37,838 nt of DNA. Source: a virus. Below are positions 1 to 37,838 of this stretch, piece by piece. Made by a program: the position numbers and the translations under genes. Below the pieces are notes generated by a model. It had not been told where the DNA came from. It saw only the letters and a list, made by a program, of their open reading frames with translations, and did not search any database. Location of the stretch: positions 1-37,838 of IMG/VR virus record IMGVR_UViG_3300046010_006778; one strand, written 5' to 3'. Numbering within the stretch: position 1 is the first letter of the stretch; each line of letters starts with the position of its first letter.

Positions 1-1
1 G

Positions 2-256
2 AATAGAGAAAAACAATATGGTTGGCAGAAAGACAGATTCTTAATGGCTAGATGGGGTGATTGCGCTATGGAATTACCTGAATTACTACAAGTAGGGTTT
101 GATAAATTAAAACAAGAATTAATTGATAAAGCTAAGCAAGCCATATCAACTTGTAACTCAGTAATTAACGACCCGGACATTTACGTTAGAAAAATATTAA
201 GTGAGCAAGCAGTTAATATTGATTTAACTACTACTTCATCAAATACAATTTATTAG
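2..256 (+). CDS. Unknown protein, 3' end only (gene starts before the window)
   Basis: The reading frame is open from the left edge of the window to the TAG at 254-256, so this is the C-terminal part of a longer gene. An ATG at 44 is available, but it has no GTT in front of it, unlike most starts in this region, and 14 in-frame codons precede it without a stop, so I treat the gene as cut by the window edge. The visible 84 residues are rich in charged and amphipathic helix (a stretch of Lys, Leu and Glu around the middle) and end in a Thr/Ser-rich tail. I do not recognise the family. A hairpin terminator follows directly. Confidence 0.6.
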   Translation, partial: NREKQYGWQKDRFLMARWGDCAMELPELLQVGFDKLKQELIDKAKQAISTCNSVINDPDIYVRKILSEQAVNIDLTTTSSNTIY

Positions 257-262
257 AATTAG

Positions 263-285
263 GGGGCTTTGCCCCTTAAATTTTT
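263..285 (+). terminator. Intrinsic terminator
   Basis: GGGGC (263-267) pairs with GCCCC (271-275) around a TTT loop, followed by TTAAATTTTT. It ends the first gene. The loop and 3' arm contain the TTG used as -33 element by the next promoter. Confidence 0.75.
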
Positions 286-296
286 CTTCGTATATT
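269..296 (+). promoter_or_regulatory. Early-type promoter P1 (CTTCGTATATT)
   Basis: TTG at 269-271, 19-nt spacer, CTTCG then TATATT at 291-296. ATG of the next gene is 17 nt downstream. First of a family of 24 in this region. It likely drives the genes from 314 to 2492, since no other copy occurs before 2489. Confidence 0.75.
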
Positions 297-313
297 AAAT
301 CAAATAAAAAGTT

Positions 314-454
314 ATGACAGATAGTACAAAATCACCAGCATCTAAAGAGTATCAATTATGGTGGGAAGCTAATCAGGAGCGAATATTAGCTCAAGATAGG
401 CTTAACCATGATATGGATTACAAATCAGCATTAGTTAAACATTTAAAACAATAA
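314..454 (+). CDS. Small unknown protein (46 aa)
   Basis: Short frame with the GTTATG start context typical of the region, placed 17 nt after promoter P1. The product is polar, with a Trp-Trp pair near residue 16 and a helical, Gln/Lys/Asp-rich remainder. It has no recognisable domain, signal peptide or membrane segment. It is followed after 3 nt by the next gene, so the two are probably translated from one message. Support is the promoter plus start context, not homology. Confidence 0.65.
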   Translation: MTDSTKSPASKEYQLWWEANQERILAQDRLNHDMDYKSALVKHLKQ

Positions 455-457
455 GTT

Positions 458-604
458 ATGTGGGAAATTAAATTAAAAGACGGGAGTGTTCAATGGATTA
501 ATGAACGTATAATAATGAAAATCTCCCAAAATGAGGATGGTACTTTTACATTAGAGCATTTTAATAATTCTAAAATAATAATTAAAGGTTTTTCAAAATT
601 ATAA
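458..604 (+). CDS. Small unknown protein (48 aa)
   Basis: Starts at a GTTATG site 3 nt after the previous stop. The sequence alternates short beta-like segments (WEIKLKDGS near the start, KIIIKG near the end), suggesting a small beta-rich fold. I do not recognise a family. It lies between promoter P1 and the ligase gene and is probably co-transcribed with both. Confidence 0.6.
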   Translation: MWEIKLKDGSVQWINERIIMKISQNEDGTFTLEHFNNSKIIIKGFSKL

Positions 605-620
605 TTTAAAAATAAAGGTT

Positions 621-1742
621 ATGATAAAATTTCCATCGCTGTATAAGCGTTCAAACAGTAAAGACCACATTAATGAGTGGCAAATCGAAGTTGATGGTCA
701 TATGTTTAGAACTACAACTGGATTTGTAGGAATGAAAATGTTTACAGGTGATTGGACAACATGTTCTCCTAAAAACGTAGGTAAAAAAAATGGAACCACT
801 GCTGAACAGCAAGCATTAGCTGAAGCACAAGCGTTATGGCAGAAACGTAAGGATTTAGGTTATTGGGAGGATGTTAATGACTGTGATAAGAAAGTGTTTT
901 TTCAACCAATGTTAGCTCAAGACTATGATAAACGTAAAGATAAAGTTAAATATCCTATCTTATCTCAACCTAAACTAGATGGTGTTAGATGTATAGTTAA
1001 ATCTGATGGAATGTGGTCCCGTAATGGTAAAGAAATTATATCTGCGCCTCATATATTCGAGAATCTAAAGCATATCTTTGAGAATCAACCCGACCTAGTA
1101 TTAGATGGCGAATTATATACTTCAAATAGGGACGTTGATTTTAACACAATTATCTCATGTGTTAGAAAAACTAAACCAACACAAAGTGATTTAGACTTAT
1201 CAGCTAAATACATTGAGTATTGGATGTATGACATAATTAATGATAAGGATCAGGGTTATGAAGAACGATATGAGGATTTAATTGAATTAAAACAAGAATT
1301 TAATTTAGACCCATTTATGTTTCATGTAATAGCAACTTTTGAATTACCTGATGAAAAACATGTTATGGAACAATTAAGTCATTATATTGAACAGGGTTTT
1401 GAAGGTCAAATACTAAGATATCCTGATTCGTTTTATGAAAATAAACGTTCAAATGGTTTATTGAAACATAAAACGTTTCATGATGAAGAGTTTAAAATAC
1501 TATCCATTAATGAAGGTGGAGGTAAGTTTGCTAATAAAGCCGCTACAATGTCATTCCAAACATCAATTGGTGTTAAATTTGATGCTACTATTAATGGTAC
1601 AATGGAGTACTTAGAGGAGGTTTGGGCTAATAAAGACAAATTAATAGGTAAGTTAGCAACTGTTAAGTATTTTGAAGAAACAACTGACGGTTCATTACGT
1701 TTTCCTAAAGTAATTAATATTGATAGAGCTAGTTATGAATAA
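621..1742 (+). CDS. ATP-dependent DNA ligase
   Basis: Seals nicks in duplex DNA using ATP, through a covalent lysyl-AMP intermediate, in phage replication, recombination and repair. The nucleotidyltransferase motifs are all visible: motif I KLDG with the adenylated Lys118, RNGK at about 134-137, motif III LDGELY at 161-166, motif IV EGQILR at 261-266 and motif V LLKHK at 280-284. Residues 285-373 would be the OB-fold domain. The first about 90 residues form a WGR-like N-terminal domain (WQIEVDG, WTTC, then EEQALAEAQALW-like helix), as seen in other ligases of large phages. The 373-aa length fits a compact phage ligase. Start chosen at the GTTATG site. The 3' end overlaps the next start by 8 nt. 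Family assignment is secure; the exact subgroup is not. Confidence 0.95.
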   Translation: MIKFPSLYKRSNSKDHINEWQIEVDGHMFRTTTGFVGMKMFTGDWTTCSPKNVGKKNGTTAEQQALAEAQALWQKRKDLGYWEDVNDCDKKVFFQPMLAQDYDKRKDKVKYPILSQPKLDGVRCIVKSDGMWSRNGKEIISAPHIFENLKHIFENQPDLVLDGELYTSNRDVDFNTIISCVRKTKPTQSDLDLSAKYIEYWMYDIINDKDQGYEERYEDLIELKQEFNLDPFMFHVIATFELPDEKHVMEQLSHYIEQGFEGQILRYPDSFYENKRSNGLLKHKTFHDEEFKILSINEGGGKFANKAATMSFQTSIGVKFDATINGTMEYLEEVWANKDKLIGKLATVKYFEETTDGSLRFPKVINIDRASYE

Positions 1743-2115
1743 GTTTATATTAACAATAATAGTATTACTAAGTTTAACTTGTAATGCACAACGAAAAAAT
1801 AAAGCATTTGACCGTAGATACTTTTATCATTGGGAATCAGTTAACCCACAACAATTTGATATGGAAATTATCATCTATAAAGAGAGTGGTAAAGCATATG
1901 TAACTGAATTTAAAGCAGATCATGATGGTAAGTTAGGTGGAGGAATTTTATATGCTACAGTTTATGTTTGTAGGAATAAAAAAGGTAGAATGGCTGTAGA
2001 GACAATTGATCCTTCTACATTACAAATTATAGATAGTGAATATATTCTCACTAAGGATAAACAACTACTAAGAGTAACACAAAACGATACAATCACATTT
2101 AAAAGAAGACATTAA
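1735..2115 (+). CDS. Exported protein with signal peptide, unknown function (126 aa)
   Basis: A longer frame with a TTG start at 1720 exists, but the ATG at 1735 has the GTTATG context and gives a clean signal peptide, so I use it. Residues 1-18 are MNKFILTIIVLLSLTCNAQ-like: a basic start, a hydrophobic core, then Leu-Thr-Cys-Asn-Ala-Gln, which fits either signal peptidase I cleavage near Ala-Gln or, less well, a lipoprotein (the lipobox is poor). The mature part is about 105 residues, basic and beta-rich. It overlaps the end of the ligase gene. A secreted protein made from an early-type operon is unusual; a role at the host envelope is possible but not shown. Confidence 0.75.
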   Translation: MNKFILTIIVLLSLTCNAQRKNKAFDRRYFYHWESVNPQQFDMEIIIYKESGKAYVTEFKADHDGKLGGGILYATVYVCRNKKGRMAVETIDPSTLQIIDSEYILTKDKQLLRVTQNDTITFKRRH

Positions 2116-2116
2116 T

Positions 2117-2239
2117 ATGATACGAGCAATAGTAGGAGCGATAGCAGCAGGATTAGTTTTAAGTGGATTTGTAATAGGTTTTACTTTAATTATACAAGGT
2201 ATAACAAAAGACATACGTAAAAATGGAAAAAACAGGTAA
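2117..2239 (+). CDS. Small single-pass membrane protein (40 aa)
   Basis: Starts 2 nt after the previous stop. Residues about 3-28 are almost entirely Ala, Gly, Ile, Leu, Val and Phe and would span the membrane once; the tail is basic (KDIRKNGKNR). Its last 17 nt overlap the start of the next gene. Together with the exported protein just upstream this makes a pair directed to the envelope. No family recognised. The overlap with the next gene and the clean hydrophobic profile support it as real. Confidence 0.55.
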   Translation: MIRAIVGAIAAGLVLSGFVIGFTLIIQGITKDIRKNGKNR

Positions 2240-2492
2240 TACTGAAAAACTCAAATACGAATTTGAGACTGCTGCTAATTTAGAAGTGTTTATGCCTAAC
2301 TTAAAGGATTGGTATAGAGTAACCGCAAGAGAATTCCGTTCATTCACAGGAAAACGACGTATAAACAACGTGGAATATGATGGTGATGTGTATCTGTATG
2401 GAACTAATAAGTTAGCTGATTTAAAAACTGTTATTCAAGATAGATTAGCAGGGTTTAGTTGGGTTTCTAAAAGAAGACCTGGAGAAGATTAG
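2223..2492 (+). CDS. Unknown phage protein (89 aa)
   Basis: Begins inside the end of the previous small membrane-protein gene, which suggests coupled translation. The product is soluble and basic, with aromatic and Arg/Lys-rich segments (around WYRVTAREF and KRRI) that might bind nucleic acid, though no known domain is visible. It is the last gene before promoter P2. Antisense frames over this region are treated as shadows. Confidence 0.7.
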   Translation: MEKTGNTEKLKYEFETAANLEVFMPNLKDWYRVTAREFRSFTGKRRINNVEYDGDVYLYGTNKLADLKTVIQDRLAGFSWVSKRRPGED

Positions 2493-2518
2493 GAGAATTA
2501 AAAATTTTTTAGTATATT
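2489..2518 (+). promoter_or_regulatory. Early-type promoter P2, variant box
   Basis: TTAGG at 2489-2493 overlaps the stop of the previous gene; the -7 box is TAGTATATT with TATATT at 2513-2518 instead of the usual CTTCGTATATT. The next ATG is 21 nt downstream. Confidence 0.6.
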
Positions 2519-2539
2519 TAAATCATCAAATAATAAATA

Positions 2540-2722
2540 ATGACAGAAAAATATTATCAAATATTATTGAAAACAGGAAAAGTTCATCCATCACTTTATG
2601 TTAATCTTCAAACAGCCATTAGAAAGGTAGGAGTAGAAAATGTTAAGGAAATTAAGGAAATTAGAGCAGAATTAGTTAATGCCAAGTACAACGAAATAGT
2701 GGGAACAATTAATATAGAATAG
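2540..2722 (+). CDS. Unknown small protein (60 aa)
   Basis: First gene after promoter P2. The start is in an AATAATG context without the GTT seen elsewhere. The product is short, mixed helix and strand, Lys/Glu/Val-rich, with no signal or membrane segment and no family I recognise. The stop is separated from the next start by one base, so it is probably cotranscribed with the two small genes that follow. Confidence 0.65.
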   Translation: MTEKYYQILLKTGKVHPSLYVNLQTAIRKVGVENVKEIKEIRAELVNAKYNEIVGTINIE

Positions 2723-2723
2723 T

Positions 2724-2864
2724 ATGTCTAAAACATCATCAAAAAATAAGTATGAGCAATTAATGGCCTGGTTACCAACATTAAATCAGCCTAAAACAAA
2801 AGTAGAACAATCAACAACTAAATTCAGCAAAGCTGATCATTACAAATCTAAAGGAGTAAAATAA
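2724..2864 (+). CDS. Small basic protein (46 aa), unknown
   Basis: Follows the previous stop by 1 nt, and its own TAA overlaps the next ATG (TAATG). The product is basic, Lys/Ser/Thr-rich, with one short hydrophobic motif (LMAWLPTL) and otherwise likely disordered. No family recognised; the tight coupling on both sides is the main evidence that it is expressed. Confidence 0.55.
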   Translation: MSKTSSKNKYEQLMAWLPTLNQPKTKVEQSTTKFSKADHYKSKGVK

Positions 2865-3025
2865 TGAGTGAAAGAAAGCAGATTATTAGTCAAGTAAAAG
2901 AGTTAGGTATTAAAACAAACAAACCTGCTCACATGTGCACTACAACTTATCTTAAAGGATTGTTACCTAAAGAAGAAGTTAAGATTGGGTTTTTTAAGAG
3001 GGTTTTAAGAAGATTAGGCTTTTAA
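2864..3025 (+). CDS. Small HeH/SAP-like protein (53 aa)
   Basis: Start overlaps the previous stop (TAATG), indicating coupling. The N-terminal 35 residues match the N-terminus of the larger protein at 8897-9298: both read I-x-x-VK-x-LG-x-x-T-x-KPAH-x-C-x-T-x-YL-x-x-LL. This helix-extended-helix pattern resembles SAP/HeH DNA-binding modules. The rest is a short basic tail (KIGFFKRVLRR). The TAA stop lies inside the terminator hairpin at 3016-3030. DNA binding is inferred from the resemblance only. Confidence 0.65.
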   Translation: MSERKQIISQVKELGIKTNKPAHMCTTTYLKGLLPKEEVKIGFFKRVLRRLGF

Positions 3026-3043
3026 AGCCTTTCTTCGTATATT
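3014..3043 (+). promoter_or_regulatory. Early-type promoter P3
   Basis: TTAGG at 3014-3018 in the terminator arm, CTTCG at 3033-3037, TATATT at 3038-3043. ATG of the DUF932 gene lies 29 nt downstream. Confidence 0.75.
3016..3035 (+). terminator. Intrinsic terminator overlapping a stop codon and a -33 element
   Basis: AGGCTTT pairs with AAAGCCT around a single-base loop (3016-3030), followed by TTCTT. The hairpin contains the stop of the preceding gene, and its 5' arm starts the TTAGG of promoter P3. Confidence 0.65.
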
Positions 3044-3072
3044 AGGGTATTATTAATTTAAAAATAAAGGTT

Positions 3073-3870
3073 ATGAGTTTAAAAGCATTATCAAAAGAGG
3101 AGTTAAAATCATTAGCACCTCAAACATTCAATCATGTAGTTAGTTCAAATTTAACTAGCAAGTATGTTCACATTCCAACAGACACTATTGTTGAGGACAT
3201 GGAAGCATTAGGATGGTTTCCATTTAATGTTAAAACTGTTAAAGCAAGAAAGAAAAATGCTCAAACAGCTAAACACTTAATTCAGTTTTTTAATCCTGAT
3301 ATTGTTATTAATGATGAGGAGGGTAAAGCTGATATGGTTCCAACATTATTGTTAATCAACTCACATGATGGTTCCACAGCTGTTAGGTTTGAAATGGGTG
3401 TGTTTCGTTTTGTATGTGAAAATGGTTTAGTTGTTAAATCAAAGGACTTTGGTGGGTTCAAAATGAAACACATGGGTTACACATTTGAAGACTTAAGAGT
3501 TCACATCAATAACATGGTAAAGGAATTACCAACTGTAGTTGCTAACTTAAACAAGTTCTCACAAGTTGAAATGACACCTGAACAACAACATGAGTTTGCT
3601 ATTAAGGCGGTTGAGGCTCGTTTTGGAGAAGAAAAACAACTAAATGATGAAGAAATTAAAAACTTATTAGTAGCTGAACGTAAGGAAGATGTTGGTAATA
3701 ATGTTTGGGTTGTATTGAATCGAGTGCAGGAAAAATTAACAAGTGGTGGGTTTAGTTACTTAGGTGTTAAAGGTAAACCAAGAAAAGCACGAGCGGTTAA
3801 GAATTTCACACAGGACGTTGAAATGAATACCAAATTATGGGAATTAGCTGAGACATATTTAGTTAATTAA
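3073..3870 (+). CDS. DUF932 family protein (265 aa)
   Basis: Member of the DUF932 family (phage/plasmid-like proteins of uncertain role). Signature segments are visible: PTLLLINSHDGSTAVRFEMG at about 93-112, with the FRFVCENGLVV block right after, and a C-terminal block with NNVWVVLNRVQEKLTSGG and a final NTKLWELAETYL. Length agrees with short members of the family. The gene is a single-gene cassette: promoter P3 in front, GTTATG start, and a strong terminator 4 nt after the stop. Family members are often encoded by large phages and plasmids next to replication and accessory genes; the biochemical activity is not known, so none is assigned. Confidence 0.85.
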   Translation: MSLKALSKEELKSLAPQTFNHVVSSNLTSKYVHIPTDTIVEDMEALGWFPFNVKTVKARKKNAQTAKHLIQFFNPDIVINDEEGKADMVPTLLLINSHDGSTAVRFEMGVFRFVCENGLVVKSKDFGGFKMKHMGYTFEDLRVHINNMVKELPTVVANLNKFSQVEMTPEQQHEFAIKAVEARFGEEKQLNDEEIKNLLVAERKEDVGNNVWVVLNRVQEKLTSGGFSYLGVKGKPRKARAVKNFTQDVEMNTKLWELAETYLVN

Positions 3871-3874
3871 TAAA

Positions 3875-3907
3875 AAGGGGCCTAGTATTAGGCCCCTTAA
3901 ATTTGAC
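3875..3907 (+). terminator. Strong intrinsic terminator
   Basis: AAGGGGCCTA (3875-3884) pairs perfectly with TAGGCCCCTT (3889-3898) around a GTAT loop, followed by AAATTTGACTT. The 3' arm supplies the TTAGG of promoter P4. Confidence 0.85.
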
Positions 3908-3917
3908 TTCGTATATT
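3888..3917 (+). promoter_or_regulatory. Early-type promoter P4
   Basis: TTAGG at 3888-3892 inside the terminator arm; CTTCG followed by TATATT at 3912-3917. ATG 25 nt downstream. Confidence 0.8.
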
Positions 3918-3942
3918 AAGGCATAATTAAAAATAAAAGGTT

Positions 3943-4386
3943 ATGGAAAAATTATTTAAAGATGTAGATTATTTTATTATTGAAGCATCAAATCGTACAC
4001 ACACTGAATTTGAATTAGACTTTGTGGATGTTATTGAAGTATTTGATGCAAATTCTATAACATTAACTACTGAAGATGGTAAATCATTAAAAATTACTTA
4101 TGATGAAAGAGGTTACTTTAAATCTTACTTTGTAGATGTAGAACCTATTACTCATCTAATGAGTCAATCATCTTATATTGAAAGTCAAGTAAAAGACATT
4201 ATCAAAACTCTAAAACATTTAACATATAATGGTCAAAGTGTTGATGGTGAAACTATGCAATACATTCTAGAGAAGGTAGGTATGCAAGACCAAATGCTAA
4301 AACAATTAGTAATGTCTCAACCAATAGAGGAGGTTAGGTATGTGTTTGAGGAGAGAGAAGAATTAGAAGAATTTAATAAAAAATAA
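3943..4386 (+). CDS. Unknown phage protein (147 aa)
   Basis: GTTATG start 25 nt after promoter P4. The product is acidic. The first about 85 residues look beta-rich (alternating hydrophobic strands with DxxVIEVFDAN and YFVDVEP), the rest is helical with a charged end (EVRYVFEEREELEEFNKK). No signal peptide, membrane segment or known catalytic motif is visible, and I do not recognise the family. It is followed after 7 nt by the next GTTATG start and probably shares its message. Confidence 0.75.
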   Translation: MEKLFKDVDYFIIEASNRTHTEFELDFVDVIEVFDANSITLTTEDGKSLKITYDERGYFKSYFVDVEPITHLMSQSSYIESQVKDIIKTLKHLTYNGQSVDGETMQYILEKVGMQDQMLKQLVMSQPIEEVRYVFEEREELEEFNKK

Positions 4387-4393
4387 TTAAGTT

Positions 4394-4792
4394 ATGAGAA
4401 AAGTAATAGTTAAGTACAAAGACAGTGAACAAGCACTAACATACAACATTGTTAGTTTTAAAAATGACAAACGTCAAATTCTAGTTGAACATTTAAAAGA
4501 ATTCTTAGCAAACCCAAGAGTAGAATCATACAAAATTGTAGACATATCAGGACGATTATCAGACCCTGATAAAGAAAGTAAATCATACGAGTCAAAATAC
4601 GAACGGGAAAGTAATAAACTGCCTAAAGTAATTGCTAATGAGGTAACACAAGTTGCTACTACATTAAAGGGTTGTACTAAGGAAACTGTTGATAAATGGA
4701 ATAAACATCTCGATTTTGATTTACATACAAAATTAAATGGTGAGTACGGGTTTACAGGTGCTAAAAGGTTATATAACATATTTGGCTTGTAA
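4394..4792 (+). CDS. Unknown phage protein (132 aa)
   Basis: GTTATG start close behind the previous gene. The product is basic, with a beta-like first 50 residues (KVIVKYKDSEQALTYNIV), a charged linker around residues 55-75, and a C-terminal part containing TKETVDKWNKHLDFDLH and a final GAKRLYNIFGL. I see no known domain. Its last codons contain the TTTGG used as -33 element by promoter P5, so coding sequence and promoter overlap. Confidence 0.75.
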   Translation: MRKVIVKYKDSEQALTYNIVSFKNDKRQILVEHLKEFLANPRVESYKIVDISGRLSDPDKESKSYESKYERESNKLPKVIANEVTQVATTLKGCTKETVDKWNKHLDFDLHTKLNGEYGFTGAKRLYNIFGL

Positions 4793-4810
4793 AATTTAAC
4801 TTCGTATATT
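4782..4810 (+). promoter_or_regulatory. Early-type promoter P5
   Basis: TTGG at 4782-4785 lies inside the end of the preceding coding sequence; 20-nt spacer; TATATT at 4805-4810 after CTTCG. ATG 26 nt downstream. Confidence 0.8.
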
Positions 4811-4836
4811 TAAGTATAATTTAAAAAATAAAGGTT

Positions 4837-5613
4837 ATGATAGTAATTCAAGCATTAGAAGAACAAAAAGCTGTCTTCAAAACACAAAAGAATGAACTAG
4901 AAGAAGCTAGATCTGAAATCTACACAAGAAAGGAACAAGCAATGAGTGATGCTTTAATCCCTTACTTTGAAGGGTTCAATCCCGATGTTTACATTGAGGT
5001 AACAAGAGGATCTATTTATTTTAAAATGGACCACTCCGAGTTAAATCGTAGAAAGGAATTATTTACCCTTTATTTAAGAGAAAGATATTTTGAAGAAGGG
5101 CAACGTTATGATGGAGTTGATTTATCTTATTATACAACTTCAACAAAAGGAGATGATGAATGGGAATTAAAGAGATTGAGAATATTAGGTGACATAGCTG
5201 ATGTTGTATTAAAGCGTCAACATGATATAGTTGACACTGCCAATTATACTTCAAATCTTTTTAAAGATGAGTTTACAAGAAGTTATAATCAAATGAATCT
5301 AATAAACAAAGCTATTAGAGAATTAGATGAAAAAATCTCAGTTATTAGTAAAGAGAAAATTGCATTCGATTTGAAGAATGGAGGAATTCAATTTAAAGAA
5401 ACAGCTTATATTGACTTAAAACATAATTACACTCCTAGAGTTAACAGCATTAAATTAATTGATTTCTCACCTTCAGGTAAAAAAGCAACTGCTGTATTTA
5501 CATGGGCACATGGTGGTCAAGAAGGTAGAGAAGAAGGTGTAAATGTAGGTAGAGTAACTGATCAGGTAGTAGGATATGCTAATATTATTATTAAAAAAGA
5601 ATTGGCTAATTAA
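4837..5613 (+). CDS. Unknown phage protein with N-terminal coiled coil (258 aa)
   Basis: GTTATG start after promoter P5. Residues 1-40 form a Glu/Lys/Ala-rich helix (EEQKAVFKTQKNELEEARSE) that fits a coiled coil; another long helix with Asn/Leu heptads spans about 150-185 (MNLINKAIRELDEKISVIS). The C-terminal part is strand-rich and contains TAVFTWAHGGQEGREEG-like sequence. No enzyme motif is evident and I do not recognise the family. It is one of the three largest products of the early region and a single-gene cassette. Confidence 0.75.
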   Translation: MIVIQALEEQKAVFKTQKNELEEARSEIYTRKEQAMSDALIPYFEGFNPDVYIEVTRGSIYFKMDHSELNRRKELFTLYLRERYFEEGQRYDGVDLSYYTTSTKGDDEWELKRLRILGDIADVVLKRQHDIVDTANYTSNLFKDEFTRSYNQMNLINKAIRELDEKISVISKEKIAFDLKNGGIQFKETAYIDLKHNYTPRVNSIKLIDFSPSGKKATAVFTWAHGGQEGREEGVNVGRVTDQVVGYANIIIKKELAN

Positions 5614-5630
5614 ATTTAACTTCGTATATT
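5602..5630 (+). promoter_or_regulatory. Early-type promoter P6
   Basis: TTGG at 5602-5605 in the 3' end of the preceding gene, 20-nt spacer, CTTCG-TATATT with TATATT at 5625-5630. ATG 27 nt downstream. Confidence 0.8.
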
Positions 5631-5657
5631 AAGACATAATTAATAAAATAATAAGTT

Positions 5658-5918
5658 ATGATAGTAGAAAAATTATTACAAGAAACAGCTAACAAGCGAA
5701 TCTTTTCAGTTACGTTCATTAAACGTACAACAAAGGAGGTCAGAAAAATGAACGCTATGAGAGGTGTTCGTAAGGGAGTCAAAGGTGTTGGTTTACCATT
5801 TGAAGCATCAGAAAAAAACCTATTAACGGTCTATGACATGAAGAAAAAAGGATTCAGACATATCAATTTAAATGATGTGTTAGAATTTACTGCTAACAAA
5901 CAAAAACATGTAAAGTAA
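5658..5918 (+). CDS. SH3 beta-barrel fold-containing phage protein (86 aa)
   Basis: Small basic protein whose pattern (FSVTFIKRTTKEVRKMNAMR, then GVRKGVKGVG, then LLTVYDMKKKGFRHINLNDV) matches the short phage proteins commonly annotated as SH3 beta-barrel fold-containing in Bacteroidota phages. The fold is five strands with a basic face; nucleic acid binding is plausible but not shown. GTTATG start, promoter P6 in front, and the zinc-ribbon gene 2 nt behind, so the two are one operon. Confidence 0.75.
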   Translation: MIVEKLLQETANKRIFSVTFIKRTTKEVRKMNAMRGVRKGVKGVGLPFEASEKNLLTVYDMKKKGFRHINLNDVLEFTANKQKHVK

Positions 5919-5920
5919 TT

Positions 5921-6070
5921 ATGAGCTTAGTTAGTGATTGCTGTGGAGCATATTCAGAATATGCTGGTGATATAGACATTTGTCCTGATTGTTATGAACA
6001 TTGTGAGTTTTATGATGATGAAGAGGAGGATGAGGTTGAAGATTTAAGAGATCCTAATGGAGAAAATTAA
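5921..6070 (+). CDS. Small zinc-ribbon protein (49 aa)
   Basis: Too short for many gene finders but clearly of a known phage type: Cys7-Cys8 near the N-terminus, then CPDCYEHCEF with Cys21, Cys24, His27 and Cys28, followed by a strongly acidic tail (DDEEEDEVEDL). The cysteine set would bind one zinc ion. Similar tiny proteins with CxxCxEHC are frequent in large phages; the function is unknown. It starts 2 nt after the previous stop without a GTT before the ATG (ATTATG), consistent with coupled translation. Confidence 0.75.
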   Translation: MSLVSDCCGAYSEYAGDIDICPDCYEHCEFYDDEEEDEVEDLRDPNGEN

Positions 6071-6079
6071 ATAAAGTAA

Positions 6080-6108
6080 TTGGCTAAATAAAATAGTCTT
6101 CGTATATT
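6080..6108 (+). promoter_or_regulatory. Early-type promoter P7
   Basis: TTGG at 6080-6083, spacer 20, CTTCG-TATATT with TATATT at 6103-6108. ATG 28 nt downstream. Likely drives two small genes and the tRNA-like gene. Confidence 0.8.
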
Positions 6109-6136
6109 TAAACTGTTAATTTAAAAATAATAAGTT

Positions 6137-6340
6137 ATGTTTAAAACAGAAAAAGCAAGAGAGTTATTTAGTCAATTACTAGATGTTAATTGGAAAATTG
6201 ATAATAAAGAGTATCGTTCACTTGAAGAACGAGTTGAATTAAATACTGAGTATCATAAGTTATATCAGGGATTAATGTTAGAAATGGGTACAAAGGAGTT
6301 TACTGAGTTTATGGAGATGGGTAATAAATTGTTTAATTAA
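6137..6340 (+). CDS. Unknown helical protein (67 aa)
   Basis: GTTATG start after promoter P7. The product is all-helical in appearance, charged, with a motif-like end (KEFTEFMEMGNKLFN). No signal, membrane or catalytic features. It shares a message with the next gene 11 nt downstream. Not recognised. Confidence 0.7.
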   Translation: MFKTEKARELFSQLLDVNWKIDNKEYRSLEERVELNTEYHKLYQGLMLEMGTKEFTEFMEMGNKLFN

Positions 6341-6351
6341 AAATAAAAGTT

Positions 6352-6540
6352 ATGACATTACAGGTTATCAATACTAAAAAGGAAAAATTCAATCAAATTC
6401 GTTCAACAAAAGAAACATTATTTGCTGATGTAAAATCTCAAGGTTGGAATCTTCAAGATTGTAAAGTAACAGAACTAAAAGAAGAATTAGTTTATACTTT
6501 ATATAGAAGTGCTGACGGTAAAAATTCAGCAAATTATTAA
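6352..6540 (+). CDS. Unknown small protein (62 aa)
   Basis: GTTATG start 11 nt after the previous stop. Lys/Glu-rich, mixed helix and strand; contains one Cys. It ends 7 nt before the tRNA-like gene and is most likely cotranscribed with it. No family recognised. Confidence 0.65.
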   Translation: MTLQVINTKKEKFNQIRSTKETLFADVKSQGWNLQDCKVTELKEELVYTLYRSADGKNSANY

Positions 6541-6547
6541 ATAAAAA

Positions 6548-6693
6548 AGTCAGGTGGCGGAATTGGTAGACGCTACGCAATTATACTTACGAGTAAACTA
6601 CCACCATAAATCTAAATTAGGTTGTACAGAAACGATTTAGTAAGGGTAAGTTGATAAAAGGTTTACATACAGGTTCGATTCCTGTCCTGACTA
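6548..6693 (+). tRNA. tRNA-Leu-like gene, oversized (146 nt), anticodon unresolved
   Basis: Both ends are those of a class II tRNA of leucine type. Acceptor AGTCAGG (6548-6554) pairs in all 7 positions with CCTGACT (6686-6692), followed by A73. T8 G9 and a D arm with GCG/CGC and the conserved GGAATTGGTAGA loop follow. The T arm is ACAGG-TTCGATT-CCTGT (6669-6685). CCA is not encoded. Between D and T arms there are 95 nt, about 60 more than a leucine tRNA needs, and no canonical 5-bp anticodon stem directly follows the D arm. The best stem-loop by hand is CC(A)TAA / TTAGG at 6604-6621 with loop ATCTAAA, giving anticodon CTA, but it leaves about 30 extra nt on each side. An alternative is ACTTAC (6585-6590) with GTAAGT (6646-6651). 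It could be a tRNA with a small intron, a remodelled tRNA or a decayed gene. Confidence 0.7.
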
Positions 6694-6703
6694 CTATTAC
6701 AAC

Positions 6704-6734
6704 ATAAGTGTTTCATAACCACTTATTATTTTTA
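6704..6734 (+). terminator. Intrinsic terminator after the tRNA-like gene
   Basis: ATAAGTG (6704-6710) pairs with CACTTAT (6720-6726) around a 9-nt loop and is followed by TATTTTTAAT. Confidence 0.75.
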
Positions 6735-6748
6735 ATTATACCCGTGAT

Positions 6749-6770
6749 TAGCCCCGAAAGGGGCTATTTA
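6749..6770 (+). terminator. Second hairpin terminator with GAAA tetraloop
   Basis: TAGCCCC (6749-6755) pairs with GGGGCTA (6760-6766) closed by a GAAA tetraloop and followed by TTTA. With the hairpin at 6704 it forms a double stop behind the tRNA-like gene. Confidence 0.75.
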
Positions 6771-6776
6771 CATTAT

Positions 6777-6805
6777 TTGGTTAATTAAAAAAGACTTCGT
6801 ATATT
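6777..6805 (+). promoter_or_regulatory. Early-type promoter P8
   Basis: TTGG at 6777-6780, spacer 20, CTTCG-TATATT with TATATT at 6800-6805; ATG 30 nt downstream. Confidence 0.8.
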
Positions 6806-6835
6806 AAAGCATATTAATAAGTTAAAACAAATGTT

Positions 6836-7075
6836 ATGGAACCTAAAGTAATAAAACAGAAAATGACTGAATTTATTAAAGAAAATTCTTTATTAATTCA
6901 AGAATTGAAAGATGAATATGGTAGAAAATATTGGATGGAGGAATTTTATAATGAAAGTAAAGTTCAAACATTTATGAACTCCTTTATCCTCACTAAAGAG
7001 GAATTAGAAGATTATGGACATGGGTGGACGGATGAAAAAGATGAGATGTTTTATGAATTACTTAATAAAAAATAA
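6836..7075 (+). CDS. Unknown helical acidic protein (79 aa)
   Basis: Single-gene cassette: promoter P8, GTTATG start, promoter P9 right after. Helical, acidic and Trp/Tyr-containing, with DYGHGWTDEKDEMF near the end. No recognisable domain. Confidence 0.7.
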   Translation: MEPKVIKQKMTEFIKENSLLIQELKDEYGRKYWMEEFYNESKVQTFMNSFILTKEELEDYGHGWTDEKDEMFYELLNKK

Positions 7076-7087
7076 CTTATAAAAAAT

Positions 7088-7116
7088 TTGGATAGTATTA
7101 AATTACTTAGTATATT
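7088..7116 (+). promoter_or_regulatory. Early-type promoter P9, variant CTTAGTATATT
   Basis: TTGG at 7088-7091, spacer 20, TATATT at 7111-7116; the box reads CTTAG instead of CTTCG. ATG 32 nt downstream. Confidence 0.75.
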
Positions 7117-7148
7117 AAATCATATTAATAATAAAAATAATAAAGGTT

Positions 7149-7271
7149 ATGACAGAAAAAGAATGTAGAGAAGCTTGGGAAAAGTATCAACAAACTGCTC
7201 ACCCTGAAGACATGATGTCTTATATGGAGTTTAGAAGTGAAATGGGAATTGAGGACGAAGAGGAGTATTAG
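7149..7271 (+). CDS. Tiny acidic protein (40 aa)
   Basis: Short gene with both hallmarks of the region: an early-type promoter 32 nt upstream and a GTTATG start. Product is helical and ends in EDEEEY. Its TAG stop is part of the TTAGG -33 element of promoter P10. No family recognised. Confidence 0.6.
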   Translation: MTEKECREAWEKYQQTAHPEDMMSYMEFRSEMGIEDEEEY

Positions 7272-7297
7272 GCTTATTAAATTAGTCTTCGTATATT
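7268..7297 (+). promoter_or_regulatory. Early-type promoter P10
   Basis: TTAGG at 7268-7272 (overlapping a stop codon), CTTCG-TATATT with TATATT at 7292-7297; ATG 28 nt downstream. Confidence 0.75.
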
Positions 7298-7325
7298 AAA
7301 GTATAATTAAAAAATAATATAAGTT

Positions 7326-7685
7326 ATGGCAACAAGAAGTAGAATTGGAATTCAAGACGAGAATGGAACAATACGTTCAATCTATTGTCACTGGGATGGT
7401 AACCCTGATGGAGTAGGAGCTACATTAGAAGAGCATTACTCAAACCGACAAAAACTAAACATGCTAATTAATTTAGGTGATATTAGTATATTAGGTGAGA
7501 ACATAGCTACAATGGATGAACATTCATTTAACAACCCTAAAGAAGGTGTAACAGTAGCTTATCATAGAGATAGAGGTGAAGAATTAAAACCGGCCCGAGT
7601 TGATATTTCATTAGACACATTTTATGTATCTGAAAAGTATGGTTATGTTTATACTCTAGAGGGTAAATGGGTAACTTTTAGTTAA
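7326..7685 (+). CDS. Conserved phage protein of the MATRSRIGI type (119 aa)
   Basis: The N-terminus MATRSRIGIQDENGTIRSIY and the following CHWDGNPDGVGATLEEHY belong to a small conserved family that I recognise from many large phages and some bacteria. Other typical parts are the LGDISILGENI segment and the YHRDRGE motif near residue 80. The family has no assigned function. Single-gene cassette with promoter P10, GTTATG start and promoter P11 behind. Length is close to the usual 110-150 aa. Confidence 0.8.
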   Translation: MATRSRIGIQDENGTIRSIYCHWDGNPDGVGATLEEHYSNRQKLNMLINLGDISILGENIATMDEHSFNNPKEGVTVAYHRDRGEELKPARVDISLDTFYVSEKYGYVYTLEGKWVTFS

Positions 7686-7687
7686 GT

Positions 7688-7716
7688 TTGGCAGTTAATT
7701 AATTTCTTCGTATATT
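7688..7716 (+). promoter_or_regulatory. Early-type promoter P11
   Basis: TTGG at 7688-7691, spacer 20, CTTCG-TATATT with TATATT at 7711-7716; ATG 20 nt downstream. Confidence 0.8.
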
Positions 7717-7736
7717 TAGATGTAAATAATAATAAA

Positions 7737-7880
7737 ATGAAAGTAGTACAATTTACATTACAAGAAAGATGGGCTGCATCTAAACACATGGTTCAAAAGA
7801 ACAAGAAGAAATACAACCGTAATGAAAAGCATAAAAAGGATTCTAATAAGAGTCCTTATTTAGTTTCTTTGAGTGTATAA
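7737..7880 (+). CDS. Tiny basic protein (47 aa)
   Basis: Lies between promoters P11 and P12 and is the only frame there with a fitting start (AAATAAAATG, no GTT). The middle is strongly basic: KNKKKYNRNEKHKKD, which suggests binding to nucleic acid or ribosomes, but no family is recognised. The cassette arrangement is the main evidence that it is real. Confidence 0.6.
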   Translation: MKVVQFTLQERWAASKHMVQKNKKKYNRNEKHKKDSNKSPYLVSLSV

Positions 7881-7896
7881 ATTAGCTTCGTATATT
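7869..7896 (+). promoter_or_regulatory. Early-type promoter P12
   Basis: TTG at 7869-7871 in the end of the preceding gene, spacer 19, CTTCG-TATATT with TATATT at 7891-7896; ATG 27 nt downstream. Confidence 0.75.
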
Positions 7897-7923
7897 AAAG
7901 TATAATTAAAAATATAAAAGATT

Positions 7924-8124
7924 ATGAAAAAATTTATTAAGGGTTTATTTAATACTAATACAGGGTATTTTATAAATACAATTTCATACTACTATGAAGG
8001 TAAATATTATACAGGGTACATTTTATGTAAAGGTTTTATTATATTTGGGATACCGGGATATGATCGAATAGAAATATTTCTTAATAAAAATGAGGCTGAG
8101 ACTTCTTTAAATAATTTAAAATAA
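7924..8124 (+). CDS. Unknown aromatic-rich small protein (66 aa)
   Basis: Follows promoter P12; start context ATTATG. Tyr, Phe, Ile and Gly rich, with hydrophobic stretch YILCKGFIIFGIPG around residues 32-45 that may be buried beta strand or a weak membrane segment. No family recognised. The next gene starts 7 nt after its stop. Confidence 0.65.
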   Translation: MKKFIKGLFNTNTGYFINTISYYYEGKYYTGYILCKGFIIFGIPGYDRIEIFLNKNEAETSLNNLK

Positions 8125-8131
8125 TAAAGTT

Positions 8132-8374
8132 ATGCCAAAAGGACAAGGAACAATCAATTATTGGGGAGTAGATATTGATATTGAATATTACTATGAACCA
8201 TTAGTAAGAGGTAGAATGTATATGGACAATGGTGATCCAGGTTATCCTGATGAGGGAGGTGAATTCTGTATTGAAAAAGCATTTATTGGGGGTCAGGATG
8301 TAACTGAATTACTAGAAGATAAACTAGAAGCAATAGGGAATGCTTATTATGATCAATGTGATGGGGAATTTTAA
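8132..8374 (+). CDS. Conserved-looking small phage protein (80 aa)
   Basis: GTTATG start 7 nt after the preceding gene, so probably cotranscribed. Acidic, beta-rich first half (GTINYWGVDIDIEYYYEPL) with a DNGDPGYPDEGGEF loop, then a helix (VTELLEDKLEAIGNAYYDQ). The pattern of a short WGVDIDIEYYYEP strand followed by PGYPDEGG resembles small proteins of other large phages, without known function. Confidence 0.7.
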   Translation: MPKGQGTINYWGVDIDIEYYYEPLVRGRMYMDNGDPGYPDEGGEFCIEKAFIGGQDVTELLEDKLEAIGNAYYDQCDGEF

Positions 8375-8382
8375 TACCCCGT

Positions 8383-8411
8383 TTGGCAAGTATAAATTAA
8401 CTTCGTATATT
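8383..8411 (+). promoter_or_regulatory. Early-type promoter P13
   Basis: TTGG at 8383-8386, spacer 20 with GTATAAATTAA, CTTCG-TATATT with TATATT at 8406-8411; ATG 32 nt downstream. Confidence 0.8.
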
Positions 8412-8443
8412 AAATCATATTAATAATTAAAAATAATAAAGTT

Positions 8444-8803
8444 ATGAACAAAACGCAAACAATCGATTTATTAAAAAGTCAAATGCCTGGATTCTATTCA
8501 GTAGAACAAGTTATCAATCTTATCGAAAAGATTGAAGAAGAAGAACAACAAGCAACTGCTAAACTTACTTTCGATCAAGTTAGAGAACTTACTCGAAGTA
8601 TTGTTAATGCAATTGAAGAAGAAGCTCAAAGAGATAACATCGTTAATTTTGAAGATGTTGAATTTGAATTAGGTTGGGATAGAAAAATTGAAGTAACAGA
8701 CGTTCCAATTAATTTTGATGCAATTAGAGATTGTGTTGAAGAACAATTGATTGAGTTCTTTGAAATAGAATCTTTATTCATATCTTTAGGTATCAATAAT
8801 TAA
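8444..8803 (+). CDS. Unknown acidic protein (119 aa)
   Basis: Single-gene cassette between promoter P13 and a hairpin terminator. Strongly acidic and helical, with EKIEEEEQQATAKLTFDQ around residue 30 and a C-terminal LIEFFEIESLFISLGINN. No recognisable domain; the acidity could fit a DNA-mimic or protein-binding role, but nothing in the sequence proves that. Confidence 0.7.
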   Translation: MNKTQTIDLLKSQMPGFYSVEQVINLIEKIEEEEQQATAKLTFDQVRELTRSIVNAIEEEAQRDNIVNFEDVEFELGWDRKIEVTDVPINFDAIRDCVEEQLIEFFEIESLFISLGINN

Positions 8804-8807
8804 AATG

Positions 8808-8829
8808 AGGGGCCATGTATTTGGCCCCT
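8808..8829 (+). terminator. Hairpin terminator carrying the next -33 element
   Basis: AGGGGCCA (8808-8815) pairs perfectly with TGGCCCCT (8822-8829) around a 6-nt loop. Only a weak T run follows. TTGG of promoter P14 (8821-8824) is inside the loop and 3' arm. Confidence 0.7.
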
Positions 8830-8849
8830 ATAAAATAGCTTCGTATATT
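8821..8849 (+). promoter_or_regulatory. Early-type promoter P14
   Basis: TTGG at 8821-8824 in the terminator hairpin, spacer 20, CTTCG-TATATT with TATATT at 8844-8849; ATG 47 nt downstream, the longest leader of the set. Confidence 0.8.
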
Positions 8850-8896
8850 TAGAATGTTAAAAAAATAAAAATAAGTTTAATTAAAATTTAAAGGTT

Positions 8897-9298
8897 ATGA
8901 ACAGAAATGAAATTATCGCAGAAGTAAAAAAACTAGGTTTAACAACAGAAAAACCAGCACATCAGTGTAAAACAGAGTATTTACAAGAATTACTCAATTC
9001 ACAATACTTTATTGTGACAGAGGTAAAACGTAAAGGTAGACCAGTAAGTGAAAACAGTAACCGACAAAAACGAATTGCTGAATTAGAAGCAAAACGAGCT
9101 GCTGGTGAATTAAGAAAAGGTAGACCGGTTGTTGAAGGAAGTAATCGCCAAATAAGATTATCACTTAAAGGTACTCTTAAATTAGGTAGAAAACCAAATC
9201 CTGAAAGTGCAGCTTACAAACGCAGAATGGAATTAGAAGCTAAACGTGCAAATGGTGAATTAAAGAGAGGTAGACCAGCACAAGTAAAAGCAGAGTAA
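8897..9298 (+). CDS. AT-hook-like DNA-binding protein with N-terminal HeH/SAP-like module (133 aa)
   Basis: Residues 1-35 (IIAEVKKLGLTTEKPAHQ, C24, YLQELL) match the small protein at 2864-3025 and look like a helix-extended-helix module. The rest is basic and internally repeated: KRKGRP at 44-49, RKGRP at 73-77, LGRKP at 96-100 and KRGRP at 123-127, separated by repeats with SNRQ and the ELEAKRAAGEL / ELEAKRANGEL helices. G-R-P in a basic setting is the core of AT-hooks, which bind the minor groove of AT-rich DNA, so a role in binding or organising this AT-rich genome, or host DNA, is likely but inferred. GTTATG start; promoter P14. Confidence 0.75.
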   Translation: MNRNEIIAEVKKLGLTTEKPAHQCKTEYLQELLNSQYFIVTEVKRKGRPVSENSNRQKRIAELEAKRAAGELRKGRPVVEGSNRQIRLSLKGTLKLGRKPNPESAAYKRRMELEAKRANGELKRGRPAQVKAE

Positions 9299-9309
9299 TT
9301 AAATTAAAA

Positions 9310-9335
9310 GGGGTATAATGATGATATTATACCCC
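9310..9335 (+). terminator. Long hairpin, probable terminator
   Basis: GGGGTATAAT (9310-9319) pairs perfectly with ATTATACCCC (9326-9335) around GATGAT. The sequence after it (ATCCCTTAACC) is not T-rich, so termination may be partial; the gene behind it has no clear promoter of its own. Confidence 0.55.
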
Positions 9336-9361
9336 ATCCCTTAACCATTAATCAGTATATA

Positions 9362-9601
9362 TTGAAAAAACATACAGTAATCAATAAAAAATACGTTAAA
9401 TTATACAAAAATCAGCCTAAATTTAAACCTAAATCATGTTATGTGATAGGTTGTGTTTACTATGGTAGAAATCGTTCAAATCACTTAAAATTAGGTGTAT
9501 TAATGGAGTTAGGTGATAAAACATCTACACTTAAATTAAAAGATGGTACTAAAGTTAAAGTTAAAAATATAACTTTAAAAAGTGCTCAAATAGGGAAATA
9601 A
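9362..9601 (+). CDS. Unknown small basic protein (about 79 aa, start uncertain)
   Basis: Clearly open frame ending at TAA 9599-9601, but no ATG until codon 48. I use TTG at 9362 because the residues after it (KKHTVINKKYVKLY) look like a normal protein start; other starts are possible. The product is basic and beta-rich: CYVIGCVYYGRNRSNHLKLG then TLKLKDGTKVKVKNITLK, like a small SH3 or OB-type barrel. No CTTCG promoter precedes it; it lies behind the 9310 hairpin and may depend on read-through from P14. Confidence 0.55.
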   Translation: MKKHTVINKKYVKLYKNQPKFKPKSCYVIGCVYYGRNRSNHLKLGVLMELGDKTSTLKLKDGTKVKVKNITLKSAQIGK

Positions 9602-9626
9602 GGAGTATAAAATTTCTTCGTATATT
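9598..9626 (+). promoter_or_regulatory. Early-type promoter P15, weak -33
   Basis: Extended core GTATAAAATTTCTTCGTATATT is complete with TATATT at 9621-9626, but the -33 position reads ATAAGG instead of TTTGG. The same variant occurs in P21. ATG 32 nt downstream. Confidence 0.65.
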
Positions 9627-9658
9627 AAAGCATATTAATAATAAAAAATAATAAAGTT

Positions 9659-10006
9659 ATGACAAAAATTAAAGTAAAAATTACTCACAAAACATTAATG
9701 ATGAGTATGGAGTTTCCACTTGAAGTAGGACAAGTAAAAATGGATGCTGAATGTCAAGTGTTTGTTTACAAAGACAGAGAATCAGGGTATTTAACTGGTG
9801 ATTTTGATTTCATGGATTACAAAAATACCACATACATGGGTATGCCGATTGATGGTTATAAGGGAATGCAAAAGTTAAGAGATTTCCATACTGAATTAGG
9901 AATTGATCTACAGAAATTAATTAATGATGAATTTTATAAAATCATTAATGAAGAATTTCAAGCTGATTTTGTATCACAATTTGATATTAAAGATTTTGAG
10001 TACTAA
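9659..10006 (+). CDS. Unknown phage protein (115 aa)
   Basis: Single-gene cassette: promoter P15, GTTATG start, strong terminator after the stop. Beta-rich first 60 residues (KIKVKITHKTL, QVFVYKDRESGY), then a helical acidic C-terminus (INDEFYKIINEEFQADFVSQ). No known domain or signal sequence. Confidence 0.7.
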   Translation: MTKIKVKITHKTLMMSMEFPLEVGQVKMDAECQVFVYKDRESGYLTGDFDFMDYKNTTYMGMPIDGYKGMQKLRDFHTELGIDLQKLINDEFYKIINEEFQADFVSQFDIKDFEY

Positions 10007-10012
10007 TAAAGT

Positions 10013-10042
10013 AGGACCCAGTATTGGGTCCTATATTTTTTC
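10013..10042 (+). terminator. Intrinsic terminator carrying the next -33 element
   Basis: AGGACCCA (10013-10020) pairs with TGGGTCCT (10025-10032), loop GTAT, followed by ATATTTTTTC. TTGGG of promoter P16 lies in the loop and 3' arm. Confidence 0.85.
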
Positions 10043-10052
10043 TTCGTATATT
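10024..10052 (+). promoter_or_regulatory. Early-type promoter P16
   Basis: TTGG at 10024-10027, spacer 20, CTTCG-TATATT with TATATT at 10047-10052; ATG 28 nt downstream. Confidence 0.8.
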
Positions 10053-10080
10053 AAATCTGTTAATTTAAAATAATATAGTT

Positions 10081-10263
10081 ATGAAAGAAGTTAGAGAATA
10101 CTTTGAAAAGAATTATGGTTATGTAAATCTAGATGAGTTGACAGATGTATTTATTCAAAAGTATTTGGATCAACCATGGATTACTAATTTACCATTTGAA
10201 AGAAAGATGGATTGTTTATATGATTATATTCTATCACAGGATTTATGCGATATTCAAGAATAA
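10081..10263 (+). CDS. Unknown acidic protein (60 aa)
   Basis: Single-gene cassette with promoter P16 and a GTTATG start. Helical and acidic, Tyr-rich (YFEKNYGYVNLDELTD; then LPFERKMDCLYDYILSQD). No family recognised. Confidence 0.7.
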   Translation: MKEVREYFEKNYGYVNLDELTDVFIQKYLDQPWITNLPFERKMDCLYDYILSQDLCDIQE

Positions 10264-10280
10264 AACTCAAATGAGAGTAT

Positions 10281-10309
10281 TTGGGGAGTTAAAATAATCT
10301 TCGTATATT
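10281..10309 (+). promoter_or_regulatory. Early-type promoter P17
   Basis: TTGG at 10281-10284, spacer 20, CTTCG-TATATT with TATATT at 10304-10309; ATG 27 nt downstream. Confidence 0.8.
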
Positions 10310-10336
10310 AAGACATAATTAATAAATAATAATGTT

Positions 10337-10597
10337 ATGACAAGACAAGAATTTGAAAACGGTACACCTTTTAGAGTAAAAGGTATTCACAACGACAAAG
10401 GTAGTTCAACTTATTACTTCCATGATGGAACAATTTCCAAACAAATAAGAAGTAATATTGATGAAAGAACATTAACAGATGACTATCACCTAAATGTAGA
10501 TGAGGTATCAAATAAATGGTTTAGTGGGTTTGTGTATGTGATGACTAAGAAAGTAACTGTTAAGCATAAGTTTGAAGACCTAGTAGTGTTTGAATAA
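10337..10597 (+). CDS. Unknown phage protein (86 aa)
   Basis: Single-gene cassette: promoter P17, GTTATG start, terminator behind. Starts MTRQEFENGTPFRVKG and has a beta-rich pattern (STYYFHDGTISKQIRS, then WFSGFVYVMTKKVTVKHKF), consistent with a small beta barrel. Function unknown. Confidence 0.7.
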   Translation: MTRQEFENGTPFRVKGIHNDKGSSTYYFHDGTISKQIRSNIDERTLTDDYHLNVDEVSNKWFSGFVYVMTKKVTVKHKFEDLVVFE

Positions 10598-10602
10598 TAA
10601 TA

Positions 10603-10630
10603 AAGGGCCATGTATTTGGCCCTTATATTT
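10603..10630 (+). terminator. Intrinsic terminator carrying the next -33 element
   Basis: AAGGGCCA (10603-10610) pairs with TGGCCCTT (10617-10624), 6-nt loop, followed by ATATTTT. TTGG of promoter P18 is in the loop and 3' arm. Confidence 0.8.
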
Positions 10631-10644
10631 TAACTTCGTATATT
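10616..10644 (+). promoter_or_regulatory. Early-type promoter P18
   Basis: TTGG at 10616-10619, spacer 20, CTTCG-TATATT with TATATT at 10639-10644; ATG 32 nt downstream. Confidence 0.8.
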
Positions 10645-10676
10645 AAATCATATTAATAATTAAAAATTTAAAGGTT

Positions 10677-10982
10677 ATGTTAAATACAACTTATTTAGGT
10701 AGAGAAATTGTAAGACGTGATAACGTCAAAGTAGAAGGTACATTCGCATCGGTTCATGAAGCTGAAGAACGCTTGAGAAAGATGGGGTACATGATAGGAA
10801 GCATGTGTGGAGATGAACCAATAGGATTCGCATGTAAAGAAAAATATGATTATATAGCGAAATGGAGAAACATAAACCCGAGTGATAGAAATAAAGTGGA
10901 AGGAGTGATGATCAGTACTGATTGGAGAGAGGGTAGTGTGGATATAATATGGTTCGAAGAACCTAAAACAGCAATTGGATAG
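10677..10982 (+). CDS. Unknown phage protein (101 aa)
   Basis: GTTATG start after promoter P18. Mixed fold: a helix EAEERLRKMGYMIGSMCGDE in the first half, then IGFACKEKYDYIAKWRNI and a C-terminal SVDIIWFEEP strand. Two Cys are not arranged as a metal site. No family recognised. Its end carries the TTGG of promoter P19. Confidence 0.7.
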   Translation: MLNTTYLGREIVRRDNVKVEGTFASVHEAEERLRKMGYMIGSMCGDEPIGFACKEKYDYIAKWRNINPSDRNKVEGVMISTDWREGSVDIIWFEEPKTAIG

Positions 10983-11003
10983 TATAAAATAACTTCGTAT
11001 ATT
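10975..11003 (+). promoter_or_regulatory. Early-type promoter P19
   Basis: TTGG at 10975-10978 inside the preceding coding sequence, spacer 20, CTTCG-TATATT with TATATT at 10998-11003; ATG 27 nt downstream. Confidence 0.8.
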
Positions 11004-11030
11004 AAATCATAATAATAAAATAATATAGTT

Positions 11031-11204
11031 ATGACATTAGAGCAAATGAATGCCGAGAATAAGTTAGTGACCGAAAAACATATGGTGGTGAAAGAATTAA
11101 TAAACCACTTACATGAAGCACAATTCGATAGAACTACACGTACAAGTGTGATGTTGACAGAATTGATGAAAAAAATAAATGAAATGTTGAAAAATGATTT
11201 TTAA
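11031..11204 (+). CDS. Small helical protein (57 aa)
   Basis: Single-gene cassette with promoter P19, a GTTATG start and promoter P20 behind. All-helical and amphipathic (LEQMNAENKLVTEKHMVVKE; LMKKINEMLKNDF at the end), so a short coiled coil is possible. Not recognised. Confidence 0.65.
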   Translation: MTLEQMNAENKLVTEKHMVVKELINHLHEAQFDRTTRTSVMLTELMKKINEMLKNDF

Positions 11205-11212
11205 TACTTTAA

Positions 11213-11241
11213 TTGGAGTGTATAAATTAACTTCGTATATT
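11213..11241 (+). promoter_or_regulatory. Early-type promoter P20
   Basis: TTGG at 11213-11216, spacer 20 with GTATAAATTAA, CTTCG-TATATT with TATATT at 11236-11241; ATG 28 nt downstream. Confidence 0.85.
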
Positions 11242-11269
11242 AAATTTATAATTAATAAATAATATAGTT

Positions 11270-11551
11270 ATGAGAAAAGGTACAGTTACAGGTGAATTAA
11301 AATCTATTTTTGAAGAATTAAATATAAAGTATACTGGATGTTACTCCGATACTTATAATTTAAAAAATGGGGATGATGTTAATTTAAAAAGAGTAGGAGT
11401 AAAATTTATGGGTGTATACCTAACTCAAGAACAAATTAATATAATAAAAGATAAAATGGGTAAAAAAGGATTTACTTATGATTTTATTAAAGAGAATAGA
11501 GGTAAAAGTTTATATGGTACTAATGGTACTAGGTTTTGTTTTAAGTATTAA
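11270..11551 (+). CDS. Unknown basic protein (93 aa)
   Basis: GTTATG start after promoter P20. Lys/Gly/Tyr-rich, alpha-beta pattern (GVKFMGVYLTQEQINIIKDK; KGFTYDFIKENRGKSLYG). No known domain. No terminator follows directly; the transcript could run into the structured noncoding stretch at 11566-11721. Confidence 0.7.
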   Translation: MRKGTVTGELKSIFEELNIKYTGCYSDTYNLKNGDDVNLKRVGVKFMGVYLTQEQINIIKDKMGKKGFTYDFIKENRGKSLYGTNGTRFCFKY

Positions 11552-11565
11552 ATAATATAATGTGG

Positions 11566-11721
11566 AATACACCTCCTAATATAATATAACAATGAACAAA
11601 TGTTCCTAAGTTAATATAATGGGGGTGTGTTGTATATGGAAACCGGAATGAGTTAGGGTGAATACAGGGAACAGGGTTCCGCACCCACGTGTATGTCATG
11701 AATGAGTTTTTAACCAACTCA
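11566..11721 (+). ncRNA. Structured noncoding island A, candidate RNA
   Basis: The 265 nt between the genes at 11551 and 11817 have no supported + strand gene. By hand it folds into an 11-bp helix (11566-11576 with 11621-11631, including G-T pairs) enclosing GAACA/TGTTC; a helix GGGTG/CACCC (11656-11660, 11682-11686) enclosing GGAAC-AGG-GTTCC; and TGAGTT/AACTCA (11703-11708, 11716-11721). It shares TTCCGCACC and CACGTGTA with island B. Could be an independent RNA, a long 3' UTR or a DNA site. Confidence 0.5.
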
Positions 11722-11760
11722 CCTCGTATATACACTCTTAAAACCATTTTAAATAAAGAT

Positions 11761-11789
11761 ATAAGGGGTATAAAATTTCTTCGTATATT
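11761..11789 (+). promoter_or_regulatory. Early-type promoter P21, weak -33
   Basis: ATAAGG at the -33 position as in P15, then GTATAAAATTTCTTCGTATATT with TATATT at 11784-11789; ATG 27 nt downstream. Confidence 0.65.
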
Positions 11790-11816
11790 TAATTATAATT
11801 TAAAAATATAAATGTT

Positions 11817-11978
11817 ATGAAAAAGTTTTTATTAAATGTTAAGTATTTTGGGATCTGGGGTATAAATAAAATTTATTCTTTAAAGTATTTAAGGTTAGAT
11901 ACTCCAATATCACTACCCACCACAATAATTGTTATATGTGTTTGGTTTGTATTGTTAACTTATATATTAGTTCTATAA
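11817..11978 (+). CDS. Small single-pass membrane protein (53 aa)
   Basis: GTTATG start after promoter P21. The first 35 residues are basic and aromatic; residues about 36-53 (TIIVICVWFVLLTYILVL) form one hydrophobic segment that runs to the C-terminus, so the protein is likely tail-anchored with the basic part in the cytoplasm. No family recognised. Short but with complete cassette context. Confidence 0.65.
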   Translation: MKKFLLNVKYFGIWGINKIYSLKYLRLDTPISLPTTIIVICVWFVLLTYILVL

Positions 11979-11986
11979 TACCTGGC

Positions 11987-12015
11987 TTGGAAAGTATAAA
12001 ATAGCTTCGTATATT
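11987..12015 (+). promoter_or_regulatory. Early-type promoter P22
   Basis: TTGG at 11987-11990, spacer 20 with GTATAAAATAG, CTTCG-TATATT with TATATT at 12010-12015; ATG 28 nt downstream. Confidence 0.85.
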
Positions 12016-12043
12016 AAGGTATAATTAATAAATAATAAACGTT

Positions 12044-12280
12044 ATGAAAGTAAAAGATTTAATTGACAGATTAAGTAAGTGTGATCCTAACCAAAGAGTA
12101 ATTTTAGAATACACCGACCATACTGATTGGGTATATAAAATGGAGTTTGGTGAAGATGAAATTTTAGATGATTTTGAAATGTTTGTTGGTATAAATAATG
12201 AGGATGAAGATGTATTTGAAAAAGTTGTATTAATTGAGTGTAAAGAAGAAAATGACGTTCAAGATAATTTTTCAAGTTAA
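12044..12280 (+). CDS. Small conserved phage protein, MKVKDLI-type (78 aa)
   Basis: The N-terminus MKVKDLIDRLSKCDPNQRVI is of a common small phage type in which a first helix (x-x-LI-x-x-L) leads to a D-P-x-x-x-V-x-L strand. The gene at 13883-14122 has the same pattern (MNIKELIETLSTLDSELRVV), so the two are probably paralogues. The rest is very acidic and strand-rich (FGEDEILDDFEMFVG). Function unknown. GTTATG start, promoter P22. Confidence 0.75.
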   Translation: MKVKDLIDRLSKCDPNQRVILEYTDHTDWVYKMEFGEDEILDDFEMFVGINNEDEDVFEKVVLIECKEENDVQDNFSS

Positions 12281-12300
12281 TTAAAACCATTAAACATTAT

Positions 12301-12329
12301 TTGGAGTGTATAAATATTCTTCGTATATT
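12301..12329 (+). promoter_or_regulatory. Early-type promoter P23
   Basis: TTGG at 12301-12304, spacer 20 with GTATAAATATT, CTTCG-TATATT with TATATT at 12324-12329; ATG 29 nt downstream. Confidence 0.85.
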
Positions 12330-12358
12330 ATATTATAATAATTAAATAATAATAAGTT

Positions 12359-12595
12359 ATGAAAGCAAAAGTGCAAATTAAATCAGTGTTTGAACAAATC
12401 GCCAACAACGTATTTACAATGAAAGATGTTAACCAAGCCAAGGTATTCATCACCGAATTTATCACCAGTAAAGGTATAGACGGTGTAGATAAAAATACTA
12501 TTGTGAATAACGTTAGCAGATGTACTAATATTAATCAATTACAACGTTACGTGTGTAATTCGTTATTGATGTACGAAGGAATGGGAGTTAGTTAA
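12359..12595 (+). CDS. Conserved small phage protein (78 aa)
   Basis: GTTATG start after promoter P23. Helical; the C-terminus NINQLQRYVCNSLLMYEGMG resembles the ending of small proteins found in other T4-like phages, function unknown. The stop codon is within the strong terminator at 12583-12607. Confidence 0.7.
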   Translation: MKAKVQIKSVFEQIANNVFTMKDVNQAKVFITEFITSKGIDGVDKNTIVNNVSRCTNINQLQRYVCNSLLMYEGMGVS

Positions 12596-12607
12596 ACTCC
12601 CGTTTTT
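12583..12607 (+). terminator. Strong intrinsic terminator overlapping a stop codon
   Basis: GGGAGTT (12583-12589) pairs with AACTCCC (12595-12601), followed by G and seven T. The gene's TAA lies in the loop and 3' arm. Confidence 0.9.
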
Positions 12608-12647
12608 TTACTTTTTTTTGAAATAAAATTTGAGGGGACACCCTACC

Positions 12648-12678
12648 CGAACGGGCATGCACCACACACGAACGGGCA
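12648..12678 (+). repeat. Direct repeat CGAACGGGCA
   Basis: The 10-mer CGAACGGGCA occurs at 12648-12657 and again at 12669-12678, 21 bases apart, within island B. Confidence 0.8.
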
Positions 12679-12683
12679 CGGGT

Positions 12684-12735
12684 TGGTGTCGAATGCCCAC
12701 ACGTCGTTGCTGTCCGTACACGAGATGGTGTCGAA
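12684..12735 (+). repeat. Direct repeat TGGTGTCGAA
   Basis: The 10-mer TGGTGTCGAA occurs at 12684-12693 and 12726-12735, 42 bases apart (twice the 21-base spacing of the other repeat), within island B. Confidence 0.8.
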
Positions 12736-12867
12736 CACGTGTAAAATTTCCGCACCTTTCAGATCGAAAACGATCTTTCACCCAGGCCCTCATATATACT
12801 CATATACTAAAACAAATGTAGGTCTCCCCCTATTCCATATACTTATAGGAAATTAAAATTAAATAAA

Positions 12868-13098
12868 ATGAAACAGATCAAAACCTTAACCTCTATGAGT
12901 GAAACGCTTGTTCTCCTATTGGAAGATCTAACCAACTTATTAAATGATATCGATAATGGTGATTTAGTAAGGGAAATCGAGAATAACGTTGTTTCTCCCA
13001 TGGAAGACGCTCAAGCCCAATTGGATATTATCTTAGATGATATTGATGATGGAGTGTATGATGAACATTCAGAAGAAGAATTTGAAGAGTGGGAATAA
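12868..13098 (+). CDS. Acidic helical protein (76 aa)
   Basis: No CTTCG promoter and no GTT before its ATG (AATAAAATG); the nearest promoter-like sequence is CATATATACTCATATAC at 12791-12807 at the end of island B. The product is one long amphipathic helix with Leu heptads (LVLLLEDLTNLLNDID) and a very acidic C-terminus (EHSEEEFEEWE), so a small coiled coil or DNA-mimic-like protein is possible. No family recognised. Confidence 0.7.
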   Translation: MKQIKTLTSMSETLVLLLEDLTNLLNDIDNGDLVREIENNVVSPMEDAQAQLDIILDDIDDGVYDEHSEEEFEEWE

Positions 13099-13165
13099 CC
13101 CTTTTGGAAAGTTTTTCCTAGAATGTAAAAATCTCTTTTAAAAAAGTTTTTTGGGAAGTCGAGCA

Positions 13166-13235
13166 TATATACTACTTAAACTAATAAATTAGTTGAAGCT
13201 GTTAATCCCTAGCCTAAAGTTAGGGATTATTTGGC
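13166..13235 (+). ncRNA. Candidate small RNA with terminator
   Basis: After a promoter-like CATATATACTAC (13165-13176) come an inverted repeat AACTAAT-AA-ATTAGTT (about 13178-13193) and the hairpin AATCCCTA/TAGGGATT, with no frame of meaningful length. This would give a transcript of about 60 nt. The promoter call is weak, and a leader function is also possible. Confidence 0.35.
13204..13228 (+). terminator. Hairpin terminator
   Basis: AATCCCTA (13204-13211) pairs with TAGGGATT (13221-13228) around a 9-nt loop; a T-rich stretch follows at a distance. It lies just before promoter P24. Confidence 0.65.
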
Positions 13236-13259
13236 TTCCTAACCTTTTCTTCGTATGTT
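13231..13259 (+). promoter_or_regulatory. Early-type promoter P24, variant CTTCGTATGTT
   Basis: TTGG at 13231-13234, spacer 20, box CTTCGTATGTT with TATGTT at 13254-13259. The GTTATG start at 13294 is 34 nt downstream. Last copy of the series; it probably drives the genes up to 15239. Confidence 0.75.
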
Positions 13260-13293
13260 AATTATTATGAGAAAATTATATTATAAATTAGTT

Positions 13294-13455
13294 ATGTTCA
13301 TAGGTTATACAATCATAATTCATGATCACTACAACCCAGAAACATTTGAATTAGAAAAGAAATATGCCTATATAGGGATTTATAAGTACCTAGGTAATTT
13401 TAAACACGACGGAAGTTTAAAGATGATTAGAGTTTGGGAAATTAAAATAAGATAG
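13294..13455 (+). CDS. Unknown small protein (53 aa)
   Basis: The frame is open from ATGs at 13255 and 13267, but the first is part of the promoter box and the second would lie at the expected transcription start. The ATG at 13294 has the GTTATG context and the normal distance to P24, so I choose it. Product is beta-rich and basic: MFIGYTIIIHDHYNPETFEL, then YAYIGIYKYLGNFKHDGS. No family recognised. The stop is 2 nt before the next GTTATG. Confidence 0.65.
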   Translation: MFIGYTIIIHDHYNPETFELEKKYAYIGIYKYLGNFKHDGSLKMIRVWEIKIR

Positions 13456-13457
13456 TT

Positions 13458-13679
13458 ATGTAGCAAACAGCAGTAGAATGGTTAGTGAATGAAATTATGA
13501 CTAAGCATGATAAATCATTTCTTGAATTTTATGGTTCAGAAGTTACACAAGCCAAAGAAATGGAAAAGCAACAGATTATTGATGCACATGGTAATCAACA
13601 AAAAAAATCAGGTGGTGTTTCTAATTACACTTATATTTTAACAGGTGAAAAATACTATAACGAGACTTTTAATAAATAA
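13458..13679 (+). pseudogene. MKQTAVEW-type phage protein with TAG as second codon
   Basis: A GTTATG start at 13458 is followed at once by TAG and then, in the same frame, by QTAVEWLVNEI and the rest of the protein to 13679. From memory this family begins M-K-Q-T-A-V-E-W-L and contains the AKEMEKQQIIDA and YYNETF motifs; both motifs are present here (about 35-47 and near the C-terminus). So the gene is intact except for a stop at codon 2. Translation may restart at GTG 13485 (64 aa) or ATG 13497, the TAG may be read through, or the gene may be inactive. The family's function is unknown. Neighbours on both sides are closely spaced, with the next GTTATG 3 nt downstream. Confidence 0.7.
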
Positions 13680-13682
13680 GTT

Positions 13683-13883
13683 ATGATAAAAGTAAGATTA
13701 ATACTAATGTTTCAAGGAAGGGTAGAACACGACATTGAAACCGAAATGATAAGACCTAGATTAAAAGAAACAATTACTCTACATGAACGTGGAGGACATT
13801 ATAAAATAAAGTTTATCCAACATATGTTTAATGATAAAGGAGAATTTGAATCTCTAATGGTAACAGGAATAAAAAAAGTATAA
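13683..13883 (+). CDS. Unknown small basic protein (66 aa)
   Basis: GTTATG start 3 nt after the previous gene; its TAA overlaps the next ATG. Beta-rich, basic (RLILMFQGRVEHDIETEMI; GGHYKIKFIQHMF), consistent with a small barrel. Not recognised. Confidence 0.7.
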   Translation: MIKVRLILMFQGRVEHDIETEMIRPRLKETITLHERGGHYKIKFIQHMFNDKGEFESLMVTGIKKV

Positions 13884-14122
13884 TGAATATTAAAGAACTA
13901 ATAGAGACTCTTTCCACATTAGATTCTGAACTAAGAGTTGTAACTCGTGGTTACGAAGGAGGCTATGACGATATAGAATGGCCTGTAGGTAAAGATTCTC
14001 CTAATGTTATTGATTTGGCACTTCATGTTAATCCAGCATGGTATTATGGTAACCATGAAATGGTAAGTGAAGATCATCAGTATGGAACTAACGTTGAAGT
14101 AGTTAAAGCAATTGTATTATAA
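13883..14122 (+). CDS. Small conserved phage protein, MNIKELI-type (79 aa)
   Basis: Start coupled to the previous stop (TAATG). The N-terminus MNIKELIETLSTLDSELRVV parallels the gene at 12044, then RGYEGGYDDIEW and a loop with HVNPAWYYGNHEMVSEDHQY. This looks like a member of a broad family of small phage proteins of about 80-110 aa with helix, strand, GGYDDI and C-terminal VVKAIVL strand. Function unknown. Confidence 0.75.
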   Translation: MNIKELIETLSTLDSELRVVTRGYEGGYDDIEWPVGKDSPNVIDLALHVNPAWYYGNHEMVSEDHQYGTNVEVVKAIVL

Positions 14123-14133
14123 AATTTCTCCTA

Positions 14134-14763
14134 ATGTCTAAAATAATCCAATATACACAGGCTAAAGAAATGGAAATTAACGGCGATCTAATTATCTATG
14201 ATACAGATCGAGTAGTTACTCCTTTAAACCAAAATTCCAATTCTTCTTTATGGAAAGAAAATTTCCAAAAATTAAAACAAAAATTTAAAAAGGTTCCTCT
14301 TCACAAACTAATAGAATTTCTTGATTTCGATTATGTTATAGAATATAAACATCAAGAACAAGGAGATACTCCTACTACTATCTGGTCTTACTCATATGGT
14401 AAAACTCCTAGTAGTGCTTATGTATTAGAAAAATCTTTTAATAAAGGTAAATATGTGTACATACTTACTAATGAGGCATATCCAAATATATGTAAAATAG
14501 GAAAAGCAATTCAACCTACTTACCGTGTAACTAAAGTTAACGGGTCAGGAACAGTCTCTGAATGGCAACTGCGTTGGGCTTTACCTGTGTCTGATGATTA
14601 TAAAGTGGAGAGTGTAGTACATAAAACTTTAGAGCATCTACGTATGAATTCGTTTCAAGGATCATCTAGGGAATTTTTCTCTATTTCCTTAAACGAGGCT
14701 ATTAAAGTTATTGAGGATTTAGGACAAGAATTTAAAACAGATAAAGGGGTTTATTATGAGTAG
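14134..14763 (+). CDS. T5orf172-domain (GIY-YIG superfamily) protein (209 aa)
   Basis: Residues about 105-195 form a T5orf172/MUG113-type domain of the GIY-YIG nuclease superfamily: YVYILTN at 107-113, CKIGKA at 120-125 with the following Arg131, VHKTLEHLR near 162-170 and REFF at 179-182. The N-terminal 100 residues are a separate basic region (LWKENFQKLKQKFKKVP). The family is common in phages, often as putative nucleases, but activity and target are not known for this protein. No GTTATG start; it probably shares a message with the genes in front. It overlaps the next gene by 8 nt. Confidence 0.8.
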   Translation: MSKIIQYTQAKEMEINGDLIIYDTDRVVTPLNQNSNSSLWKENFQKLKQKFKKVPLHKLIEFLDFDYVIEYKHQEQGDTPTTIWSYSYGKTPSSAYVLEKSFNKGKYVYILTNEAYPNICKIGKAIQPTYRVTKVNGSGTVSEWQLRWALPVSDDYKVESVVHKTLEHLRMNSFQGSSREFFSISLNEAIKVIEDLGQEFKTDKGVYYE

Positions 14764-14959
14764 TGTGATTTTGTTGTATATATGGATTTGTGTTAAGGCG
14801 TATTTACAAGTGGGGTTGTTTATGTCCTCTATAATTTTAATAATGACAATTGTAAATGATACTGTAGATCGAACATGGTTTAGGGATTTTCTCTTTACTC
14901 TTTTCCTTCATCCTATAGTAGTTTATTACCTTATAAAAGAATTAACTGATGGAGAATAA
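14756..14959 (+). CDS. Small membrane protein, two segments (67 aa)
   Basis: Starts inside the end of the previous gene. Hydrophobic segments at about 3-34 (VILLYIWICVKAYL and GLFMSSIILIMTIV) and 44-59 (FLFTLFLHPIVVYYLI) suggest two membrane passes. It overlaps the next gene by 11 nt. Holin-like topology is possible, but no neighbour with lysis function is visible, so I leave it unassigned. Confidence 0.65.
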   Translation: MSSVILLYIWICVKAYLQVGLFMSSIILIMTIVNDTVDRTWFRDFLFTLFLHPIVVYYLIKELTDGE

Positions 14960-15239
14960 TTTAGATAAACAATTAGTTCCGTATATGGAACATGTTATTG
15001 GGCAAACTTTGAATATGGTTGAATCTATATCTAAAGAGAAAGGTTTTAATAAAAAAGAAATGGGGAAATTAATTTCTGAATTGAATAATGAATTTGGAGA
15101 TTATCTTACATTACTATCTCCGCAAATCCAGGGCAGAATAATGGAGATTAACCACTATATGTTAAATGATGATAAGGTATATGAAGAGTCAAATGACCAA
15201 CCTAATATCCAACCTTTTGAGGATAATGCAAAAGAATAA
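14949..15239 (+). CDS. Unknown acidic helical protein (96 aa)
   Basis: Start overlaps the end of the membrane-protein gene, suggesting coupling. All-helical in the first 75 residues (EHVIGQTLNMVESISKEKGF; MGKLISELNNEFGDYLTLL), acidic Asn/Asp/Glu-rich tail. No family recognised. Antisense frames across its end (15155-15509) are shadows. Confidence 0.7.
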   Translation: MENNLDKQLVPYMEHVIGQTLNMVESISKEKGFNKKEMGKLISELNNEFGDYLTLLSPQIQGRIMEINHYMLNDDKVYEESNDQPNIQPFEDNAKE

Positions 15240-15268
15240 AAGACTTTTAAAGACTTCTGCAAAAAGGC

Positions 15269-15299
15269 TTGGCTTGCAGGAAAACATTTCGTATTTTTG
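15269..15299 (+). promoter_or_regulatory. Host-consensus-like promoter
   Basis: TTG at 15269-15271, 20-nt spacer, TATTTTTG at 15292-15299, matching the Bacteroidota TTG / TAnnTTTG pattern better than the CTTCGTATATT copies. It shares TTCGTAT with them. It lies 28 nt before the glutaredoxin start. Confidence 0.65.
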
Positions 15300-15326
15300 G
15301 AGTACGGGAAAAGAAAATGAACAAAG

Positions 15327-15629
15327 ATGAGAGATAAAGAGATAATAGCGTTCACGATAGAGGGATGTAGGTACTGTGAGGAATTGGAGGGTAAATTGGA
15401 TAATGAAGAGATAAAGTACAGGAATATAGATGTAAGTAGGAATAGTGAGATAGGGGATATGATTGAGGATACTTATAAATGTACTAAATATCCAATGGTA
15501 ATACTTCATAGTTCTGATCGTTCTATAGTTTGGTTATCTGAAACAGAATTATTAACTTCAATTAACATTAGAATTTATAATAATATTAATCAAATAATAA
15601 CAGAAATAAAAAATGAATTTAACAGCTGA
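15327..15629 (+). CDS. Glutaredoxin-like protein (100 aa)
   Basis: Thioredoxin-fold oxidoreductase: the redox pair CRYC at 14-17 follows the first strand (IIAFTIEGC), and the cis-proline is in KYPMV at 54-58. It lacks an obvious GGxxD motif of classical glutaredoxins; the C-terminal 30 residues are helical and polar. Phage enzymes of this type usually reduce ribonucleotide reductase or other phage proteins, but no reductase lies in this window. It starts 28 nt after the host-like promoter, behind a 6-codon frame (15317-15337) that overlaps its start. The end overlaps the HD gene by 17 nt. Confidence 0.8.
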   Translation: MRDKEIIAFTIEGCRYCEELEGKLDNEEIKYRNIDVSRNSEIGDMIEDTYKCTKYPMVILHSSDRSIVWLSETELLTSINIRIYNNINQIITEIKNEFNS

Positions 15630-16368
15630 AAAAATAAATGATAATTGGGGTACTCTAATATCTAGAATAGATACTTATATTACTGAGCCAAGATGTACTC
15701 AATTAAAAGAATTTTATGAGAAATATCAAGAACGTATTGCTTTAATGCCTGCTTCATATAAAAAAGAATATCATAATGCTTTTCCTGGAGGATATGTTGA
15801 TCATGTTATAAGAGTTATAGATGGTGCTCTTAAATTAAATGAGGTATGGAATGAAATGGGAGTAGATCAAGGTACTTATACTACTGAAGAATTAGTATTT
15901 TCAGCTTTAAATCATGACTTAGGTAAAATAGGAGATGAAAATCATGAATCATATATCCCTCAGACTGACCAATGGAGAAAAGATAAACTAGGAGAGGATT
16001 ATATGTTTAATGATGCTTTAGCATTTGCCTCAGTTCCAGATCGTTCTTTATTTTTACTTCAACAAAATAGTATTCCTTATACTTTTAATGAAATGGTAGC
16101 AATTCAGATACATGATGGTATTTATGATGAGGGAAATAAAAAGTATTTAGCTACATTTAATCCAGGACAAAAACCTAGAACATCTTTACCTTACATCTTA
16201 CATCAGGCTGATTTAATGGCTTCACGTATTGAGTTTGAAAGAGAATGGTTACCTAAATTTAGAGGTGAAAAGAAAGTAGAAGTTAAAGCGTCTAAACCCA
16301 CAATAAAACAACAGCCTAAATTGTCTAACGCAAGCGCACCGTTTGCAAATTTATTAAATAACATATAA
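15613..16368 (+). CDS. HD-domain phosphohydrolase (251 aa)
   Basis: Metal-dependent phosphohydrolase of the HD superfamily. Visible residues: His64 in GGYVDHVIRV, His101-Asp102 in NHDLGKIG, His167-Asp168 in IQIHDGIYD, and Asp200 in LHQADLMASRIE, which fits the H...HD...H...D pattern. The substrate could be a nucleotide or a cyclic or linear nucleotide signal; the sequence does not tell. Residues 215-251 are a Lys/Pro/Ser-rich tail ending in FANLLNNI. Such genes are common in T4-like phages of various hosts. It overlaps the glutaredoxin gene and is followed by a membrane-anchored protein 1 nt later. Confidence 0.85.
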   Translation: MNLTAEKINDNWGTLISRIDTYITEPRCTQLKEFYEKYQERIALMPASYKKEYHNAFPGGYVDHVIRVIDGALKLNEVWNEMGVDQGTYTTEELVFSALNHDLGKIGDENHESYIPQTDQWRKDKLGEDYMFNDALAFASVPDRSLFLLQQNSIPYTFNEMVAIQIHDGIYDEGNKKYLATFNPGQKPRTSLPYILHQADLMASRIEFEREWLPKFRGEKKVEVKASKPTIKQQPKLSNASAPFANLLNNI

Positions 16369-16369
16369 T

Positions 16370-16648
16370 ATGATATTAATTTATATTAATATTGGAGTAA
16401 TTGTTCTAGGAGTTATAGGATACATTATTTGGAATTTACTTAGAAAAGTAGAAAAACTAGAAAATACTATAAACGTACAAGAAAAATACATTCTTGATTT
16501 TTATGATCTAGTAAAGACTTCAGAAGATAAAATTAAAGAAATTGACTCTAAACAATTATTTCAATCAGATGATGAAGTAGGTTTTTTCTTTACTAATTTA
16601 AAAACAATCCAAGAAGCACTTTCGGATTATATCAAATTTATCAAATAA
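16370..16648 (+). CDS. Membrane-anchored coiled-coil protein (92 aa)
   Basis: Residues 2-24 (ILIYINIGVIVLGVIGYIIW) form a single N-terminal membrane segment, followed by a positive LLRKVEK and a helix with coiled-coil character (KLENTINVQEKYILDFYDLV), then a polar C-terminus. It sits directly between the HD hydrolase and the sigma candidate with 1 nt on each side. No family recognised; membrane anchoring is inferred. Confidence 0.7.
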   Translation: MILIYINIGVIVLGVIGYIIWNLLRKVEKLENTINVQEKYILDFYDLVKTSEDKIKEIDSKQLFQSDDEVGFFFTNLKTIQEALSDYIKFIK

Positions 16649-16649
16649 T

Positions 16650-17450
16650 ATGGAGGTATTAAATTCCGAAATTAAAATACTTCATGTTCCACAAGAAGAA
16701 ACAGAAGTTCAATATACTAAAAAAGGAACAGTTAGAAAGAGAAAACCTAAAGAAAAAAAGCAATACTTTACTCAAGATACAGAAGATGCTATTGTAGAAT
16801 ATTTAACTACAACAGATCAACATACTCGAAATAAGATTTATAATGAACGTATTAAATATGCTTTTCATAAATTAACTGAAAATATAATTCATACTTTTAA
16901 ATTTTATTATACTGAAGTAGAAACAATAGCTGAATTACAACATGAAGTGACAGCATTTTTACTTGAAAAACTTCATTTATATAACCAGTCAAAAGGTAAA
17001 GCTTATTCTTATTTTGGTACTATTGCTAAACGTTATTTAATTCTTTATAATAATAAAAATTATGAGAAATTAAAAGGCAAAGCAGAAGTAGCTGATATAG
17101 ATGAAGATAGAACTATTGTTTCTAATATAGTAAATGATTCTGAAAGCATAGATGATCCATTAATGGGTGAAAATTATTTTATAGATAAATTTATCCAATA
17201 TATGGACCTTTACTTATTCAGAGTATTTCCAGAGATTGAAGATGCTAAAACAGCCGATGCTATTATGCAACTTTTTAAACATAGAGAAAGTTTAGATATT
17301 TTTAATAAGAAAGGAATTTACATTTATATTAGAGAACAAACAGATCAAGATACTCCTCAAATAACTAAAATAATAAAAAGGTTAGAGAAAGTTTATAAAC
17401 GTTTACATTACCAATATCTAGATTATGGGTATGTTAGCTTGAATTATTAA
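16650..17450 (+). CDS. Candidate late-transcription sigma factor, gp55-like (266 aa)
   Basis: The segment at about 60-140, with RIKYAFHKLTENIIHTFKFY, a helix with ELQHEVTAFLLEKLHLYN, and SKGKAYSYFGTIAKRYLI, resembles sigma region 2 as in T4 gp55, where KA-x-SYF-x-T-IA-R-x-I is typical. The N-terminus is a basic linker (KKGTVRKRKPKEKKQYF). The C-terminal part (QITKIIKRLEKVYKRL) is helical and could hold the remaining contacts. T4 gp55 directs RNA polymerase to late promoters; here the gene lies directly before the virion block and the ATATTTATA motif at 17467. Length is larger than T4 gp55 (185 aa). Assignment is by pattern, not by alignment. Confidence 0.7.
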   Translation: MEVLNSEIKILHVPQEETEVQYTKKGTVRKRKPKEKKQYFTQDTEDAIVEYLTTTDQHTRNKIYNERIKYAFHKLTENIIHTFKFYYTEVETIAELQHEVTAFLLEKLHLYNQSKGKAYSYFGTIAKRYLILYNNKNYEKLKGKAEVADIDEDRTIVSNIVNDSESIDDPLMGENYFIDKFIQYMDLYLFRVFPEIEDAKTADAIMQLFKHRESLDIFNKKGIYIYIREQTDQDTPQITKIIKRLEKVYKRLHYQYLDYGYVSLNY

Positions 17451-17466
17451 AAAATTTATAAGTCCT

Positions 17467-17475
17467 ATATTTATA
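17467..17475 (+). promoter_or_regulatory. Candidate late promoter motif ATATTTATA (L1)
   Basis: ATATTTATA 13 nt before the ATG at 17489, first of the virion block. Confidence 0.5.
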
Positions 17476-17488
17476 ACAAAAATATATT

Positions 17489-17854
17489 ATGGATTTTAAC
17501 AATGTAGTCTTATTTGGTAAAAAGACTTTTGCCGATTTATTAAAAGAGATACATACTAATTCCTCTACTAAAGAAAAGGAAATTAGAATAATGATAGAAC
17601 AATTAAAACCCTTTATCAATTCAGCTGGTGACGCAGTTATAATTGTTCCTCTTATTAAAGATTATTTAGATGTATCAGTTAAAAATGATGACTTACTAAT
17701 TAAAATGGCTGGTATTGTTCAAAGAGCATTAAATAATACTTCAAATGGAGAAGATTTAATGATTAGTGAGGATGAGAAACAAGCCTTATTAGAGACTATT
17801 AATCAATTAGATAAGCAAGTAGAAGAAATACCTGTAAGAAAATTAAATGAGTAG
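17489..17854 (+). CDS. Unknown protein at the head of the virion block (121 aa)
   Basis: First gene after the sigma candidate, behind late motif L1. Acidic and helical, no signal peptide; contains ISEDEKQALLETINQLDKQV. It overlaps the gp5-like gene by 8 nt, which fits a structural, chaperone or baseplate-assembly role, but nothing in the sequence identifies it. Confidence 0.7.
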   Translation: MDFNNVVLFGKKTFADLLKEIHTNSSTKEKEIRIMIEQLKPFINSAGDAVIIVPLIKDYLDVSVKNDDLLIKMAGIVQRALNNTSNGEDLMISEDEKQALLETINQLDKQVEEIPVRKLNE

Positions 17855-18698
17855 TTTATATCCTAGTTTACAAGGTAGTATATCAAACATAGCATCGAGT
17901 AAAGGAAATGGAGGTAAAAGTCTATTTTTCTTTGCTCGGGTTAATGATATTGTTTTGTCAACTGAGACTAAAACTACTAATTTTTTTAGAGAAGCAGGAG
18001 GATGGGCTGGATTAGGCTCAATTAAATTTACTCCTATAAATTCTAAACCTGATAATGATAAACCTGCTAACTTAATAGCTAAGCCTTTATTCAATAATAT
18101 TTCTAAATATCCTATTTTAGAAGAAATTGTTTTAATATTAAATGCTCCTTCATATGATTTAAATGAGCAACCCAATGCTAAAACATTTTATTATTTAACT
18201 ACAGTTGGTTTATGGAATAGTATTCATCATAATGCTTTTCCTGATATCCAGACATATAATGGTGGTAATTTAAATTTTGGTAATACATTTACTGAAAAAG
18301 AAAATATAAGAAGTTTATTACCTGAAGAAGGAGATGTAATATTTGAGGGAAGATGGGGTAATTCAATTCGTTTTTCTTCTACAACCAAGCAAAAAGCCAT
18401 AAACAATCCTTGGAGTTCACAAGGTGATGTTGGAATGCCTATTACTATTATTAGAAATGGACAATCTAATGTTGACATAAATCCGGATCCATGGGTTCCT
18501 GTTTATGAAGATCCTAATAATGATGGAACTTCAATCTACTTATGTGCGGGTCAAGAAATACCTTTAGATTACGCTTCTAAAAATTTACAATCATATAGTG
18601 TAACTCTAGGTTCAGCTTTTAATAGTTCATTACAAATTCCTGATCCTCCATTCCCTTCTCCTGATGTATCACCTAAACAAGCAGATAACTTAAACTAA
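17847..18698 (+). CDS. Baseplate hub OB-domain protein, gp5-like (283 aa)
   Basis: The segment EGDVIFEGRWGNSIRFSS (161-178) is the typical OB-fold signature of gp5-like hub proteins in T4-like cyanophages and related phages. The remaining parts are extended and Pro/Asn-rich, including the C-terminal PDPPFPSPDVSP tail. There is no lysozyme domain, unlike T4 gp5, and the beta-helical spike is a separate gene immediately behind. Expected location is the centre of the baseplate under the tail tube. Start overlaps the previous gene. Confidence 0.75.
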   Translation: MSSLYPSLQGSISNIASSKGNGGKSLFFFARVNDIVLSTETKTTNFFREAGGWAGLGSIKFTPINSKPDNDKPANLIAKPLFNNISKYPILEEIVLILNAPSYDLNEQPNAKTFYYLTTVGLWNSIHHNAFPDIQTYNGGNLNFGNTFTEKENIRSLLPEEGDVIFEGRWGNSIRFSSTTKQKAINNPWSSQGDVGMPITIIRNGQSNVDINPDPWVPVYEDPNNDGTSIYLCAGQEIPLDYASKNLQSYSVTLGSAFNSSLQIPDPPFPSPDVSPKQADNLN

Positions 18699-18699
18699 T

Positions 18700-19134
18700 A
18701 TGGCATCTTCTTATAAACCTGAATTCCCTTACTTAGGAGATCATTTAATATTAAATTCTGGTAGAGTTACTATTAACTCTAAAGATGATTCTATAATGTT
18801 ATTTGCTAAGGAATCTATTAGTTTCTCTTCAGCAGGTACTATTCATTTTAATAGTGATGACAATTTAATAATTAATTCACCTAAAATTTATTTAGGATTA
18901 GAAACAGATGTTAATAAACCAGAACCCGCTATTAAAGGGGAAAAATTATTTGATGCTTTAAGTTTTTTAGCAGAGGCCTTAATAAATTTAGGAGAAGGTT
19001 TATCATATGCTACAGATAGTAATGGTATAGGGATTCCTTCAGTATCAGTATCTGGAGAAAGTTTAATGGTTGATTCTTTACAATTGCAGAATTTATTAGA
19101 TAAAATTAGATCTGAAAAAACCTTTTTATTATAA
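18700..19134 (+). CDS. Beta-helical tail spike tip, gp5 C-terminal-like (144 aa)
   Basis: Residues about 14-67 carry repeated short strands of the gp5C/VgrG-tip type: HLILNSGRVTINSKDDSIML, then ISFSSAGTIHFNSDDNLI, then INSPKIYLG. Such repeats build a trimeric triangular beta-helix that punctures the outer membrane. The C-terminal half is different, with a helix ALSFLAEALINLGEGLSY and a polar end. It sits 1 nt behind the hub OB protein and its stop overlaps the next start, so the two act as a split gp5. Confidence 0.8.
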   Translation: MASSYKPEFPYLGDHLILNSGRVTINSKDDSIMLFAKESISFSSAGTIHFNSDDNLIINSPKIYLGLETDVNKPEPAIKGEKLFDALSFLAEALINLGEGLSYATDSNGIGIPSVSVSGESLMVDSLQLQNLLDKIRSEKTFLL

Positions 19135-20621
19135 TGGCAGTACCTAAAGGATTATCTAGAATATTATGTGATGTAGCTCCTAAAAGAATTAGTAAGGCTA
19201 CTAATTCAATACTTAAAATTTTATTTAAAATTAATAATGTTTTAAGTGAAATAAATTCTATTGATTTTTGTAATCCTTTAGGATATATTATATCTAAAGC
19301 TTTACCTCCTGGAGGACTTTTAGAAGCTAAACTTTTAAAATATGGAAAGGATGCTTTAGACTTTGTAAATAGAACAGGTGATAATTTAAATCCTTTAAGA
19401 TTAGAAAGTGAAACTCCTCAATCTGGAGATACACCTGAACAAATAGCAGCTAAAGATAAAGCATATAAAGATAGAATTCAATCATATCAAGCATCTATTG
19501 AAGAAATTAGACTAGCTTTAGAAGATATAATTCCTCCTGATGATTTAATTGAAATTATACCCGGTGGAGAAGGATTAACTAAAACAATACAACAAGTAAA
19601 TTTAGCATTAGTAGCCACAAGTGATACTATAGACCCAACTCAGTCTATAATAACTAAAATTACTATATTACAATCATTTGCTAGAAAATTAACTCCTTTC
19701 TTATCTCCAATTAATATAGCTACTTTAGCTTTAGGAGGACAAGAAGCCGAAATAAATAAAAAATTAGCAGGTATAATTAAACCTGAAAGATTTAAGGAAA
19801 GTGTTGGATTTTTAGTTAAACAAGTAAAAGCAGTTGATAAAGCTATTGTTCAAATACAAGCTACTGTTAAATTAATTAATACTATTGTAAGAATTATTAA
19901 TGTTTTAACTAAAGTATATAAATTTGTAGTTAAAATACTAAAACGTTTAAATACTCCTTTGGCAGTAGGAGGAGGAGGTTCACCTGTAATTTCACAAACT
20001 AATGCATCAACTAATACACAAGCAGATACTATTTCTAAAAGTAATCAAATTGTTGATGATTTACAAAAAATAACAATTATAGTTTCTACTTTCTTAAAAG
20101 GTCCTGTTTTATTAAATATAAAACGTATAAGAAGACAAATACTACGATTATTAACAGGTCTTAATATTCTATATCAAAATCTTAAAGCATGTTCTTATAC
20201 AAGTGATGATCAAGGTCTACTAAATTCAGTTCAAGGAAGTATAGATTCATTAAATAATAGTTTAAATATTATTGATGAATTATTCCCTACTATTAGAACT
20301 ACTAATTTACCTCAATTATATAATGGTTATTCCATTGACATAATTAAAGAAGAAGTAGTTGATGAAGGTATTTCTTTATTAAGAAGAAGAGTAGTAGTAG
20401 CTGATCAAAGAGGAGTAATTGAATATGAAGGTACACCAACATACGCTCCTGATGATCAAGTATTAATTAAAGAAGGTCAATATTATATTGATAAACAAAG
20501 CCAAACTCGTACTAGTGATACTGGAAATGATTCACCTACTGATCAAGAAGTAATAGATTTAACAACATTAGCAGGATTTGACCCTGATGATACTATTGGT
20601 GGGCCTGTAACACCTGATTAA
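19134..20621 (+). CDS. Large unknown structural protein of the baseplate block (495 aa)
   Basis: Start coupled to the previous stop (ATAATGG). Mostly helical with long amphipathic segments (around residues 150-260 and 310-400), a Gly/Ser/Thr-rich linker AVGGGGSPVISQTNAST at about 280-296, and a C-terminus that is acidic and polar. Position between spike and gp25 suggests a baseplate component or assembly factor. No enzymatic motif and no recognised family. Confidence 0.7.
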   Translation: MAVPKGLSRILCDVAPKRISKATNSILKILFKINNVLSEINSIDFCNPLGYIISKALPPGGLLEAKLLKYGKDALDFVNRTGDNLNPLRLESETPQSGDTPEQIAAKDKAYKDRIQSYQASIEEIRLALEDIIPPDDLIEIIPGGEGLTKTIQQVNLALVATSDTIDPTQSIITKITILQSFARKLTPFLSPINIATLALGGQEAEINKKLAGIIKPERFKESVGFLVKQVKAVDKAIVQIQATVKLINTIVRIINVLTKVYKFVVKILKRLNTPLAVGGGGSPVISQTNASTNTQADTISKSNQIVDDLQKITIIVSTFLKGPVLLNIKRIRRQILRLLTGLNILYQNLKACSYTSDDQGLLNSVQGSIDSLNNSLNIIDELFPTIRTTNLPQLYNGYSIDIIKEEVVDEGISLLRRRVVVADQRGVIEYEGTPTYAPDDQVLIKEGQYYIDKQSQTRTSDTGNDSPTDQEVIDLTTLAGFDPDDTIGGPVTPD

Positions 20622-20639
20622 AATAAGTTTTAATATTAA

Positions 20640-20648
20640 ATATTTATA
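20640..20648 (+). promoter_or_regulatory. Candidate late promoter motif ATATTTATA (L2)
   Basis: ATATTTATA ends only 3 nt before the ATG at 20652, so a transcript from it would be leaderless. Confidence 0.4.
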
Positions 20649-20651
20649 TGT

Positions 20652-21137
20652 ATGAAATTAGATGCATTCAGAAAAGTAATTAGAGAAGAAGTAAAAAAAG
20701 CTATTCAAGAAGAAATGAGAGATATTCTACTTGAAGCAGTAAAATCTGCTAGCAAACCAAATTTAACTGGAAACCAATCTACTCAACCCTATTCTAAAGT
20801 AGAATCTACTTACAAACCAACATTCTCAGACATAATTGCTGAAGAAAGAAAACCTATCCCTTCTACAGGTAATCCTATGTTAGATATCTTAAATGAAACT
20901 GCTCAAGCAGGTGAATGGAGAACTTTAAATGGAGGAGAATTTAATGCCTCACAAGCAGTAGGATGGGCTGGAGGAGCACCAGGTATGATGGGTGGTTCCA
21001 ATACTCCTGTAGTAGCATCAGTAGATGAAATGATTAAATCTCAAGGACCTGTACGTGATATAAATGATGTACGAATTGATGTAGTACCTGATTTTTCAAA
21101 ATTCATGGGTGCTTTAAAAGAAAAAGGTAGTATTTAA
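20652..21137 (+). CDS. Unknown virion-block protein (161 aa)
   Basis: N-terminus is a charged helix (MKLDAFRKVIREEVKKAIQE) followed by a disordered, Ser/Thr/Pro-rich middle and a Gly/Met-rich part (AGGAPGMMGGSN). The C-terminus is DVRIDVVPDFSKFMGALKEK. Similar small proteins sit just before gp25 in some T4-like phages; their role is not known. Stop overlaps the gp25 start. Confidence 0.65.
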   Translation: MKLDAFRKVIREEVKKAIQEEMRDILLEAVKSASKPNLTGNQSTQPYSKVESTYKPTFSDIIAEERKPIPSTGNPMLDILNETAQAGEWRTLNGGEFNASQAVGWAGGAPGMMGGSNTPVVASVDEMIKSQGPVRDINDVRIDVVPDFSKFMGALKEKGSI

Positions 21138-21550
21138 TGGCTTATAATGTAATTAATATTAGTCCTTTAGACCTACAACCTAGTAAAGGGGTAGGTATCC
21201 AAGTTCCTTTTAATGGAACTACTGGATTGAATATTACTTATACAACTAAAGACGCTGTTAAATCTAATATTTTAAATTTTTTCTTAACAGGAAAGAAAGA
21301 AAGAGTAATGAATCCCTCATTTGGAGCGGGAATAAGAGAACAATTATTTGAACAAATAGTTCAAGGTACTGTTCAAAATATAGAAGATATTATTAAATTT
21401 GGATTGTCGGATTATTTCCCTCAAGTAAGACTAAATAAACTAACTGTAGAGGCCTCCCCAGACCAAAATTTAATTCAAGTGTATTTTAGTTATTCTATAA
21501 TAAACACTAATATACAAGATGAAATTTTAATAAATTTTAATAATGGCTAA
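21137..21550 (+). CDS. Baseplate wedge protein gp25-like (137 aa)
   Basis: Matches the gp25/GPW family: an N-terminal strand followed by TTKDAVKSNILNFFLTGKKE (37-56) and the typical RVMNPSFGAGIREQLFEQI (57-75), then the VRLNKLTVEASPD strand. In T4, gp25 seeds sheath polymerisation and binds wedge protein gp6; here the gp6-like gene follows with an 8-nt overlap, keeping the T4 order. Length fits the family (about 130 aa). Start TAATGG is coupled to the previous stop. Confidence 0.9.
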   Translation: MAYNVINISPLDLQPSKGVGIQVPFNGTTGLNITYTTKDAVKSNILNFFLTGKKERVMNPSFGAGIREQLFEQIVQGTVQNIEDIIKFGLSDYFPQVRLNKLTVEASPDQNLIQVYFSYSIINTNIQDEILINFNNG

Positions 21551-23420
21551 TACTAAAGCGGTACAATATTTAAATAAAGACTTTGATAGTTTAAAAGCAC
21601 AGTTAATTAACTTTGCTAAAACTTATTATCCTAACACTTATAATGACTTTACAGAAGCATCTCCAGGTATGATGCTTATTGAAATGGCTTCATATGTTGG
21701 TGATATTTTATCGTTTTATACTGATAATCAAATTCAAGAAAATTTCTTGCAATTTGCTAAACAAAGAAAAAATTTACTAGCGTTAGCTTATAATTTTGGA
21801 TATAGACCTAAAGTTACAAGTGCTTCTTCTGTAGAAGTAAGTGTATATCAAGTAGTACCTTCAACTATAGTAAATAACCAATATGTACCTGATTTTGGAT
21901 ATGCTTTAATTTTAGAAGAAGGAACTCAATTACAAGCTAGAATTAATGGAAATATATCATTTTATATAAATGAAAAAGTAGATTTTTCTAATTCTGGATC
22001 TTCTCCTATAGACATTTCAGTTTATACTCCTGATATTAATGGAAACCCATATCTTTATTTACTTAAAAAAACAGCGAAAGCTACGGCTGGAGCTTTAACT
22101 ACAACAACATTTACATTTGGTAATCCTGAACGTTATCCTACCGTAATACTTACTGATACTAATATAATTTCTATAGTAAGTGCAATCGATTCTGATAATA
22201 ATATATGGTATGAAGTACCTTATTTAGCTCAAGATACTATTTTTGAAGCTACTGAGAATACTGCTACCAATGATCCTAATTTATCACAATATAGTAATAC
22301 AACTCCTTATTTACTAAAATTAAAAAAAGTACCTAGAAGATTTGTTTCACGTTTTAAAACAAACAATTCATTAGAATTACAATTTGGGCCAGGTGTTTCA
22401 TCTGGTGCAGATGAGGAAATTATTCCTAATCCTGATAATGTAGGTTTAGGTTTACCTTATGGAATTGATAAAATGATGACTGCTTGGGATCCTTCAAACT
22501 TTTTATATACTCAAACATATGGTTTAGCCCCTTCAAATACTACTTTAACAGTAACTTATTTAAAAGGAGGAGGAGCTACTTCAAATATACCTTCTAATAC
22601 TTTAACCAATCGTATTGGTGGAACTAATACATTTGCAGGTAGTGGATTAGATCCAACTTTACAAAATACTGTTTTAAACTCATTAGCATTTACTAATGAA
22701 GTTGCTGCAGTTGGTGGAGGAGATGGAGATACTAATGAAGAAATAAGACAAAATTCTTTAGCTATGTATCCTACACAGTTAAGAACTATTACTGAAGATG
22801 ATTATATTATTAGAACTTTATCTTTACCTTCTAAATATGGTTTAATTTCTAAAGCCTTTATCACTCAAGATATGGGCATAAGTGTTAATTATCCAACAGA
22901 TTTATTAGCTACTCAAAATCCTAATGCTCTTTCATTATATGTTTTATCTAAAAATACAACAGGTAATTTAACAGTTTCTAGCCCTGCTTTAAAACAAAAT
23001 TTAAAAACATTTCTTTCTGAATATAGAATGTTAACTGATGCAGTTAATATAAAAGATGCTTTTATTATTAATATTGGAGTAAATTTTGATATAATAGTTA
23101 GACCTAATTATAATAATAAATTAGTAATAAACAATTGCTTAAATGTCTTACAATCTTACTTTAATATAGATAAGTGGCAAATTAATCAACCTATTATTCT
23201 ATCTGATATTTATAGTAATTTAGATCAAGTAGATGGTGTTCAAACAGTCCAAAAAGTAGAGATAATAAATAAAGCCGGAACCAATTCAGGTTACTCACAA
23301 TATGCATATGATATTAAAGGAGCAACTATTAATAATATTTTATATCCTTCTTTAGATCCAAGTATTTTTGAAGTTAAAAATTTAACAACTGACATACAAG
23401 GAAGAGTAGTTACTTTTTAA
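21543..23420 (+). CDS. Baseplate wedge protein gp6-like (625 aa)
   Basis: The start AVQYLNKDFDSLKAQLINFA with YPNTYNDFTEASPGMMLIEM and the following SYVGDILSFYTDNQIQENFL is the recognised N-terminal signature of gp6/baseplate J-like wedge proteins. Residues 30-100 form the helical gp6 core, a beta-rich insertion domain follows, and GGGDGDTNEEIRQNSLAMYP with TITEDDYIIRTLSLP at about 395-425 marks the J-like part. gp6 forms the ring that clamps the wedges together. Length is near T4 gp6 (660 aa). The position next to gp25 supports the call. Confidence 0.9.
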   Translation: MANTKAVQYLNKDFDSLKAQLINFAKTYYPNTYNDFTEASPGMMLIEMASYVGDILSFYTDNQIQENFLQFAKQRKNLLALAYNFGYRPKVTSASSVEVSVYQVVPSTIVNNQYVPDFGYALILEEGTQLQARINGNISFYINEKVDFSNSGSSPIDISVYTPDINGNPYLYLLKKTAKATAGALTTTTFTFGNPERYPTVILTDTNIISIVSAIDSDNNIWYEVPYLAQDTIFEATENTATNDPNLSQYSNTTPYLLKLKKVPRRFVSRFKTNNSLELQFGPGVSSGADEEIIPNPDNVGLGLPYGIDKMMTAWDPSNFLYTQTYGLAPSNTTLTVTYLKGGGATSNIPSNTLTNRIGGTNTFAGSGLDPTLQNTVLNSLAFTNEVAAVGGGDGDTNEEIRQNSLAMYPTQLRTITEDDYIIRTLSLPSKYGLISKAFITQDMGISVNYPTDLLATQNPNALSLYVLSKNTTGNLTVSSPALKQNLKTFLSEYRMLTDAVNIKDAFIINIGVNFDIIVRPNYNNKLVINNCLNVLQSYFNIDKWQINQPIILSDIYSNLDQVDGVQTVQKVEIINKAGTNSGYSQYAYDIKGATINNILYPSLDPSIFEVKNLTTDIQGRVVTF

Positions 23421-23436
23421 AAAATTTATCTAATGT

Positions 23437-23445
23437 ATATTTATA
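23437..23445 (+). promoter_or_regulatory. Candidate late promoter motif ATATTTATA (L3)
   Basis: ATATTTATA 15 nt before the ATG at 23461, in a gap of 40 nt between two structural genes. Confidence 0.5.
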
Positions 23446-23460
23446 TTATATATTAGATTT

Positions 23461-24480
23461 ATGGCTGTATACAAAATATTCCCTGAAAAAGACACTTTCA
23501 TTTCATCATACCGTTCATCTCAGAATTTTGGTAGAGATGAAATATTAGAAGTTTTTAGATATGCTTACGACTCTTCTACTTATTTAGACACTACAAGAGC
23601 CCTAATTCAATTTTCTAACACTAATCTTCAAAATGTAATTACAAATAATATTAGTGGAAGTGCTTATAGTGCTTCTATTAAATTATTTTTAGCAAATGCC
23701 CTTTTACCTGCAAACTATACTATTCTAGGACATAGAATAACTACAGCTTGGGATATGGGATTAGGTAAAGCCGCTGATACTCCTATTACTACTACAGGAT
23801 GTACTTGGGTATCTCCATGGGTTACTCCTGGTGGTGATTATAATGCTACTGCTTATTCTCAAAGTTTTGTTTATACTAGTGATAAAGATATTAATATGGA
23901 TATTACTACTCTAGTTAATTACTGGTATAGTAATCCTAATTCTAATTATGGAATTTTATTAAAACAAAGTAGTAGTATAGAAAATAGTACTACATCATCA
24001 TTTGGGACTAAGTTTTTCTCAATGGATACTCATACAATATATCCACCACAAATAGAATTAAAATGGAATGATAGTTTATATAGTACTAGTTTAACTCAAA
24101 TAACTTCTTCAAATTTCAATTCAGTAATTTCTAATTTAAAAAATGAATTTCCTGAAGGAAGTACTTATACTTTTAGATTAAAAGCAAGAGATCAATTTCC
24201 TGCTAGGTCTTTTGGTACTACTTCTGTATATTTAAATGCAAAAGCATTACCATCATCAACATATTGGGCATTAAAAGATGCTAAAACTGAAGAAGTAATA
24301 ATTGATTTTGATACTACTTTTACTAAAGTAAGTTGTGATAATACAGGTAATTATTTTAAAATATACATGAATGGTTTAGAACCTGAAAGATATTATCAAA
24401 TTATAATAAAAACTATACTTTCAAATGGTGATACTATAATTATAGAAGACCCATTAAATTATTTTAAAGTAATTAGATAA
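23461..24480 (+). CDS. DNRLRE-like structural protein (339 aa)
   Basis: The N-terminal about 190 residues follow the DNRLRE pattern: KDTFISSYRSSQNFGRDEIL, then TTRALIQFSNTNLQ and YSASIKLFLANAL, then TAWDMGLG and ITTLVNYWYSNPNSNYGILL. That domain is a beta-sandwich found in secreted carbohydrate-active and surface proteins. Residues about 200-339 look like a second beta-sandwich (TYTFRLKARDQFPARSFGTT). In a tail operon it may contact host surface glycans or connect fibre to baseplate. Its stop overlaps the next start. Confidence 0.7.
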   Translation: MAVYKIFPEKDTFISSYRSSQNFGRDEILEVFRYAYDSSTYLDTTRALIQFSNTNLQNVITNNISGSAYSASIKLFLANALLPANYTILGHRITTAWDMGLGKAADTPITTTGCTWVSPWVTPGGDYNATAYSQSFVYTSDKDINMDITTLVNYWYSNPNSNYGILLKQSSSIENSTTSSFGTKFFSMDTHTIYPPQIELKWNDSLYSTSLTQITSSNFNSVISNLKNEFPEGSTYTFRLKARDQFPARSFGTTSVYLNAKALPSSTYWALKDAKTEEVIIDFDTTFTKVSCDNTGNYFKIYMNGLEPERYYQIIIKTILSNGDTIIIEDPLNYFKVIR

Positions 24481-24821
24481 TGGCTGAAGTAATTCAATTA
24501 AATAAAACAGTTTATGGTAAAATTACATATCCTAATGTAATTGATACTGAGTTTAAACAATTAATTAGACCCCAAACAGAAGTAACTTCATCAGCAGTAA
24601 CTGTAAATCAATTTTTTAATTATTATAATGATTTATTTTATGAAATACCTACTGAAGGAGATTTTAATTCACATTTAGAATTAATAAAAAGAAGTACAGA
24701 ATATGTTGGTGTTAATCAAAACTCAGGAGAAATAGATGCTCTATTAGATGAAATTAACCAACTTAGACTTGAAAATTTAACGTTACAACAAACAATAGAT
24801 GATTTAACAGCATCAGCATAA
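24480..24821 (+). CDS. Small structural protein with C-terminal coiled coil (113 aa)
   Basis: Coupled to both neighbours (stop-start overlaps of AATGG type). Residues 85-110 (IDALLDEINQLRLENLTLQQ) are a clear Leu-heptad coiled coil. The N-terminal part is mixed. Possibly a trimerisation or connector element for the giant protein behind it; no family recognised. Confidence 0.7.
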   Translation: MAEVIQLNKTVYGKITYPNVIDTEFKQLIRPQTEVTSSAVTVNQFFNYYNDLFYEIPTEGDFNSHLELIKRSTEYVGVNQNSGEIDALLDEINQLRLENLTLQQTIDDLTASA

Positions 24822-27800
24822 TGGAAATTACAAACGTATCACAACTTGATTCAAATCAATTCATAAATCAAGATTATAAAATAAATGATGAATCATTACT
24901 AAATTCTTTGAATATTAGTAATGAATTTGGTTTACCTAATGATAAAGTAGAAGTGCACGTTATATCTCCTAATGGTGATATACTAAATTCTGTTTATGAT
25001 TTTAGAAATTATACTACAAGACAAACAGTTCAAGGAACTTCTTTATATAATCAAATTGAATTAGACCCTAAAGCTGATTTAGAATCATTTGGTATTAATC
25101 AAGGTCAATATGATATAACTTATAACTTTTATAGACCTTTATTTTCAAGTTCTGAAGCTAATAAGTTCTTTATATCAGATATATCATCAGATAGAACAGA
25201 AATTAAAATTTCTAATAATAATATATCATATACTGATTTAGGACAATCTTATTTAACTTTTATAGCTGAAAGAAATTCCAAAGCTTATTATTCAGATTTT
25301 ATTTTAAATTTTGGTGATAATAAAACTTATATAGGAGTTAATGTTGCTTTTGATAATTCAAATGAAGCTTACGCTAATTTATATATTAAATTATATGAGC
25401 CTTTACCATCTAATATTAAATTAAAAGATACATTTTGGATTGTAGAGAGTATTTCTGAACCATATGCTTTTCAAGTTGATACAACTTTCTTAGCAGAAGC
25501 AACACTTGATACTTTATCTTTAAGAGGCCCAAATATTAACATTGAATTAGCTGAAAAAACTAATTTAACTACACCTTATTTGAATTTATCTACTTTATTA
25601 AATTCAAGTATTTCTTCTTCTTATCAACAATTACAATCTTGGTTAGAAGAAAAAAGTATTGAAATAACAGTTGATTATACAGATTTTTCTAATTTTGTGC
25701 ATTTTTCATCTGCAAGAGAAAGACTTGAGAATTTTAAATATAAATTAACTCAAATACAATCTCTTCAATCTGATATTAATGCTATAAATAATTTAAATGC
25801 TTCTTCTAGCATAACTTATACATCAGCTAGTGTACTTAATTTACAAAATCAATTAGATACTCTTATCCAAAAATTTGATGGATATGAATATTTTTTATAT
25901 TACGAATCTGGAAGTAGTTCATGGCCTAAAAGTAATTCAACTAAACCTTACATAAATTCAGCTGTTACTACATCTGTAGCTTTAAATTGGTTTGGCTCAG
26001 TTGATTATACTTCACAATATTATGGAGGACAAGTTTTAGATGCAGATAATTATGATATTAATAATAAAGATTATATTTGGAATAATCTACCTGAATATAT
26101 AAAAGCTGATTCTCAAAATGCTAATTTAGAATTATTTACTTCTATGTTAGGTCAACATTATGACTATATTTGGACTTATATAAAAGATATTACTGACTTA
26201 CAAGTTGCAGATAATAGAATTGATTATGGTATTTCTAAAGATTTAGTAGCTGATACTTTAAGAAATTTTGGTATTAAACTTTATACTAATTCAAGAAATC
26301 AAGAAGATTTATATTTAGCTTTATTAGGAATTGATTCTAATGCTGCTACTTTACCTTCTACAGGTTCTTACATGATAAATAATTATGTGACTGCCTCTCA
26401 ATATACTATCCCTGATAATGATATCGTAAAAGAAACATATAAAAGATTGTATCACAACTTACCTTACTTACTCAAGACTAAGGGTACAAGAAGAGGGTTA
26501 CGCGCTTTAATCAATTGTTTTGGTATTACTGATACAATATTAAAAATTAGAGAATACGGTGGTAATAGAAAAGATTTAGAAGTTATTGAACAAATTACTC
26601 CTAAATTTAACTATGCATCCTCTTTAGATACTACTGCTCCATCAAATTATATCATAATTACAGGAGGCCCGTCTTATAAACAATATTTAGATTCAGGTTC
26701 AAATGATATTTATCCTGATACTTTAGAATTTAGATTTAAATTAGATAGTGATAATATATTACCTACACAATCTATATTAGAATCCTCTGGTCAGAATCAA
26801 ATTATTAGAGTTACTTACATATCTGAATCTTATGCTAATATTGATTTTGGTTTAAGTGATAGTGGTAATCCTTTTTATTCAACCCCTATAACTCTTCCAT
26901 TATATAATGACGATTGGTGGACTTTAAATTTAACTAGAGAAACAGGTAGTATAGATAGAAACAATATATTATACTTTAATACTCCTCAAACTTATACTTT
27001 AACTATTGGTAATAAAGATTCTAATGGAATACAATATTTAGAGTCTTGTTCTATATATAGAGATGGAGTATTTAATAGTAATTTTATTAATTCTTGGTTA
27101 GATAATCAATTATTTCCTGGTGGAGCGAATTACGTGTATCCGTTTACAGGTTCAATTCAAGAATTTAGGTATTGGGTAGGTTCTATCCCTATTAATAATT
27201 TTAAAGATCATATTTTAAATCCACAATCTATTGTATTTGATAGTGTAAGTGGTTCATATCCTAATCTAATATTCAGAGCTCCTCTAGGATCAGAATTAGA
27301 TATAAATAATACAGCTCCAACTTCAGTACATCCTTCAAATACTGCTTCATTCTGGACAGGAGTAGCATTTTCAGATTATAATGTTTATTCTTCTTATAGT
27401 ATTAACTATGAAGATTATTTAATTAATACTCCTAATATTGGAAGTTTTACTGAAATAGATGAAAAAATAAGAGTAGCAACTCCTAATTTAGTACCTGGAG
27501 ATGTATTAACACCTTATATTTCAATACAGAAACCTGAAATATATCCTTACACTAATGATTTAAATATAGTAGAGGTAGCTATTTCACCACAGGATTCAAT
27601 TAATGCTGATATTATAGACCAATTAGGTTCATTTAATATTGATGAGTATATTGGAGATCCTAGATTAGCATCATCAGGTTCTTATCCTGCTTTAACAGAT
27701 TTAAGAAATTTTTATTTTAAAAAGTATTCTAAAAAAGAAAATATTTTTGATTTAATAAAACTTTTATCTTATTTTGATAATTCTTTATTCAAAATGATAA

Positions 27801-30349
27801 AGGATTTTGTTCCTGCTAAAGCTAATTTATCAACAGGATTAGTTATTAATACTACTATTTTAGAAAGAAATAAAATAGCTAGACATGAACCTGTACTATC
27901 TTTTGTAGATCATAGTGGTTCAATAGAAACAGCATTTATAACTGGTTCTAATGGACTTGATGAAATCTATAATACTTCTTATACATCTTCTACTTCTTAT
28001 ATATCAGGAAGTGTATTTAAATACAATAATGATAGTAGAGAATTATTTACAGGTGAATTAGGAGGTACTACAATAATAGCTCATTCTCAATCATTAGATA
28101 ATATAGTATATGAATTAAATCGTATTCCTATATCTACTTCCCAAGCTATTAATCAAAACTTTTATAGATTACCCTTAAATCCTATTCTAAATAATGTTTC
28201 AACTGCTAGAACTTCTACTAAATATCTTGATGTAGATTATACTTATACACCTATAATTCCTGTTAATTTTAATTATTTAACTTCAAGTTTATTTTTAAAT
28301 TTAAATACTAATGCTTATCAATTTTTAGATGCTCCTGTACAAGATAGTAATTATACTTTAGCTAGACATATTATTCCTAGATATTTGGGTAGTAAACTAA
28401 CAGGATTTACATATAATATTTATACTTTTGGAGATACTTCTTATGGTAGTGATCCTGTAATAAATTATAATGCTGTTGAATTTGCTTATTTTAAAGAAAT
28501 CACTTCTCAATCAGTAACATTCCCTGGAAGAGTAAACGCTAATATTAAATATTTAATTAATAGTGCTTCTAATATTGTTGAATTAACTGAAGCTAATAAA
28601 AGTTTATTTGATGTTCAAAATTTATTTAATAGAACAAGTGCTAATATAGCTTTAGATAATATTAATCAACCTTCCAAACAAAAATCCTTAAATGGGTTAA
28701 AACCAATTTATGCGGGTGGATTTAGATATGAACCAATATTACAAAATTTTTCAACAAATGTTGCTGCTTTTCCTCCTCAATTACAATTAAATTTTGAAAA
28801 TGAAGTACCTATTTTAAATACTAGTACAACTCCTGTAACACAATCCACCTCAGGACTATTAGATATAGGTACACCCCAATTTTCAACTGCTCCTACTGTT
28901 ACAGCTTTAAATTTAAATTCTAACACATTAAGTGTTGTGATTAATTCTAGAATTAAATTCCCTAATGTTCAAAGAACTACATTATATGAAGGAGAAATAA
29001 GACAAAGGGTAACAGGTACTATTCAACTTACTATTAAAGTATCACCTGCTCCTTTATTAAGTACTTTATTTAGTCAACCTATAGCAGGTTCTCAAGTAGG
29101 ATTAGTAACTTGGTCGGGTATTAATTTAGGATCTTATGAATATAATGATGGGCAAATTTCACCTATTAATAATGTAAATTGGAATAATAATATAAGATCT
29201 GTCAACTTACCAGTGGGAGTTAATGGTTTCTTTTATCTACATCCTAATAGAAATTCCTTAATGAATACTATTATAGGAAATGGTCAAAGACAAGATTTAA
29301 CAGTTTTATTTTTTGATGGTCCTTCATCTTTTGATTTAAAATCTACAGGTACAACAGCCTCATTTGCAATACCTACAATTAACACAAATCAATTTAATCC
29401 ATCTTCTCCTTCTACTTTTAGTCAAAATGCTGGTAATTATATTATAGAAGAAAATGATGGATTTGAGTTAATTGTAACTTTCCCTATAGATGGTTATTTA
29501 ATATCACCCTCAAATGCTCCTAGTAATGCCTCATTAGAATTAGTAAACCTATCAGGCTCCTTAAGTTCTATTATTAGTAGTATTAATATTACTAAAACTA
29601 CTACAAGTGGTCAAATTAAATTTACAACAGCTCCTACTTTTAATTATATTTTACCACCAAATGGAAATCCTTTTATATATACTGATCCACCACAATATAT
29701 TTATCAAACAGGATCTTTTGATAATGGATTTAGCAGTGGGAGTAATAATAATTATTATTTTGAAAGAGGTAATAGTGTGATTAGTGGTAGTCTATTTACA
29801 TATTTAACTGCTTCTTATGATTTATCTACTTTATATTATAATAATGATTTAACAGATAATAATTTTATTCAAATTCTTCCAACAGCATCTCTAATAGATC
29901 CAATTTTAGGAGGATTTCAAGATATAACTGAATATTTTATACCTAAAAAAGGAGATCTAATCAGATTTTTTAATCATGATAGTGGTAAATTTCCATTTGC
30001 ATCTGATTTTGAAAGAGAAATAGTTAATATATATCCTCCACAAGGTACACCTATTGGAAGTGGTTCTAACGGAACTGGATCTTATGATAATAGATTAGTT
30101 TTTGAAGTAATGGGAACAGATATCCCAAATCAAGCATGTGTAAACTCACCATCAGGCTCTACAATAGGTAAAATACAAAATTTTATATTTCTATCTAAAA
30201 TACCAGATGAAACAAATATAGTATTAATAGCTAATAAAAAACCAGGCCAAACTTCTACAGGAATATTAATCCCTGATAATATAAATACAAAATTAAAAGA
30301 TGAGGCTGGTAATATAATTAAAAGTTTAAAATCACAAAACTTAATTTAA
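24821..30349 (+). CDS. Giant tail/baseplate protein with LamG-like domain (1842 aa)
   Basis: Largest gene of the window. N-terminal about 300 residues are beta-rich, followed by a coiled-coil-like stretch (about 303-355). Residues about 400-600 carry sequence I associate with large baseplate/tail proteins of T4-like phages, including NLPYLLKTKGTRRGLRALIN near 545-565 and the preceding ETYKRLYHNLPYLLK helix. Residues about 633-785 look like a concanavalin/LamG domain (DTLEFRFKLDSDN, then DDWWTLNLTRETGS, then GSIQEFRYWVGSIP). The rest is long, Ser/Thr/Asn-rich and strand-forming, typical of fibres. It probably forms a peripheral wedge part (gp7-like position) or fibre base; exact role not known. 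Confidence 0.75.
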   Translation: MEITNVSQLDSNQFINQDYKINDESLLNSLNISNEFGLPNDKVEVHVISPNGDILNSVYDFRNYTTRQTVQGTSLYNQIELDPKADLESFGINQGQYDITYNFYRPLFSSSEANKFFISDISSDRTEIKISNNNISYTDLGQSYLTFIAERNSKAYYSDFILNFGDNKTYIGVNVAFDNSNEAYANLYIKLYEPLPSNIKLKDTFWIVESISEPYAFQVDTTFLAEATLDTLSLRGPNINIELAEKTNLTTPYLNLSTLLNSSISSSYQQLQSWLEEKSIEITVDYTDFSNFVHFSSARERLENFKYKLTQIQSLQSDINAINNLNASSSITYTSASVLNLQNQLDTLIQKFDGYEYFLYYESGSSSWPKSNSTKPYINSAVTTSVALNWFGSVDYTSQYYGGQVLDADNYDINNKDYIWNNLPEYIKADSQNANLELFTSMLGQHYDYIWTYIKDITDLQVADNRIDYGISKDLVADTLRNFGIKLYTNSRNQEDLYLALLGIDSNAATLPSTGSYMINNYVTASQYTIPDNDIVKETYKRLYHNLPYLLKTKGTRRGLRALINCFGITDTILKIREYGGNRKDLEVIEQITPKFNYASSLDTTAPSNYIIITGGPSYKQYLDSGSNDIYPDTLEFRFKLDSDNILPTQSILESSGQNQIIRVTYISESYANIDFGLSDSGNPFYSTPITLPLYNDDWWTLNLTRETGSIDRNNILYFNTPQTYTLTIGNKDSNGIQYLESCSIYRDGVFNSNFINSWLDNQLFPGGANYVYPFTGSIQEFRYWVGSIPINNFKDHILNPQSIVFDSVSGSYPNLIFRAPLGSELDINNTAPTSVHPSNTASFWTGVAFSDYNVYSSYSINYEDYLINTPNIGSFTEIDEKIRVATPNLVPGDVLTPYISIQKPEIYPYTNDLNIVEVAISPQDSINADIIDQLGSFNIDEYIGDPRLASSGSYPALTDLRNFYFKKYSKKENIFDLIKLLSYFDNSLFKMIKDFVPAKANLSTGLVINTTILERNKIARHEPVLSFVDHSGSIETAFITGSNGLDEIYNTSYTSSTSYISGSVFKYNNDSRELFTGELGGTTIIAHSQSLDNIVYELNRIPISTSQAINQNFYRLPLNPILNNVSTARTSTKYLDVDYTYTPIIPVNFNYLTSSLFLNLNTNAYQFLDAPVQDSNYTLARHIIPRYLGSKLTGFTYNIYTFGDTSYGSDPVINYNAVEFAYFKEITSQSVTFPGRVNANIKYLINSASNIVELTEANKSLFDVQNLFNRTSANIALDNINQPSKQKSLNGLKPIYAGGFRYEPILQNFSTNVAAFPPQLQLNFENEVPILNTSTTPVTQSTSGLLDIGTPQFSTAPTVTALNLNSNTLSVVINSRIKFPNVQRTTLYEGEIRQRVTGTIQLTIKVSPAPLLSTLFSQPIAGSQVGLVTWSGINLGSYEYNDGQISPINNVNWNNNIRSVNLPVGVNGFFYLHPNRNSLMNTIIGNGQRQDLTVLFFDGPSSFDLKSTGTTASFAIPTINTNQFNPSSPSTFSQNAGNYIIEENDGFELIVTFPIDGYLISPSNAPSNASLELVNLSGSLSSIISSINITKTTTSGQIKFTTAPTFNYILPPNGNPFIYTDPPQYIYQTGSFDNGFSSGSNNNYYFERGNSVISGSLFTYLTASYDLSTLYYNNDLTDNNFIQILPTASLIDPILGGFQDITEYFIPKKGDLIRFFNHDSGKFPFASDFEREIVNIYPPQGTPIGSGSNGTGSYDNRLVFEVMGTDIPNQACVNSPSGSTIGKIQNFIFLSKIPDETNIVLIANKKPGQTSTGILIPDNINTKLKDEAGNIIKSLKSQNLI

Positions 30350-30365
30350 AAAATAAGAAATGCAT

Positions 30366-30374
30366 ATATTTATA
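30366..30374 (+). promoter_or_regulatory. Candidate late promoter motif ATATTTATA (L4)
   Basis: ATATTTATA 22 nt before the ATG at 30397, in the 47-nt gap behind the giant gene. Confidence 0.5.
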
Positions 30375-30396
30375 ATTAGTAATCGAATAAAACAAT

Positions 30397-31056
30397 ATGG
30401 GATTTTTAAATAACACATCAGTAACCGTAGATGCTATTTTAACTAAAAAAGGCAGAGAACTTTTAGCTAAAAATGACGGTTCATTTAGAATTACTCAATT
30501 TTCATTATCTGATGATGAAATTGACTATACTCTTTATAATCCAAACCATCCATCTGGATCAGCTTTTTATGGTGAAGCTATTGAAGCTATGCCTATAATT
30601 GAAGCTTTTCCTGATGAGACTCAAATAATGAAATATAAACTTTTAACTTTACCTCGTGGTACTGCTAAATTACCTGTATTAGATGTAGGTTATACTTCAA
30701 TAACATTACGTCAAGGGGCTTCACTTGCTATTACTCCTCAAACTTTAAATTATTTAGGAGCATCTACAGCATTTGAATCCTCAGGATACACTGCCACTAT
30801 AGGTGATTCAAGATTATTATCTACATTTAATGGTGTTGGTATTAATACTGCTGAAGTTCAAGCTTTAAATTCAACAACAACAATAGGAACAAATGTTTCA
30901 AGAACTGTAATTGGAGCTACTATTAACTTAACAGCTACAACTGTCAATACATTATTTGGTACAAATTCTTCTTTATCTACTATTTTAACTATAACTGGTA
31001 GAGATTCAGGAGCTAGATTAACTATACCTTTAACAATAACTAGAGTAACTAGCTAA
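30397..31056 (+). CDS. Conserved virion protein (219 aa)
   Basis: First gene after late motif L4. The first 60 residues (GFLNNTSVTVDAILTKKGRE, ITQFSLSDDEIDYTLYNPNH) are a distinctive conserved start that I associate with structural proteins of T4-like phages of Bacteroidota and related phages. The C-terminal half is Thr/Ser-rich and beta-like. Likely a component near the fibres, since fibre genes follow. No enzymatic motif. Confidence 0.75.
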   Translation: MGFLNNTSVTVDAILTKKGRELLAKNDGSFRITQFSLSDDEIDYTLYNPNHPSGSAFYGEAIEAMPIIEAFPDETQIMKYKLLTLPRGTAKLPVLDVGYTSITLRQGASLAITPQTLNYLGASTAFESSGYTATIGDSRLLSTFNGVGINTAEVQALNSTTTIGTNVSRTVIGATINLTATTVNTLFGTNSSLSTILTITGRDSGARLTIPLTITRVTS

Positions 31057-31067
31057 TTAAATAAAAT

Positions 31068-32120
31068 ATGAGCTTTATAACATTAAACGCTGAAGACTTT
31101 GTAGTAAGTTCAGATTCAATAGTTTCAACACTATGGAGTGACAATACAACTGCTATGACTAGTTTTTTCACTTCATCTACATCGCCTACAAATAATTCAT
31201 ACCTTCCAGTATATCAAAGATCTACTACATTATATCCATCAGACCTATCCCAATTTTCCATTTCATATGGGCAAGTAAATGGGTCGGGTTCTGCTCCTAT
31301 CAATTCATTAGTACCAGGATTATCTCCTACAAGAATTACTTATGGTCAGTTTAGAACATTAGTGAATGGAGATGAAAATACTAATATTAGTTTTGGTACA
31401 GGTAATACTAATTCACCTGATTTTTATGTAATTAATATTAATAGAGCTAACTATAAAGAAAAATTATTTTTAGGAACATTTAACTTAGCACTATCGGGTT
31501 CAGATGGGGTAGCTTCATCATCAATACAATTAACTAATAATAGTGTCAATGTTACTACATTAACTTATTGTGATGCTGGTAGGGTATTTGATATAGTTAG
31601 TGGCTCTAATGGGGCAGCTACAACCTCTACAATTACTAGTGGAAGTACTGCAGGTTACACAGTTTCAGGTTCATATGGTAAATTTCTACCAGATGTAGGT
31701 TTAATATTATTAAATTCTAGAGCTTTATCTTTATCTTGCAGTCTAGGAGGTATAGGGTTACAACCAGGTACTTCTAATACTAATCCAACTCTATTAAATA
31801 CCCAAATTGGATTATTTAACGCTATAAATAAAGCTAACGGTGTAGGTGGTTTTAAACTAAATAGTGAAGAAACTATAACATCAGATTATGTTTTTGTTAG
31901 AATTAAAAATAATGATTTTAACTATACTACTAATCCTTCTATGATAAGTGGTAGTGGAGAATTTTATTATCCTACTTTAGTTAATAATCCTCAAACTTTT
32001 ATTACAACAGTTGGTTTATATAATACTAATAATGAGTTATTAGCTGTAGCTAAATTATCAAAACCACTACCAAAAGATTTTACAAAAGAAGCTCTTATCA
32101 GAGTAAAATTAGACTTTTAA
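31068..32120 (+). CDS. Fibre-family structural protein (350 aa)
   Basis: Belongs to a local family with the next two genes. N-terminus MSFITLNAEDFVVSSDSIVS parallels MSFSYKTLNSNDISLTSYIA of the next gene; the VGLILLNSRALSL strand near 210-222 parallels SQGLIVLTDQDYL there; and the last 85 residues (VFVRIKNNDFNYTTNPS, then FITTVGLYNTNNELLAVAKL) match the small protein at 35204. The middle is Ser/Thr/Gly-rich. Probably a fibre or fibre-adaptor subunit with an exchangeable C-terminus. Confidence 0.7.
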   Translation: MSFITLNAEDFVVSSDSIVSTLWSDNTTAMTSFFTSSTSPTNNSYLPVYQRSTTLYPSDLSQFSISYGQVNGSGSAPINSLVPGLSPTRITYGQFRTLVNGDENTNISFGTGNTNSPDFYVININRANYKEKLFLGTFNLALSGSDGVASSSIQLTNNSVNVTTLTYCDAGRVFDIVSGSNGAATTSTITSGSTAGYTVSGSYGKFLPDVGLILLNSRALSLSCSLGGIGLQPGTSNTNPTLLNTQIGLFNAINKANGVGGFKLNSEETITSDYVFVRIKNNDFNYTTNPSMISGSGEFYYPTLVNNPQTFITTVGLYNTNNELLAVAKLSKPLPKDFTKEALIRVKLDF

Positions 32121-32123
32121 TGA

Positions 32124-35100
32124 ATGAGTTTTTCATACAAAACATTAAATTCAAATGATATATCATTAACCTCCTATATTGCTAATAAACAATGGGGGGT
32201 TAATAATACTACTTTATCTCAAAATGGAGTTACAATTTATATAGGTGAGAATTTACCTATTGATAGAACTAATCCTTTTGATCCTATAAATGACTCACAA
32301 ACAGCAAACGAAGAATATAGAAGATTAGTTTATGATTCTATAAAAAATCTTTATTACCAAAACTACACCTCAGGATCACTTACAGGACGATTTTTCCATT
32401 CATCATCATTTTTTAACTATGAGCAATCTACTTTGACTTCAGGGTCAATGCTAGCTGCAAATAGAAATATACCTACTTTAACAGGTAGTTCTGCTATTGG
32501 TACTAATCCTACTCTTTTTAATAACACTCTATATAATATATCATCAAGTTTATATGATGAAACTGGATTTGATCCTGATATAGGAAGTAAAATAGTTGTA
32601 ATATCAATTGATCAAAATATTTTCGGTTCAGGATTATCTCCTAAATCTGTAGTAATATCAGGTTCAACTTATAATATCCAAGATGATGGTGAAGGTAATT
32701 TATTAGATACTTTAGCTACTTCTTCTTTATATATAGGTAATGTATTTTATTCTCAAGGATTAATAGTACTTACAGATCAAGATTATTTATGTATATTTGG
32801 AGCTCCTCCAACTACAGCTAATGATTATTATTTATACCAAAATACAGAATATCTTTCTCAATCACTACAAATATTAACAAATGATTTTGCTGATTGTGGT
32901 AATTTAGATCCTACATCAGTACAATTAATGTCTGTACCAGGATTTAGTTTTCCTAATTATACTATAAATAATGGTATTATAACTATAACACCTGATCAAA
33001 CTAGTGTAATACCTGGTAATTATAAATTAGAGTATACTATTGGAAATTTTAATGGAGTAAGAAGTAATACTAGCTCAATTGATTTAACAATAACTGCTTT
33101 ATCTTTAGAAATTAATAACCTAATAAGTTCATCAGTTTGTTTTAATTCAACTGCAAGTGTACCTGTAACATTTTCTATCAATTATGGGGTACCTCCTTAT
33201 AGTTATTCTTTAAATAATGAAACTACATATACAGGAATACCTGGATTTTTTAATAAAACTGTTAGTGGTAGTATAACTTCTTCTAATAGTAATGTTATTT
33301 ATGTTAAAGATTATTTAGGAACTACAATATCCCAATCATTTAATTCTTGGTATCCTGGTATATCATATACAACTAGTATAATTAAATTACCATGTTCTAG
33401 TATTAGCAATGATGGTATAATAACAATATCCGATGATGGGACTGGAACCTCTGTTTCTGCTTCTATAGATAGTGGTTCATATTTTCCTTTACCTAAACAA
33501 TTTACAGGATTATCAACAGGTTCACATACTATAGCAGTTAAAAATTCATTTAATTGTATTACAAGTTCTATAGTAAATTTAGGAGTTTATTCTGCTTTAA
33601 CTGCTAGTGTAACTCAATCTAATATACCTTGTTATGGTGGGTCTAATGGGTCTATAACTGTAGCATTTACAAATGTAATTGATAATTTAATAGTTAATCT
33701 GTTAGATGCTACTGGAAGTAATATCTATACTAATGTTAGTCTAAGTTCATTCCCAAATAATACTGTAACTGCTTCTGGTTTAGTTACTGGAAGTTATAAT
33801 TTAAATGTAACAGCCTCTGGTATAAATCAATGTCAATCTTATAGTAATACTTTTACTTTAACTTCACCTACAGCTCTAACTTTAACTACTACAGCTTCTT
33901 ATATAGATTCATGTTCTAATGCAATTATTATAAATGGAAGTGGAGGAACTCCTCCTTATACTTATTTTGCTTTTAATACAGGATCAGGATTAACGTATTC
34001 TTCAGATTCAAGTTCTATAAGTTTAAATGGGCTAAGTTCTGGAACCTATACAACTTTCTTAATAGATAGTAATGGTTGTTCTTCTCCTACTTCAAGTATA
34101 GAAATATTTGAAAGAAATTATGTTTATACTGGTTCATTTTGTGTAACTTCTTCAGGAATTAATACAGGATATGTTTCAAGTTCAGGAATACGACAAATTT
34201 TTAATTCAGGAATCTACTCAGGTTCAGTAGTAACTTCTAGTTATTCTAACGGAACTACTCTATTTGGTCCTACTATAAACTTTACAGAATTATTTATCTC
34301 AGGAACAAATGATGTTATAATTAAATGTAATACTAATGTATATTATAGATATTATCTAGATATTGCTCAATGTACTCCTCCAACAGCTTGTGTTCCTCCT
34401 ATAATAACAGATGTAACATTACTTGGATGCGACGATGCTAGTTTTAGATATCAATATAATATATATTTCAACTCAGCTTCAAATTCTGCCTCTTCTATGT
34501 CTATTGAATACAGTCTATACCCAGATTTTAATGGGCCTATAGGATATAGAAAATTTACCCTACCTGATTCCCCTCCAGGAGGTGAAATAGTTGTAAGAAC
34601 GTTTGGTGGACTTACATCATCTCTCAACCAGCCTTTTGCTAATTCATATGATTATAGAGCCCAACCAGTATATTTTAGAGCTTTTAATAGTTGTAGTAAT
34701 GGGGCTACTTCTTCCTACAGTAATATAATATCTGCTTCATGCCTAATTATAGACCCAGTTCCTGAATTTGAACCACTTACTATACAATTCAAAAATTTAT
34801 CAGGTCAAAGCGTTGAATATTTTTTAAATAATGGTTCAGGTATTACAGTAGTAAATAATGCTACTAATACTTTTACTGTATCTGACCCATTAGAATTTAA
34901 TCTAGATTTTAGTATATTGGGAAGTAATAATTATGCTGGCTTTATAGACCAAAATGGATATTATGTATATAGTATGACAGTATCTGGTAGTAATATCCTT
35001 ATTGGTAATGTAATTACATCAGTTATCCCACAAATAAACTCAGGAAACTATCCATATTCTTTAATTAGCCCTTACACTCCAGCTCAAAATGTACAATTTG

Positions 35101-35204
35101 CTTCTAATGGTGATGAAATAAGTACAGATGTAAGTGTTTATATAGATAGAACAAGTTATACACCTGCTGCAACTATAAAATTAACTATTAATAATTTCGC
35201 ATAA
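32124..35204 (+). CDS. Putative tail fibre/adhesin with SprB-like repeats (1026 aa)
   Basis: Shares its N-terminal 220 residues with the preceding protein. From about 328 to 660 it carries about four Ig-like repeats of SprB type. The clearest is near 583-660: C597, GGTPPYTYFAF, SLNGLSSGTYTTFLIDSNGC; another near 491-580 has IPCYGGSNGSITVAF and SGLVTGSYNLNV; two weaker ones have PPYSYSLN and FTGLSTGSHTIAVKNSFNC. SprB repeats are known from the giant gliding adhesin of Flavobacterium. Residues about 757-880 resemble a fibronectin-like domain, and the C-terminus is a different beta-rich domain. The protein probably binds the host surface. The stop overlaps the next start. Confidence 0.75.
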   Translation: MSFSYKTLNSNDISLTSYIANKQWGVNNTTLSQNGVTIYIGENLPIDRTNPFDPINDSQTANEEYRRLVYDSIKNLYYQNYTSGSLTGRFFHSSSFFNYEQSTLTSGSMLAANRNIPTLTGSSAIGTNPTLFNNTLYNISSSLYDETGFDPDIGSKIVVISIDQNIFGSGLSPKSVVISGSTYNIQDDGEGNLLDTLATSSLYIGNVFYSQGLIVLTDQDYLCIFGAPPTTANDYYLYQNTEYLSQSLQILTNDFADCGNLDPTSVQLMSVPGFSFPNYTINNGIITITPDQTSVIPGNYKLEYTIGNFNGVRSNTSSIDLTITALSLEINNLISSSVCFNSTASVPVTFSINYGVPPYSYSLNNETTYTGIPGFFNKTVSGSITSSNSNVIYVKDYLGTTISQSFNSWYPGISYTTSIIKLPCSSISNDGIITISDDGTGTSVSASIDSGSYFPLPKQFTGLSTGSHTIAVKNSFNCITSSIVNLGVYSALTASVTQSNIPCYGGSNGSITVAFTNVIDNLIVNLLDATGSNIYTNVSLSSFPNNTVTASGLVTGSYNLNVTASGINQCQSYSNTFTLTSPTALTLTTTASYIDSCSNAIIINGSGGTPPYTYFAFNTGSGLTYSSDSSSISLNGLSSGTYTTFLIDSNGCSSPTSSIEIFERNYVYTGSFCVTSSGINTGYVSSSGIRQIFNSGIYSGSVVTSSYSNGTTLFGPTINFTELFISGTNDVIIKCNTNVYYRYYLDIAQCTPPTACVPPIITDVTLLGCDDASFRYQYNIYFNSASNSASSMSIEYSLYPDFNGPIGYRKFTLPDSPPGGEIVVRTFGGLTSSLNQPFANSYDYRAQPVYFRAFNSCSNGATSSYSNIISASCLIIDPVPEFEPLTIQFKNLSGQSVEYFLNNGSGITVVNNATNTFTVSDPLEFNLDFSILGSNNYAGFIDQNGYYVYSMTVSGSNILIGNVITSVIPQINSGNYPYSLISPYTPAQNVQFASNGDEISTDVSVYIDRTSYTPAATIKLTINNFA

Positions 35205-35509
35205 TGGCAGCTATAGTACAAGATCCAAATGCTACTTTAAATTTCAAAAACGAATATATCGTTTATGAACAGGAAGTTCGTTGTAAAGTCGGAGAAAACG
35301 ATTTTAACATGTCTTTAAACCCTACAATATCAACAGATAATTCAGGTTCATTAAGAAACTTTGCTACAAGTTCATTCTTTGCTCCTTATGTCACAACAGT
35401 AGGATTATATAATAATAGAAATGAATTATTAGCTGTAGCTAAATTAGCACAACCAATTCCTCTTTCTTCAACAACAGATACAGTTTTTGTAGTTAAATAC
35501 GATATTTAA
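35204..35509 (+). CDS. Small fibre-module protein (101 aa)
   Basis: Residues about 25-101 match the C-terminus of the 350-aa protein at 31068: both have K/I-x-E/N-NDFN, NP-x-I/M-S, then TTVGLYNxxNELLAVAKL and a closing strand. So this is the family's C-terminal domain as a free protein, possibly the piece displaced when the large repeat region was inserted into the protein in front. It is coupled to that gene by a stop-start overlap. Expected to be a virion component at the fibre or its base. Confidence 0.75.
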   Translation: MAAIVQDPNATLNFKNEYIVYEQEVRCKVGENDFNMSLNPTISTDNSGSLRNFATSSFFAPYVTTVGLYNNRNELLAVAKLAQPIPLSSTTDTVFVVKYDI

Positions 35510-35523
35510 AATAAAATATAACT

Positions 35524-35976
35524 ATGGTTACAACTCCAACTTGGATTTATAAAGGTAAAGTAATAACAGAAATATCAGATATGCCCGAAAATACTTTCGG
35601 GTTTATTTATGAAGTAACACATTTACCTACAGATAAAAAATACTTAGGTAAAAAACAATTAATGTCAGTTACTAATAAAGCATTAGGTAAAAAAGAATTA
35701 GCTTTAATTACTGATAAGAGATTAAGTAAGAAAAAACAAGTAATAAAAGAATCTGATTGGAAAACTTATTATGGTTCACAATCAGAAATAAAGCAGTTAA
35801 TAAAAGACGGTAATAAAGAAGATTTCAAACGTGAAATACTTTGTTTTGTTCCCACAAAAAAATTATTAACTTACTATGAAACAAAATATTTGTTTGTAAA
35901 TGAGGTATTAGAATCTGGAAGTAATTATTTTAATGATAATATAGAAGGACGTTATTTTAGGAAGGATTTTATTTAA
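35524..35976 (+). CDS. SegE-like GIY-YIG endonuclease (150 aa)
   Basis: Residues 26-46 (GFIYEVTHLPTDKKYLGKKQ) contain the paired strands of a GIY-YIG core in the variant spelled FIYEVT ... KYLGKK, as in T4 SegE-type proteins. Tyr81-Tyr82 in KTYYGSQSEIKQLI and Glu119 in YYETKYLF are candidates for the other conserved positions. Unlike T4 SegE, nothing shows that it is mobile; family members of this type often lie in the late region of large phages next to structural genes. Start 14 nt after the fibre module. Confidence 0.75.
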   Translation: MVTTPTWIYKGKVITEISDMPENTFGFIYEVTHLPTDKKYLGKKQLMSVTNKALGKKELALITDKRLSKKKQVIKESDWKTYYGSQSEIKQLIKDGNKEDFKREILCFVPTKKLLTYYETKYLFVNEVLESGSNYFNDNIEGRYFRKDFI

Positions 35977-36003
35977 TATTCTTGGTAAGTTTTTTCTATT
36001 TTA

Positions 36004-36012
36004 ATATTTATA
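36004..36012 (+). promoter_or_regulatory. Candidate late promoter motif ATATTTATA (L5)
   Basis: ATATTTATA 13 nt before the ATG of the homing endonuclease gene at 36026. Confidence 0.5.
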
Positions 36013-36025
36013 ATAAATAATAATT

Positions 36026-36652
36026 ATGATAGGAATATACAAAATTACAAACCCAAAAGGGAAAATTTACATTGGACAAAGTATTAATATAGAAAGAAGG
36101 TGGAGAGAATATCAAAGATTGCAATGCAATCAATCTCTTAAATTATATAATTCTTTAAAAAAATATCAATATGAAAATCATATGTTTGAAATAATAGAAG
36201 AATGTGATATTGATTCATTAAATGATAAAGAAGAATTTTATATATTAAAATTTAATAGTCATATTAATGGTCTTAATATTAAATTAGCATCTAAACCTTC
36301 ATGGACTGGGAAAACCAGACCAGAACATAGCAAATTAATGAAAGAAATTTCTAGTTTTAGATATGAAAGAACCCCAGAACATAAACAACAATTAAGAAAT
36401 ATGATGTTAAATGTGTGGGAAAATAAAGGTAAAGAAATAAGTAAAAAAATATCTCAAAATAAAATAGGAAAAGGAACTAAATCCATATTATGCCATGAAA
36501 CTCAAATCGTGTATAATAGTATAAAAGAATGTAGTGAGAAAATGAATATTAGTAAAGGATTAATTTGTAGTTTTGTCAAGGGTAAATATTCTTACCCCAC
36601 ATTAAAAGGATTTACTTTTTCTTATGCAAAAGACTTTGATATCATAAAATAA
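36026..36652 (+). CDS. GIY-YIG homing endonuclease with NUMOD-type DNA-binding modules (208 aa)
   Basis: Mobile free-standing nuclease. The catalytic domain at 1-90 has GIYKIT at 3-8, KIYIGQS at 13-19, the catalytic Arg in ERRWREY (23-29) and the metal-binding Glu in DKEEFYIL (67-74). Residues about 94-150 contain the NUMOD3-like repeats (SWTGKTRPEHSKLM; RTPEHKQQLRNMM; SQNKIGKG). Residues 152-205 resemble a NUMOD1/IENR1 helix-turn-helix (NSIKECSEKMNISKGLICSF). It sits alone between late genes and the primase and has its own late-type motif L5. Its target is probably an allele of a neighbouring gene lacking the insertion. Confidence 0.9.
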   Translation: MIGIYKITNPKGKIYIGQSINIERRWREYQRLQCNQSLKLYNSLKKYQYENHMFEIIEECDIDSLNDKEEFYILKFNSHINGLNIKLASKPSWTGKTRPEHSKLMKEISSFRYERTPEHKQQLRNMMLNVWENKGKEISKKISQNKIGKGTKSILCHETQIVYNSIKECSEKMNISKGLICSFVKGKYSYPTLKGFTFSYAKDFDIIK

Positions 36653-36663
36653 TTTCATATATT
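36636..36663 (+). promoter_or_regulatory. Early-type promoter P25, variant TTCATATATT
   Basis: TTG at 36636-36638 in the end of the homing endonuclease gene, 19-nt spacer, TATATT at 36658-36663 preceded by TTTCA instead of CTTCG. ATG 19 nt downstream. Marks the return to early-type transcription. Confidence 0.6.
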
Positions 36664-36682
36664 ATAATAAAATCCTCTCATC

Positions 36683-36835
36683 ATGAAACGTTACAGCTTG
36701 TATCACAAAAATTCAGACGAAGCTATTAATTCAATTAAATCAGCATCTTTAGAAGGAGCTATATTATTTTTCGCTTCTCAAAAAAGATTAATGTTAAATT
36801 TATTTAATGGATTATTTGATGTAAGAGAATCCTAA
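36683..36835 (+). CDS. Unknown small protein (50 aa)
   Basis: Follows promoter P25; ATCATG start without GTT. Begins MKRYSLYHKNSDEAINSIKS and has an ASLEGAILFFASQKRLML helix; the pattern resembles small proteins beside replication genes in other large phages, function unknown. The primase starts 14 nt after its stop. Confidence 0.65.
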   Translation: MKRYSLYHKNSDEAINSIKSASLEGAILFFASQKRLMLNLFNGLFDVRES

Positions 36836-36849
36836 ATAAAAACAAGGTT

Positions 36850-37782
36850 ATGGTAAATGGAATATTATTAGGTCTAGTACAATCTGTACTAGGTAAAGGC
36901 AATGCTACTTCTAAAGGTAACTATGCCTTTCACTGCCCTCTATGTAATCATAGAAAACCCAAATTAGAAATAAATCTAGTCCCTACTTCTAAAAATGAAA
37001 ATCCCTGGCATTGTTGGGCGTGTGATGCTAAAGGTAAAACTATATCTTCTTTATTTAAGGCTGTAAAAGTAGAAGGAAACAAATACTCTGAACTAAATTC
37101 TATATTAGGTACTACAACTAAAATAGACCAATCAGATTTTAACCTTAACGTTGAATTACCGAAGGAATATAAACCTCTATATAATATATCAAAAACAGAT
37201 ATTATCGCTAGACACGCGTTGTCTTACGTTAAAAAACGCGGTATAACACCTGTAGACATACTTAAATATCAAATTGGATATTGTGAAACAGGAAGGTATG
37301 CTAATAAAATTATTATACCTAATTATGATTCTAGAGGTAAATTAAATTATTTTATAGCTCGTTCTTTTGAAAAGGATCCTGCTAAAAAATTTGATGCTGT
37401 ATCGGCTGATAAAAACTCAATAATTGGATTTGAAAATTTAATAAATTGGGATTTACCTGTTATACTTTGTGAAGGTGCATTTGACGCCATTGCTATTAAA
37501 AGAAATGCTATACCCTTATATGGTAAAACCTTATCAAAACAATTAACTAAAAAATTATTAACAAATAATATAAAAGATATTTACTTAGCTTTAGATAATG
37601 ATGCTTTAAAAAGCACCACTAAAATAGCTGAGGAACTACTCAATTCAGGAAAAAAATTACATGTTATTCAATTAGACGGTAAAGACCCAAGTGATATGGG
37701 ATTTGAACACTTTACTCATTTAATTCAAACTTCACAAGAATTTACTTTTTCTGATCTTTTTTCACTTAAATTATCCCTTTAA
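36850..37782 (+). CDS. DNA primase with CHC2-type zinc finger and TOPRIM domain (310 aa)
   Basis: Makes RNA primers for lagging-strand DNA synthesis at the phage fork. The zinc finger is C29-x2-C32 (FHCPLCNHRKP) with C55-x2-C58 (WHCWACDAKGK). The TOPRIM domain has EGAFDA at 208-213, ALDND at 247-251 and KDPSD at 278-282, the acidic residues expected to bind metal. Residues 110-200 form the DnaG-type N-lobe (ALSYVKKRGITPVDILKYQI, then KIIIPNYDSRGKLNYFIARS). Length is close to T4 gp61 (342 aa). GTTATG start as in the early region. A helicase gene would be expected nearby but is not in the window. Confidence 0.92.
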   Translation: MVNGILLGLVQSVLGKGNATSKGNYAFHCPLCNHRKPKLEINLVPTSKNENPWHCWACDAKGKTISSLFKAVKVEGNKYSELNSILGTTTKIDQSDFNLNVELPKEYKPLYNISKTDIIARHALSYVKKRGITPVDILKYQIGYCETGRYANKIIIPNYDSRGKLNYFIARSFEKDPAKKFDAVSADKNSIIGFENLINWDLPVILCEGAFDAIAIKRNAIPLYGKTLSKQLTKKLLTNNIKDIYLALDNDALKSTTKIAEELLNSGKKLHVIQLDGKDPSDMGFEHFTHLIQTSQEFTFSDLFSLKLSL

Positions 37783-37785
37783 ACT

Positions 37786-37838
37786 ATGAGCTACGAAAGA
37801 ATTTTAAAAATTTCAGACGATCACCAACAAATTACTCT
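37786..37838 (+). CDS. Start of an unknown gene, cut by the window end
   Basis: ATG at 37786, 3 nt after the primase stop, opens a frame that runs to the right edge (17 codons: MSYERILKISDDHQQIT). Too short to identify. No promoter between it and the primase. Confidence 0.5.
   Translation, partial: MSYERILKISDDHQQIT

Follow-up and report, generated by a model that had tools for sequence, protein, structure and literature searches.

An open reading frame (ORF) of 1026 amino acids (32124-35204, plus strand) in the tail gene run of an aquatic phage probably encodes an anchored baseplate or tail fibre, in which a shaft of SprB-type repeats appears to have been gained once by insertion and which probably ends in a variable tip. 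The ORF lies in an IMG/VR virus record of 37838 bases, which is called the window here. From its N-terminus, the protein is composed of an N-module, a Big_9-like domain, four SprB-like repeats and a variable C-terminal part. The product, expected to be present in the virion, would be an adhesion fibre attached to the baseplate or tail of a large myovirus: the conserved N-module would serve as the anchor, the Big_9-like domain and the four SprB-type Ig repeats would form an extended shaft, probably with one disulfide per repeat in three of the repeats, and the fast-evolving C-terminal region would be the tip for binding to the host surface. This shaft would have arisen when Bacteroidota-type repeats were inserted, in a single event, into a small tail gene with contiguous N- and C-modules, and the C-module would afterwards have become a separate ORF, whose start here overlaps the fibre stop (TAATG). 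This would be an apparent case of a Bacteroidota adhesin repeat family brought into a phage fibre by insertion within a conserved tail gene, and as the uninserted sister form is found in an isolated Flavobacterium phage, the role of the repeats in adsorption is directly testable.

The record is probably a fragment. When a 24-kb stretch of Flavobacterium phage vB_FspM_immuto (immuto; host, Flavobacterium sp. LMO8) is compared with the window, 13 of the 22 window ORFs compared are matched in the same order, and the ORFs upstream of 19134 have no counterpart within that stretch. Megablast of window positions 15001-37838 against 50,697 phage records gave no match. Because of the collinearity with immuto and the sizes of the immuto genome (160 kb) and of the contig of a relative, L002 (173 kb), the window is probably part of a large myovirus. 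Two baseplate wedge genes (21137-23420, plus strand) are located upstream of the fibre ORF on the same strand, one at 21137-21550 (PHROG 261) and the other at 21543-23420 (PHROG 219). Nearer to the fibre are genes for a conserved 219-aa protein (30397-31056, plus strand), whose immuto counterpart is 76% identical, and for a 350-aa protein (31068-32120, plus strand; predicted structure with pLDDT 36), a homologue of immuto gp106 that carries a C-module of its own at the C-terminus. The separate 101-aa C-module ORF (35204-35509, plus strand) comes directly after the fibre, and two GIY-YIG genes and then a primase gene are found downstream of the tail run. Immuto gp105, a hypothetical protein of 357 aa, occupies the same gene place among the same neighbours, and behind it in immuto come genes with tail fibre and tail spike annotations. 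This arrangement bears on another reading, in which the protein is a decoration or whisker elsewhere on the particle and not a tail fibre; Hoc-like PHROG matches occur in one or two of 22 relatives of the fibre, but with the gene downstream of baseplate wedge genes and annotated tail fibre and tail spike genes next in immuto, this reading seems very unlikely.

Other features of the run are recorded here in their own right. An ORF of 1842 aa in the tail run (24821-30349) has partial matches to immuto gp109 (1265 aa) and no useful family match in Pfam, PHROGs and NCBIfam. The two GIY-YIG endonuclease genes (35524-36652), which are adjacent and separate the tail run from the primase gene, are different: the first is retained in immuto with 73% identity, and the second (36026-36652) has no counterpart within the compared immuto stretch.

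The repeats were identified with a profile of bacterial origin. At least 120 bacterial genome stretches with DNA encoding GGTPPYTYxW supplied 130 repeat units; 37 of these were used as the seed, and extension within the same 121 ORFs brought the set to 1008 repeats, giving a profile of 92 positions with zero phage loci. Against this full-length SprB profile the window protein scores 59.3 bits in four domains at aa 322-390, 413-493, 484-588 and 575-663, in agreement with the borders (33105-34110, residues 328-662) proposed by an earlier note made from the sequence alone. The four domains are serial and span most of the profile, which taken alone is unspecific (see below). The repeats are assigned as follows, all on the plus strand: repeat 1, aa 325-411 (33096-33356), 11.9 bits; repeat 2, aa 412-490 (33357-33593), 14.5 bits; repeat 3, aa 491-585 (33594-33878), 22.4 bits; and repeat 4, aa 586-664 (33879-34115), 40.7 bits with an E value of 9.4e-15. 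In hhalign comparisons with bacterial SprB, repeats 1-4 reach 90, 96, 97.6 and 98% probability, and four other segments about 1% or less. The top score among 1000 shuffles of residues 220-1026 was 2.4 bits, and seven other window ORFs scored 0.6 bits or less. In Pfam, SprB (PF13573) is the top family for the window protein (17.8 bits, E 0.0025), as the same note had expected of a profile search, although the score stays below the curated cut-off of 28 bits. At E 1, Pfam adds just Por_Secre_tail (E 0.11), located within the repeats; a PF13573 search of the genome hit a single place (23.4 bits), and one of five relative records exceeded the cut-off (28.6 bits). Among the 22 relatives, 15 match SprB at E 0.01, and any other family is matched at most once.

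The note's description of four SprB-pattern repeats is borne out in number by the profile; its full motif (GGxxPYxY followed by GLxxGxY...DxNGC) is found in repeat 4 only, as GGTPPYTYF and GLSSGTYTTFLIDSNGC. Repeat 1 has GVPPYSYS and lacks the second cysteine, and repeats 2 and 3 have GLxxGxH/Y...C and lack GGxPPY. Seven cysteines are present in aa 325-664, six exactly on SprB cysteine columns and C597 off by one residue. The pair formed by the first and last cysteines of a repeat is seen in repeats 2 (C424/C478), 3 (C503/C570) and 4 (C597/C652), and repeat 1 has the first one, C339, only. Across the 22 relatives, two of the cysteine columns are invariant and five are conserved in at least 90%. 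For windows that were picked after looking, the chance of seven out of seven cysteines falling in eight windows is 2e-6. In the 130 unfiltered bacterial units, 106 have the first cysteine, 98 the last and 82 both; a further count of this kind, 779 of 890, is biased upward because the 37 seed repeats were picked for having both cysteines. The repeats are concluded, on sequence grounds, to be of SprB type and degenerate, repeats 3 and 4 being stronger and repeats 1 and 2 weak.

The score on the SprB profile was rejected as a proof by itself. A Hoc-like protein of a Klebsiella phage scores 66.2 bits on it, above the window protein, and four other Ig-type proteins score 24-41 bits (L187 with He_PIG in Pfam; L148, L193 and L232 classed by look only), so that the score alone indicates only an Ig-like repeat; repeats 1 and 2 taken alone score no higher than other Ig-type domains. 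The Klebsiella protein also passes the Pfam SprB cut-off with 30.9 bits. These scores, together with the common occurrence of Ig folds among phage structural proteins described in part of PMC6867891, leave room for the view that ordinary phage Ig-like domains (Hoc, He_PIG or PKD type) have come to resemble SprB by drift, with no special link to Bacteroidota adhesins and with a role as glycan stickers or spacers. Since the profile catches other Ig domains, it is the positions of the cysteines, the relative preference and the architecture that carry the argument. The pair of cysteines agrees with SprB, and the tested Hoc-like protein, which lacks this pair, matches Ig_3 first (71.8 bits). The window fibre protein has no Ig_3 or I-set match at E 1 in Pfam and no PHROG match at E 0.1, and none of the 22 relatives matches Ig_3, I-set or He_PIG at E 0.01, against the 15 that match SprB. 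Furthermore, when profiles of phage repeats 1-4 are searched in the opposite direction, the best of the 121 bacterial ORFs scores 21.8, 35.2, 43.5 and 31.3 bits and one Hoc protein -0.1, 4.2, 7.9 and 19.1 bits, a preference of 12 to 36 bits in all four repeats that is tilted to the bacterial side, because the best of 121 ORFs is set against a single protein. Drift of ordinary Ig-like domains is therefore considered unlikely, and the evidence supports the reading that the repeats are nearest to SprB repeats of Bacteroidota.

Predicted structures are consistent with this class of fold. In AlphaFold2 models based on 13 family sequences, the repeats are predicted as beta-sandwiches, with block pLDDT of 69-93 over residues 331-580 and just 48-77 in repeat 4, and the PDB structural matches of the fibre model are Ig/FN3-type chains; the Ig-type folds anticipated for the repeats were thus recovered at the level of prediction. 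The N-module blocks have pLDDT of 22-44, residues 665-880 are mostly below 60, and the C-terminal 140 residues reach 63-86. In Foldseek the top PDB match is GhpA of Aureispira, a surface protein of Bacteroidota, and seven GhpA chains are among the 50 matches listed. This giant cell-surface protein (PDB 9fly and others) has serial Ig-like folds alone in common with the fibre, at 11-17% class identity and TM-scores below 0.4. Because whole-model TM-scores by query are 0.07-0.23 and rmsd is poor, only the sandwich class of the repeats is used here. VIA-align 2 gives mostly FN3/Ig chains with Z of 9-11, many with large rmsd, and sequence searches of the PDB gave nothing at E below 0.02. Of the flanking parts, aa 227-324 (32802-33095, plus strand) were read from the sequence as a tentative Big_9/cadherin-like Ig domain; relative L284 matches PF17963 at 245-328 with E 0.0025, below the cut-off, and in the set of 22 relatives one matches the family. 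Residues 665-880 (34116-34763, plus strand) would be a linker and a second beta domain, perhaps weakly FN3-like, as some VIA-align rows over 583-873 match FN3 pairs with Z of about 10 and rmsd of about 15.

The N-module (aa 1-226; 32124-32801, plus strand) is the putative conserved phage anchor. The earlier note had taken the N-terminal part for a phage structural module, and it is indeed conserved in place in immuto gp105, downstream of the baseplate wedge genes. Gp105 aligns to the window fibre through residue 219, and after about 30 bases the alignment goes on with the ORF at 35204-35509; the SprB stretch is absent and the N- and C-modules are contiguous. The proposal that adhesin-type repeats had been placed on a phage protein can thus be put in a stronger form, as an apparent insertion into a short tail-region protein. 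An N-module alignment scan of IMG/VR, in which the best 80 were kept, yielded 79 loci as the best of 378 relatives, so that the following proportions are not population frequencies. Twenty-five of the 79 have long ORFs that score at least 34 bits for SprB and lack the C-module; another 52 have short ORFs of 301-479 aa, in which the N- and C-modules are fused and SprB scores are 5 bits or less; and two are unclassed, one ORF running off its contig and the other being a 101-aa fragment. The two kinds of ORF do not overlap. The counterpart of the 101-aa C-module of the window is thus joined to the N-module in the relatives that lack SprB, and it stands alone as a downstream ORF in all 24 long forms that could be tested (L284, whose contig ends there, was left out), three of which have a second fibre ORF in between.

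Some of the 79 loci are copies, and 57 N-modules are distinct. In a tree of these 57, the 22 SprB bearers all lie on the same side of a branch with support of 99/97; the tree has long branches and an unsettled bootstrap, and it is unrooted, the root being drawn for display. The fused form without SprB is found both in immuto and in an 11145-base contig of a Flavobacteriaceae bin (G364), and gp105 residues 201-357 align continuously with a protein of a Microcystis phage; a single gain by insertion is therefore the simplest reading, while gain rather than loss is what we infer from an unrooted tree. In relatives L270, L278 and L279, a TAA and a nearby ATG split the fibre immediately behind the SprB repeats, at the position equivalent to aa 676 (ORF ends at 7031, 5115 and 7106, respectively), which indicates that the segment behaves as modules. 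In Microcystis phage Mel-JY01, the C-module of WWT39517 (591 aa; L266:4696-6468) is followed, like that of the window, by GIY-YIG and primase genes, and it is preceded by a laminin-G/concanavalin-like domain (E 3.2e-14), which suggests that adhesive domains can be socketed at this gene place. The N-module with a separate C-module offers a sequence handle for finding more fibre inserts.

Divergence is unequal along the protein. In alignment A1, from which the copies L001, L007 and L024 were left out and in which L003 ends at its stop, identity was computed for 55 pairs of 11 rows, without L003 and L026. The mean is 79% in the N-module, 70% in the Big_9-like domain, 54-62% in the repeats, 60% in aa 665-768, 49% in aa 769-880 and 30% in the C-terminal 146 residues (aa 881-1026; 34764-35201, plus strand; minimum 17%), the putative receptor-binding tip. 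For five chosen pairs and five regions, dN/dS lies between 0.05 and 0.21 for the N-module, between 0.26 and 0.71 for the repeats and between 0.28 and 0.92 for the C-terminus, which exceeds the N-module in all five pairs and ranks first among the regions in three. In the other cases, the repeats of the pair L009/L010 (0.71 against 0.68 in the tip) and aa 665-880 of the window and L002 (0.64 against 0.59) are faster, so that parts besides the tip may be involved in binding. A position in the tail/baseplate gene run, a conserved anchor and a variable distal end, as would characterize a tail fibre, are all found here. From the drop in identity from 79 to 30%, the repeats are read as a shaft and the C-terminus as the receptor-binding tip, the pattern expected of an anchored fibre. 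The repeats are less conserved than a mere rod would be, and adhesion of their own is possible by analogy with the gut phage adhesins in part of PMC13370021, where Ig-like proteins displayed on another phage confer adherence.

Alternatively, the repeats themselves might be the contact site, binding the same polysaccharides as the adhesins of the host or mimicking its SprB filaments, and tie the phage to the gliding layer. The adherence just mentioned would fit, as would the faster evolution of the repeats relative to the anchor and the discussion, in passages of PMC7345892 and PMC13288928, of gliding proteins as receptors for phages of flavobacteria. The repeat family is also the same as that of a giant Flavobacterium protein: the genome of Flavobacterium hydrocarbonoxydans (L043's genome, G006) has a stop-free frame of about 8000 aa with 82 domains over 10 bits. 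This frame presumably terminates in a gliding-associated sorting domain. The C-terminal region is, however, far more variable than the repeats (30% versus 54-62% identity), and this gradient points to it as the main contact site; we consider the alternative quite unlikely. More speculatively still, SprB repeats might have been captured from a Bacteroidota host into a gene that is a general socket, so that virions ride the moving adhesin layer or polysaccharide track to the receptor; if true, particles would be transported across the cell or along its gliding surface until they reach their true receptor. We give this idea a very small chance. The anchored fibre with a shaft of repeats and a variable tip remains the preferred reading.

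A tie to gliding Bacteroidota, which the earlier note had drawn from the repeats, found no support. SprB as proof of a gliding host was rejected, as the bacterial sources of the repeats include Prevotella and five non-Bacteroidota records: among 120 titles, of at least 120 matches, 113 are Bacteroidota, five are other and two are neither, and ORFs from all 120 went into the SprB profile. The nearest phage with a known host, that of Flavobacterium sp. LMO8, is without SprB repeats, and the window shares with the Microcystis phage both the C-module and the GIY-YIG and primase genes next to it. The SprB gliding adhesin is a giant substrate of the type IX secretion system (T9SS) with a C-terminal sorting domain. 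The fibre, of 1026 aa, lies behind a phage N-module, and no C-terminal sorting domain over the cut-off was found in it with Pfam and NCBIfam. The host would probably be a member of the Bacteroidota. A peptide-pattern search for a close bacterial donor returned 45 stretches, none of them a relative, and weak matches were seen to two plasmid-borne Bacteroidota proteins (Runella, E 1e-3; Emticicia, E 3e-2). Of 397 Flavobacteriaceae genomes, 215 match the window at E 0.01, all short and weak except G364, and a simple repeat test found no CRISPR-like repeats around 16 short genome matches. The contig in G364 (L349, G364:C50) contains a related run of phage tail genes, in which the fibre gene has the fused form without SprB, and it may be a phage contig placed in that bin.

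Compared with known systems, Bacteroidota SprB (PF13573) and the phage protein share a full-length profile match, first and last cysteines, serial repeats and an Ig-like sandwich (predicted for the phage), while the phage has four degenerate repeats under the Pfam cut-off behind an N-module and the bacterial frame has tens of repeats. T4-type Hoc is bound to the capsid by its C-terminal domain. Gut Bacteroidota phage adhesins (BACON, PKD, Big_2), as presented in part of PMC13370021, are likewise domain-mosaic Ig adhesins; they belong to other Ig families, and the word SprB is absent from the main text. In a viral structure library, UniProt A0A6J5LD72 and A0A6J5LDA4, both named "SprB repeat [uncultured Caudovirales phage]", rank 2 and 27 for the fibre model, the likeness being a structural match. 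A scan of viral contigs for DNA encoding GGTPPYTY gave at least 119 stretches, at least 102 of which have an ORF at E 1e-5 on the SprB profile; some are other Ig families, and some stretches may be host DNA. Proteins of L180 and L172, from another phage type, exceed the Pfam SprB cut-off with 82.4 and 53.5 bits, and with the existing database names they indicate that SprB in contigs classed as phage is not unique to the fibre clade. No title listed in searches of open-licence papers concerns SprB repeats in phage fibres, and immuto is unmentioned in the passages of PMC7077304 that were examined. What is new is the fibre architecture and its evolution; SprB names for phage proteins in databases and Ig-like adhesin fibres of phages were already known.

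Several of the other SprB-bearing viral proteins have features of their own. L180 (149-3400, minus strand), L172 (6826-12447, plus strand), L213, L205 and L216 encode long proteins, in which SprB-type repeats number up to seven. PTPTPTQTPT-like linkers are seen in L180 and L216, and an adjacent gene of about 1000 aa is present in L180, L172, L213 and L205. In L186 (2-2659), the end of the SprB-bearing protein looks like a Hint/intein-type domain (CFIKGTKITLASG...).
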